This document shows positions 1-40,458 of a stretch of DNA of 40,458 bases, in pieces. The notes beneath the pieces are model-generated. The model did no database searches. It was not told the origin of the DNA and worked only from the letters and a program-made list of their open reading frames with translations. The position numbers and the translations under genes were made by a program. Origin of the DNA: a virus; the IMG/VR virus record IMGVR_UViG_3300045995_000309, positions 1-40,458 of that record. One strand, 5' to 3'. Every line of letters starts with the position of its first letter. The first letter of the stretch is position 1.

Positions 1-52
1 TGAAAGCATGTCCATATTTTTTTCAGTATATATCGTTTTTGATACATTGACA
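1..52. repeat. Left copy of imperfect terminal direct repeat
   Basis: Bases 1-52 align without gaps to 40407-40458 at 47 of 52 positions, and the last 28 bases of each copy are identical. The left copy would encode, on the minus strand, a start reading M-D-M-L-S, whereas the right copy (start of the HTH gene at 40421) reads M-D-I-I-S. The differences are thus conservative in the same reading frame. This suggests that the sequence left of base 1 is a strain variant of the HTH gene and that the molecule is circular or terminally redundant. An assembly overlap from a mixed population is the main alternative. Confidence 0.8.
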
Positions 53-53
53 A
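25..53 (-). promoter_or_regulatory. Leftward promoter, left copy of the terminal repeat
   Basis: On the minus strand TTGTCA (53-48), a 17-bp spacer and TATACT (30-25) form a sigma70-type promoter pointing away from the early promoter, with overlapping -35 boxes. The same -10 occurs in the right terminal copy (40436-40431), 9 bp before the HTH gene start, so in a circular molecule this is the start of the leftward block. Confidence 0.6.
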
Positions 54-75
54 GATATAGGATTCCGCGTATATT
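47..75 (+). promoter_or_regulatory. Rightward early promoter
   Basis: A consensus -35 TTGACA (47-52) is followed by a 17-bp spacer and a -10 TATATT (70-75). Transcription would start near 82 and leave a leader of about 105 nt before the primase-like gene at 189. Its -35 overlaps that of the opposing leftward promoter (25-53). Confidence 0.8.
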
Positions 76-83
76 TTTGGTAT

Positions 84-184
84 GAACACGGCTTTCCCCG
101 CTACCGCAACGATATATCCAGAAATAGCCCCCCGACAGTCTGCCACGCCTAGCCGTGTTCGGTGGATTGAACAACTGGGGGGCT
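84..184 (+). promoter_or_regulatory. Structured leader, pseudoknot-capable
   Basis: Two perfect inverted repeats interlock: 84-93 with 151-160 (10 bp) and 126-133 with 177-184 (8 bp, six G-C pairs). The order 5'A-5'B-3'A-3'B is that of a pseudoknot. The 3' arm of the second stem contains the only purine-rich ribosome-binding candidate (GGGGGG, 177-182) before the GTG at 189, and it is followed by a T run (184-188). The element could therefore act as a translational switch or as a transcription attenuator. It matches no riboswitch class that I recognise. Confidence 0.5.
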
Positions 185-188
185 TTTT

Positions 189-833
189 GTGGATATACAC
201 GAACAATTTTTAGTAAAAGCGTTTGCAACCGACCTCACCAACGAACTTCGCGGGGAGTTTGATTGGCGGCAAGAAGGGAAATCCATGTATCATTGGATTT
301 CACCACCCGCCATTCCCGAAGGATTTGAGGACGCAATGGGAGAGATTGCCGAAGAAAAGTTACAGGAGGCATTAAAAAGGACTCGATATGTTGAAAAAGT
401 CCAGAAAAAATATAATAAGATGGTTACGGAAATATCCGTAAGCACATCAGTTAAATCCCTTCTTTTGCAATTGCTTGCGGCTCATTATGAGGAAGTATTT
501 ATCATTCAACCATGGATTCGGTATTATGTACGGCTTGCGGAGAAGGCAAAAACATATACTCCGCCGATAAAAGAGGACAAAATTACCGATGCCGATATTG
601 TCCGGGCTAAGGAATATCCGCTTGACCGTCTTATCACCCAACATTTATATCGCTCCGGCCGCGATTTTATCTGCCATTGCCCATTTCATGAGGAACGAAC
701 GCCCTCATTTCATATCTATCTGGATGATAACCGCTATTTTTGCTTTGGATGTGGGAAGTGGGGAGATGCCATTACCTATGTCATGGAAACGGAAAAGGTT
801 GATTTCCTTACTGCCGTCAGGAGGCTCCAATGA
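189..833 (+). CDS. CHC2 zinc-finger primase-like protein, no TOPRIM domain
   Basis: The last third (about residues 155-205) has the DnaG-type CHC2 zinc finger: C-H-C-P-F-H, then T-P-S-F, then C-F-G-C-G and the G-D-A motif that follows it. In bacterial primases this domain recognises the priming sequence. The 214-aa protein ends right after the finger, so the catalytic TOPRIM domain is absent and is not obvious next door. Residues 1-150 are charged and helical-looking and I do not recognise them. The start is GTG at 189, since no other start fits. The only ribosome-binding candidate lies inside the leader stem (177-184). It overlaps the helicase gene by 4 bp (ATGA), so the two probably act together in replication initiation. 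Confidence 0.7.
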   Translation: MDIHEQFLVKAFATDLTNELRGEFDWRQEGKSMYHWISPPAIPEGFEDAMGEIAEEKLQEALKRTRYVEKVQKKYNKMVTEISVSTSVKSLLLQLLAAHYEEVFIIQPWIRYYVRLAEKAKTYTPPIKEDKITDADIVRAKEYPLDRLITQHLYRSGRDFICHCPFHEERTPSFHIYLDDNRYFCFGCGKWGDAITYVMETEKVDFLTAVRRLQ

Positions 834-2296
834 AAAGCACATTTGAGAAAGCCGAGGCCATTATCAAAAAAACGAATAAACAAATCAAGGAAAAAGAGGG
901 CAAAATCGTATACACCTCCTATGTGGAAACCGAAAAAAGTATCCTAGAACAGTTGAATCATGCAACACATGCAACACATGCAACTGTTGCAACCGAAACC
1001 AATTTTATAATATATGATAAACTGACAGCCTCAATTGACTATTTGACCGAGTTTGAATACCACGGAACGACATATAAGCCCATAGTTGATGATTTATTAT
1101 CGACCGGCGTTATCCTATTGCCCTCTGGTATTGAGGAATATACCGATACGGCCACGCTCGCTGGAGAAATATATGATTTTTTATATGAAAACTTTGAGGT
1201 TCCGGCGTTCTATCAACAGTTTTTGCCCTATATTGTCATGTTTTCGTGGGTATACGAGAAGTTTCCCTTTGTCCCTTATCTTCATTTTGTTGGCCTGACG
1301 GGTACTGGCAAGACGACGGCGGCCGAAGCCGTTACTGCCCTTTGCTATAAACCAATAGATGCCGCGGGAGCCATTACTATGTCGCCGATATTCCGCATGG
1401 CGAGCTCATGGCGAGGCACCCTCTTTTTAGACGAGTTTGAGCCGGGGGGCGATAATTATTCGGAAATGATTGCGTTTCTTAAGTCGGGGGTAGGGAACAG
1501 GGCGGTACTCCGCACTGAGGGCGACAGGAAGCGTGAAGTGAAGGCATACCTTATTAAATCAATGAAGATATTTACCTCGGAGCACCCTATTCCCAACGCG
1601 GGGCTACGGAGTCGCATGTTTGTCATTGAAATGGAGAAAAGCACCCGCCGGATTCCACTTATTAAACAACAGAGATTCTATGATAAGGCACAAATACTAC
1701 GAAATAAGCTCCTATTATGGCGCTTGCGGAACTTCCCACAGATTGACCTGACAAAGATAGAATATGGCTACCCAGAGTTTTCAACATTCGATAGGAGGGT
1801 ACAGCAGGTGCTCACCCCCGTTTATTATCTATCAGACGAAGCATCACGGAAAACCATCTTGGAATTTGCTAAAACTCAGGAGCTTGAAACGAAGCGGGAG
1901 CGGGCAGAAAGCATTGAGGGAGAGGTATTTCAGATAATAAGCGACATGCTTCCGGCCGACCCATCCCTAAAACAGATTGCCGATAAACTCAATATCGACC
2001 GAAGCCGTAAGCCCGTTACGGAAAAGCGGATAGCCAATGTTGTCCGACAAATACTACACTTTGATATAAAAAGGGTAGGGCATGATATGGTAAGCACTGT
2101 TTTGATAAGCGAAAAGCCGGAACGGGTACAAGATTTATCCGAGTATTTTGGGGTAGAGTTGGTTCCCGTTGCAGGCGTTGCAAGTGTTGCACGTGTTGCA
2201 AATGGGGAAATGGAGCCTATTGACGCGCCGGAAGATGCAACACATGAACAAGGAGAGATTTTAGACGAAAATGGGGTGCCTTATGAGAACCGTTAA
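830..2296 (+). CDS. Replicative AAA+/SF3-like helicase
   Basis: A P-loop ATPase core is visible: Walker A G-L-T-G-T-G-K-T-T near residues 155-163, Walker B L-F-L-D-E-F near 200, and a later K-I-F-T-S segment followed by an arginine-rich stretch that could hold sensor and arginine-finger residues. This arrangement is typical of phage and plasmid superfamily 3 or D5-like helicases that partner a primase. The 488-aa length fits. The N-terminus carries H-A-T triplets (about residues 44-52) and the C-terminus a V-A-x repeat (about 446-457). Both are encoded by 9-bp DNA repeats that may have a DNA-level role. The start at 830 is preceded by GGAGG and overlaps the upstream stop. The C-terminal residues resemble a winged-helix tail but I cannot assign it. 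Confidence 0.7.
   Translation: MKSTFEKAEAIIKKTNKQIKEKEGKIVYTSYVETEKSILEQLNHATHATHATVATETNFIIYDKLTASIDYLTEFEYHGTTYKPIVDDLLSTGVILLPSGIEEYTDTATLAGEIYDFLYENFEVPAFYQQFLPYIVMFSWVYEKFPFVPYLHFVGLTGTGKTTAAEAVTALCYKPIDAAGAITMSPIFRMASSWRGTLFLDEFEPGGDNYSEMIAFLKSGVGNRAVLRTEGDRKREVKAYLIKSMKIFTSEHPIPNAGLRSRMFVIEMEKSTRRIPLIKQQRFYDKAQILRNKLLLWRLRNFPQIDLTKIEYGYPEFSTFDRRVQQVLTPVYYLSDEASRKTILEFAKTQELETKRERAESIEGEVFQIISDMLPADPSLKQIADKLNIDRSRKPVTEKRIANVVRQILHFDIKRVGHDMVSTVLISEKPERVQDLSEYFGVELVPVAGVASVARVANGEMEPIDAPEDATHEQGEILDENGVPYENR
961..993 (+). repeat. Iteron-like array A (TGCAAC x4, 9-bp period)
   Basis: The hexamer TGCAAC occurs at 961, 970, 979 and 988, always 9 bp apart, and the last copy is part of the palindrome GTTGCAAC (986-993). 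It lies inside the 5' part of the helicase gene. Array B at the 3' end is its mirror image. Confidence 0.75.
2168..2200 (-). repeat. Iteron-like array B (GTTGCA x4, inverted to array A)
   Basis: GTTGCA, the reverse complement of the array A hexamer, occurs at 2168, 2177, 2186 and 2195, again every 9 bp. One further copy in array A orientation lies at 2236-2241. Equal copy number, equal period and opposite orientation at the two ends of one gene suggest binding sites for an initiator or partition protein. Confidence 0.75.
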
Positions 2297-2378
2297 AGTA
2301 TGCCCTAATTGTAAAAGAATCTATGTATCTGGAAAGGGAAAACTTTGCCGGAAATGCAATCCCTTAAAAAGAACATGA
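2283..2378 (+). CDS. 31-aa zinc-ribbon micro-protein
   Basis: A 31-codon frame starts at ATG 2283 inside the helicase 3' end and stops at 2376-2378. It reads C-P-N-C, then about 11 residues, then C-R-K-C, a minimal four-cysteine zinc ribbon. Its stop overlaps the ATG of the next gene (ATGA, 2375-2378), the coupling seen throughout this operon. A purine run (GGGGTG) precedes the start. The function is unknown; it may bind nucleic acid or a partner protein. Confidence 0.55.
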   Translation: MRTVKVCPNCKRIYVSGKGKLCRKCNPLKRT

Positions 2379-2663
2379 GATTTATAGATTTATTTGCCGG
2401 TATTGGAGGATTTCATTATGGGATTGAAAAGGCTGGGGATACAAAGGAAAAACTCAGTGTCGCAAGCGAAAATACATACTCCCGAACAGATAAGCCAAAC
2501 ACTAATATCGGGAATGGGAAAAGGATATGGTGGGGGGAGAACCATGATTATCGGAGGTCTACAGAAACACCAAACACCACGAACGGATGGGATAAGCCCG
2601 ACAGTTCCGACAGCAGGAGGGGGAAGACACATACCGCAGATAATGGACAAGACTTAAACAATA

Positions 2664-2672
2664 TGGTATCAT
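2664..2672 (+). promoter_or_regulatory. Leaderless extended -10 of nested HNH gene
   Basis: TGG (2664-2666) followed by TATCAT (2667-2672) sits exactly 6 bp before ATG 2679. This is the same geometry as on many late genes, but on the plus strand. Confidence 0.6.
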
Positions 2673-2678
2673 ACACTC

Positions 2679-3020
2679 ATGGAAAAGATGGCAAACTGGA
2701 TGACCGAACATTGGAGAGCAAGGAGAAATTACGGGAAGAAAACGAACAAATGTACGGTATGCCACGAAATAAAAAGAACGGAAATCCATCATCTAAACGA
2801 CAACTGGCACGACAATCGGGTGGAGAACTTAGCGGAGATATGTCGGAGTTGTCATACGAGACTTCACAGAAAAAGACCATTATGCAAGGTGGTGGGGTGC
2901 GAGAAGATACATCGGAGGAACGGATATTGCGAGAAACACAGTCAACGCTTCAAGAAATACGGCAATCCGATGATGTTCAAGAGAAACCAACACAGCCCGA
3001 TTATCGTATTAGAAGATTGA
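2679..3020 (+). CDS. HNH endonuclease nested in methyltransferase remnant
   Basis: This 113-aa frame is out of phase with the methyltransferase frame. It has C25-x2-C28, H37-H38, N46, N50 and C55-x2-C58-H59, the zinc ribbon and beta-beta-alpha metal core of HNH nucleases. A second zinc finger (C-x4-C-x9-C-x2-H) follows, as often seen in phage free-standing HNH proteins. It ends almost where the recognisable C-terminal methyltransferase motif begins, so the gene lies between two conserved blocks. It has no Shine-Dalgarno but its own -10 box 6 bp upstream. It is likely a homing endonuclease. Confidence 0.85.
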   Translation: MEKMANWMTEHWRARRNYGKKTNKCTVCHEIKRTEIHHLNDNWHDNRVENLAEICRSCHTRLHRKRPLCKVVGCEKIHRRNGYCEKHSQRFKKYGNPMMFKRNQHSPIIVLED

Positions 3021-3162
3021 CGGTTGTTGAATGTGAACGCCTACAAGGCTTTCCGGACAACTGGACTCAATACGGAGCAGATGGGGAACTGATAAGCGAC
3101 ACGCAAAGGTATAAGATGGCGGGCAACGCCGTGACTGTGAATGTCATCACCGCTATCGTTTC

Positions 3163-3179
3163 GAGGCTAAAATAGCCTC
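3163..3179 (+). terminator. Short hairpin over methyltransferase stop codon
   Basis: GAGGCTA (3163-3169) and TAGCCTC (3173-3179) form a 7-bp stem with a 3-nt loop that includes the stop codon. The following ATTATTG is only a weak U tract, so termination is possible but unproven. Confidence 0.3.
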
Positions 3180-3190
3180 ATTATTGCCCC

Positions 3191-3219
3191 TTGACAACCT
3201 ATCTTGACCCTGTTATACT
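3191..3219 (+). promoter_or_regulatory. Second rightward promoter, full consensus
   Basis: TTGACA (3191-3196), a 17-bp spacer and TATACT (3214-3219), with an upstream TG (3211-3212) that makes the -10 extended, form a very strong sigma70-type promoter. It should drive the genes from 3278 to about 6300. Confidence 0.9.
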
Positions 3220-3228
3220 ATCCCCAGA

Positions 3229-3264
3229 GCCTCAAAGCTAGCGCATATAAACCATTTTTGAGGC
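3229..3264 (+). promoter_or_regulatory. 5' leader hairpin
   Basis: GCCTCAAA (3229-3236) pairs with TTTGAGGC (3257-3264). The stem would form within a few bases of the expected 5' end of the transcript from 3191-3219. It masks the only Shine-Dalgarno-like GAGG before 3278, so it may stabilise the mRNA or limit translation. Confidence 0.45.
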
Positions 3265-3277
3265 AGAAAGGCAGAAT

Positions 3278-3448
3278 ATGAAAACGACCACGTTAGAGCA
3301 GAATTACAAGCTCTGTATCATCATAGCTGAGCTTATCCAATCTTTTCAAGACCTTCGGAAAACGGACTTTTCCACCGATGAATTGGACATCCTTATCCGC
3401 AACTACGACCTCAAAATCCAAGTCCTGATGAAAAAGGGGGGGGTATGA
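3278..3448 (+). CDS. Small hypothetical protein, 56 aa
   Basis: This is the first gene after the strong promoter at 3191-3219. It encodes an amphipathic, mostly helical peptide (E-x-N-Y-K-L-C-I-I-I-A-E-L and L-D-I-L-I-R-N-Y). It overlaps the next gene by the ATGA at 3445-3448, which supports its being translated. I do not recognise the family. Confidence 0.6.
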   Translation: MKTTTLEQNYKLCIIIAELIQSFQDLRKTDFSTDELDILIRNYDLKIQVLMKKGGV

Positions 3449-3660
3449 GAACTTACAATTATTTCACTATTAGATTTAAGAGAGAAGATGGTTCAATTTG
3501 GAGCCATAAGATGTTTTTGCCTGTTGATGAGAAGAAAAGAAGAAAGCTGGCAAGGAAGTATGGGTACATGTTAGACCGGACTTCAATTCTTTTAAGTGAT
3601 AACTTATCATCCCCCACCTATGGGAGAGAGGGTGAAGGAAACCCAAGGTTTTATAAATAA
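3445..3660 (+). CDS. Hypothetical basic protein, 71 aa
   Basis: The protein is rich in Lys/Arg and aromatic residues, with a central K-K-R-R-K segment and no known motif. It is translationally coupled to the gene before it through ATGA and has an eight-G run just upstream of the start. Its role is unknown; the charge suggests nucleic-acid contact. Confidence 0.6.
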   Translation: MRTYNYFTIRFKREDGSIWSHKMFLPVDEKKRRKLARKYGYMLDRTSILLSDNLSSPTYGREGEGNPRFYK

Positions 3661-3713
3661 TTATATGCAATACTCAACATTTATTCATGGAAAATTAAGA
3701 GGAGGGCTAAATT

Positions 3714-4253
3714 ATGGACGATAAAAAATTTCAGGACTTGGCGGTACTCGATAGCCGGATTCCCCCAAACATGATGATGAAATATCAGGGGAAAGATTAC
3801 ATATTGAAAGCTGGCCTCGAATACAAGGCATCACAAGTGTTCGGAACGGGTAAGTATGGGATAGATATGGAGATAATCGAGCGCACGGATATACGAATAG
3901 TCATCAAGGCTACGCTCACAACCCCCGCGGGCATGAAGTTTGTAAACTTCGGTGAGTGCAACAAGCTCAATACTCCGGCGGCCATGAGCAAGTATGCTCT
4001 TCATCTTGCGGCTACGCGAGCGGAGTGCCGGGTTTTACGAAGCGCAACCGCATGTGGATATGTCGCCTATGAAGAGATGGATGCGGTAGAAATGCCAAAA
4101 GAGCTCCCGAAGTCCGAGCATGATGGGGAACCGGCGACACCAGCACAGTTGGAAACGCTAAAGAAGCTGGGGAACATTGATGTGGCTGGAACCAAAACGA
4201 CCCAGGGTGAAGCAAAACAACTGATAGACGGCCTGCTGAAGAAAGGGAAATAA
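3714..4253 (+). CDS. Putative single-strand annealing/recombination protein
   Basis: The segment around residues 95-125 (A-A-T-R-A-E-C-R-V-L-R-S-A-T-A-C-G) resembles the conserved T-R-A-x-x-R-A-L-R stretch of phage Rad52/Erf-like annealing proteins. The C-terminal 45 residues (A-T-P-A-Q-L-E-T-L-K-K-L ... Q-G-E-A-K-Q-L-I) resemble the small helical domain found at the end of such proteins. A strong AGAGGAGG precedes ATG 3714. The nearby RecB-like nuclease (4858) fits an annealase-exonuclease recombination pair. I see no Walker motif. The family assignment is by motif resemblance only. Confidence 0.45.
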   Translation: MDDKKFQDLAVLDSRIPPNMMMKYQGKDYILKAGLEYKASQVFGTGKYGIDMEIIERTDIRIVIKATLTTPAGMKFVNFGECNKLNTPAAMSKYALHLAATRAECRVLRSATACGYVAYEEMDAVEMPKELPKSEHDGEPATPAQLETLKKLGNIDVAGTKTTQGEAKQLIDGLLKKGK

Positions 4254-4254
4254 T

Positions 4255-4509
4255 ATGAGCGACATGCAATATATAAATGGCCGGTGGGTAGAAAAGAAAG
4301 AAGATTTTATGGGAGAACTTATTGGTTTTGTCGGAACAATTATCGCTATATATCTTCTGATAGAGTTTTTGCGGTGGCTGACGCTCGGCATCATCTCGAT
4401 TATTGAATGGATAGGGAGCAAGATGGACCCAAACACCCGGTTCGTTGCAAAGGCCATAAGTATCGTATTGATTGTATTATTAATAGGAAAAATAGGAGGA
4501 CAACTATGA
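4255..4509 (+). CDS. Two-helix membrane protein, 84 aa
   Basis: A polar N-terminus of about 20 residues is followed by a hydrophobic helix (about residues 21-50) and a second one (about 66-82). No signal peptide is evident. It lies one base after the preceding gene and overlaps the next by ATGA (4506-4509). It is expressed with recombination genes rather than with the lysis cluster, so it may tether replication complexes to the membrane or block superinfection; neither is shown by the sequence. Confidence 0.6.
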   Translation: MSDMQYINGRWVEKKEDFMGELIGFVGTIIAIYLLIEFLRWLTLGIISIIEWIGSKMDPNTRFVAKAISIVLIVLLIGKIGGQL

Positions 4510-4895
4510 CAGACCATAAAGATGTAAAAGATTTAACCATCGCAGAACTCGTCAAAGACGCCCTGCGTATGCGGGAAATTAAAGAGGAATGCGAAGCGGC
4601 AACGGCGATGTTGCAGGACGAGTTGAAAGACCGCCTCAGCGAAATGAAGGTGACCGGCATGCGGGTAGAGAACAATTTTATCTCAAAAGTTAAATTAGTT
4701 AATGTAACCGATGTACCGTTCTCTAAAGCTGAAGAGCTGGGATGCGTAAAGACGGTCGCTGATACCGCAAAACTGCGGAAGCTCTATCAATCCGGCACCA
4801 AGCTGAAAGGCGTGAAGCTTACCGTGTATGTAAAAATAACGGAGGCAAAGGAGGAAGATGGAAAAAAAGATAACGCTCAGTTACACAGCAATTAA
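4506..4895 (+). CDS. Hypothetical phage protein of the recombination operon
   Basis: The start is ATG 4506, preceded by AGGAGG and overlapping the upstream stop. The 129-aa product has a coiled-coil-like N-terminal half (about residues 10-50) and a beta-rich C-terminal half. This layout resembles small phage proteins encoded next to annealing proteins and PD-(D/E)xK nucleases, sometimes called siphovirus Gp157-like or host-nuclease inhibitors. Its 3' end overlaps the nuclease gene by 38 bp. The function is an inference from context only. Confidence 0.55.
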   Translation: MTDHKDVKDLTIAELVKDALRMREIKEECEAATAMLQDELKDRLSEMKVTGMRVENNFISKVKLVNVTDVPFSKAEELGCVKTVADTAKLRKLYQSGTKLKGVKLTVYVKITEAKEEDGKKDNAQLHSN

Positions 4896-5457
4896 CAATT
4901 ACCATATCAGCCATCATTCATGGCTGAACAAAATGCTTGGGGTGGAAACGATTACAACGCCTGCGATGTCCTCCGGCAAGGAAGCCCACAGGGTTATTCA
5001 GGACCATTGCCTTGGCAAAAAGAAAGACGAGCGCCTCGCCGATTTCCAATGGACATTTACCAATGCAGAGAAGCACGTTATCCGGCCGTGGGATGACAAG
5101 TTCAATCTTCATGGATTTATTGACCTTATCGCCTACAACAGCAAGGTCATTGCCGAGATAAAAACCGGAACTCCCTGGAGCCAGCGAAAGTTCGCAGATA
5201 GTTTTCAATGGCGGTATTACTGCATGCTCACCGGCTTCCGCAAAGCGCTGATGATAACCTGTCGCTTTGATTTGTCGGAGTTTAAGACCTACTACTTTGA
5301 GGCAACTGAGGAAGATATCAAAAGGACAGAGGTGTGGGTGAATGAGGCAATCGCCGGGATAGAGGCCGGTAAGTTCAAGGATGACCTCGATGAGAATGGC
5401 GTCTGTACCCTCCCATACTGCCCCTACGGCGACGCCTGCCGATTCAAAGCAATATGA
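4858..5457 (+). CDS. RecB/Cas4-like PD-(D/E)xK exonuclease
   Basis: The protein shows the family order: G-K-E-A-H (about residues 40-45), G-F-I-D-L (about 86-90), A-E-I-K-T-G (about 99-104) and Q-W-R-Y-Y. The D, E and K are the metal-binding catalytic residues. The C-terminus has a cysteine cluster (C-x5-C-x5-C) reminiscent of the iron-sulphur ends of Cas4/AddB-type nucleases, but a fourth ligand is not evident. At 199 aa it is the size of phage recombination exonucleases and would supply single strands to the annealing protein at 3714. An AAAGGAGG site precedes ATG 4858. Confidence 0.8.
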   Translation: MEKKITLSYTAINNYHISHHSWLNKMLGVETITTPAMSSGKEAHRVIQDHCLGKKKDERLADFQWTFTNAEKHVIRPWDDKFNLHGFIDLIAYNSKVIAEIKTGTPWSQRKFADSFQWRYYCMLTGFRKALMITCRFDLSEFKTYYFEATEEDIKRTEVWVNEAIAGIEAGKFKDDLDENGVCTLPYCPYGDACRFKAI

Positions 5458-5642
5458 AGTTCTGGGAAGTACAAAGCGCATCAATACCGGGAAAGAAATA
5501 TATTGTCCGTGAATACCGCGGACGCCTCCGCTGTTCTTGCCCCCGTTGGATATTTACCGGAACCTGTAAACACGAACAAAAAATACTGCAACTGTTGAGA
5601 GGAGGTGAAATATATGGGAACACAGAAAACAACAAATTATGA
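5454..5642 (+). CDS. Stand-alone SWIM zinc-finger protein, 62 aa
   Basis: The whole protein is essentially one SWIM domain: C27-x-C29 ... C38-x-H40. In larger proteins SWIM domains bind DNA or proteins. A second phage protein (30591-31124) has the same domain, including the upstream P-G-K-x-Y-x-V signature (here residues 12-18). The gene is coupled to the nuclease gene by ATGA and overlaps the next gene by 29 bp. A role as a recombination mediator alongside the annealase and nuclease is plausible, since SWIM proteins act in recombination elsewhere, but this is inference. Confidence 0.75.
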   Translation: MKFWEVQSASIPGKKYIVREYRGRLRCSCPRWIFTGTCKHEQKILQLLRGGEIYGNTENNKL

Positions 5643-6300
5643 CCTGTTCAAAAAGATTGAGGGAAACCGGGAATTAAATCCGGCACACCTCGCGAAACTA
5701 GCTCTTAGCATTGCGAAGAAAAACCTGCTCGAATATGCGCCGATAATGGTAAATGAATCCATGGAAGTTATTGATGGACAACACCGCCTAGAAGTGGCTC
5801 GTAAATCAAAACTCCCTATTTATTATACCATCGTGCCGAGTGCGGGACTGGATGAAGTCATTGAACTCAACACGACACTCCGTAACTGGAGGCTGTCAGA
5901 TTTCGTGGATAGTATGATTGTCAAAGGGAATAAGACAATGGCATATCTGCGGGAGTTCTGTGATGAGTACAATTTATCTTTATCATCAGGAATTATCCTG
6001 CACGTGGGAGGAGTTGCGGGACAACACCTAAACTCTGTCGCTCTCCTGCAACGATTATCGTTTAATGAGAGTCAAAGAGAAAAAGCGCTTAAAGGCGCAG
6101 ACCTCCTGTTCGATATCCGACAGCTCAGTAACCGGAAAGGGGCGCTCCCCCGGGCCGTGGTATATACATGCCGGAGAGTAGTTGAAGAGGAAAAAGATAT
6201 CGCGGTGAGTAAAGCGATTAAAGCGCGCGGGAAATTGGTAGCGATTATTGCGGACCAGGAAAAGATGTACGAGATTTTAACGAGCTATTTGACCAAATAG
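5614..6300 (+). CDS. ParB/Srx-like nuclease-fold protein
   Basis: Near residues 50-62 the protein has V-I-D-G-Q-H-R-L-E-V-A, the ParB/sulfiredoxin-like CTP/ATP-binding signature (G-x-H-R) seen in plasmid partition proteins and in phage ParB-like nucleases. The rest (228 aa from ATG 5614) is helical and lacks an obvious HTH. ATG 5614 is preferred because GAGGAGG lies just upstream. It might act in segregation or as a nuclease or regulator. The mirrored hexamer arrays in the helicase gene are possible DNA targets, which is untested. Confidence 0.7.
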   Translation: MGTQKTTNYDLFKKIEGNRELNPAHLAKLALSIAKKNLLEYAPIMVNESMEVIDGQHRLEVARKSKLPIYYTIVPSAGLDEVIELNTTLRNWRLSDFVDSMIVKGNKTMAYLREFCDEYNLSLSSGIILHVGGVAGQHLNSVALLQRLSFNESQREKALKGADLLFDIRQLSNRKGALPRAVVYTCRRVVEEEKDIAVSKAIKARGKLVAIIADQEKMYEILTSYLTK

Positions 6301-6304
6301 TTTA

Positions 6305-6338
6305 TTTTTACACCGGGGCTTCGCGGCCCCGGTAAAAA
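6305..6338 (+). other. GC-rich hairpin after ParB-like gene
   Basis: ACCGGGGC (6312-6319) and GCCCCGGT (6326-6333) form a perfect 8-bp stem with a 6-nt loop, and outer TTTTTA (6305-6310) can pair with TAAAAA (6333-6338). Neither strand has a U tract after the stem, so it is not a normal intrinsic terminator. It may protect the 3' end of the upstream mRNA. Confidence 0.6.
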
Positions 6339-6347
6339 GTAAATTAG

Positions 6348-6353
6348 TATAAT
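6348..6353 (+). promoter_or_regulatory. Leaderless -10 for zinc-ribbon gene
   Basis: TATAAT lies 6 bp before ATG 6360, with no Shine-Dalgarno and no TGn extension. An in-frame ATG at 6354 directly abuts the box. Confidence 0.5.
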
Positions 6354-6359
6354 ATGGCT

Positions 6360-6461
6360 ATGAAATCTAAACCTATTCGCTTCTGCCGCTTCTGCGGAAA
6401 ACTACTGCCAAATAAAAAAGGAATAGTCCGTTGCGTTTCCTGCGGACGGATAAACGCATGA
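6360..6461 (+). CDS. 33-aa zinc-ribbon micro-protein
   Basis: The frame reads F-C-R-F-C-G, then about 12 residues, then C-V-S-C-G, a compact four-cysteine zinc ribbon resembling the 31-aa protein at 2283. Its stop overlaps the next start (ATGA, 6458-6461). It has a TATAAT 6 bp upstream and no ribosome-binding site, matching the leaderless pattern. Function unknown. Confidence 0.55.
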   Translation: MKSKPIRFCRFCGKLLPNKKGIVRCVSCGRINA

Positions 6462-6592
6462 ATCTTATTATTATCAAACACGGGACACGCTACAGCAAGA
6501 AAAACGTCCTGAAGATTAACGCGACCTTGTTTTGGTATGGAATAAATCTAGCGGCAGGACTCCTGCTGTTATACTGGTATTTTGTGAGGTAA
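6458..6592 (+). CDS. 44-aa single-pass membrane peptide
   Basis: A basic N-terminal half (K-H-G-T-R-Y-S-K-K-N) precedes a hydrophobic helix (about residues 24-43). It is coupled to the zinc-ribbon gene by ATGA and ends 2 bp before the next start. Function unknown. Confidence 0.5.
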   Translation: MNLIIIKHGTRYSKKNVLKINATLFWYGINLAAGLLLLYWYFVR

Positions 6593-6594
6593 GT

Positions 6595-6984
6595 ATGAAA
6601 CCAAAGAATATAACTATTGCTACCCTAGAAGATTTGAACAATAGAGTGTTTGCGTTAGAACGTCAACAGGAAGCACAAGAGCGAGATATTGAGAAATTAA
6701 AGGAGGGAGTACATTTTACAAGTAATTTTGAAGTTGGTAATCTCACCGCTTATTGTTCGTGTAAAGAGCCAAATGTTATGACTTTAGATAATGAACCGCT
6801 TGAAGCGTGTCAAACGTGTGGCAAATTTCTCAAGCCCTCTCAGGGGGTACGGGAAGAAATGATAGAACGAATTAGGCGAGTTATGAAAGAAATCATGGGA
6901 GGATTACCCGCCGTTGAAGTTATAAGAGAAAATATAGATATGTGTTTGGATGAAATATCACGCTATTATGATAAGTTGCAGTAG
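6595..6984 (+). CDS. Coiled-coil protein with four cysteines
   Basis: The start is ATG 6595, preceded by GAGGT. Residues 10-42 look like a coiled coil (E-D-L-N-N-R-V-F-A-L-E-R-Q-Q-E-A). A C-x-C ... C-x2-C pattern around residues 54-82 could bind zinc. The C-terminal 40 residues are helical. No family is recognised. Confidence 0.6.
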   Translation: MKPKNITIATLEDLNNRVFALERQQEAQERDIEKLKEGVHFTSNFEVGNLTAYCSCKEPNVMTLDNEPLEACQTCGKFLKPSQGVREEMIERIRRVMKEIMGGLPAVEVIRENIDMCLDEISRYYDKLQ

Positions 6985-7011
6985 CTCTACTCTATAACGA
7001 GAAGAAAAGGG

Positions 7012-7020
7012 TGATATGAT
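7012..7020 (+). promoter_or_regulatory. Extended -10 upstream of membrane-anchored gene
   Basis: TGA (7012-7014) plus TATGAT (7015-7020) lies 16 bp before ATG 7037, and a GGGGAGG ribosome-binding site lies between. This predicts a short leader rather than a leaderless mRNA. Confidence 0.45.
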
Positions 7021-7036
7021 AGAGGGGAGGTAAATT

Positions 7037-7663
7037 ATGACAACAAAAACTTGGGGATATATAACGGTAGTAGGATTTTTTGTAGTTCTTGCGCTCATTG
7101 TATGGGCGCTTTTTGGACTTGTACACCCGAAAGCAGAGGCGAGTTATGTTCAGATTTCCTGCAACTCATACCATTCCGTGTGTCAGGAGAGTGCGTGTGT
7201 CCGGGTACAGGGAGTGGGAGAGAATGCGTGTACGAGTAGTGAGGACTGTATAACACCAACGATAACACCGGAAGTAACCCCGGAAGTGACGCCTACAGTC
7301 GTACCAGAGGCGCCATGTTCAGGTAACTGCGGGAGTCCCCCGACATTTTCGGGGAGTTCGACGGATGCACCCAAATCTACGGTGTGTACGGTGCCCATTG
7401 CGCCGCCGATATTGACGGGGTTCAAGGAGTTAAGTAAGACGAGCGTGCTGTGGAGTTGGTGGGCTTCAGTAACACCGGGCATTGAACATCAATGGCTGAC
7501 CTACGGGTACAAGAAAGATGATAGACCATATAGCGTATTGGATATTCCGGCCGGTAGGACGAGTCAGGAAACAGGACTTTTACAGGTAGGATTGATGCGA
7601 TGGGCGCAGGTATGTGCGATTAAAGATGGTTGCGTGGCGTGTTCAGAACCATTAGACCCGTAA
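7037..7663 (+). CDS. Membrane-anchored Cys-rich exported protein
   Basis: A hydrophobic helix at residues 8-28, after three polar residues and a lysine, acts as a signal anchor. The outside part has a cysteine-rich segment (residues 40-70), a T-P-E-V-T-P repeat spacer (about 75-92), more cysteines and a fibronectin-like beta-rich C-terminal half. Cys-rich motifs followed by T-P-rich linkers are common in predicted surface proteins of Microgenomates-type CPR bacteria, so the gene may have been taken from the host. It may be a surface or superinfection-exclusion protein. It is last in the rightward block, 3 bp from the converging leftward block. Confidence 0.65.
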   Translation: MTTKTWGYITVVGFFVVLALIVWALFGLVHPKAEASYVQISCNSYHSVCQESACVRVQGVGENACTSSEDCITPTITPEVTPEVTPTVVPEAPCSGNCGSPPTFSGSSTDAPKSTVCTVPIAPPILTGFKELSKTSVLWSWWASVTPGIEHQWLTYGYKKDDRPYSVLDIPAGRTSQETGLLQVGLMRWAQVCAIKDGCVACSEPLDP

Positions 7664-7666
7664 GCA

Positions 7667-7906
7667 TTACTCATCTAAGTCAAAATTATGTTTCTCGTTA
7701 ATCTCGCGGGCTGTGGGTATCGTTGTTTCCCCGGAGAGAAGCCCGTTGAAGTCTTTTAACCGCTTCCGCCAGTGTTCCCCCAGCGGGTTATCCCATCCCC
7801 CAATCGTTACCGCCCACGAGTAGGGAACACCATAGAGGTCATGGAAGAGTTTGTTGAGTTCCCGCTTGCTCTCATCCATTTGGGGGACTTTTCCTTCTTT
7901 TGTCAT
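7667..7906 (-). CDS. Hypothetical protein, 79 aa, last leftward gene
   Basis: This soluble, charged protein has a W-A-V-T-I-G-G-W segment and no recognised motif. It is coupled to the gene before it (stop 7903 overlaps start 7906, ATGA). Its stop faces that of the rightward block across 3 bp. Its position after holin-like genes suggests a lysis accessory role, unproven. Confidence 0.6.
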   Translation of the reverse strand: MTKEGKVPQMDESKRELNKLFHDLYGVPYSWAVTIGGWDNPLGEHWRKRLKDFNGLLSGETTIPTAREINEKHNFDLDE

Positions 7907-8238
7907 ATCCCCGCCTGATGGGTGAGGGGTTCCTCATGGAAAACAACCGGGGGGTCAACCGGCTCAACAACCGGTTTTACTTTACTTGCCACACCCGCAC
8001 TAAATTGGTACAACCCCGCCATACCTGTTGCAATTCCTACCGCGTCCCGTATCCGTGTCACAATATCACTCCCGACCCCAACGGGGACATACGTCCAGCC
8101 GAAGGCAATAAGGACGGCGACGATGAACTTCACCTGCGAGTCCATGTCCTGTCCGAACAGTTTTTTATATATCGCATTAATAAACCACACCCCCCCAAAC
8201 GAAATGAGGGCGGTGCCGGTTACATTTTGCACATCCAT
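7903..8238 (-). CDS. Two-helix membrane protein, holin candidate
   Basis: ATG 8238 is chosen because AAGGAGGT lies directly upstream; an upstream extension would overlap another small gene. The 111-aa protein has two hydrophobic segments (about residues 5-25 and 34-55), a weakly hydrophobic third, and a Pro-rich polar tail. This is the usual shape of phage holins. It is near the amidase (9353) in the same transcription block. Confidence 0.55.
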   Translation of the reverse strand: MDVQNVTGTALISFGGVWFINAIYKKLFGQDMDSQVKFIVAVLIAFGWTYVPVGVGSDIVTRIRDAVGIATGMAGLYQFSAGVASKVKPVVEPVDPPVVFHEEPLTHQAGI

Positions 8239-8246
8239 ATACCTCC

Positions 8247-8309
8247 TTAAAATACCCGTATCAGAAAAAGGACAATAAGAATAATGATAACAATTCCTAT
8301 AATACTCAT
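8247..8309 (-). CDS. 20-aa hydrophobic micro-peptide
   Basis: A 20-codon frame from ATG 8309 encodes almost only Ile, Leu, Val and Phe with a C-terminal Arg-Val-Phe, one membrane helix. Stop 8247 sits just before the ribosome-binding site of the next gene. No strong ribosome-binding site is present; it starts 2 bp after the upstream stop, which suggests re-initiation. It fits a series of tiny membrane peptides here. Confidence 0.4.
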   Translation of the reverse strand: MSIIGIVIIILIVLFLIRVF

Positions 8310-8311
8310 AG

Positions 8312-8509
8312 TTATCGAATGATGGGCTGCATAATACCAAGTGCCGACAATGCCCAAAGCACTATTAATAAGACCAGAACCCAGTAAATTATCTGTGCCC
8401 ATGGGGCCGGAATACCGAGTGCTGACTCAATTAACCCTAACAATTTGAAAAGAATAAACAAGACAATGACAATCGCAATAATCATTAACACGGTCGCTAC
8501 TGTAATCAT
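8312..8509 (-). CDS. Small membrane protein, 65 aa
   Basis: Two hydrophobic helices (about residues 3-30 and 38-60) are joined by a short G-I-P-A-P-W turn, an alpha-hairpin holin-like design. A strong GAGGAGGTGA precedes ATG 8509. A hairpin (8547-8579) separates it from the gene upstream. Confidence 0.6.
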   Translation of the reverse strand: MITVATVLMIIAIVIVLFILFKLLGLIESALGIPAPWAQIIYWVLVLLIVLWALSALGIMQPIIR

Positions 8510-8546
8510 AATATATCACCTCCTCGCTGTGATAAAATAAAGCGTT

Positions 8547-8579
8547 TTCTCTGTTGGATAATAATTACCCAACAGGGAA
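8547..8579 (-). terminator. Hairpin, possible minus-strand terminator
   Basis: Arms 8547-8557 and 8569-8579 pair over 11 bp with one mismatch and an 11-nt loop. On the minus strand the stem is followed within a few bases by TTTATTTT. It lies after the 40-aa gene and before the next ribosome-binding site. Confidence 0.45.
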
Positions 8580-8585
8580 ACTGTT

Positions 8586-8708
8586 TTACTTGACCTCTTT
8601 ATCTCTGAGCGCTTTCAACTCTACTTTCTCTGCTTCTGTAAGCATTCCTGATTTTTCTTTCCCTACGAGAACTGCTTTTCTATCTAATTCAACTTGTGTT
8701 AATACCAT
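8586..8708 (-). CDS. Small soluble protein, 40 aa
   Basis: The frame from ATG 8708 encodes a charged helical peptide (E-K-S-G-M-L-T-E-A-E-K-V-E-L-K-A-L), preceded by an AGGTGAGG site. It is the only soluble member among the surrounding membrane peptides. Function unknown. Confidence 0.5.
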   Translation of the reverse strand: MVLTQVELDRKAVLVGKEKSGMLTEAEKVELKALRDKEVK

Positions 8709-8726
8709 TTTTACCTCACCTCCCCT

Positions 8727-8861
8727 CTACATCCGTACTATTCTTATAATAAGCAAAATGATAAAGATGATAAATAAGAGGTGGATGAGCGGAAAGAGCG
8801 GGAAGATGATAACTCCCGTAAACCAACCGACCAATAAAAGAATAAGTAGAATGTCTATCAT
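8727..8861 (-). CDS. 44-aa membrane peptide
   Basis: A frame from ATG 8861 encodes two nearly continuous hydrophobic stretches separated by P-L-F-P-L, ending in I-R-I-V-R-M. It overlaps the upstream gene by ATGA (8858-8861), which supports translation. Possible holin or antiholin component. Confidence 0.5.
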   Translation of the reverse strand: MIDILLILLLVGWFTGVIIFPLFPLIHLLFIIFIILLIIRIVRM

Positions 8862-9028
8862 GGTAATGGCCCTAGTTGTACCATATTATTATACGCCCAA
8901 TGGCTACCGACTGAAAACCCGATAATCCCTATTATAAACCCTAATATAACCGCAATAAAAAAATAGCGTAATGTCACATCAATCGTTATCCGTAGATAAT
9001 CCGGTTCGTCTATTCTATGCCCCGGCAT
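8858..9028 (-). CDS. 56-aa single-pass membrane protein
   Basis: ATG 9028 is preferred because AAGGAAA lies upstream. A polar N-terminus (M-P-G-H-R-I-D-E-P-D) precedes a long hydrophobic segment (about residues 17-42). It overlaps the coiled-coil gene before it and the peptide gene after it, so all three are coupled. It may be a spanin- or antiholin-like element. Confidence 0.5.
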   Translation of the reverse strand: MPGHRIDEPDYLRITIDVTLRYFFIAVILGFIIGIIGFSVGSHWAYNNMVQLGPLP

Positions 9029-9356
9029 ACTTTTTTCCTTGTAATAAAAGCAATATCCGCTGGACAACGCTCATCTTTGCCGCCTTTACGACAACTGTCC
9101 GTTCGTTAAAGTTCTCATTCACTTGGTCTACCTTTGCCTCCACAATATCCTTGACCCCGTTAATATCCTCTTTAATCTGCTTTACGTTATCGGTCGCGAC
9201 ACTGCGGGAGAGGTGCATAGCGTTTTCCACAGCCGTCAGCCGGGTGAGTACATCTTCTAATATATCACGGTCCGCGGATACTAAATCTACGACCCGGCCT
9301 ATTTCTTCAATCCGCCGGGATAACCGTTTGAGTTCGTTGGTGATGTCCTCGTTCAT
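9015..9356 (-). CDS. Coiled-coil protein, 113 aa
   Basis: Heptad-like repeats run over about residues 5-90 (I-T-N-E-L-K-R-L-S-R-R-I-E-E-I), ending in a basic, partly hydrophobic tail. It is coupled to the amidase gene by ATGA (9353-9356). Its position between endolysin and membrane peptides suggests a lysis accessory or virion role. Confidence 0.55.
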   Translation of the reverse strand: MNEDITNELKRLSRRIEEIGRVVDLVSADRDILEDVLTRLTAVENAMHLSRSVATDNVKQIKEDINGVKDIVEAKVDQVNENFNERTVVVKAAKMSVVQRILLLLQGKKYAGA

Positions 9357-10096
9357 TTTGGAAGCAAAACTTTAATAGCATTTAAGCGTGTCCACCAGTA
9401 TCCGCTCGACCACGCTATATCATGTATCCGTTTAACGAGTACCGGGTAGTCTACGGGCATCGTAGGGGTCGGAGGAGGCACTGGAGTAGCTTGGATTAAC
9501 CAAAGGAGTACGCCTTGTGTATTTTTATATGCATGATAGGTAATCCCGTCTTTGCTCACCGTCTGTCCCTCGAATGTCGGCATATAGCCAGGGTTGGGTT
9601 CCGGGAGTGGTGTGGCAATAACTTTGGCCTCTTTTACGATACGGTCTATATCCAAAGAATCGGGGCATCCCGTTGCAATGACCTCAGAATGTTTGAGAAT
9701 ATGCTGCCGGTCAATGGGAATAGCGTAAAACTTGCAGATGTCCGCAACGAGGGCGGCACTGGTCTTATACAGAACATCGGGTCTTACCCCATTAAAGTCG
9801 CCGTTATCGGCATGTTCTATACCGATAGAGCGCTGGTTCATTGCATACACACCGGCATGGAATCCGACAAGCGTTTCCTCCAGTCCGTGATACAGTTTGC
9901 CGTCTACATCAACGATATAATGAGCGGAAACTTGTGTGCCTACAGTAGAAAACCTCGCAATAGCACCATTTTTCGTTCCGACGACAGTATGAATTATGAT
10001 TCTATCAATGGGTTTCCGGTGGGATTCGTCATCGTAGTTGCCGGAGGCCGTGGTGTACTCAGTATATGGTAAACCGGTTACAATTCGTGTCGCCAT
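9353..10096 (-). CDS. N-acetylmuramoyl-L-alanine amidase endolysin
   Basis: The 247-aa protein is an Amidase_2 (T7 lysozyme-like) enzyme that cuts the amide bond between MurNAc and L-Ala. The zinc ligands are visible as H36 (I-I-I-H-T), H136 (L-K-H-S-E-V) and C144 (G-C-P-D), with spacing like H17/H122/C130 of T7 lysozyme. The C-terminal third holds a Pro-rich linker and a short segment that may bind the wall. There is no signal peptide, so release needs a holin from the cluster downstream. The mRNA is probably leaderless. Confidence 0.9.
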   Translation of the reverse strand: MATRIVTGLPYTEYTTASGNYDDESHRKPIDRIIIHTVVGTKNGAIARFSTVGTQVSAHYIVDVDGKLYHGLEETLVGFHAGVYAMNQRSIGIEHADNGDFNGVRPDVLYKTSAALVADICKFYAIPIDRQHILKHSEVIATGCPDSLDIDRIVKEAKVIATPLPEPNPGYMPTFEGQTVSKDGITYHAYKNTQGVLLWLIQATPVPPPTPTMPVDYPVLVKRIHDIAWSSGYWWTRLNAIKVLLPK

Positions 10097-10102
10097 ATTC
10101 CT

Positions 10103-10108
10103 ATTATA
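10103..10108 (-). promoter_or_regulatory. Leaderless -10 of amidase gene
   Basis: TATAAT on the minus strand (10108-10103) ends 6 bp before ATG 10096. It lacks the TGn extension, and no ribosome-binding site fits. Confidence 0.55.
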
Positions 10109-10117
10109 CTACTCACG

Positions 10118-10666
10118 TTATTTTAAGAACCGGGAAAGGATGGCGATAATGGCTGATACAATTCCTAAAGCACCAATGGCAAAACCCCACCCTTGTCCTA
10201 CGCCTATCCCTTTCCCCGTATCACCGCTTTGCACATTTTTAAGTTCATCTACCTGTCGTTGGAGTTCTGAGTGTCTGACTTCATAGGTATCAATCGTCAT
10301 CAGTTTCGTCATGGCAAGCTGTACGTCCCCGACAATCTTATTGAGAATTGAATATTTATCATCTGCATTTTTCCCTGACAGGACAAACTCCTCACGGGAA
10401 ACAACTTTGGTAAGTGCCGTACCCAATCCTCCAAGAGTTACATACACGGCATCTGCCCGTTTTTCGGCTCCCGTTTCTGATTTATTGATAGCGGTTTGGG
10501 AGGCATTGAACGCATCTTTCACGGATTGCTCACTACTGGCAAACTTCTCCATGTAGAGGGTATGATTGGCGGCGATTTTTGTTTTAATGGTTTCCAGTTC
10601 TGCCTCAATGAAGTCTTTGAGTTGTACCCCGTCTTTATGACAAAACTCACCATTCTTCGCACTCAT
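10118..10666 (-). CDS. Coiled-coil protein with C-terminal membrane anchor
   Basis: Most of the 182 residues are heptad-like (K-D-F-I-E-A-E-L-E-T-I near the start, R-H-S-E-L-Q-R-Q-V-D-E-L near 135). A hydrophobic helix lies at about 160-178, followed by a basic R-F-L-K end. Such a tail-anchored coiled coil just before the endolysin is often a spanin-like or holin-associated protein. No lipobox is seen. Expression is predicted leaderless from 10673-10681. Confidence 0.6.
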   Translation of the reverse strand: MSAKNGEFCHKDGVQLKDFIEAELETIKTKIAANHTLYMEKFASSEQSVKDAFNASQTAINKSETGAEKRADAVYVTLGGLGTALTKVVSREEFVLSGKNADDKYSILNKIVGDVQLAMTKLMTIDTYEVRHSELQRQVDELKNVQSGDTGKGIGVGQGWGFAIGALGIVSAIIAILSRFLK

Positions 10667-10672
10667 TCCTTA

Positions 10673-10681
10673 ATTATATCA
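10673..10681 (-). promoter_or_regulatory. Leaderless extended -10
   Basis: TGA + TATAAT on the minus strand lies 6 bp before ATG 10666. The AAGGA in the spacer abuts the start codon and is too close to work as a Shine-Dalgarno. Confidence 0.6.
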
Positions 10682-11096
10682 TTGACCCTTGTCCGGCCAT
10701 TGGTGCTTGCGGCACAGGAGATTGTGGGGGAATAGCCCCTGGAGGCATAACTGCCTGCTGTTGCCTGGCATGCAAGCGTTCCAATTGCTTTGTAAGGGCC
10801 GTGATAATGAGTTTTTCCTGCGGGGATTCAATAGGGACTCCTCCCGGCGGCACTGGCGCAAGAGGAACTCCTCCCGGACCCATTGCGGGCGGGGGCGGTG
10901 CTCCCTGCGGGGGAGCCCCCATTGGTGAGCCTTGCGAAGGGGGTAACGGTGGTTGGGCGGCATTAGCCGGATTAAATCCCGGAGCGGAGGGAGATAACTG
11001 AGCAAGCGGTGAGCCACCGGGCGTACCCCGAGCTTGCATGGCGGATTTTATTAACTGAGCCCCGCCAATTGGTCCACCGAAACTTCCTGTATTCAT
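10674..11096 (-). CDS. Pro/Gly/Ala-rich disordered protein, 140 aa
   Basis: About two thirds is low-complexity Pro, Gly, Ala and Gln, with one helical stretch (E-K-L-I-I-T-A-L-T-K-Q-L-E-R-L, about residues 93-107). It is probably disordered and may be a minor virion or linker protein. Its 3' end carries the promoter of the next gene. Confidence 0.55.
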   Translation of the reverse strand: MNTGSFGGPIGGAQLIKSAMQARGTPGGSPLAQLSPSAPGFNPANAAQPPLPPSQGSPMGAPPQGAPPPPAMGPGGVPLAPVPPGGVPIESPQEKLIITALTKQLERLHARQQQAVMPPGAIPPQSPVPQAPMAGQGSMI

Positions 11097-11102
11097 AATT
11101 TT

Positions 11103-11111
11103 ATTATACCA
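11103..11111 (-). promoter_or_regulatory. Leaderless extended -10
   Basis: TGG + TATAAT on the minus strand lies 6 bp before ATG 11096. It is one of the cleanest examples and follows the upstream stop codon (TAG) directly. Confidence 0.65.
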
Positions 11112-12620
11112 CTACCGATACATATACCTCTGTGGTATTTGTATTTTATGTTTCATTGGTAAGCCGTTGGGTTGAAGAGGAGGGAGGCCGTGTGAACCAC
11201 GCTTCGGGAGGCCGCCGCCACCACCTCCAGCAGGTGTCCCCAACTGCATTGCAGGATTAGGAGGAGTAAATTGATATGTTCCCGTACTTGAAGGAGTACT
11301 ACTTCCCGTTTCATATCCGCTCGTGCTAACCGTACTCGGAACAGAAGCCGCAGGAGTAAGAGAAGTGGGAACTGGTTGGGCTGTTCCCCCGGTAAATGTT
11401 TTTATCTTCTGTCGTTGCTGTTGCATGATTGATTTTGCTGCTTCCAATATCTTTTGCTTCGCATTATCGGATGAAGTAGCGCCGATAAGATTAAGATTAA
11501 GGTCGGGATATGCTTGTTCAATCTGACTAAGTTTTGTTACGATTGCATTATAGTGTGGGTCGGCTGCAGCCTGAAGGGAAGGAATACCAACGCCGCCAAC
11601 GCGAATCATATCCCATGCCTGTGGTTTTCCAAGTAAACCCGTTTTATCATTTAATAAACCAATGACGTCCCGAACATTTTGCATCGCCTGTTCTCCTGTG
11701 TTGTATTGTGTACGAATGTCGGAGTTATATTGTGTATCAAGATACGTATTCCGTTTTGCAGCCTCCGCAGCTGCAACAGGGTCGTTTGGATGTTTTGCAA
11801 GATAGGACGCTATTGCCTGCTGTCCCTGACGATACGCTGAATCACTTATGGAAATTGGCTGCCCCTGAGCATCGACAACTTTTGAAGGGTCAATAAGATG
11901 GAATCCTTCTTTTGTAGGGTCAATCTTCTTCATATCGGTTTCAAGATTTACCCCTCCAGGGGCCGTTGTTTCAAGCGTACTATTTAGCACCTTTTTTTGT
12001 TCCGGTGTCGTCATAGAACTAGGAGATGCTTTTTCTGCAAGAGCTACACCCCCCGCAACAAGAGTAGGAATACCTAATAATCCAGCAGTAGTTAATGCGG
12101 CTTTTTTCAGTAATGAGGGGCCACCCGCTTTTGCCGCTTGCCCCGCAACTTCAGTTTCTGGTATATTTTTCCATCCTTTCCCCCACGGACCTTTAGATGA
12201 TGAATTGGTAATGGTACTTGTATCTATTGTATTGGGGGTACTAGAAGTCGGTTGTGATTCCGGCATAAGAGATTTAGGAGAGTTAGCTCCAGCCAGTACC
12301 GCAGCGGCACTTAAATAATCGGTTGGTGTTCCCTGTAATGATGTCACTCGGCCCGTGGTGTTGGCAGCATTTTGTAACGCTGCTGGTACTCCTAACGCCG
12401 GAACGCCTGTCGAGAGCCATGACGGAATATTTGCCCCGGGAACTTTTGTATCCATAAGTGTCTGCGGAGTAACGGGTAGACCCGGAACATATGGTGTTTT
12501 TGCTGCATGCTGTTGTACCGATTTTATTTGTCCTTCCATCGGAAGAATCCCCGATGTAGCCTGCGGGTTATTTTTCCCTACAGATTGAAGTTTTGATTGT
12601 AGCCATTTAATAATATCCAT
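11112..12620 (-). CDS. Large virion-associated protein, function unknown
   Basis: ATG 12620 (M-D-I-I-K-W-L-Q) is chosen over an upstream in-frame start that would run far into the peptidase gene. The 502-aa protein has long Thr/Ser/Pro-rich segments, a hydrophobic stretch near residues 175-195 (G-I-P-T-L-V-A-G-G-V-A-L-A) that could cross a membrane, and helical parts. Together with its position beside the peptidoglycan peptidase, this suggests an internal virion or ejection protein that helps DNA cross the envelope in short-tailed phages. That is inference from context. Confidence 0.55.
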   Translation of the reverse strand: MDIIKWLQSKLQSVGKNNPQATSGILPMEGQIKSVQQHAAKTPYVPGLPVTPQTLMDTKVPGANIPSWLSTGVPALGVPAALQNAANTTGRVTSLQGTPTDYLSAAAVLAGANSPKSLMPESQPTSSTPNTIDTSTITNSSSKGPWGKGWKNIPETEVAGQAAKAGGPSLLKKAALTTAGLLGIPTLVAGGVALAEKASPSSMTTPEQKKVLNSTLETTAPGGVNLETDMKKIDPTKEGFHLIDPSKVVDAQGQPISISDSAYRQGQQAIASYLAKHPNDPVAAAEAAKRNTYLDTQYNSDIRTQYNTGEQAMQNVRDVIGLLNDKTGLLGKPQAWDMIRVGGVGIPSLQAAADPHYNAIVTKLSQIEQAYPDLNLNLIGATSSDNAKQKILEAAKSIMQQQRQKIKTFTGGTAQPVPTSLTPAASVPSTVSTSGYETGSSTPSSTGTYQFTPPNPAMQLGTPAGGGGGGLPKRGSHGLPPLQPNGLPMKHKIQIPQRYMYR

Positions 12621-12622
12621 AG

Positions 12623-13189
12623 TTATACGGGTATATACCCCATCGGACTTTGCCCTGTTTGCTGTGACCAATCCTGTAATGAAATATCTTTAATCCCCGT
12701 ACCCGTTGCTGACTTGAACATGCCGTTTCCCTCATAAATCCCGACATGCCCATCGTTATTATTCGATTTATCGGGAGTAAAGTACACAAGGTCCCCCGGT
12801 TTTATCCCGTCTAACCCAACAACTTTATTTTGTATAGTATTCCATGCCTGTGCTGCAGAAGCAAAATGGCCTGTCGTTCCATAGGTTGCCTGTTCGACAA
12901 ATCTCTGACAGAATCCGTTGTATTGTCCTCTATCATTTTTACTCAACATATCCGCATTTGATATATTAATTGGCGGTAATCCCCCTGAAACATCATCCCG
13001 TAGTGAATTATAAGGATGGACATATAAAGAAGAAAGGCTCTTGTCTAATTGTAAAAGACTTGAATCGCTCTTTGTTGTTTCAGGTACTTCTGGGGTAGAT
13101 ACGCCAGGAGTAGCCACATTTTTTGGCGTTATAATATCCTGCAACTGCGTATCAAGTTGCTGTAATGATGTATCGGTATTTGAAACCAT
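12623..13189 (-). CDS. NlpC/P60- or CHAP-like virion peptidoglycan peptidase
   Basis: The C-terminal half has C94 in G-F-C-Q-R-F-V-E, H148 in G-H-V-G-I-Y and the K-P-G-D-L-V-Y-F segment between them, the Cys-His pattern of papain-like wall peptidases. The first 80 residues are Ser/Thr/Leu-rich with two copies of an L-Q-Q-L-D/L-L-Q-L-D motif. It lies among virion genes, away from the amidase, so it probably opens the wall during entry. AGGAAAG precedes ATG 13189. Confidence 0.7.
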   Translation of the reverse strand: MVSNTDTSLQQLDTQLQDIITPKNVATPGVSTPEVPETTKSDSSLLQLDKSLSSLYVHPYNSLRDDVSGGLPPINISNADMLSKNDRGQYNGFCQRFVEQATYGTTGHFASAAQAWNTIQNKVVGLDGIKPGDLVYFTPDKSNNNDGHVGIYEGNGMFKSATGTGIKDISLQDWSQQTGQSPMGYIPV

Positions 13190-13190
13190 A

Positions 13191-14009
13191 TTACTTTCCT
13201 GAGTATGGTGTTATTTGTCCCGTAATTGCATTATAGAGTCCTTGTGAGGGGTCCAGCTTTTGGAACATCTGGGCGATTCTTGCCGTATCGAGCTTATTCT
13301 GGTAGTCCTGCTTGGCTATATTTAATTGGTTCAGTCTTTCTTGTTCATTGCTGGAAAGCGTAGCCCCCGTTTGCATCTTTTGATTGAGCGCAGAAAGTTC
13401 CTGTTCATTCTGTGAGGTAAACATGGATGCCTGTCGCGCCTGATAGTCACTCATCAATTGCTGTTCCGCCTGATACGGCAGTAATTCTTTAGCCTGTTGG
13501 GCCTGTGTATAGCCCATCTGTTGGCCTAAGAGGCCTTGGGCATACTGAGATTGTTGTGTAGCCCTCTCGGCCAGCGGTGCTAACTTCCATTGCTGCATAC
13601 CCATCTGCGCGTTTAACTGGTTATTATTAACGTCAAAACCTTTCATATTCTGAGTCGTCTGATAAGGGATATTGGCTACCTGTTGCTGTAGGTTTTGCGC
13701 GTTGGCTTGCAAGGCAGGAATACCAAGCTCTGTTGCAATCCGCTGATACATCGCCGGTTGCGTTTCCTGACCGGTAATCGCCCCGGCATAATTCCCTAAG
13801 AATTGTCCTGTCTGATTTGCCTGACCGCTTAGAAGATTTGAGGCGTTCTGGCCTTGATTTTGAAAATACTTGGAATAATCGGGTAACTGGTATCCGGCAA
13901 CCGATTCCCCTGCGGGGACGGCAAAAGGATTAAACGCATTATTCGTTGTAGACTTCGTTGCGTTCGGTTGTGAAGAGAACTGGTCTGTCGGATTGAATAC
14001 AGTACTCAT
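13191..14009 (-). CDS. Gln/Asn-rich virion protein
   Basis: The 272-aa protein is extremely rich in Gln, Asn, Ala and Tyr and contains long helical stretches (Q-N-E-Q-E-L-S-A-L-N-Q-K-M). There is no membrane segment. Gln-rich helical proteins next to a wall peptidase in podoviruses are often internal core or ejection proteins. Expression is predicted leaderless from 14016-14024. Confidence 0.55.
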   Translation of the reverse strand: MSTVFNPTDQFSSQPNATKSTTNNAFNPFAVPAGESVAGYQLPDYSKYFQNQGQNASNLLSGQANQTGQFLGNYAGAITGQETQPAMYQRIATELGIPALQANAQNLQQQVANIPYQTTQNMKGFDVNNNQLNAQMGMQQWKLAPLAERATQQSQYAQGLLGQQMGYTQAQQAKELLPYQAEQQLMSDYQARQASMFTSQNEQELSALNQKMQTGATLSSNEQERLNQLNIAKQDYQNKLDTARIAQMFQKLDPSQGLYNAITGQITPYSGK

Positions 14010-14015
14010 AGTTTT

Positions 14016-14024
14016 ATTATATCA
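14016..14024 (-). promoter_or_regulatory. Leaderless extended -10
   Basis: TGA + TATAAT on the minus strand lies 6 bp before ATG 14009, in a 22-bp intergenic gap. Confidence 0.65.
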
Positions 14025-14031
14025 CCACTTC

Positions 14032-14367
14032 TTATGCTAGCTGTACGAACTTCCATACCTTACCATCCCATATCCAGAGCTTCTTGGTATCGGTAGCAAA
14101 GAATATGGCGGTGCCTAGTTGTGTCGGGGGCGCGGGAGTCGGTAAATCTGCTTCAATCCCTGATGCGATAAACCGAACCCCCTCCCCTATATGCCGCTGT
14201 TTTACCGCACCCGGTACGAGGGAAGTCTGGGTAATACGCCTGCTTTGGAGAAAATTAGCCTGGTCCTCCAAATCCTCCACATCTCCCTGAAGGGACGTGG
14301 TTGTCGGATTTTCTGAGAGCGGGTCAAAAGTTTTTCGCAGGTTATTCTGCTCGTTCATTTCAGCCAT
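14032..14367 (-). CDS. Small tail or fibre-associated protein
   Basis: The 111-aa protein ends in a beta-rich motif (L-W-I-W-D-G-K-V-W-K-F-V), which in phage fibre proteins marks the 'G-x-x-W' presentation segment (F-A-T-D-T-K-K-L-W). The N-terminal half is helical (E-D-L-E-D-Q-A-N-F-L). It starts where the 1201-aa gene stops (TAATG), so it is coupled to that gene. Confidence 0.55.
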   Translation of the reverse strand: MAEMNEQNNLRKTFDPLSENPTTTSLQGDVEDLEDQANFLQSRRITQTSLVPGAVKQRHIGEGVRFIASGIEADLPTPAPPTQLGTAIFFATDTKKLWIWDGKVWKFVQLA

Positions 14368-17300
14368 TATCCGACCCTCTTTTCTGGTTCTAGTTCTTCT
14401 ATCTCTGCAGATACGGCAAATACTTTTGGACTCGTTGCAACGGTTGTCGCAAAATCCACACCAATCTCATACTCTCTGAGTCTATTGCCTCGTGTGGCTA
14501 TGACACTTCGGGACGTATTATTATCTATAGTCATCGGAGGGTACGTCCAGCTTTCATTTCTATCAAGCTTGTATTTGAGTGCAAGAGATTGACCGATAAG
14601 AAGAGGGGTGAATTGAGTCGTTATCGTTACATTCTGTTTCTGGTGATACATGGCCCCCTCATCTTCAATGAGGAACTCCAGGGTGCCCGTAGGATATACA
14701 GGATTAGAAAGGCTCACGGCGTCTACACCATATCCTGTTCCGTCTTTCCACCCAATTAACAGTTTTGCATCAACGGCGGCAACAGCTCCGATAAGAACAT
14801 TCCCTCCCTGATAACCCCCCGTAGATATAACATGGTCAAAGGAGAGGGAATCGGGATACCGTTCGTTGATGGCTCCCCAGGTATAGACTCCCCGCTGTAG
14901 CGTGTTATCCTGGTTATTTCCCGCAACTCCGATTCTAAGAAGCGTCCGCCACATCGTCATGGCCCCCGGGAAAATATCGATAACATCGTTCGTTTCCGAG
15001 TTGATGAGATTCTTTACCCGTCTTGCACGTGCAGCCCCCTCATAGACCATGAGTTTTCCACGGGACCCTGCAAAAAAGTAGAGAAGGCCGCGGGTTCCCA
15101 GCATGGCATTGACCGCGCCCTCGGGTACATCGATAAAGAAGTTATAGGTAAGTGATACGCCATCCCAGAAGAAAATGCGACCCTGGTCAAATTGGTCTAT
15201 TCTCTCTCCTCTCCATGCGCCTATGGCAAGATATTCATTCCAATAGGCAAAACACCGTACTTTCCAGCCCGCCGGTAGCGCTATGGTATTGGGGTCATAA
15301 ATCTGTGATTGGAGTGTCGCTACATAGCGGTCATTGCCGAAGCAGAGAAACTGGAGCATTGGTAGTACCGGATGAAACTGTGTATCCGTAATAAGGAATC
15401 CATAATAAGTAGTATAGGTAACGGTTTCTAAATCTGATGCCGTTCCAGTACGAACCTTTCCATCCGCTACGGTAGACGTAAGATGAAAATGATAGTTTTG
15501 ATTGATGACAGGATTCCATTCTGTCGCAAAGTTAAAGGTAAATAGCCCCGTCCCGAGATTTGCATTGAGTACCGTTACGGAGGCGATAACATCATTCCAA
15601 TGGTCGTGGACCGTAAGCGTCCAGTTTCCCGTCCCGACAGTATCGATATATACCGCTATGGCAATCTGCGGGTCTTTATCCGGCGTAAAGGTTAATCTAT
15701 TTGTTGCGGATTCCGATATGGTTGTGGGAAGTGTATAGGTGAATCCGGCCGTTGTGGCCGTTTGGTCTATATTCAACGGAGTCGTTGCCCCAAAAAATGG
15801 AACGAGGACGCTATAGAGCGGCGTATTGGTAAGCGTTAAGTTGTTTCCGTTTATTGAAGAATCGGTTGCAGTACTATTAAACTTGTAATACGCATTTAAC
15901 CCTCCGGTCGTCACGAGTACCTCCGTATTGGTACTGATAATATAATTAGCGCTTGTCTGGACGACTTGCCATGCCCGAACCTCATCGATAAGTCCGTTAA
16001 AAAATCCCGTAGCCGTACCGGAACCATTATAATATGCCCCTACCGCATAGCGGGAAGCATTTGTATTAAGCGATGTAACCGCTCCGGTATATATTCCCTG
16101 AGAATTACCGTTAATAAAAAACTCCGCAGTTGAGGTACTAGCTGTCCATGATACAGCGACTTGTGACCACGTATTAACCGGAAGCAAAACGGTTGTCTGA
16201 TACGTTTCCACTGCTGTTCCGTTTGAGGACAGTTGCAGGCGAAGCGCAACACCACTTGTAGACCCCAGTGAATTGTCCTGTAGAGAAGTACTCGTAGGAA
16301 TAGTTGTTCCTGTAAAACTGGTAAAGTAATCCAGATGTATTCTTCCTGTTCCACCAACCCCCCCAAAATACGTTCCAGTTCCAAAACTTCCCCCATTTGT
16401 TGTTATGAGATTTGTTCCCAAGGTTGCTATCTGAGCTTTCAAAAGGATTGACCCTCCCGCTCCTCCTCCGGATGACCCTGATGTTCCATCTCCTCCGATG
16501 GGATTTCCTCCATCTGTTCCGTCGCTTACCATGCTACCCGTTACCGTTACCGTTATTCCTGAAGCAAATATAATACCTCCGCCGGTTCCTCCGGCACCTG
16601 ATGTTCCTCCTACCATGAAGTTCGCCCCAGACCCTCCACCGCCACCAAAAAGCATAGTTGTTAAATCAGTTGTTCCGTTTAATTCTCCACCAAAGCCCCC
16701 AGAAGCTCCGGAGGAAAAATTATTTCCTGCTGTTCCATTTCCTCCGCCTCCGGCAGCAAAGTTTCCTCCATTTCCTCCTCCACCGCCCCCCTGTCCATTT
16801 GCCGCAGTACTCGTTGTTCCTGCGCCTAACTGACCTTCGCCCTGAATACCATTTGTAGAATGATTCACTCCAGCCCCTCCTCGAAAACCCTTGCCCGAAG
16901 CGTTAATTGTTCCCGGAACGGTTATAGTACCATTAGCAAGAAAGGCAAGGATTCCTCCAGTCGTACCATTCCATGTTTTTGCCGACCATGTTTTCCCAGA
17001 GTTTACCGTTACATTGGTATATTGCTTCATCACCAGTACCTGTGCTTTATTTCCCGATGATGAGCTATAGGAGAAATTGAGGGTATCGGATGTTGTAATG
17101 GTACCCGCTGTATACGCCTGAATGGATGTCTTTTGCCATGCTCCCGCTCCCGTTCCCTGCGTTTGATGAATATAAATAACCTGTCCTACCGAGAAAGAAG
17201 CGTTTGTCGCCGTAAGCGTATTTTCTCCTATGGTGCCGGAACATGCGCTATCAATCGGTGCATCAGTGGTGTCGGCAGATATGGTAAGGGCGCCATCACT

Positions 17301-17972
17301 ACCATTTCCAAAGTAATTTGATACGGGAACAATATCAAACTTATAACTTCTCAGGTTTCCGTTTTCATTCCATTTTGATTGGAGTGTGTAGGACTCTGTT
17401 GCCGCCGGCAGCGTATAGGGATATATCTGTTGTTCTAAGCTGAGATTTCCGGCAATTTCCAGTGTCGCGGCTGTAGTGGCTGATGCGTATTGACTGCTTG
17501 CTCTCAGTAATTCCAGAGAGTTCGTATTAGTTCTAATTCCCCCTTGGGAACCAAAAAAGTCATCAACGAATGTAGGGGCGCTTCCGCATACCGGCCCATA
17601 TCTGCCCACCTTTGTATCACTCGTGTAATACATAAAGTTATCCTCACCGAACCACCCCAAGCCATTTCCGTGGGAATTAGGTATTTGACGCTGGAACGTA
17701 TAATTCCCATTGGTATCCCGGATATAAAAGTTACCGGTATCTCCATAAATGAAAGTTTGATTACATGTTGTGGGAGGATAGATAATCCATTTTGGCAAAT
17801 CGGTAATAACCGTTGCGGATTCCTTTAACGTTCGGGGGAGAAGTTGGGCGCTCCGGGTATCGGTGCGTGTATCTACAGAGCGGCCGCGTGCATAACTAGC
17901 AGGTCCGCCGGTTTTATTGAAGTCAGCGATTCCTTCAAAAAATGCCGTGTACTCTTTAATTTTCTTTGCCAT
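14367..17972 (-). CDS. Giant tail protein with Gly-rich and LamG-like domains
   Basis: At 1201 aa this is the largest product. Residues about 1-330 are beta-rich. About 340-545 form a Gly-rich region dominated by G-G-G-G runs. About 560-720 form a LamG/concanavalin-like domain (W-S-Q-V-A-V-S-W, F-F-I-N-G, L-I-D-E-V-R-A-W). The last 350 residues resemble the structural part of podovirus tail hub proteins such as tail tubular B (inference). LamG domains bind sugars or surface proteins, so it may be a hub fused to a receptor-binding module. It lies 1 bp after the adaptor gene and has no clear ribosome-binding site. Confidence 0.65.
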   Translation of the reverse strand: MAKKIKEYTAFFEGIADFNKTGGPASYARGRSVDTRTDTRSAQLLPRTLKESATVITDLPKWIIYPPTTCNQTFIYGDTGNFYIRDTNGNYTFQRQIPNSHGNGLGWFGEDNFMYYTSDTKVGRYGPVCGSAPTFVDDFFGSQGGIRTNTNSLELLRASSQYASATTAATLEIAGNLSLEQQIYPYTLPAATESYTLQSKWNENGNLRSYKFDIVPVSNYFGNGSDGALTISADTTDAPIDSACSGTIGENTLTATNASFSVGQVIYIHQTQGTGAGAWQKTSIQAYTAGTITTSDTLNFSYSSSSGNKAQVLVMKQYTNVTVNSGKTWSAKTWNGTTGGILAFLANGTITVPGTINASGKGFRGGAGVNHSTNGIQGEGQLGAGTTSTAANGQGGGGGGNGGNFAAGGGGNGTAGNNFSSGASGGFGGELNGTTDLTTMLFGGGGGSGANFMVGGTSGAGGTGGGIIFASGITVTVTGSMVSDGTDGGNPIGGDGTSGSSGGGAGGSILLKAQIATLGTNLITTNGGSFGTGTYFGGVGGTGRIHLDYFTSFTGTTIPTSTSLQDNSLGSTSGVALRLQLSSNGTAVETYQTTVLLPVNTWSQVAVSWTASTSTAEFFINGNSQGIYTGAVTSLNTNASRYAVGAYYNGSGTATGFFNGLIDEVRAWQVVQTSANYIISTNTEVLVTTGGLNAYYKFNSTATDSSINGNNLTLTNTPLYSVLVPFFGATTPLNIDQTATTAGFTYTLPTTISESATNRLTFTPDKDPQIAIAVYIDTVGTGNWTLTVHDHWNDVIASVTVLNANLGTGLFTFNFATEWNPVINQNYHFHLTSTVADGKVRTGTASDLETVTYTTYYGFLITDTQFHPVLPMLQFLCFGNDRYVATLQSQIYDPNTIALPAGWKVRCFAYWNEYLAIGAWRGERIDQFDQGRIFFWDGVSLTYNFFIDVPEGAVNAMLGTRGLLYFFAGSRGKLMVYEGAARARRVKNLINSETNDVIDIFPGAMTMWRTLLRIGVAGNNQDNTLQRGVYTWGAINERYPDSLSFDHVISTGGYQGGNVLIGAVAAVDAKLLIGWKDGTGYGVDAVSLSNPVYPTGTLEFLIEDEGAMYHQKQNVTITTQFTPLLIGQSLALKYKLDRNESWTYPPMTIDNNTSRSVIATRGNRLREYEIGVDFATTVATSPKVFAVSAEIEELEPEKRVG

Positions 17973-17973
17973 A

Positions 17974-18939
17974 TTACGAGTTGCTTAATGTGAGTCCCCA
18001 TACTTGGTCCAAAAAAGGATATACTTTCTTTTTTCGGTCGATGACGCGCTCCGTATTCCTATCGGTGTACTGATTGTAAAGGCCGATAAGCCCGCCGGTA
18101 ATCGTTGCGAGGCCGTAGTCCCGTGAGGCGTTTTGTCCGTCACCGGTGTAAAACTTATTGTTATACCATGTAGCTGTTTCTATATCATGCCGTATCCCGG
18201 AGTAGAAGTCTGCTGTAGGACCGTCTACCAGAAGAATATGACCCTCTTCAGGTATCTCAGGAGTCTGAGCGACACGGTAGCTGAGTGTAGCACCGCTGGC
18301 CCCGTTATATGGAGCCTCCAGAGTTAATGTACCCGCGGCGGGAGCCGCTGCTATTCTGTACCAGTATCCCTGACCTGTGTTTGTTACATCTGATACCACG
18401 AACCACCGTCCGGCCATCGCAGGGATGAATGTCGTCCCTGAGCCGGTGACCGTAGCACTTCCATTGGTAACGGTCACGGAGCCTGTGGGGTAATCCTCAA
18501 CACTTAGATTTCGGTCACGGTAGTGGTAACTGAATGTAATGGAATATCCGTTTGTCTGCGGGATAGGATAAATCCCGTAATCACTTTGACGGGGCAAGAT
18601 GAATTGCGGGATAGCAGTCGGCTGGACCTGTAGTGCATTGAGCCAGTTCCATTGCCACTGTGAGTTTACAACGGTCATGGGGTAGTGTACGTTCCCGATA
18701 GTTATAACAACACCTTCAATGTTTACGATACCCGGAGGGTATTGATAATACTGTTGATTTGCGACGGTTGTCTGCGTAATATCCTTTTGCGTTTCATAGT
18801 CCCGCATACGGGCGAGTATCATCTGATAGCGGCTCCCGAGATTCGCATTGAAATCGGCGAGGATAGCCGTGTCCACACTCCCGTCCATCCCTATGTTACG
18901 GAGATACTGAGATTTCAAATCTGAGTACGACATTCTCAT
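17974..18939 (-). CDS. Head-tail adaptor (tail tubular A-like)
   Basis: The N-terminal 120 residues are helical then beta (D-F-N-A-N-L-G-S-R-Y-Q-M-I-L-A). Next is a Ser/Thr-rich inserted beta domain (V-T-V-T-N-G-S-A-T-V-T-G-S-G-T-T, about residues 178-193) common in phage tail proteins. A helical C-terminus follows (D-F-Y-S-G-I-R-H-D-I-E-T-A). Length and layout fit podovirus adaptor proteins that join portal to tail tube. It precedes the large tail protein. Expression is predicted leaderless. Confidence 0.6.
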   Translation of the reverse strand: MRMSYSDLKSQYLRNIGMDGSVDTAILADFNANLGSRYQMILARMRDYETQKDITQTTVANQQYYQYPPGIVNIEGVVITIGNVHYPMTVVNSQWQWNWLNALQVQPTAIPQFILPRQSDYGIYPIPQTNGYSITFSYHYRDRNLSVEDYPTGSVTVTNGSATVTGSGTTFIPAMAGRWFVVSDVTNTGQGYWYRIAAAPAAGTLTLEAPYNGASGATLSYRVAQTPEIPEEGHILLVDGPTADFYSGIRHDIETATWYNNKFYTGDGQNASRDYGLATITGGLIGLYNQYTDRNTERVIDRKKKVYPFLDQVWGLTLSNS

Positions 18940-18945
18940 ATTTCT

Positions 18946-18954
18946 AGTATACCA
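18946..18954 (-). promoter_or_regulatory. Leaderless extended -10
   Basis: TGG + TATACT on the minus strand lies 6 bp before ATG 18939. It overlaps the stop codon of the fibre gene upstream. Confidence 0.65.
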
Positions 18955-19809
18955 CTACCCAAAGCTCAATCGGTCATTACGGTAAGAGGAAAGGTAATTG
19001 GTGGTTGCGGGAACTTCCGTAAACACGAAATTAGTTCCCGTATCAGCAAGAACGAACTTGTGTACCTTATACGCTCCGTCTGTGGTTATCGTGCCACCCG
19101 TAGCCGTCCCTGATGACGTAGCGTAGCGTATAATAACCACTCCCGACCCTCCAGAACCAGAAGTCCCCGTTGCCATACCTCCCCCGCCACCGCCCAAATC
19201 ATTTGTTCCGCTTGTTGCTGCTGTACCTAAATATGTAGCACCTCCACCACCGCCTCCAGCGCCTCCAGTTCCTCCTGATATAAATGTACCCTCTCCACCA
19301 CCGCCACCCGCATAGGTTACGGCTGAACCTGTAATAGAGTTTGAAGTTCCATTTCCCCCGTTTCCTCCATGCCCGCTTGTGTCGCCGTTACTTCCTGCTG
19401 CTGTAGCACCCCCACCACCGCCTCCATCTCTATATGTTGATGTATCTGTTGCACCATTACCGCCAGCTGAACCTTGTGCAGGACTCGTTGAGGGGGTATT
19501 CCCCGCGGCTCCCGTTTCATTCGGTGAAACATCTCCTCCCGCACCGCCGCCAGAACCACCCGTTGCAGGTAGACGCGCATTGCCCTGACTTCCTGCTCTT
19601 CCCCCTCCCGTTGCAGTTATGGTATCAAAAACGGAATTGCCACCACTTGACCCTGGTGAACCACCGACACCAACGGTAACGGGATATGTACCAGTTGAGA
19701 TTGTATGCGTAGCATCATACCGAAATCCGCCCGCACCACCCCCACCGCTAAAATTACCATTATCTCCCCCTCCTCCTCCTGCAACAACGAGAACTGCTAC
19801 GTTTGCCAT
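18955..19809 (-). CDS. Gly-rich fibre protein with shared C-terminal peptide
   Basis: The N-terminus V-A-V-L-V-V-A-G-G-G-G-G and the many Gly-Gly runs mark a polyglycine-rich receptor-binding protein type, known from T-even-like adhesins and bacterial surface proteins. The last 15 residues (T-T-N-Y-L-S-S-Y-R-N-D-R-L-S-F) match the ends of the next two upstream genes, although the bodies differ. A GGGAGAG site is about 11 bp before ATG 19809. It is probably a host-range determinant. Confidence 0.65.
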   Translation of the reverse strand: MANVAVLVVAGGGGGDNGNFSGGGGAGGFRYDATHTISTGTYPVTVGVGGSPGSSGGNSVFDTITATGGGRAGSQGNARLPATGGSGGGAGGDVSPNETGAAGNTPSTSPAQGSAGGNGATDTSTYRDGGGGGGATAAGSNGDTSGHGGNGGNGTSNSITGSAVTYAGGGGGEGTFISGGTGGAGGGGGGATYLGTAATSGTNDLGGGGGGMATGTSGSGGSGVVIIRYATSSGTATGGTITTDGAYKVHKFVLADTGTNFVFTEVPATTNYLSSYRNDRLSFG

Positions 19810-19811
19810 AT

Positions 19812-20516
19812 CTAAAAACTCTCCCTTCGGTAGTCTTTGAGGTAATTGGTGGTAACGACAGCAAATCCGTTAAATAATTTTCCTATCTCCGTACTGGTGA
19901 GTACCCGACTAAATATCGCAATATCATCTAAATTACCCTTAAAATACCAATCTACGTTCCAATTCTGATAGCCTACGATAAAAGTTGCTGACCCTATCCG
20001 TCCCGCAGAACCCCCCGTATTCAGGGTAAACGTAAGAGGCGACCCATCCACATAACAGAGCGGTGTTGTTGCCGCAGTTTGTTGCACGTCAATCATGTGG
20101 TAATTTGTATCAGTAGCGAATGTGGCAGAGTCCCAACGAGTATAATTTGTTGCGTCATATATCTCACGAACTACATAAGAAGTAGAAGCTCCCCATGCGA
20201 TATATGTGTGTTCATATTGTGTTCCACTTCCCCAATTAAAAATAGTTTCATTATTTGAGGGACTTCCATTTAACTGAAACCATGCGTGAAGCGTTACATT
20301 TGTCGGAGGCGTACTGCTTCCAAAAGTTATATGACTACTCGTTCCATTAAATAACGCACCCTGTCCAAACTTCCCATAGGAAGCGTTGTAGGTAATGGAT
20401 GTATCTGTCCCGTTATTGGAGTCTTTTGCGTCATTGGAGTTTGCCTCTAAACGGTAGTAATAGACGAGGTTTGCGTCTGAAAAAAGTGGGGTGGTGTAAA
20501 GTTCTTGTGCCGCCAT
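19812..20516 (-). CDS. LamG-domain fibre protein with shared C-terminal peptide
   Basis: The 234-aa protein is a single LamG/concanavalin-like domain: L-V-Y-Y-Y-R-L-E near residue 20, G-A-L-F-N-G-T-S-S-H near 55, L-D-D-I-A-I-F-S-R near 200. It resembles the internal LamG domain of the 1201-aa tail protein. It ends in T-T-N-Y-L-K-D-Y-R-R-E-S-F, the tag shared with both neighbours. It lies between two Gly-rich fibre genes with gaps of only 1-2 bp. Confidence 0.7.
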   Translation of the reverse strand: MAAQELYTTPLFSDANLVYYYRLEANSNDAKDSNNGTDTSITYNASYGKFGQGALFNGTSSHITFGSSTPPTNVTLHAWFQLNGSPSNNETIFNWGSGTQYEHTYIAWGASTSYVVREIYDATNYTRWDSATFATDTNYHMIDVQQTAATTPLCYVDGSPLTFTLNTGGSAGRIGSATFIVGYQNWNVDWYFKGNLDDIAIFSRVLTSTEIGKLFNGFAVVTTNYLKDYRRESF

Positions 20517-20517
20517 A

Positions 20518-21213
20518 TTATTGAAAACTTAGTCTACGATATTTTCTAATGTAATTGGTTGTTGGTAAAACTATACATCCAAATGTTCCGTCTGCTGTAA
20601 ATGTGTGGATGGTATCTGCCCCACTTGTTGTTATCGTTCCTCCCGTACAGGTTCCGAAAAGTGCGGTAGTATATCGGACAATAACTTTCCCTGTTGTTCC
20701 TGTTGCTGGACTTAATCCTGAAACACTCCCTCCACCACCAACTGCTCCTTGTCCTGCACTTCCATTTGTTGTTCCGCCACCCCCACCACCGCCTCCTGCA
20801 TAATAAACCGCTGAACCAGTTATTGAATTAGAGGTTCCATCACCCCCGTTTCCTCCGTTATTAAATGTCACTCCATTTGAACCATTTGCTGCATCACCCG
20901 CCCCGCCTCCGGCGAAAGTTCCTCCTGTATGAGTTGCTGCTCCATTAGCCCCACCAACACCAGTTAATTGACCACCTTGACCACCCGTTGCAGATAAACT
21001 CCCGAAAGAGCTTGTGACGCCAGTTCCGCCTGGAGAATTATGCACCGCAGTTCCCCCACCACCTACAACAACTGAATAATTAGTAGAAGAAACACTCAAT
21101 GAGGCATTATAGGTAACTTGCCCACCACCACCACCTGCGTCATATTGTTCGCCACCTTGACCCCCACCACCGCCTCCACCTCCTGCGACAACTAAAACCT
21201 GAACTGCAGCCAT
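20518..21213 (-). CDS. Second Gly-rich fibre protein with shared C-terminal peptide
   Basis: The N-terminus V-Q-V-L-V-V-A-G-G-G-G-G is nearly the same as in the gene at 18955, so the two are paralogues. The body is Gly-rich with N-S-I-T-G-S-A-V-x-Y-A-G-G-G present in both. The end T-T-N-Y-I-R-K-Y-R-R-L-S-F is the shared tag. A GAGGT site precedes ATG 21213. Confidence 0.65.
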   Translation of the reverse strand: MAAVQVLVVAGGGGGGGGQGGEQYDAGGGGGQVTYNASLSVSSTNYSVVVGGGGTAVHNSPGGTGVTSSFGSLSATGGQGGQLTGVGGANGAATHTGGTFAGGGAGDAANGSNGVTFNNGGNGGDGTSNSITGSAVYYAGGGGGGGGTTNGSAGQGAVGGGGSVSGLSPATGTTGKVIVRYTTALFGTCTGGTITTSGADTIHTFTADGTFGCIVLPTTNYIRKYRRLSFQ

Positions 21214-21221
21214 AAGTTACC

Positions 21222-21581
21222 TCAATCTGTAAGGGTGTTTACGAAGCCACCAATTGTTACCACATTAGCTGATGATGCGAAAGCAGTAACGACCTTGGCG
21301 TTTTGCAGAATGAAGCCCGGTACAACCAGTTGTTCCCCTGATTGTGCCGCCAGCGTACAGACGATGTTGTGGTCGGGCGCTGTCGTATCGCCAAACTCTA
21401 TCGTAAGGGTTACTGCTGAGGCAGATGAGTTGAAGGCAAAGCACCATATCTCATCATACGTCCCTGCAGTCGTACCACTAACCGCTGTATGTATTGTAGT
21501 ACCCGTTGTTGCCGTTGCAACAACCTTAATGGGCATACCGTTTGTTGAACCTGACAAAATCCTTTTTTTGAAACTAGCCAT
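21222..21581 (-). CDS. Small beta-rich virion protein, 119 aa
   Basis: A basic N-terminus (F-K-K-R-I-L) precedes Thr/Ala/Val-rich beta strands, the composition of phage fibre-base or head decoration proteins. A perfect AAGGAGGA site precedes ATG 21581. No enzyme motif is seen. It resembles small structural proteins encoded next to fibres. Confidence 0.55.
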   Translation of the reverse strand: MASFKKRILSGSTNGMPIKVVATATTGTTIHTAVSGTTAGTYDEIWCFAFNSSASAVTLTIEFGDTTAPDHNIVCTLAAQSGEQLVVPGFILQNAKVVTAFASSANVVTIGGFVNTLTD

Positions 21582-21590
21582 AATTCCTCC

Positions 21591-22829
21591 TTAAAAGAAA
21601 ATCTGCATTTGTAATGGGTCGCCTCCCGGTGCCGGTGCTGCGCTCGTCCAGTTTGTTCCGTCCGATTGTAGCACGTTTCCGCTAGTCCCCGGAGCCGCCA
21701 TGGAAACAGTCCCCGCGGGGAACGTGAAAGCGGTTGTGCCTGTCGTTAAAAGTGAGAGCGCGTTTGATGCTGAGAATGTAATAACCTCACCACCACCAAG
21801 CGTTATCGCATTGGTATTGAGGGTCGTGGAATCGCTGAGTGTCAGTGTTTTACCATTTCCCAGCGCTACTGAACCTGTGGCGATTGTCGCACTATCGGAA
21901 ACCGTGAGCGTTTTCCCTGCGGTTATAGAAGCTCCTGTCACCGTTCCCGCATTGCCTGTGACTGACCCTGCTATGGCATTTGTAGAGGTAATATCGGTAA
22001 ACCATCCATGGGTGACACGGGAACCGGTTGCGCCCACATCGCCGGTTGTCAGGAGATTGTGTACTCCCAGATTGAGGTCGGCAGTAGCTCCCGTATAGGG
22101 AACACCTGAAGCGGGAACCGTTTGCCATGAGGGAGCAGCACCATTCGTTCCGTCCCCGGTCATAGCGAGAAACTTTTGTCCAATAGTCGTATTAGGGGAC
22201 AGGAGTGATGTGACATTCACGTTTGATTGATAGGGGAGGGCTCCGAGTAATGTTGTATTGTTGCCGCCATCAAGATTTGTAGCGGTTGCCGCGTTCCCGG
22301 TAATACTCCCGGCAATCGCATTTGTTGCTGTTATATCTGTTGCCCATAACTTTGTCAGTCGTGCGCCCGTTAATCCTATTGTTTGTCCTACTGTTTGGTC
22401 TGTGGTAACGAGTCCCACAAGGCTCTGGTCGCCGGTATTATTCCCCGATACGGTCGCATCAAGGGGAACCGTCAATGTTTTCGGTGTAGCACCACCGGCG
22501 ATAGTAAATCCGACTGTTTGCGATGCAAGCGTCAGTCCATTGACGGAGGTCGGGGTAATAATACCTAAGGTAAGGGTAATAGCCGCGTTCCCGGTCGGGT
22601 CGGCGACCGAACCGGATACCCCATTTGCTGTGGTGACTGCGACGGAGGTTACTGTGCCCGAGCCCGCACCTGCACTTGTGGCAAGAAGCGCATGCGTTGT
22701 AGGGTCAGCCCAGATGACAACGGGCGTAATGCCATCAACATCGGACACTCCGAGGAGTGTGGTTACAAAATTAGCATCTCTTTTAGCTTCACTTATTGTT
22801 CTATCCTCTGACTTTCTGGGATTTCCCAA
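21591..22829 (-). CDS. Tail fibre, 3' part of an HNH-split gene
   Basis: The 412-aa product is Thr/Ser/Gly/Ala-rich with repeated N-A-I-A-G-S-x-T-G-N-A and L-T-x-S-D-S units, typical of elongated trimeric fibres. Near its start it has D-A-N-F-V-T-T-L-L-G-V-S plus D-G-I-T-P-V, the third copy of a module whose first two copies form the gene at 23293-23565, beyond the HNH gene. The start is uncertain: the frame begins at TTG 22829, overlapping the HNH end by 37 bp, without a ribosome-binding site. It was probably one fibre gene originally. Confidence 0.65.
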   Translation of the reverse strand: MGNPRKSEDRTISEAKRDANFVTTLLGVSDVDGITPVVIWADPTTHALLATSAGAGSGTVTSVAVTTANGVSGSVADPTGNAAITLTLGIITPTSVNGLTLASQTVGFTIAGGATPKTLTVPLDATVSGNNTGDQSLVGLVTTDQTVGQTIGLTGARLTKLWATDITATNAIAGSITGNAATATNLDGGNNTTLLGALPYQSNVNVTSLLSPNTTIGQKFLAMTGDGTNGAAPSWQTVPASGVPYTGATADLNLGVHNLLTTGDVGATGSRVTHGWFTDITSTNAIAGSVTGNAGTVTGASITAGKTLTVSDSATIATGSVALGNGKTLTLSDSTTLNTNAITLGGGEVITFSASNALSLLTTGTTAFTFPAGTVSMAAPGTSGNVLQSDGTNWTSAAPAPGGDPLQMQIFF

Positions 22830-23296
22830 ATAAATAATTTCTTAGTATCGTATGCTTTATGATGCTTGGGACAAAGCGGAAGATAATCGGTCATATCCGC
22901 ATATTTACCAGTAAGGTTCGCCCAATGATTTCCGTGTTTCCCGCCGAGTGAACCACAATAATCACATGGAGGAGTTTTTCCAAGTCGCCTATGTAATGAA
23001 CGATAACTTGCATTATCACCTTTCCATTGATAAGCATTTTCTCCTGCTATTTCTGGCATATTTTTCCCTTTATTCCATGCAATTTTTCCTTTCATGCGGA
23101 TACTCATGGCCTGCCGTCCTTTTTCGGATTTGCTATATGTAATCAATTTTTCTAGATTTTCAGGTATTACCTTATGCACATTTTCCATGTGTTTTCTATA
23201 ATCTGCATCTTGCCACTTTTTCTTATTAGAACAGGATAAACATCGTATTCCAAATACGCTTTTCTCTTTATGACAATCAATGCAAAAGTGTTTCAT
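22793..23296 (-). CDS. HNH endonuclease inserted in fibre gene
   Basis: The start is ATG 23296, overlapping the upstream stop (ATGA). The N-terminus has a C-x2-C ... C-x2-C zinc ribbon (C-I-D-C, C-L-S-C). A middle NUMOD-like segment reads K-G-K-I-A-W-N-K-G-K. The C-terminal HNH core is C-D-Y-C-G ... H-W-A-N ... L-C-P-K-H-H-K. At 167 aa it fits phage homing nucleases. The inserted DNA is barely longer than the gene and leaves no room for an intron. Confidence 0.85.
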   Translation of the reverse strand: MKHFCIDCHKEKSVFGIRCLSCSNKKKWQDADYRKHMENVHKVIPENLEKLITYSKSEKGRQAMSIRMKGKIAWNKGKNMPEIAGENAYQWKGDNASYRSLHRRLGKTPPCDYCGSLGGKHGNHWANLTGKYADMTDYLPLCPKHHKAYDTKKLFIWEIPESQRIEQ

Positions 23297-23565
23297 ATTA
23301 TTTTTAGAAATAATGCCTGTGTTGTCGGATTTGCATAAATTGCGATAGGCATGGTGCCGTCTGCACTTGACGCACAAATAAGCGTCGTTACATGATTTTC
23401 ATCCCTGCGCGCCAGTCCGGTAATACCAAATCCTGTTGCATTGGTCGTGGTTTTGAGGGCATGGGTAAAGGGGTCGGCCATAATAGCGACGGGAGTTTTT
23501 CCGTCAACTGAAGAAACGCCAAGAACGGAGTGAACATAGTTGGAATCATAAACTGCCTGCGCCAT
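23293..23565 (-). CDS. Fibre N-terminal fragment with tandem module
   Basis: The 90-aa product holds two copies of one module: D-S-N-Y-V-H-S-V-L-G-V-S with T-P-V-A-I-M-A-D-P-F-T-H-A-L, and D-E-N-H-V-T-T-L with M-P-I-A-I-Y-A-N-P-T-T-Q-A-L. A third copy begins the gene at 21591-22829, so this looks like the N-terminal attachment part of a fibre cut off by the HNH gene. It may be functional as a separate chain. Expression is predicted leaderless. Confidence 0.65.
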   Translation of the reverse strand: MAQAVYDSNYVHSVLGVSSVDGKTPVAIMADPFTHALKTTTNATGFGITGLARRDENHVTTLICASSADGTMPIAIYANPTTQALFLKII

Positions 23566-23571
23566 GTACTT

Positions 23572-23580
23572 ATTATAACA
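23572..23580 (-). promoter_or_regulatory. Leaderless extended -10
   Basis: TGT + TATAAT on the minus strand lies 6 bp before ATG 23565, in an 18-bp gap. Confidence 0.65.
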
Positions 23581-23583
23581 CCA

Positions 23584-24138
23584 CTATTTCATATCCGCGT
23601 ACCGTTGTATCCTCGCCTCACGCATGGCGAGTACCTGTTCCCGGGCATCGAGTACCTTTTTGCGCTCGACGTCGGCCGCTTCCCGCTTCTTGAGGTCGTC
23701 ATTTATCATGGCAATGGCAATTTTCCGCTCATTGAGTTCATCAAACTCTTTCCGGCGTAACTCTAATGTCTGCATGGCCGTGCGCTCGTCCTGTATTTTC
23801 ATATCGAGGCTCTTATGCTCGGCCGCGATATGATTCCGCTGCTCAAATAACTTACCCATCTGTTCATCTATCTCCCGGCGTTTTGCCGTAAAAGTTAGTT
23901 GTTCGATATCTTTCTTCTTTTGTTCATCACGGATGGCGATAAGATACTTTTTCTCCTGCTCGACATCACTCTCCATCTTTTGCACTTTCCCCATGCGGAC
24001 ATCGAGGTCGTGCTGTCTTTCTTTTACTTTTAATAGTTGATTTTCCTGCTCTCGAATAGTGTCTTTTGCCCATGAGTTAAAATCCGTGAGGGCGATAATG
24101 AGTTCATTCATCAACTTTTGTATGGATTCCGTGGTCAT
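23584..24138 (-). CDS. Long coiled-coil protein, 184 aa
   Basis: Nearly the whole chain is charged and heptad-like (E-Q-E-N-Q-L-L-K-V-K-E-R-Q-H-D-L onwards), predicting one long coiled coil. It is coupled to the upstream gene by ATGA (24135-24138). It may be a virion scaffold, a fibre stalk or a tail chaperone. The length is too short for a tape measure. Confidence 0.6.
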   Translation of the reverse strand: MTTESIQKLMNELIIALTDFNSWAKDTIREQENQLLKVKERQHDLDVRMGKVQKMESDVEQEKKYLIAIRDEQKKKDIEQLTFTAKRREIDEQMGKLFEQRNHIAAEHKSLDMKIQDERTAMQTLELRRKEFDELNERKIAIAMINDDLKKREAADVERKKVLDAREQVLAMREARIQRYADMK

Positions 24139-24422
24139 TTTATTATTTCTTCCATAATCTTTGCCCGGCGGATATCTATGCTTTCCTGTCCCCCGCGTTG
24201 CTGGTCAATGCGGTCGGTGAGATGCTTCGCCATGAAGTCACCCTGCGCTTTGGGAAATACTGCTATCTCCAACGAGGGGATAGTAAGCGGATGACCTTTC
24301 ATGTCATCATCGAACCAGAAATAAAGGAAATCGTCTTTCAGCGGATTAAACAGGGTTATGGTCGGTACTACTTCCTCCTGTTGAGGGCTGTTTGGATTCG
24401 TAGGGTGCGATGTCGCGTTCAT
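24135..24422 (-). CDS. Hypothetical virion-region protein, 95 aa
   Basis: ATG 24422, preceded by AAAGG, is preferred over a TTG six bases upstream. The protein has a polar Asn/Pro-rich start, an aromatic-acidic patch (F-L-Y-F-W-F-D-D-D) and a charged helical end. It overlaps the preceding gene by 77 bp in another frame. Function unknown. Confidence 0.5.
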   Translation of the reverse strand: MNATSHPTNPNSPQQEEVVPTITLFNPLKDDFLYFWFDDDMKGHPLTIPSLEIAVFPKAQGDFMAKHLTDRIDQQRGGQESIDIRRAKIMEEIIK

Positions 24423-24600
24423 ATTCAAGCCTTTCTACTCGTTTTAAGAGTTCTACAATTATTGCCTGAAACTTTCGGGGACTACCGGTCATGCTCCATG
24501 TGCCACTCTTCTCCATGCTGGTCGTAAAATCATCCCAGCCTCCTATGCCGTCCTTGATACGGAAGCCAAAGAGTCCTGATACAAATTGACGCACGGTCAC
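24346..24600 (-). CDS. Hypothetical virion-region protein, 84 aa
   Basis: The GTG start at 24600 overlaps the upstream stop (GTGA, 24597-24600). The protein contains W-D-D-F and a short helix (A-I-I-V-E-L-L-K-R-V-E-R-L-E-Y). Its last 26 codons overlap the next gene, an unusually long overlap here, so one of the two ends could be mis-called. Confidence 0.5.
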   Translation of the reverse strand: MTVRQFVSGLFGFRIKDGIGGWDDFTTSMEKSGTWSMTGSPRKFQAIIVELLKRVERLEYERDIAPYESKQPSTGGSSTDHNPV

Positions 24601-25205
24601 TTTGAAACCTCCGATAAGTCATGCTTCTTCGGCACATTAGTAAACTGTTTCGGGAGCTGGGCTGGCTGTTCCTGTATGGGCGATACGGTTTTTACTGCCT
24701 CCGAAACACGTTTGTCCTTGAGTCTGGCGAATGGGTCTACCATTTCCATCGGCTTTGGAGCGTCCGGGGTTATATAATCCTTATCAACCCCAAACTCTTC
24801 CTCTATGCCCATCCAAATATCATCTTCCAGAGGTTTTCGTACATCCGGGTTATCACTTCGCATTCCTTTGACAGACATAAGTTCCATATTCGCGTTATAT
24901 TCAATATCCGTGGCTCCCCGTTTGATGAGCTTCTCTTTTGTAGCCTCTAGCTTCTGGTCAGCCTCACCAAATATAAGCTGGTCTACTATCTTTGTGGTAT
25001 ATCTCTCAGCTAAGTACCGCTGCATGACCCGCTGGCCGGGGCCATAGCCGATATCCTTGTATTTTGAGGGGATAATAAAGCGCTCATTCTCATAAATGAG
25101 TATAAAATCCTTGTCCGTGGGGTTTTTCACGCGGATAAGGTCCTGACTCCGACGCCTTTGCTCATTATGCCACGCCTCACCCTGTAAACTGGTATTGTCT
25201 GCCAT
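24597..25205 (-). CDS. Conserved-looking virion-region protein, 202 aa
   Basis: The N-terminal half (R-V-K-N-P-T-D-K-D-F ... Y-I/Y-E-N-E-R-F-I-I-P) is beta-rich and resembles phage proteins that start from 'V-x-N-P-T-D-x-D'. The C-terminal half is charged and Pro-rich. An AAAGGAGG site precedes ATG 25205. No enzymatic motif is seen. Confidence 0.6.
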   Translation of the reverse strand: MADNTSLQGEAWHNEQRRRSQDLIRVKNPTDKDFILIYENERFIIPSKYKDIGYGPGQRVMQRYLAERYTTKIVDQLIFGEADQKLEATKEKLIKRGATDIEYNANMELMSVKGMRSDNPDVRKPLEDDIWMGIEEEFGVDKDYITPDAPKPMEMVDPFARLKDKRVSEAVKTVSPIQEQPAQLPKQFTNVPKKHDLSEVSK

Positions 25206-25219
25206 AATAGTGGCCTCCT

Positions 25220-25399
25220 TTAACTTTTAATTGTATTATCAGGTTTTGCTGGTGCTACGGTTTCTACTTTCTCCGGTACAACTGCGTCATAGAGTTTCTG
25301 CCGCAATGGGAGTACCTTTGGAGCATCAATAAGTTTGAAATTGACGCTATCCATAATAGAAACCAAGATTTTCAACTCTTCCTGGGATAAATCTATCAT
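25220..25399 (-). CDS. Small protein, 59 aa
   Basis: A 59-codon frame from ATG 25399 encodes a helical N-terminus (S-Q-E-E-L-K-I-L-V-S-I-M) and a Pro/Lys tail. The end is close to the ribosome-binding site of the next gene. A TGA + TAGAAT box 6 bp upstream and lack of a Shine-Dalgarno predict a leaderless mRNA. Function unknown. Confidence 0.6.
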   Translation of the reverse strand: MIDLSQEELKILVSIMDSVNFKLIDAPKVLPLRQKLYDAVVPEKVETVAPAKPDNTIKS

Positions 25400-25405
25400 A
25401 GGTAT

Positions 25406-25414
25406 ATTCTATCA
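25406..25414 (-). promoter_or_regulatory. Leaderless extended -10
   Basis: TGA + TAGAAT on the minus strand lies 6 bp before ATG 25399. Confidence 0.55.
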
Positions 25415-25426
25415 AACGCAATGTTT

Positions 25427-25990
25427 TTAATAAATCTTACTGCCGAGATGCCCGATGGTGAGTGAGCTATCACACCAAATCTTAAATCCGGCCATGATAG
25501 CGCGCTTACAGAAGTAGACATCCTCTGTACAGAAGTCCTCGCCGATAAACTCGGTATCAAAAGAGGGAGCATGTAATTTATCAAACACGTGCATATCGAT
25601 GAGCATAAATCCGGTGCCTACCGCCCCGCACTCGAAGAGTCCTTTGAACTTCCCATCGAAAGGAACGAATGAATTGTTTTTCAACAATTGTACGGTATAT
25701 CCATCTGCATCCCGCATGTGATAACTGGCCCCGACTATGAGTTTCTTGTGCATGAGGAGAGTTTTGACATCAGAGGGCGTGAATAGCATATCTCCATCAA
25801 TAAACATTATGTGAGAGGCGCCTATCTCCTTTGCCTTTTCCACGGTCTTATTCCTGTTGTATATGGAATAGCCGCTTATGGGCATGGAGAAGTAGAGGGG
25901 GATACCAAGTTCTATGAGGCGCATGAGGCATGCAACAGTCTGGGTTTTAATCGTACCGCCATTGGGAACACCGACACAGAGAGAGGTCAT
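25427..25990 (-). CDS. GT-A fold glycosyltransferase-like protein
   Basis: The 187-aa protein has the order of a family 2-like glycosyltransferase: an N-terminal strand, R-N-K-T-V near residue 47, and H-I-M-F-I-D-G-D-M near residues 60-68, in which D-G-D is the metal/sugar-nucleotide DxD. Later come G-E-D-F-C-T-E-D-V-Y-F-C-K-R-A and a C-terminal histidine (G-H-L-G). In phages such enzymes modify DNA bases, virion proteins or host surface sugars. It sits among structural genes and is predicted leaderless. There is no membrane segment. Confidence 0.75.
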   Translation of the reverse strand: MTSLCVGVPNGGTIKTQTVACLMRLIELGIPLYFSMPISGYSIYNRNKTVEKAKEIGASHIMFIDGDMLFTPSDVKTLLMHKKLIVGASYHMRDADGYTVQLLKNNSFVPFDGKFKGLFECGAVGTGFMLIDMHVFDKLHAPSFDTEFIGEDFCTEDVYFCKRAIMAGFKIWCDSSLTIGHLGSKIY

Positions 25991-25996
25991 GAAGAT

Positions 25997-26005
25997 AGTA
26001 TAACA
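25997..26005 (-). promoter_or_regulatory. Leaderless extended -10
   Basis: TGT + TATACT on the minus strand lies 6 bp before ATG 25990. Confidence 0.65.
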
Positions 26006-26024
26006 AATGGATTGAAAACTCTGT

Positions 26025-26291
26025 TTAGTTGAAGGAACTCGTGGTCTGCACGGTAATATCGCAGGTGCCTGAAGCCACTACTTTGAAACCTGTGGAGAGG
26101 CCCGAATATACAAAACGGCTTCCCACGGTAGGATTAGTAATAACGGCTACAACGGGCGAAGTATCGCTCCCTACAGCATCGTAGATAGTTATGGAGCCGG
26201 TGAGAGCAGCATTTACCTGAATAACTGCTTTCCCGATAGACCCTGAGTCTACAACGGTCGCGGTATTATCTGTAATGTGTTTGTATGCCAT
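26025..26291 (-). CDS. Small beta-rich virion protein, 88 aa
   Basis: The composition is Thr/Val/Ser/Gly-rich with alternating hydrophobic residues (S-G-L-S-T-G-F-K-V-V-A-S-G-T-C-D-I-T-V), suggesting a beta-sandwich decoration or fibre protein. AAGGAG precedes ATG 26291. A hairpin lies directly upstream (26307-26328). Confidence 0.55.
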   Translation of the reverse strand: MAYKHITDNTATVVDSGSIGKAVIQVNAALTGSITIYDAVGSDTSPVVAVITNPTVGSRFVYSGLSTGFKVVASGTCDITVQTTSSFN

Positions 26292-26306
26292 ATATTGCTC
26301 CTTATC

Positions 26307-26328
26307 ATAGCGCTTGTAGGAGCGCTAT
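26307..26328 (-). other. Intergenic hairpin with anti-Shine-Dalgarno segment
   Basis: ATAGCGCT (26307-26314) and AGCGCTAT (26321-26328) form a perfect 8-bp stem with a 6-nt loop between two structural genes. No U tract follows on the minus strand. On that strand a GCTCCT inside the element can alternatively pair with the AGGAGC of the downstream ribosome-binding site. Confidence 0.55.
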
Positions 26329-26343
26329 GGAAACAGCAATGTA

Positions 26344-26952
26344 TTATGCTTTTGTCGGATAAACAGTAAAGTAATAGGGCGTTGCACCTATCATAATCTT
26401 CACATCAACATTCGTCCCGGATAATGTACTGGCTGCTGCATTATACAGATTCGTCAATAAGCCACCGTTTGTACCGGTACCCGTAAAGGAAAGGCCTTTT
26501 GCGTTTGCCGATACAATAACACTTCCATTGGTAACGGTGAGGTCACCGGTCGTTATCGTTGTTGCGCGGCCCAGCGTTACTGCGCCGGAACCCGTTGCAT
26601 TAATCGATACGCCACCGGTCCCTTTTGCATCAATGGTAATGGCCTCTGCTGCTCCGCCGAGGGCCGAGATAGCAACACCACCACCGGATGCGGCTGCTTT
26701 GACCTTAATACCTGTAATAGCACTTGATGTCGACTCATCAACCTGCAGACCGTAATTGCTTGCGGTTGATGCCACAGTAAATGCTGTTGCTGTGGTTGCG
26801 GTAATAGAACCAAGTCCAGTAATAGCTGAACCTCCTACCGTTGTAGCCGCCGGGAGTGCTGCTGTTGCAGCTCCTGAGAAATCTACTGCCTGAGCAGTAT
26901 TTAATCCCTGATATTTAACGACTGGCACATAATCCTCAATATAAACTGTCAC
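26344..26952 (-). CDS. Beta-rich virion protein, 202 aa
   Basis: The GTG start at 26952 has AAGGAGGA just upstream. The chain is Ala/Thr/Gly/Ser-rich with repeated strands (A-I-T-I-D-A-K-G-T-G-G-V-S-I-N-A, V-T-L-G-R-A-T-T-I), like fibre or head-spike proteins with a beta-helix. It ends in P-Y-Y-F-T-V-Y-P. Confidence 0.55.
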   Translation of the reverse strand: MTVYIEDYVPVVKYQGLNTAQAVDFSGAATAALPAATTVGGSAITGLGSITATTATAFTVASTASNYGLQVDESTSSAITGIKVKAAASGGGVAISALGGAAEAITIDAKGTGGVSINATGSGAVTLGRATTITTGDLTVTNGSVIVSANAKGLSFTGTGTNGGLLTNLYNAAASTLSGTNVDVKIMIGATPYYFTVYPTKA

Positions 26953-27031
26953 GTTTCCTCCTTATAAGCCTTCCTGATTCCACCTAGCTTGACTAGGATA
27001 TTCGTCAAAGGCGTGAGCTTAATGGCTCATT

Positions 27032-27062
27032 CCGGCTCCCCCCTGCCCTGAGAAGCCGGATG
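27032..27062 (-). other. Hairpin in 115-bp intergenic gap
   Basis: TCCGGCT and AGCCGGA arms lie about 17 nt apart between the 52-aa zinc gene and the next gene. A smaller CCTAG/CTAGG stem lies near 26985. There is no U tract, so this may be an mRNA-processing or stability element rather than a terminator. Confidence 0.35.
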
Positions 27063-27067
27063 AACTG

Positions 27068-27226
27068 TTAAACTGCTTTGCCTGACCCTAAGCATGTAGG
27101 ACACAGATGTGTCTGGTCTTTCAGACCTGTTCCGTCACATGTCGGACATACTTTTACTGCTGGAACCTCTACTTTCGGTTCCTTTACTTTCGGCTCTTCA
27201 ACTTTTTTTTGTTCATCTATTTTCAT
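27068..27226 (-). CDS. DnaJ-type zinc-finger peptide, 52 aa
   Basis: ATG 27226 is preceded by AAGGAGGA, which fixes the start. After a K-V-E-E-P repeat tail, the C-terminal half has two C-x2-C-x-G-x-G units (C-P-T-C-D-G-T-G and C-P-T-C-L-G-S-G), half of the DnaJ central zinc domain. It lies 8 bp after a structural gene and may be a folding helper for virion proteins, which is inference. Confidence 0.65.
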   Translation of the reverse strand: MKIDEQKKVEEPKVKEPKVEVPAVKVCPTCDGTGLKDQTHLCPTCLGSGKAV

Positions 27227-27234
27227 AATCCTCC

Positions 27235-27978
27235 TTAATCTAAGCGTAACATGACCGGCAACGGTTTCCCGCTGGAGGCTGCTCGTAAAGCTGACCCGAC
27301 TCCCGGAAATCCAGCAACTTGAAGCGTTACCGCTCCTGCTGTTCCAGATGCCCCCGTTACCGCGCTTCCGGCGATAATGGATGTGGAATCTGCCAATACT
27401 GAGCAGAGTCCTTTGGTCTGAATCCAACCATATTGGCTGGCTGCAATCGGAAAGATTGCAACACCGACCGGAACGTTGGTAAGTGTCGTGGCGATAGCCT
27501 GCAACACCCCATTGTATGGACTCGGCTTCAACGTAACCTTTGACGTTGATACGGTAAGTGCAGTTCTGAGCGGTCTATCGATATAGACAGTCAGCGCTCC
27601 GCCATTTCCTGCGGCTGAGTTCCCTGTAATGGTGTACTCCTGCCCAAGATTTGTGCCGGTTGCACTATTGACGGAAACATACGCAATGCCTCCGGTCATT
27701 TCCCCACCTGTTAATACTGTGGTGCCATTGGTGAGTTTTAGAAACATATCACCAACAACTCCTGCGGTACCTACCGCCATGTCGTCAAACTGTGCGTCTG
27801 CCGCTGGCCCCTGTAAAAGGTTGCCGACGACGAGTGCTGACACTCCAGCCTTCACGAAGCGATAGCCTTTTCCGGCTTGCCCCGCAATATACTGCCCTAA
27901 CTCCGGGCCGCCTTGGTCTACAACAGATGTGTAGAGGTCAGCTGCCCCGATAAAAGGACCGCCTGATAATCCACTCAT
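27235..27978 (-). CDS. Structural protein near capsid gene, possible decoration protein
   Basis: The 247-aa protein is Gly/Ala/Thr/Val-rich and beta-rich, with A-V-T-G-A-S-G-T-A-G near the C-terminus. Its place just downstream of the capsid gene (interrupted only by an HNH gene) and a strong AAAGGAG site suggest an abundant head or spike protein. No catalytic motif is visible. Confidence 0.55.
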   Translation of the reverse strand: MSGLSGGPFIGAADLYTSVVDQGGPELGQYIAGQAGKGYRFVKAGVSALVVGNLLQGPAADAQFDDMAVGTAGVVGDMFLKLTNGTTVLTGGEMTGGIAYVSVNSATGTNLGQEYTITGNSAAGNGGALTVYIDRPLRTALTVSTSKVTLKPSPYNGVLQAIATTLTNVPVGVAIFPIAASQYGWIQTKGLCSVLADSTSIIAGSAVTGASGTAGAVTLQVAGFPGVGSALRAASSGKPLPVMLRLD

Positions 27979-28002
27979 AGGTATCTCCTTTGTTAAATGT
28001 TT

Positions 28003-28461
28003 TTATAATTTTTTCCGTGTACTCCAGTACTTATTTTTTCGAACCTCGGTCATAAAAAGGGACTGACGTTTCCGTGCTTCTGGATTTTTCCAATGAATAT
28101 CTGCATGCTCTATAGCCGTTACTAAACGCAGATTTTCAATTCGATTATCCGTTCTATTTCCGTTTAGGTGATGGATGACTTCACTTGGAAGTAAATACCT
28201 TCCCAGCTTATCTTCCATTACTAGACGGTGCTCCGCTACATATCCTAATGCGTTTTTATAAGGATGTTCTAGATTTTTTATCCAGATATATCCTTCCGTA
28301 TTCAGGGTGCGGCCACCTTTCCAATTCGGATTTGTTTCTCCCTTTTGACCATAGCGTAAAGTCTTTATAACTTTATCCCTATGTTCCTTTGTTAAAGTCC
28401 TGCCCTTATGGGCTATCGACATTTTTAACCGAGCTTCTATCGTATGGTGATAGTGTTTCAT
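28003..28461 (-). CDS. HNH endonuclease between capsid and decoration genes
   Basis: The N-terminal segment has NUMOD3-like repeats (R-L-K-M-S-I-A-H-K-G, H-R-D-K-V-I-K). The HNH_3-type core follows: A-E-H-R-L-V-M-E, then V-I-H-H-L-N-G-N-R-T-D-N-R-I-E-N-L. The 152-aa size fits free-standing phage homing nucleases. It has its own TGG + TATGAT box 6 bp before ATG 28461 and no Shine-Dalgarno. Confidence 0.9.
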   Translation of the reverse strand: MKHYHHTIEARLKMSIAHKGRTLTKEHRDKVIKTLRYGQKGETNPNWKGGRTLNTEGYIWIKNLEHPYKNALGYVAEHRLVMEDKLGRYLLPSEVIHHLNGNRTDNRIENLRLVTAIEHADIHWKNPEARKRQSLFMTEVRKNKYWSTRKKL

Positions 28462-28467
28462 GCCATC

Positions 28468-28476
28468 ATCATACCA
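28468..28476 (-). promoter_or_regulatory. Leaderless extended -10 of HNH gene
   Basis: TGG + TATGAT on the minus strand lies 6 bp before ATG 28461. Confidence 0.6.
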
Positions 28477-28490
28477 TAATTAACTGGACA

Positions 28491-29588
28491 TCACACACCG
28501 GTTATCCCTGTCAAAACTCCCTGACGCCTCGGCTGGTCGGTCATCAGTTGTCCGATGACATACACCCGTCCGATAGACCCTGCTTGGGTCGGCATAACCA
28601 TTTCTTTCTGGTAGAACCAGCCATTGTACTCAGAAGGCAAATCCAACGCTTCTGCGCCGGTTCCTTCATAGGCTTTCATGGTACCCAGATTCACTTTCTC
28701 CAAGAACCCTTTCCAATCTTCAGGGACTTGTGTACGACCTGCGTAGAACAGATAGTTCTCGTTGAGGAAGTACATATTTCCGCTTGTGCAGAAATCGTCC
28801 TTGATGAGTGGGAAGTTACGGAAGGTAAGGGCATTGAATCCCTGTCCACCCGCTAGATTCTCTTCACTCGCTGAGATTCGCGTTCCGCGAATACTCATTG
28901 CATTGTAGCCAAACGACGTGTACTGATGTCGTACGGTCGGGGCGAGCAATGATTCGTAGAGTGACCAGACTGCTTTGGTTGTAGCCAAAACGGTCGGCTC
29001 TTCGCTTCTCAGACCCGCTGCACTCACGTTGTCGATGACCTGTGCCATCTTGGCGAGAGTAAGCGTTCCGGTAGATGCAAGAACATACGCATCCAATGAC
29101 GGATACGTGGCTCTGCTTTGTCCACCGATTGTCCCGGAATCGAGAACAATGTTCCCAAGTCCGTTCATCTGATTGGCGACTCCCGTACCATAGAAAGCGG
29201 TTCCCAGGGATTGTAATGCCTGTGCGAGTGCTTTCTCGTACTTAAACACATCAAGCGGAATCGCTTGCTGTGAACCGCTGTTCGCGAAACTTTCTACCAT
29301 CACCGATACCTTCGGCTGCTCAAAATTTGTCTGAGCGAACGAAAGCGGGATTGTGGTATTCACGGCTGACGCATCGAGCGTTTCCAGTCCATTGAACCAT
29401 TGTCCCTGAGTATCCGCTGCGATATCAACGGTGAAATCCATCGTTTTCCCGACAAACGGTTTCGCTTTTCCCATGAAACGGGAAACCAAAGTCGGACTGT
29501 TTAATATGTTATCGACAACTTTCGCATAAATCTTCTGGTACGTGAAATTGTCGACACGTGGCCCGAATGTAGCGCCGTCATACGCCAT
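28491..29588 (-). CDS. Major capsid protein, HK97-fold type
   Basis: The 365-aa size, absence of cleavable low-complexity regions and position directly after the scaffold gene identify the capsid protein. Features in keeping with an HK97-like fold are an N-terminal arm (residues 1-45), a helix with L-A-Q-A-L-Q-S-L-G-T-A-F-Y-G, and a helical segment A-K-M-A-Q-V-I-D-N-V followed by strands. It has the strongest ribosome-binding site (AAGGAGG) and, unlike most late genes, a leader of about 70 nt. The homology is inferred from context and composition. Confidence 0.75.
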   Translation of the reverse strand: MAYDGATFGPRVDNFTYQKIYAKVVDNILNSPTLVSRFMGKAKPFVGKTMDFTVDIAADTQGQWFNGLETLDASAVNTTIPLSFAQTNFEQPKVSVMVESFANSGSQQAIPLDVFKYEKALAQALQSLGTAFYGTGVANQMNGLGNIVLDSGTIGGQSRATYPSLDAYVLASTGTLTLAKMAQVIDNVSAAGLRSEEPTVLATTKAVWSLYESLLAPTVRHQYTSFGYNAMSIRGTRISASEENLAGGQGFNALTFRNFPLIKDDFCTSGNMYFLNENYLFYAGRTQVPEDWKGFLEKVNLGTMKAYEGTGAEALDLPSEYNGWFYQKEMVMPTQAGSIGRVYVIGQLMTDQPRRQGVLTGITGV

Positions 29589-29665
29589 AATTGCCTCCTT
29601 GTTAGAAATCTATATTCTAGGGGTGTCAATGAGGATAAAGTTCCTAGTAAAGTCCTATTAAGGAT

Positions 29666-29674
29666 ATTATACCA
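29666..29674 (-). promoter_or_regulatory. Capsid-gene promoter with true leader
   Basis: TGG + TATAAT on the minus strand lies 77 bp before ATG 29588. This gives a leader of about 70 nt with a strong Shine-Dalgarno, in contrast to the leaderless late genes using the same box. No convincing -35 is present. Confidence 0.6.
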
Positions 29675-29680
29675 TACCAA

Positions 29681-30547
29681 TTATTGGCTCTTGCCTCGTA
29701 AGCCTTCCATAATTATCTGCGTGAGAGGCTTTTTGTGTATTTCCGTATAGCTGATTTCCTTATCTTCGCCGCCTACGGGCATTCTTCCGGCGGAAACCGG
29801 GGCGTCGGCACCGGCAACCTGTTGTACGGGTTCCTCTATATCCTCATCCTCCGGGAGGTGCTCATAGAATATCTCTTTTATGGAGTAGATAGGGAGTTCC
29901 CCTGTCTTTACCCGCTCTTGGTTTACCTCGAGCATTATCTCTAGGAGTTCCCGCTCGGCCGCGACACCCGGGTCATCGGGATTGTTGGGATTCTTCACGG
30001 AGGGTATTTTCCCTGCGGTGCGTAAGTCGTTCAATTGTCCGGCGGTATACTTATTAAAGTTATCAATCTGTGCTTTATTGTAATCTTCCTGGGCTTTTGT
30101 TTGTTCCTGTGATTTTGCCGTATCCGCCGCGGATTTACGCTCGGAGAGGATTCTGTTTTTCTCCATAGCCCAATCCGCTATCTCTTCGTAATCCTTCGGC
30201 GTGCGGCCCTCTTTTTGCCAGGGACTCATCAGGGGCTCTTCTTTCGCCGCTTCTTGGGGAGGTGCTTTCTTCATGGCATCTTCCATGATTTTCTTGGCGG
30301 TATCCTCAGAAATCTGGGTAAACTTGTCGCCGAGCTTCTTCTCGAGGTCTGCGGCAAACTGTGTGGGGTCAAACTCTATCTCTTCCTCGACTTCTTCTTC
30401 GGGTACTTCTACTTCATTCCCCTCTGCATCTGAGGATGCTTCTATGGTTTCATCATCGGGCTTCTCTTCTTCTGAAGCTTCCCCGATAATCTGGTCAAGC
30501 GGGGTTTCCTGTATTTCCTGATAATCTACCTGTTTTTTGCGTGCCAT
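29681..30547 (-). CDS. Capsid scaffold protein with duplicated terminal motif
   Basis: This 288-aa, very acidic and helical protein directly precedes the capsid gene, the standard position of a scaffold. Residues 9-24 and 267-282 share one motif: Y, E-I, P-L and Q-I-I at the same spacing. Scaffolds bind the capsid through a short helix at one end, so two copies could bridge subunits. An AGGAGG site precedes ATG 30547. Confidence 0.7.
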   Translation of the reverse strand: MARKKQVDYQEIQETPLDQIIGEASEEEKPDDETIEASSDAEGNEVEVPEEEVEEEIEFDPTQFAADLEKKLGDKFTQISEDTAKKIMEDAMKKAPPQEAAKEEPLMSPWQKEGRTPKDYEEIADWAMEKNRILSERKSAADTAKSQEQTKAQEDYNKAQIDNFNKYTAGQLNDLRTAGKIPSVKNPNNPDDPGVAAERELLEIMLEVNQERVKTGELPIYSIKEIFYEHLPEDEDIEEPVQQVAGADAPVSAGRMPVGGEDKEISYTEIHKKPLTQIIMEGLRGKSQ

Positions 30548-30572
30548 AGGGTAAATCCTCCTGTATCTATAC

Positions 30573-30581
30573 AGTATAGCA
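30573..30581 (-). promoter_or_regulatory. Extended -10 of scaffold gene
   Basis: TGC + TATACT on the minus strand lies 25 bp before ATG 30547. The gap contains an AGGAGG site, so a short-leader mRNA is expected. Confidence 0.5.
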
Positions 30582-30590
30582 AATCAAATG

Positions 30591-31124
30591 TTATTTCGAG
30601 GGATAGTAGTAATTCCGGCCGTATTTGAGTTTACGCTTCGGCCCTTCTTCACCCAAGGATTGCACATGTTTGCAGGTATTCCGATAGGTGAATGAGGGGC
30701 AGGAACAGTGCATATTCCCTTTTTCTCCCCATACGCGATATTCCTTGCCGGGTGTTGATTCACTGGGGATTTTGCGCTCTATGGCGTTTTCACCTTGGGA
30801 GTATTCATTCTTTGCCGCGGTATCGCTTTTATGTTCCTGTTTTGCCCAGCTCTGCCAGTATGCGGCGCTGTGATGACCTGCCGGGGGAGTACCACCACGG
30901 CCTTCTCCTTTATGTTCATCCCGCCATATTTGTTTATCTCTTTCAGAATAAGAATCAGGGGGGCCATTTTGCCCTTCCAGTTTTTTCCGCTCTTCATCCG
31001 CGTGTTTCCCGAAGTTTTTGAGTTCCCGGAACGCGTTTCGTCGCTGAGATTTGCGTGCGGCCCGTTCCCCTTCTTGCCGCATCATGTCTGCGGGTTGCAT
31101 GTGTTTTCCGAGTTTGAACTGCAT
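30591..31124 (-). CDS. Basic protein with C-terminal SWIM zinc finger
   Basis: The N-terminal 120 residues are Lys/Arg/Glu-rich and helical or disordered. The C-terminus holds a SWIM domain with C140-x-C142 ... C151-x-H153, preceded by T-P-G-K-E-Y-R-V. The same P-G-K-x-Y-x-V ... C-S-C-P ... T-C-K-H layout forms the 62-aa protein at 5454, so the two are paralogues. Position between portal and scaffold suggests a head-assembly or packaged DNA-binding protein. Confidence 0.7.
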   Translation of the reverse strand: MQFKLGKHMQPADMMRQEGERAARKSQRRNAFRELKNFGKHADEERKKLEGQNGPPDSYSERDKQIWRDEHKGEGRGGTPPAGHHSAAYWQSWAKQEHKSDTAAKNEYSQGENAIERKIPSESTPGKEYRVWGEKGNMHCSCPSFTYRNTCKHVQSLGEEGPKRKLKYGRNYYYPSK

Positions 31125-31125
31125 A

Positions 31126-31374
31126 TTATTCTCTTTCGTGCGGGTATTTTATATCGTGTTTTCCACCGCGGTCTGCTGACTCATTCGGCCCCGCATTGGT
31201 TCTCGTATTTACCACGGGTTCATTGAGTGCTACTCCGCAGTGTTCACACTTCCCATCGACATAGTGATGTGCGCCGCCGGAGCCTTTACCCATACATCCT
31301 TTGCCCATTTTGCCGCCACCGAATCCTAATCGCTTTGCTTTTATATCTTTTTCTCTGCCACCGAGTTTGAACAT
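31126..31374 (-). CDS. Small basic zinc-motif protein
   Basis: The 82-aa protein has a Gly/Lys-rich start and a H-H-Y-V-D-G-K-C-E-H-C-G motif (about residues 36-47) that recurs in the next gene upstream (H-S-F-K-D-G-K-C-V-H-C-G), so the two share a zinc knuckle. AAGGAGGA precedes ATG 31374. Probably nucleic-acid binding. Confidence 0.6.
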   Translation of the reverse strand: MFKLGGREKDIKAKRLGFGGGKMGKGCMGKGSGGAHHYVDGKCEHCGVALNEPVVNTRTNAGPNESADRGGKHDIKYPHERE

Positions 31375-31397
31375 AGTTCCTCCTTAATTTTTTATAA

Positions 31398-32636
31398 TTA
31401 CTCTTCCGTATAGCTGTCGAACCATTTGCCTTCTTTTCGTGTTGTAGGGTCGTTTGTATGCTTTTGCGCTTGTTCGAGGGTTAATCCTGTATTGATGACT
31501 CTTCTTCGACTCCGTGAGCCTGGTGCATAAAATCGGACAATAGAATAGCGTTTATTTTGTTCGCGCATTTTTGCTCGCATTTCATCTCCACTATCGCTTC
31601 CTCTTCCCTCTCCCATGCCTTTGCATCCACAATGTACGCATTTGCCGTCTTTGAAAGAATGGTCGCCGCCGGAACCCATTGCCCAGCATTGGCCTTTGCC
31701 TCCACCTTTTCCGCTGGTTGCATACCGGTCATGTTTTCGCATACGGCCGCCGGAGATAATAGGGTGCATCTTATTCATGGTGACACCACTTCCTATTTTC
31801 TTGTAGGTCATGTTGGACATATCGGAGCCACCACGGCCCTCACTACGAGCAAACTCCCAATCAGTTCCTCTGTGACGTATACCCGAACTTGCGTGACGTT
31901 TATTTGCGAACCAGATTTCCCTTTTTCCTGTTTTTTTATCTCTAAAGATTCGCCCACCATCTGCTGTTTTACCCAAATCTTCCATTCCCGACTCTTTTAA
32001 TGTTTCACGATATGGGCCACCAGGAAACACTGGCCCCGCTCCTCTTCCTTTATTCCTTTTTTCTGCCTGTTCATCGGCATAGCGGTCGTAGTCGGCATTC
32101 TCATTAAACTCTGCCTCTTCTTTTGCGGAGTCTTTGGAATAGCCGGGGGGAGGATATTTATATTTGCTTTCCCATTTAGTAGTTTTTTTTGCTATGGCTT
32201 CCCGATGTTCTTTTGTCCAATGGCTGAAGGTCACGGGGCGTTTCATGGCTTTCTTAAACTCTTCTGGATTGGACATTTTTCCTGAGCCCTTACCTGCTCC
32301 AAAGCTGGGCTCCTCTTTTGCGAAGCCTTTATTCCACAATCGTTTCTTTGGTTTACCTCCGCCTTTTCCCTTCTCATCTGCCGGTTTCTTGCCTTTTGCT
32401 TTTATCTTTTCATGGTCGATTGCAATTTTCTTGGCTGACGCTTTGGAGAACTCCGGGTGCTCTTTGTGCTCTTCCTCCACACTCTTATCAAATACTTTAT
32501 CTTCACCGATATCCTTTTTATGTGTGGCGATAGCGGCCTCTTCTTTGTGAGCCATAGCGGGGCCCTCTACCTTTTTGGTATGCTTGTTAAACATTCTCCA
32601 TTTACCGTTGATTCTGCGAAGTACTAAGTGGCTCAT
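31398..32636 (-). CDS. Very basic zinc-motif head protein
   Basis: ATG 32636 (M-S-H-L-V-L-R-R) is chosen over an in-frame ATG 21 bp upstream because a TGT + TATAAT box lies exactly 6 bp before it. The 412-aa chain is Lys/Gly-rich and largely disordered, with the D-G-K-C-V-H-C-G zinc motif near residue 335. The C-terminus (Y-S-I-V-R-F-Y ... L-T-L-E-Q-A-Q ... W-F-D-S-Y) is a small domain seen as a stand-alone protein in many phages. Next to the portal it may be a packaged DNA-condensing protein. Confidence 0.65.
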   Translation of the reverse strand: MSHLVLRRINGKWRMFNKHTKKVEGPAMAHKEEAAIATHKKDIGEDKVFDKSVEEEHKEHPEFSKASAKKIAIDHEKIKAKGKKPADEKGKGGGKPKKRLWNKGFAKEEPSFGAGKGSGKMSNPEEFKKAMKRPVTFSHWTKEHREAIAKKTTKWESKYKYPPPGYSKDSAKEEAEFNENADYDRYADEQAEKRNKGRGAGPVFPGGPYRETLKESGMEDLGKTADGGRIFRDKKTGKREIWFANKRHASSGIRHRGTDWEFARSEGRGGSDMSNMTYKKIGSGVTMNKMHPIISGGRMRKHDRYATSGKGGGKGQCWAMGSGGDHSFKDGKCVHCGCKGMGEGRGSDSGDEMRAKMREQNKRYSIVRFYAPGSRSRRRVINTGLTLEQAQKHTNDPTTRKEGKWFDSYTEE

Positions 32637-32642
32637 ATTCCA

Positions 32643-32651
32643 ATTATAACA
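32643..32651 (-). promoter_or_regulatory. Leaderless extended -10
   Basis: TGT + TATAAT on the minus strand lies 6 bp before ATG 32636 and overlaps the portal stop codon. Confidence 0.65.
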
Positions 32652-34674
32652 TGCCATTTGCAGGACTCGCCGCGACTCCTGTCGGCGGCTGTGTTGCGAC
32701 TTGTGCGGTATTTGTTGGTGTTGGCCCTGCGGGAGGGGGAGTAGGAGCGCCGATTTGTGCGGCGCCCTGTGGTTCCATACCGGCCGGTGGCGTTTCGGCG
32801 TTAATGACGGTCTGTGCCATGTCCTCTATTGTCTGGTGATTTACATAGGTCATCAGATACCCGGCGGGGTCTTGCATGAACATCATGAGTTTCTCAGCTC
32901 TGCCCTCGGGGTCGGATAAGTCCATATCTTCAAAGAACGTGAGCGGGTCTATCATTTTCATCTTTGCCATTTGCATGGCATTATTTTGGCTCTGTATCTT
33001 ATCAGTGCCGGAGGCTTTGATATTTACCTCCATGCCCTCTTCAATCATGTTACTCGTCAGTTTAATGAATGTGATAGAGCCCTTAGCGCCAAGTAATTTC
33101 CGCATGTGCTCATCGGTGTAGCGCAGCTTTATAAACTGCATGATGTTGTCAGCCATCCACTCGGCGGCCGCGTTTATTGTATCTTCGGTGAGGTCATCCA
33201 CGCGGGTGTAGTTTGCTTCCCGGGCAATTTGATTTGAGGTTGCGACGTTCGTTTGCAGTTGTCCATTAAGATTAGTCGCACCCGCCACCGAAAACATGCG
33301 CTCTCTCGTATTTTTGAGTTCTGCAAACTCCTGCTGGGTAGGTTCGATAGGGGGGATATATCCATGTACTTTATTAACATCCCCATCCACAAGCAGGTCT
33401 TGGTCGGGGTTGTTGAGGTCCATGCGCTCGATGTCTTTGCCCTGAAGTCCTGAGTCTTTAGAGAATGTATGCTTGCCGCGGTCTTTGAGTTTTTCTATGA
33501 CTCTCTTGCCGATAGCGTCCATGTTCTCCTGGTTGTAGATGTTCTGCTCGATACGTGAGGTTTCATCGTAAGCCACCTTACCCCATTGGTCGTACCCTAA
33601 GAAGTAGAATGGTTTGCGGGGCGCATCAAAGTAGTTCCGGTATGTTTTCTCTTTCTTGAAGTTATCCGGGATTATTCCTACTATCGCTGCTTGCGATAAC
33701 TCTTCGGGGGTCGCCTCGCGGCGGGTAGACTTATCACCGGGCACCTCGTAGGTAAAATACTTTTCCTGGCCCTCATAATCAAAATTAGGGTTACGCATCT
33801 TCTTGAGAATGACATCCCCATACTTCCACATCACGCCCTCCACGCGCTCATAAAGGTTATTCTCCTTATCATCAGCCTTTTTCACGTACCACGTAAACCA
33901 CACCTCGGCGATTTTGATTGTACTGGCCATCGCTTTCCAGTTGTTACCGTCTTTCACATTCACGCCGCTCTTGGTGAGTTCCTTGAATAGCTTTTCTTTT
34001 GCCTCCGGGAATCGCATCACACAGTCCTGCACGGTGAGTTTCATGTATTGGCACACAAAATCCATATCGTCGGCGTTCTTGGTAGGGCACTGCTCATCAA
34101 CCACAATGTTCTCCGGGTGTACGATTTCAAACTCGTAGTCCCCGTACTCTCCCGACTCGGGATTCCACCGCACTTTCACAATACCGGTGAAGTATACGGG
34201 GAGGTGTTTGAAGCCGAGGGATAATATCTGCCGGTTCTCTCTCTTTTTCAGGTCGGTGTTTACAATAAGGGAGAGGTTCTTGGCAGTTTCCTGCGCCTCC
34301 TGGGTATTGTTGCCGGGGGTTATAATCATTTCCGGCAAGCGGGAAAGCGCTATTGGTTTTATGGAGGATTCTATCTCATAGAGGGCGTTATCCTGATACT
34401 TCGCTTCGTAGGGACGATATCTATTTGCTTTCTCATTCTGGGATATCTGACGGCCGAACAGATACCGCTCGTTCTTCTCCCGGCGCATGGTGAGCTCATA
34501 ACGGTCCTCAAAAAACTTCTTTGCGTCCGCAATGCGTTTATCAAACACTTCCCGGAGTTCCTTATCTTCTATAGCAAGCGAGAGCGGGTCAGCCTCCTGC
34601 ACCACGCCATCACGGGGTTGCACGGGGTTATCGACAGAAACTTCTTTAAGGAGGTTAAAGGGATTTTGCAACAT
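32644..34674 (-). CDS. Portal protein, P22-like
   Basis: The 676-aa size, the helical N-terminus, and segments such as R-R-E-K-N-E-R-Y-L-F-G (about residues 64-74) and the long stem region match the large portals of podoviruses. It forms the dodecameric DNA gate of the head. The C-terminal 60 residues are Pro/Ala/Thr-rich and probably disordered. The terminase is upstream and the scaffold and capsid downstream, the classic order. The -10 box is 11 bp before ATG 34674. Confidence 0.85.
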   Translation of the reverse strand: MLQNPFNLLKEVSVDNPVQPRDGVVQEADPLSLAIEDKELREVFDKRIADAKKFFEDRYELTMRREKNERYLFGRQISQNEKANRYRPYEAKYQDNALYEIESSIKPIALSRLPEMIITPGNNTQEAQETAKNLSLIVNTDLKKRENRQILSLGFKHLPVYFTGIVKVRWNPESGEYGDYEFEIVHPENIVVDEQCPTKNADDMDFVCQYMKLTVQDCVMRFPEAKEKLFKELTKSGVNVKDGNNWKAMASTIKIAEVWFTWYVKKADDKENNLYERVEGVMWKYGDVILKKMRNPNFDYEGQEKYFTYEVPGDKSTRREATPEELSQAAIVGIIPDNFKKEKTYRNYFDAPRKPFYFLGYDQWGKVAYDETSRIEQNIYNQENMDAIGKRVIEKLKDRGKHTFSKDSGLQGKDIERMDLNNPDQDLLVDGDVNKVHGYIPPIEPTQQEFAELKNTRERMFSVAGATNLNGQLQTNVATSNQIAREANYTRVDDLTEDTINAAAEWMADNIMQFIKLRYTDEHMRKLLGAKGSITFIKLTSNMIEEGMEVNIKASGTDKIQSQNNAMQMAKMKMIDPLTFFEDMDLSDPEGRAEKLMMFMQDPAGYLMTYVNHQTIEDMAQTVINAETPPAGMEPQGAAQIGAPTPPPAGPTPTNTAQVATQPPTGVAASPANGML

Positions 34675-34685
34675 ACGGTACTTTT

Positions 34686-34694
34686 ATTATACCA
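34686..34694 (-). promoter_or_regulatory. Extended -10 of portal gene
   Basis: TGG + TATAAT on the minus strand lies 11 bp before ATG 34674, predicting a 5' end of only about 4 nt. Confidence 0.55.
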
Positions 34695-34703
34695 CCAGCG
34701 TTT

Positions 34704-34946
34704 CTACACAATATCTACGATTTCCAAGGTATTCCCGCATCTATGGCACCGCAGGATTATAGGAAGTGCATGAGGTGTGCTTCCGGGGGTGATAGTAATT
34801 ACTTGTCCTATGTACTGGAATAGGGGATTCTGACAGTTAAAGCAGAAAAAGATTCGTACTTTTTTTATATCTTCGTCTTTTGGCGGACTAATTATTACTG
34901 AAGTTAGTTTGATATCTTTTGCTTTGTCTAATATGGTTACATCCAT
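34704..34946 (-). CDS. Zinc-ribbon protein, 80 aa
   Basis: Four cysteines in C-F-N-C (about residue 35) and C-H-R-C-G (about 67-71), on beta-rich flanks, form a zinc ribbon. It lies between terminase and portal genes, separated from the terminase by an HNH gene. Leaderless expression is predicted. Function unknown. Confidence 0.6.
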   Translation of the reverse strand: MDVTILDKAKDIKLTSVIISPPKDEDIKKVRIFFCFNCQNPLFQYIGQVITITPGSTPHALPIILRCHRCGNTLEIVDIV

Positions 34947-34952
34947 TATTCA

Positions 34953-34961
34953 AGTATACCA
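34953..34961 (-). promoter_or_regulatory. Leaderless extended -10
   Basis: TGG + TATACT on the minus strand lies 6 bp before ATG 34946. Confidence 0.6.
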
Positions 34962-34963
34962 AA

Positions 34964-35431
34964 CTATATGTTATTCAACGTGGCGTATGCTCCGTATTTT
35001 TGTTTCGCCGCGATATCTCTCGCTCGCGCAGCTTCTATTTTAGTAGCGAAGTTGCCAATAGGTATACATTTACCATGAGAGAATGTCCCTGCGCGCCATG
35101 GATGGGATTTGTTATTTGGTATATGCCAAACTCCGATATAGCCCGATGTATTGTCTACTCTTAACTTCATGTGCTGTTGATTATTCTTACGTGTACAAAT
35201 CCGCATATTTTTTTTCCGATTGTCAAGGGTATTATGATTGATGTGGTCTACTATCTTATTTGGGGGACAATTCATTATCACGCGGTGCATATAGATACAT
35301 TCTTTATGTGGCATTCTCATCGCATAACCTGTTTGGGCATTAACAAAGCTCCATTTGTGTTTTGACAATTCTAAATAGTCATCGTCATCAACAATTGCTC
35401 GCTTGTGACGCGTCAGAGGTATGTATTTCAT
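34964..35431 (-). CDS. HNH endonuclease with AP2 DNA-binding domain
   Basis: Residues about 47-87 form the HNH core (H-R-V-I-M, V-D-H-I-N-H-N-T-L-D-N-R). Residues about 95-153 form an AP2 domain (S-G-Y-I-G-V-W ... W-R-A ... I-G-N-F ... A-A-R-A-R-D). This HNH-AP2 pairing is typical of phage homing nucleases. It lies just downstream of the large terminase gene and has its own TGG + TATAAA box 6 bp before ATG 35431. Confidence 0.9.
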   Translation of the reverse strand: MKYIPLTRHKRAIVDDDDYLELSKHKWSFVNAQTGYAMRMPHKECIYMHRVIMNCPPNKIVDHINHNTLDNRKKNMRICTRKNNQQHMKLRVDNTSGYIGVWHIPNNKSHPWRAGTFSHGKCIPIGNFATKIEAARARDIAAKQKYGAYATLNNI

Positions 35432-35437
35432 GATATG

Positions 35438-35446
35438 TTTATACCA
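35438..35446 (-). promoter_or_regulatory. Leaderless extended -10 of HNH-AP2 gene
   Basis: TGG + TATAAA on the minus strand lies 6 bp before ATG 35431. Confidence 0.55.
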
Positions 35447-35462
35447 TACCTTTATTATTATA

Positions 35463-36899
35463 TCAAGGTTTATAATATGGTTTCCCTTTCATTTCCCCGA
35501 ACTTCGCGGGGTCTAGCGATATATAATCACCTTTGTCATTGACGATTTGGTATTTCGGTATCATGATGTTGCGGCTTCTGTTGGTTACCGCGCCGCTTTT
35601 TGCATCTACCCATTTGACCATTGCCGTGAGATACCGGAGGGCGTCATACCAGTGGTCATCCTGCCAGTCGGCCGCGACATCCTCAGTGTTGTGTTCGTCA
35701 TACATCGCCTCAGGAATAGTTTTGATAAGATTTCTACAATTATCGGCAACAATCATATAGGGCTCCCCATCGGGGGCAAGCGATAGCCAGTTGTGGATAG
35801 TTGTGATGCCGTTTAGTCGGTTGTTGGTGGATTTTGATATATACAGACCCTCCCGCTTGAACTGGTCGGCGATAGAGAAACTGGTGTCTTGAAGTCTATT
35901 GAACATTGCCGGGTCGCCGTAGATTTTGGCTTTGGCTACATCAGAATGTGTGTGATACACATTGGCCCATTGCCGTGGGGTCATCTCTGAGCCGTCTATT
36001 TCTTTATAGATATAGAGTTTATTGAAAGTAAGCCCTTCCAGTTTTTGCGGCTTAAATACGCCGAGGAGCAGAACCGTTGGAGCATTGTATCCCCAATCCA
36101 TACCTCCAACGAGAGTAAGTCCCTCCTTGGGGATAAAGGGGTTGCAGACGTGGATAACTCGGTTAAACTCGGTGAATACCTGCCCCTCAAAGATATCCCA
36201 TGAGCCGTAGAGATAGGCTTTCTTTTTGTTTTCCGGGAGGCTTTCAAGTTGTTTAATGTAGGTTTCCGAAACATACTTATTATCATACACATTTGCATGG
36301 ACATAATAAAATCTATCCCGCTCCGGGTCGTTATTTATCCTATCCACAAACAGTTTTCTCACCCACCCATGACCTATGCCGCCCGGGTTGCTCACACCCA
36401 AAAACTTTACATCTTCTATACCGGGATATCGCATACGATTGCGTAAATCCTGAAACGTCTGCTCATTGTTTCGAGTCAGTTCGTCTACAAAAATTGCCGC
36501 AAACTCAGTAGACATATACTTTGCGGGGTCATCGAGGTTGCGAAGGAGGATAATGCCGCCGCCCCACTTGTCTTTGAGCTTAAAAGATAATCCACTTATT
36601 GCATCATCCCGTAAATCTCCGAGCCACGGAGGAAACTCGCGCTTCATACGACTGATTTGTCGGTCTTTGAGCGTGGGATAGTCCTCTGAGAATAAGCCTA
36701 TTGGTACCCCAAAGATTTTATGTTTTCCCCAATAATACATTGCAAGGCCCACCGCGGCCCACCGAAGAAGGTAGCTTTTCCCACCCGCCATAGAACCACC
36801 CCATAGTAAATACTTAGTCTTAGGGTCAAGAAGTGTATGCCATGCTAACTCTTGTTTCTTTTGAAAATGGGCAATTTGTGAAAGGTTTGGGTCATCCAT
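35463..36899 (-). CDS. terL: Terminase large subunit
   Basis: ATG 36899 (M-D-D-P-N-L) is preferred over an upstream in-frame start. The ATPase half has Walker A G-S-M-A-G-G-K-S (about residues 35-42) and Walker B I-F-V-D-E (D139, E140). The nuclease half has G-G-M-D-W-G (D268), I-Y-G-D-P and D-D-H-W-Y-D-A. It pumps DNA into the head and cuts concatemers. A TATAAA box lies 7 bp before the start, without TGn. HNH genes lie directly on both sides. Confidence 0.95.
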   Translation of the reverse strand: MDDPNLSQIAHFQKKQELAWHTLLDPKTKYLLWGGSMAGGKSYLLRWAAVGLAMYYWGKHKIFGVPIGLFSEDYPTLKDRQISRMKREFPPWLGDLRDDAISGLSFKLKDKWGGGIILLRNLDDPAKYMSTEFAAIFVDELTRNNEQTFQDLRNRMRYPGIEDVKFLGVSNPGGIGHGWVRKLFVDRINNDPERDRFYYVHANVYDNKYVSETYIKQLESLPENKKKAYLYGSWDIFEGQVFTEFNRVIHVCNPFIPKEGLTLVGGMDWGYNAPTVLLLGVFKPQKLEGLTFNKLYIYKEIDGSEMTPRQWANVYHTHSDVAKAKIYGDPAMFNRLQDTSFSIADQFKREGLYISKSTNNRLNGITTIHNWLSLAPDGEPYMIVADNCRNLIKTIPEAMYDEHNTEDVAADWQDDHWYDALRYLTAMVKWVDAKSGAVTNRSRNIMIPKYQIVNDKGDYISLDPAKFGEMKGKPYYKP

Positions 36900-37326
36900 G
36901 AATATGTTTATAGGTACCAATCCTATGTTCTAATTTTACATGTTCGCTTTTATTTTTAATTAACCTCAAGTTTTCAGGTGCATTATTCCATCCATTGCCG
37001 TCAATATGGTGCACTTCTTCTTCTGGTGTTAAATAACGACCTAGTTTTTGTTCCATGACATAACGATGTTCCCGATAATAACCACGTTTAGCATAAGGAT
37101 GAGTAGGCATACGCAATTCTTTATATTTTCCTCCACGACCACAATATCTCCACCCTTTCCATCGGGGATGCGCTGGGCCGGCGCGGAATGAGGTTGAATT
37201 AACTTTACTGATATGTCCAGTCTTAAATAAAGTTATGGGGTCAGAGCATTTTTTGGAACAATACTTTTTGTCCCAAGAAAGATAGGTTCTAAAGGATTTT
37301 CCACAGACAATACAATTATTTGTCAC
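36892..37326 (-). CDS. HNH endonuclease between terminase genes
   Basis: The start is GTG 37326. An N-terminal C-I-V-C ... C-S-K-K-C zinc ribbon is followed by an HNH_3-type core (R-E-H-R-Y-V-M-E, V-H-H-I-D-G-N-G-W-N-N-A-P-E-N-L). It separates the small and large terminase genes and overlaps the latter by 8 bp. TGA + TATCAT lies 6 bp before the GTG, the same geometry as ATG-started genes. Confidence 0.9.
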   Translation of the reverse strand: MTNNCIVCGKSFRTYLSWDKKYCSKKCSDPITLFKTGHISKVNSTSFRAGPAHPRWKGWRYCGRGGKYKELRMPTHPYAKRGYYREHRYVMEQKLGRYLTPEEEVHHIDGNGWNNAPENLRLIKNKSEHVKLEHRIGTYKHIHG

Positions 37327-37332
37327 CAGCCA

Positions 37333-37341
37333 ATGATATCA
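37333..37341 (-). promoter_or_regulatory. Leaderless extended -10 of HNH gene (GTG start)
   Basis: TGA + TATCAT on the minus strand lies 6 bp before GTG 37326. It overlaps the 3' end of the terminase small-subunit gene. Confidence 0.55.
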
Positions 37342-37662
37342 CTTCTTTTGTTCGGTATCTATAATCACATTCTCCGGCTCGCCGACCATTTCCCGATGTT
37401 CAACAGACATGAGTGGTTTTCCCTCTAGCCGGTCGAGTACCTCCCGGATTGCGGCAATATCTTTTTTGGCTGCCATATCCAGAAGCGTTACCATGAGGGC
37501 GCGTTTGCGCGCGGGGTCCTCCTCCAGTATTTGTCGCATAAGGTCGGTGAGCGTATGCCCCTTGGGAGGGCGACCCAAAGGGTTACCAGACTGTCCGGGC
37601 TTCCATGCTGTGATAGGTATGTGTTTTACAGGAGGGGTTACGCCGTTGCTTTCGTCTGCCAT
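37339..37662 (-). CDS. Putative terminase small subunit (DUF5681-like)
   Basis: The 107-aa protein has W-K-P-G-Q-S-G-N-P-L-G-R-P-P-K-G (about residues 20-35), the DUF5681 signature often found just before large terminase genes, followed by a helical region. The G-R-P segment is AT-hook-like and binds DNA. GGAGGA precedes ATG 37662. The order small subunit, HNH, large subunit is consistent. Confidence 0.7.
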   Translation of the reverse strand: MADESNGVTPPVKHIPITAWKPGQSGNPLGRPPKGHTLTDLMRQILEEDPARKRALMVTLLDMAAKKDIAAIREVLDRLEGKPLMSVEHREMVGEPENVIIDTEQKK

Positions 37663-37832
37663 GAATCCTCCGTTTTAGCCTCAATTTGTATGTTCATAAG
37701 CGTTTGTTGGGGGACAGCCATCAACTGTATGACATTGGGCTGTTCCTGTTCTCCGACATAAAATATAATTTTATATCCTCCATCCATCTGCGGGCCTTGA
37801 ATTATTACTTTGTCAGCAATCAATTTTATCAT
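37638..37832 (-). CDS. Small beta-rich protein, 64 aa
   Basis: The alternating hydrophobic pattern (I-I-F-Y-V-G) suggests beta strands. AAAGGAAA precedes ATG 37832, which overlaps the upstream stop (ATGA), and its 3' end overlaps the terminase small-subunit gene by 25 bp. Function unknown. Confidence 0.55.
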   Translation of the reverse strand: MIKLIADKVIIQGPQMDGGYKIIFYVGEQEQPNVIQLMAVPQQTLMNIQIEAKTEDSWQTKATA

Positions 37833-37987
37833 TTTCCTTTGAGTAGCACTTGTCCCTCTTTAGTGCTAAGTTCCTGCAGGAAGTATATCTTCTCTGTTGC
37901 ATTGCACTTCTTGTACATTCTAATAATAGCATTTGGATTCTTTGCATGGTCGCGGGCCCATTTCTTTAGTCGGTCGAGGGTGCTCAC
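37829..37987 (-). CDS. Small basic helical protein, 52 aa
   Basis: A frame from GTG 37987 encodes a basic helical peptide (L-D-R-L-K-K-W-A-R-D-H ... Y-F-L-Q-E-L). It is coupled at both ends: GTGA with the gene before (37984-37987) and ATGA with the gene after (37829-37832). Function unknown. Confidence 0.55.
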   Translation of the reverse strand: MSTLDRLKKWARDHAKNPNAIIRMYKKCNATEKIYFLQELSTKEGQVLLKGK

Positions 37988-38238
37988 GGCTTCCTCCCTG
38001 TTTGTTTTATAAAACTTTCCTTGAAACTTTCATCTTCTTCTTCTTGTGTGGGCTTACTCCACTGGATAACTTTTGCAGCACTCGGCCTATCAATCGTCCC
38101 AACCGTACCCGTTCTCTTTTTGAGAGCTCGTGTAACCTCTTCGATATCCGGCGGTTTGTATCCTTTCCCCACATATACTCCGATAATCACACAGATTATG
38201 TTGCTGAGTGTTACTATGATTATATCAAGTGGCGTCAT
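37984..38238 (-). CDS. Membrane-anchored small protein, 84 aa
   Basis: One hydrophobic helix (residues 4-24) with a short outside end is followed by a charged cytoplasmic-type tail (K-K-R-T-G ... E-E-E-D-E-S). It starts right after the upstream gene (TAATATG). Function unknown; possibly a membrane anchor for packaging or host takeover. Confidence 0.55.
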   Translation of the reverse strand: MTPLDIIIVTLSNIICVIIGVYVGKGYKPPDIEEVTRALKKRTGTVGTIDRPSAAKVIQWSKPTQEEEDESFKESFIKQTGRKP

Positions 38239-38239
38239 A

Positions 38240-38539
38240 TTACATTTTGACCCGGTGATACTTCCATTTGCCCTCGTAGTTTACGGGGTCGGTATTCTCC
38301 TCATCGGTATCGCGGGTAAAATAGTGGTACTCCCGTTCTAAGAGGACAAAAGAGGGGATAAGCATAGCGGTACTACTGACCGGAGCCACAATCGTGCATA
38401 TCCGGTATACATGGAGAACAAGCAGTGGCTCACCGGTTTGACGGTGTCGTATTAAATTTCCGGGTGTCCACATCGGCAAACTCCCTTCTGCGGTAGATTC
38501 CGCTAAATCTTCGGGCTTTGCCACAGCCCCTTTTGGCAT
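38240..38539 (-). CDS. Hypothetical protein, 99 aa
   Basis: ATG 38539 (M-P-K-G-A-V-A-K) is chosen because it directly follows the HNH stop; the frame continues upstream into the HNH gene. The protein is beta-rich (L-L-V-L-H-V-Y-R-I) with basic ends. No family is recognised. Confidence 0.5.
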   Translation of the reverse strand: MPKGAVAKPEDLAESTAEGSLPMWTPGNLIRHRQTGEPLLVLHVYRICTIVAPVSSTAMLIPSFVLLEREYHYFTRDTDEENTDPVNYEGKWKYHRVKM

Positions 38540-38540
38540 A

Positions 38541-38981
38541 TTATTTGTATCTATTAAATGCGGATTGCCGCATCTTCTCAATAGTTTTAGCACTAAACTT
38601 TCTTCCAAGCATTATTTTCCGCATATATTTTTTATGTTTTTCCGTATGATGTTTACCTAAAAAACTCTTCCCTCCTACTCCAAACTTATTTCCTATATTA
38701 TGTAATGTCCGATGTTCAGAATTGGTTAGTATTTTAAGATTTTCAATTCGATTGTCAATTTTTATGCCGTTAAGATGATGGACACATTCATATTTCTGTA
38801 AATATCTGCCGATTTTTTGCTCCATAACCAATCGGTGTTCCATAATTCGTCCATTTTTATTGGCGAATGGGTGACTAGGTTTCCATATTGAAATATATCC
38901 ATCAACCGTTACTGTACGGCCGCCTTTCCAAGTAGAGTGTTTTTCTCCTTTATATTTCTCTAACCACGGTATATCTGTCAT
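38541..38981 (-). CDS. HNH endonuclease
   Basis: The 146-aa protein has a central HNH_3-type core (M-E-H-R-L-V-M-E, C-V-H-H-L-N-G-I-K-I-D-N-R-I-E-N-L) and a C-terminal NUMOD3-like region (G-K-H-H-T-E-K-H-K). It resembles the HNH proteins at 28003 and 36892, so all three probably derive from one family. A TGT + TATACT box lies 7 bp before ATG 38981. Confidence 0.9.
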   Translation of the reverse strand: MTDIPWLEKYKGEKHSTWKGGRTVTVDGYISIWKPSHPFANKNGRIMEHRLVMEQKIGRYLQKYECVHHLNGIKIDNRIENLKILTNSEHRTLHNIGNKFGVGGKSFLGKHHTEKHKKYMRKIMLGRKFSAKTIEKMRQSAFNRYK

Positions 38982-38988
38982 ATGCCGC

Positions 38989-38997
38989 AGTATAACA
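38989..38997 (-). promoter_or_regulatory. Leaderless extended -10 of HNH gene
   Basis: TGT + TATACT on the minus strand lies 7 bp before ATG 38981. Confidence 0.55.
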
Positions 38998-39007
38998 CAT
39001 CTTGGCT

Positions 39008-39343
39008 TTACTTGCTTTTATGCCTATTACTCCAACCAGGCAAATCTCGCCATGTATATTTTGCGTTTTTAATTTCTTTTTCTGTAGCCTTTAGTCGTCC
39101 ATTCCCGTATGCCTCTAAATACTCACGGGATATCTCCCCGCCGCGTGTCGGTTGGAGAAGTGAGTTAAAGTACTTCTGTCTATCTTCTTTAATGCTTTCA
39201 GGGACAAACTCGGGGGCGGTGGAGCGGAACCATTTTTCGCAGACCCATCCATCGTGAATACCGGAGTTATTTTCATAGGAAGAATAGCGCCAGGCGAATG
39301 ACGTATGAGTTTTGTGACATAGCACACACTTCATAGGCCTCAT
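39008..39343 (-). CDS. Zinc-binding hypothetical protein, 111 aa
   Basis: The N-terminus M-K-C-V-L-C-H-K-T-H and a later C-E-K-W could bind one zinc ion. The rest is charged and helical (E-I-S-R-E-Y-L-E-A-Y). It overlaps the upstream gene by ATGA and also has TATAAT 6 bp before ATG 39343, so it may be translated both coupled and leaderless. Not an HNH core. Confidence 0.6.
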   Translation of the reverse strand: MRPMKCVLCHKTHTSFAWRYSSYENNSGIHDGWVCEKWFRSTAPEFVPESIKEDRQKYFNSLLQPTRGGEISREYLEAYGNGRLKATEKEIKNAKYTWRDLPGWSNRHKSK

Positions 39344-39810
39344 CGTCTTATTATAGTCCTTTTGTCAATTTTTGTTTTTCGGTGTACCTGTGCGAGCTTT
39401 GAAAACTTTAACTGTGATGTTTCTTCGAGTGCGAGTTCTTTGGGCTTTTTGGGAATTGCATATTTATGAATTACCGTAAATCCGCCTTTGTTTGCATAAT
39501 CTAAAGTGGTCAGTAAATCTTCAAAATGGAGAAAGGCGTAAATATCTTCTCCGTTACGGGAAAGAACAAGAATGGGCATTTTATTTCCACATTTACCTTT
39601 TGTTTCTTTCCACCATGCAAGAGGAGTCCATGTTTCCCGATTTTTAAGCTCAAAATGTATGGGGAGCTTCGTAGTAATATCTTCACGCATCCATGGAATC
39701 GCACCGGACAATGGTGTTCGTTGAGCCCCTTTATCTAATCCTGTATCCCGCAATCTTTGAGCTACATTTCTTTCAAGCCGAGTTCCTTTTTGTTTTGCGG
39801 ATTTAAGCAT
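39340..39810 (-). CDS. Holliday-junction-resolvase-like nuclease
   Basis: The N-terminal third resembles archaeal Hjc and phage PD-(D/E)xK nucleases: K-G-T-R-L-E-R-N-V-A-Q-R-L-R (E13 region), then E-D-I-T-T-K-L-P-I-H-F-E-L-K-N (about residues 43-57), where D, E and K are the metal site. At 156 aa it fits a resolvase that trims DNA branches before packaging, in keeping with the terminase genes downstream. It overlaps the HNH gene before it by 8 bp. Confidence 0.65.
   Translation of the reverse strand: MLKSAKQKGTRLERNVAQRLRDTGLDKGAQRTPLSGAIPWMREDITTKLPIHFELKNRETWTPLAWWKETKGKCGNKMPILVLSRNGEDIYAFLHFEDLLTTLDYANKGGFTVIHKYAIPKKPKELALEETSQLKFSKLAQVHRKTKIDKRTIIRR
39350..39355 (-). promoter_or_regulatory. 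Leaderless -10 inside upstream gene end
   Basis: TATAAT on the minus strand lies 6 bp before ATG 39343, inside the last codons of the resolvase-like gene. There is no TGn. Confidence 0.45.
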
Positions 39811-40261
39811 ATCTGGCGCGTAAATAAAAATCTAATTTTCTATGACATTTTTCACATAATGTCGTCATATTATCTGCGTCAATTCTATATTGCACAAAAA
39901 TTGAGAATGGGAACCAATGATGAGCAAATAATTTTCCTCCAATTTGTCCGCATGATACACAGGTATAATTGTCACGTTTCATTACATATTGGCGCATAGC
40001 AACGTACTCATCAGAATCCCGTATTTTTTTATTTTCAGTCTTTATTCCGCCGTGCCAGTTCGGATTGTCTTTACCCGTATATCCCACGTTCCTGCATAAC
40101 ATCGAGCAGTATTTTTTCCTAGAACTTGCGTTCCGCCATTGTTTGATAAATTTTCCACACGTTTTACATGGAACCCATGGGATATATTCTTTGAACCATG
40201 TTTTTTGTGTTGCATACCCGCGTGTATCTCCCGCCTTGTTAATCTTTGGTGGTACTAACAT
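39803..40261 (-). CDS. HNH endonuclease with zinc ribbon
   Basis: The N-terminus holds C-K-T-C-G-K-F ... C-S-M-L-C-R zinc ligands. The C-terminal HNH core is C-V-S-C-G ... H-H-W-F-P-F ... L-C-E-K-C-H-R. It resembles the HNH at 22793 in ending with L-C-x-K-C/H-H. It has an AGAGGAAG site rather than a -10 box, and it overlaps the HTH gene before it by 23 bp. Confidence 0.85.
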   Translation of the reverse strand: MLVPPKINKAGDTRGYATQKTWFKEYIPWVPCKTCGKFIKQWRNASSRKKYCSMLCRNVGYTGKDNPNWHGGIKTENKKIRDSDEYVAMRQYVMKRDNYTCVSCGQIGGKLFAHHWFPFSIFVQYRIDADNMTTLCEKCHRKLDFYLRARYA

Positions 40262-40421
40262 AATCTTCCTCTTGTTCGATGATTTGGCCGATGCGGCTGG
40301 CGGCTACATCATATTTTTTAGCGAGGTCGTTATAGGAGGCTCCGGCGAGGTGTTCTTTGTAGATTTTCGTTCGGCGCTCTTTCCACATTTTCCGAATTTC
40401 TTTGATGGAAATGATGTCCAT
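40239..40421 (-). CDS. Small HTH protein, sigma region 4-like
   Basis: The 60-aa product has one HTH: A-S-Y-N-D-L-A-K-K-Y-D-V-A-A-S-R-I-G-Q-I-I-E. Its end resembles the R-x-R-I-R-Q-I-E recognition helix of sigma70 region 4. It is the first gene of the leftward block, directly after the divergent promoter, so it could regulate early/late switching. A DNA-recognition subunit of the terminase or an HNH-associated HTH are alternatives. TATACT lies 9 bp before ATG 40421. Confidence 0.6.
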   Translation of the reverse strand: MDIISIKEIRKMWKERRTKIYKEHLAGASYNDLAKKYDVAASRIGQIIEQEEDYVSTTKD

Positions 40422-40458
40422 ATTTTTTGTAGTATATATCGTTTTTGATACATTGACA
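40407..40458. repeat. Right copy of imperfect terminal direct repeat
   Basis: This is the partner of bases 1-52 (47/52 identical, the last 28 exact). It holds the start codon of the HTH gene (40421) and its -10 box, and it ends exactly at the TTGACA that in the left copy is the -35 of the rightward promoter. Joining the copies would give a circle of about 40,406 bp. Confidence 0.8.
40431..40436 (-). promoter_or_regulatory. -10 box of HTH gene
   Basis: TATACT on the minus strand (40436-40431) lies 9 bp before ATG 40421. Its -35 would fall across the window end; in the left terminal copy the matching TTGTCA is at 53-48. Confidence 0.55.

Follow-up and report, generated by a model that had tools for sequence, protein, structure and literature searches.

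Codon-phased, mirrored repeat arrays at both ends of a phage helicase gene as probable replication-origin iterons

An IMG/VR virus record (IMGVR_UViG_3300045995_000309), analysed here over a stretch of 40,458 nucleotides (the window), carries two arrays of a short repeat with a 9-bp period inside a single helicase gene, one near each end and in opposite orientation. The locus raises the question whether these repeats serve the DNA or the protein and, if the DNA, which process they belong to. We conclude that they are probably replication-origin iterons, most likely bound by the helicase whose gene contains them, and put the probability of this reading at roughly 0.72.

Array 1 (961–994, forward strand) consists of four TGCAAC units at 961, 970, 979 and 988, of which units one and two read TGCAACACA. 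Array 2 (2167–2200, reverse strand) likewise has four units with a period of 9, seen as GTTGCA at 2168, 2177, 2186 and 2195, and is directly followed by a lone forward unit, again TGCAACACA (2236–2244, forward strand). The original prediction of four TGCAAC copies, four inverted GTTGCA copies, a common 9-bp period and a fifth TGCAAC at 2236 was right to the base. The conserved unit exceeds the hexamer and comprises TGCAACAC plus one nucleotide (for example CATGCAACACATGCAACA), and array 1 contains an inverted copy at 986–991 by way of the palindrome GTTGCAAC. Array 1, array 2 and the lone unit all lie within the helicase open reading frame (830–2296), array 1 being 1.2 kb upstream of the 3′ cluster; array 2 and the lone unit fall within the final 130 bp of the gene, array 2 in the part that encodes the C-terminal tail of the helicase. 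As had also been predicted, the two arrays are read in different frames and appear in the protein as H-A-T and V-A-x repeats, namely HAT HAT HAT VAT in array 1 and VAG VAS VAR VAN in array 2.

An array caller based on TGYNACA units (period 9, at least three units) called these two arrays and no others across the 40,458 bases, and it called none when the window was Markov-shuffled 200 times; both arrays were recovered by Tandem Repeats Finder too. Within the first 8 kb, the strongest repeated-hexamer window is formed by array 2 and the forward unit at the helicase 3′ end. Over the whole window, TGCAAC occurs 51 times, with 19 copies expected from dinucleotide shuffles and 33 under an order-4 model; 23 copies read as ..GCA-AC.. 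codons (Ala-Thr/Asn), many of them in tail proteins. We rejected this window-wide enrichment as a signal because it reflects mostly ordinary coding sequence, and what counts as evidence is therefore that the units are phased at 9 bp and mirrored, rather than how often the hexamer occurs. An A+T-rich stretch accompanies each array: positions 1001–1100, directly after array 1, have 31% G+C and are among the lowest-G+C 100-bp windows within the first 8 kb, and positions 2242–2400, adjoining array 2, have 36% G+C compared with 46% overall, a composition that makes the latter a possible strand-opening site. GC skew was rejected as evidence for an origin, since its turning points coincide with the gene-strand switch and the skew check is thus uninformative.

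The gene that hosts both arrays (830–2296, forward strand) encodes a P-loop (AAA+-like) helicase of 488 amino acids, whose Walker A (GLTGTGKTT, residues 155–163) and Walker B (FLDEFE) motifs were read from the sequence. Directly upstream, with a 4-base overlap, lies the gene of a CHC2 zinc-finger (DnaG-type) primase (189–833, forward strand; Pfam PF01807, E = 2.7e-22; PHROG DNA primase, E = 5.5e-21). The helicase has no significant match in Pfam or PHROG, giving weak AAA hits only (E 0.04–0.14). Profile comparisons with DUF927 phage helicases (hhalign probability 2.7%) and with VapE helicases were negative, the D5/DUF5906 primase-helicases giving the only moderate match (hhalign probability 74%, E = 2.7e-5). 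The full-length AlphaFold2 model of the helicase reached a pLDDT of 32, its alignment being of insufficient depth; the highest-scoring portion of this model corresponds to positions 1913–2071 (forward strand), a predicted HTH-like candidate for the repeat-reading domain, which when modelled singly reached a pLDDT of 71 and a pTM of 0.65 with helices as for an HTH. A PDB fold search with the C-terminal domain model gave no significant match. We propose, with low-to-modest confidence in the structure prediction, that this C-terminal HTH domain is the reader of the repeats.

A period-9 scan for TGCAAC alone was rejected as unspecific, returning mainly collagen-like GAT proteins, NAT/SAT tail proteins and LQQLERLQ repeat proteins, and ACAC and the mirrored layout were therefore added to the pattern. 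Open reading frames containing long LQQLERLQ repeats, with a 9-bp period in the DNA, were seen in L016, L038, L039, L043, L056, L074, L095 and L119, in several of which a DYRDV motif then follows. Collecting arrays by DNA pattern alone and not by gene, we found at least 120 IMG/VR stretches with three TGYNACAC units at period 9, for a chance estimate of well under one. Among the matches listed, many arrays fall between genes, and every reading frame and either strand is represented; where the contig has a recognisable primase/helicase, the array is mostly found 20–430 bp past that gene or within its final tenth, the exceptions in the same list being four related contigs with the array ~300 bp upstream and a few arrays 1–4 kb away. 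The neighbouring proteins belong to different families: DUF927+HTH_56 (Cch), VapE/Prim-Pol, DUF5906/D5, AAA_25 and DnaB. Mirrored TGCAAC arrays at most ~30 bp apart were found in 22 plus 10 stretches (~0.01 estimated by chance); they include sites 4–10 bp past the helicase gene (L246, L247) and inside the helicase tail (L253).

We located the most over-represented hexamer window of the whole locus in 19 helicase loci, mostly from named phages, and in 14 of them it coincided with the helicase 3′ end (2.7 expected, p ~1e-8; the p value is optimistic, since related phages are included). The repeated word varies by phage (GTTGCA, GTGACA, GGTTAC, GTGAAA, GGTGCA and others), as would be expected were every helicase to recognise a site of its own. 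No 3′ repeat cluster is present in Mycobacterium phages Feyre and Kratio, Microbacterium phage Wheelie or Rctr41k, and the strongest repeat of RcCWillis is 1.4 kb beyond the helicase 3′ end, so that the rule of a 3′ cluster is not universal. On the Desulfocapsa sulfexigens plasmid NC_020305, which carries a distant relative, 12 GGTGCA copies stand just past the CHC2-helicase gene (L242:5540–5935) in what, from its sequence, looks like an unannotated origin.

Placement also bears on the possibility that the arrays are operator sites, whose binding by a phage regulator or by the helicase itself would govern how the primase-helicase operon is transcribed, without any role as an origin. Such a role would suit array 1, which is near the start of the helicase gene, and it would suit one related marine group of 29 contigs, in which a single TGTCACACT/TGTTACACT triplet array stands between divergent genes, ~60–200 bp upstream of one that is terminase-like (L125, L142, L143, L180, L191 and 24 other IMG/VR contigs). 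Most arrays with a nearby recognisable primase/helicase, however, are at or past its 3′ end and not at a promoter among the matches listed, and in the window both arrays are within coding sequence, array 2 at the end of the gene. We consider the operator explanation unlikely.

Which gene the arrays travel with can be read from the one close relative found in IMG/VR (L001/G001, 40,454 bases), whose helicase has 72% protein identity; whole-protein and core profiles found no close relative of the helicase in 84,980 species genomes. The arrays of this relative occupy the same two places of the helicase gene, and a pair of arrays separated by 1.2 kb, one per gene end, was found only in the window and in this genome. 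Otherwise the relative is mostly a different phage, sharing few other genes at ~37–60% identity, among them a 179-aa early protein and a PD-(D/E)XK (Cas4-like) protein. Across its 40 kb, period-9 TGCNACA pairs are confined to the two arrays at the helicase ends, which shows that the arrays go with the helicase and argues against a ParB partition site and against a pac site. No ParB-like, CHC2 primase or large-terminase match was found in these 40 kb though the helicase was detected, empty searches of this kind weighing less than a positive match. The early gene order is common to both genomes; in the relative this block crosses the end of the record (L278, L279), an indication that the genome may be circular or terminally redundant.

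A packaging (pac) site would be recognised by the small terminase subunit, and pac sites are often situated in terminase genes. In other phages, mirrored TGCAAC arrays do occur in a small-terminase gene (L244:1565–2446; also L256, L259 and L263), where they fall in the linker between the HTH and Terminase_2 domains in two frames (ECN, VAN) and are candidate pac or self-regulation sites. Together with the marine arrays upstream of a terminase-like gene, they show that motifs of this class also have settings other than helicases. The arrays of the window, however, are kilobases away from its terminase genes and co-vary with the 72%-identical helicase, whereas no match to the large terminase was found in the relative and the presumed small terminase, a 107-aa protein upstream of the large terminase named by its position, matches over 74 aa at 38% identity. 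A packaging function is accordingly very unlikely.

That selection acts on the DNA more than on the protein had been part of the original prediction, and comparison of the repeat units upholds it. In the relative, array 1 (5123–5156) is degenerate, with one complete and one partly matching TGCGACA unit. Its array 2 (6329–6362, minus strand) consists of three copies of TGCGACACT plus TGCTACA, so that TGCGACA stands in three of the four units, and two forward TGCGACA units follow at 6386 and 6407. Between the window and the relative, both arrays, irrespective of strand, have changed from TGCAACA to mostly TGCGACA units (A:G counts at unit position 4 are 9:0 for the window against 1:7 for the relative; Fisher p = 0.0004). 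In each array the substitution is silent, turning Ala GCA into GCG in forward units and Val GTT into GTC in inverted units, and it opposes the AT-rich codon use of the relative, in which GC3 is 31.5% (window, 46.7%) and, apart from the arrays, GCG is used in 3 of 17 Ala codons and GTC in 2 of 24 Val codons. A concerted synonymous change of this kind is expected from a shared DNA-binding protein and is not predicted by protein-level selection.

Cultured phages provide the second line of evidence, keeping the motif across reading frames. In-gene arrays are present in RecA-type helicases unrelated to that of the window (L002, L253, L206 and the cultured Squashvirus phages of Microbacterium), as mirrored arrays after a C-terminal HTH. 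In the Squashvirus phages Fizzles, StrawberryJamm and Nike, mirrored TGTCACA/TGTGACA arrays with a 9-bp period lie in the C-terminal tail of the helicase. The left array of StrawberryJamm, TGTCACACC, is read as VTP, and units and arrangement are identical in Nike, Namago and Blab; in Fizzles, TGTCACA is retained at this position but translated in a different frame, as VSQ, its right-hand TGTGACA array still giving VTP/VTL. In Wilca, the helicase gene is shorter and the units stand at and past the stop codon. The DNA word of the Squashvirus arrays is conserved and the peptide is not; within a single gene of L002, the hexamer GTTGCA occurs in two different frames. Squashvirus and the window thus share mirrored 9-bp-period arrays inside a helicase gene, but the Squashvirus helicase is of RecA type (AAA_25) and both of its arrays are together at the 3′ end. 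Among the papers found in literature searches, none describes the Squashvirus arrays, and searches on the motif strings gave primer-like or unrelated matches only.

Were the arrays nothing more than low-complexity linkers of the protein, generated by slippage and selected, if at all, at the protein level, one would point to the amino-acid repeats (xAT, VAx), which are recognisable in the relative too, and to the many chance-like TGCAAC repeats that are collagen-like GAT or NAT protein repeats. The synonymous change in concert, in arrays of opposite orientation and different frames, the survival of the Squashvirus motif through a change of frame and the two frames of L002 nevertheless make this explanation very improbable. 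The partition (parS-like) site that the original prediction had offered as an alternative, to be bound by the ParB-like protein encoded at 5605–6300 (PHROG E = 1.6e-33), is not supported and is very improbable, for the arrays follow the helicase, none is near the ParB-like gene, and the relative keeps both arrays in concert with no ParB match found in its 40,454 bases.

The reading of the arrays as a replication origin, by contrast, is well supported by their position, by the relatives and by published precedents (PMC7581432). Its basis is observed here: the sites, their phasing, selection at the DNA level, linkage to the helicase and the same 3′-terminal placement in many phage primase/helicase genes. 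From this basis we infer the identity of the binding protein, origin activity, helicase loading, unwinding and looping. The C-terminal HTH domain of the helicase would bind the TGCAACAC units, and the 3′ cluster (four inverted units and one forward unit, beside an A+T-rich stretch) would load helicase rings and act as the core origin, a role assigned to it because its position agrees with other phages. The CHC2 primase encoded just upstream would then prime. The 5′ forward array would be bound by the same protein and might either loop to the 3′ cluster or mediate self-control of the operon by the helicase. As 9 bp equal three codons, the sites fit into coding sequence as harmless tripeptides (HAT, VAx) in linker and tail regions.

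The SaPI Rep and SCCmec Cch2 helicases bind, through their C-terminal domain, iterons directly downstream of their own gene (PMC7581432). The window resembles them in that short direct repeats mark the 3′ end of a helicase gene, the helicase has an AAA+/P-loop core (Walker A and B) and a separate primase is encoded beside it; a C-terminal DNA-binding domain like theirs is proposed from the predicted HTH-like fold. It differs in that the repeats form part of the coding sequence, a further array is at the 5′ end, and the helicase has no detectable match to the DUF927/HTH_56 (Cch) models. P4 alpha is a primase-helicase that recognises origin repeats, as proposed for the helicase of the window, but its primase is of another type and no sequence match to the window was found. 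P4 requires two separated repeat regions, ori and crr, to which the two separated arrays of the window may be likened, and its repeats have been reported outside the alpha gene. P4 alpha binds the origin repeats with a winged helix (PMC4234260), and the lambda origin is described as lying within the initiator gene (PMC7157519). Like the iterons of lambda O and its lambdoid relatives, which are embedded in the initiator coding sequence, the arrays of the window are inside an open reading frame (830–2296) and under DNA-level selection; the helicase shows no homology to lambda O, having no Pfam or PHROG match. Lambda O is not a helicase, and lambda iterons are ~18 bp long and form one cluster, whereas the unit of the window has a codon-sized 9-bp period and its arrays are mirrored and placed at both gene ends. 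By analogy, the window fits a mixture of the SaPI/SCCmec, P4 and lambda layouts, in which an initiator helicase would bind repeats in its own tail. New relative to known iterons are the codon phasing and the mirrored orientation of these arrays, together with their location inside the helicase gene and at each of its ends.

A wider generalisation is tentative, and we hold it to be a real possibility, at slightly under even chances: phages with unrelated helicases may repeatedly have sited their origin in or just after the helicase 3′ tail by means of a 9-bp, codon-phased, mirrored iteron (TGYNACAC), the VTP, VAS, HAT and VSQ repeats of helicase tails being origin DNA read as protein, and in the window the 5′ array may turn this into a looped two-ended origin. 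If this is true, the origins of many uncultured phages could be read from sequence, through codon-phased mirrored repeats at the primase/helicase 3′ end; odd tripeptide repeats in these proteins would be DNA signals and not protein features; a gene-dense genome would be seen to hold an origin without non-coding space; and one origin layout would connect helicases of several families. The cultured Microbacterium phages make the origin idea directly testable.

Two further features of the window were observed outside the arrays. The frame of a C5 cytosine methylase (2345–3175) matches the methylase model only in two pieces and overlaps an HNH-like open reading frame in another frame (2679–3020); it may carry an insertion. 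Further HNH endonuclease-like open reading frames, identified by eye alone from paired His and zinc-type Cys motifs, are at 22793–23377, 28003–28461, 34964–35431, 36892–37326, 38541–38981 and 39803–40261, a large number for a 40-kb phage.
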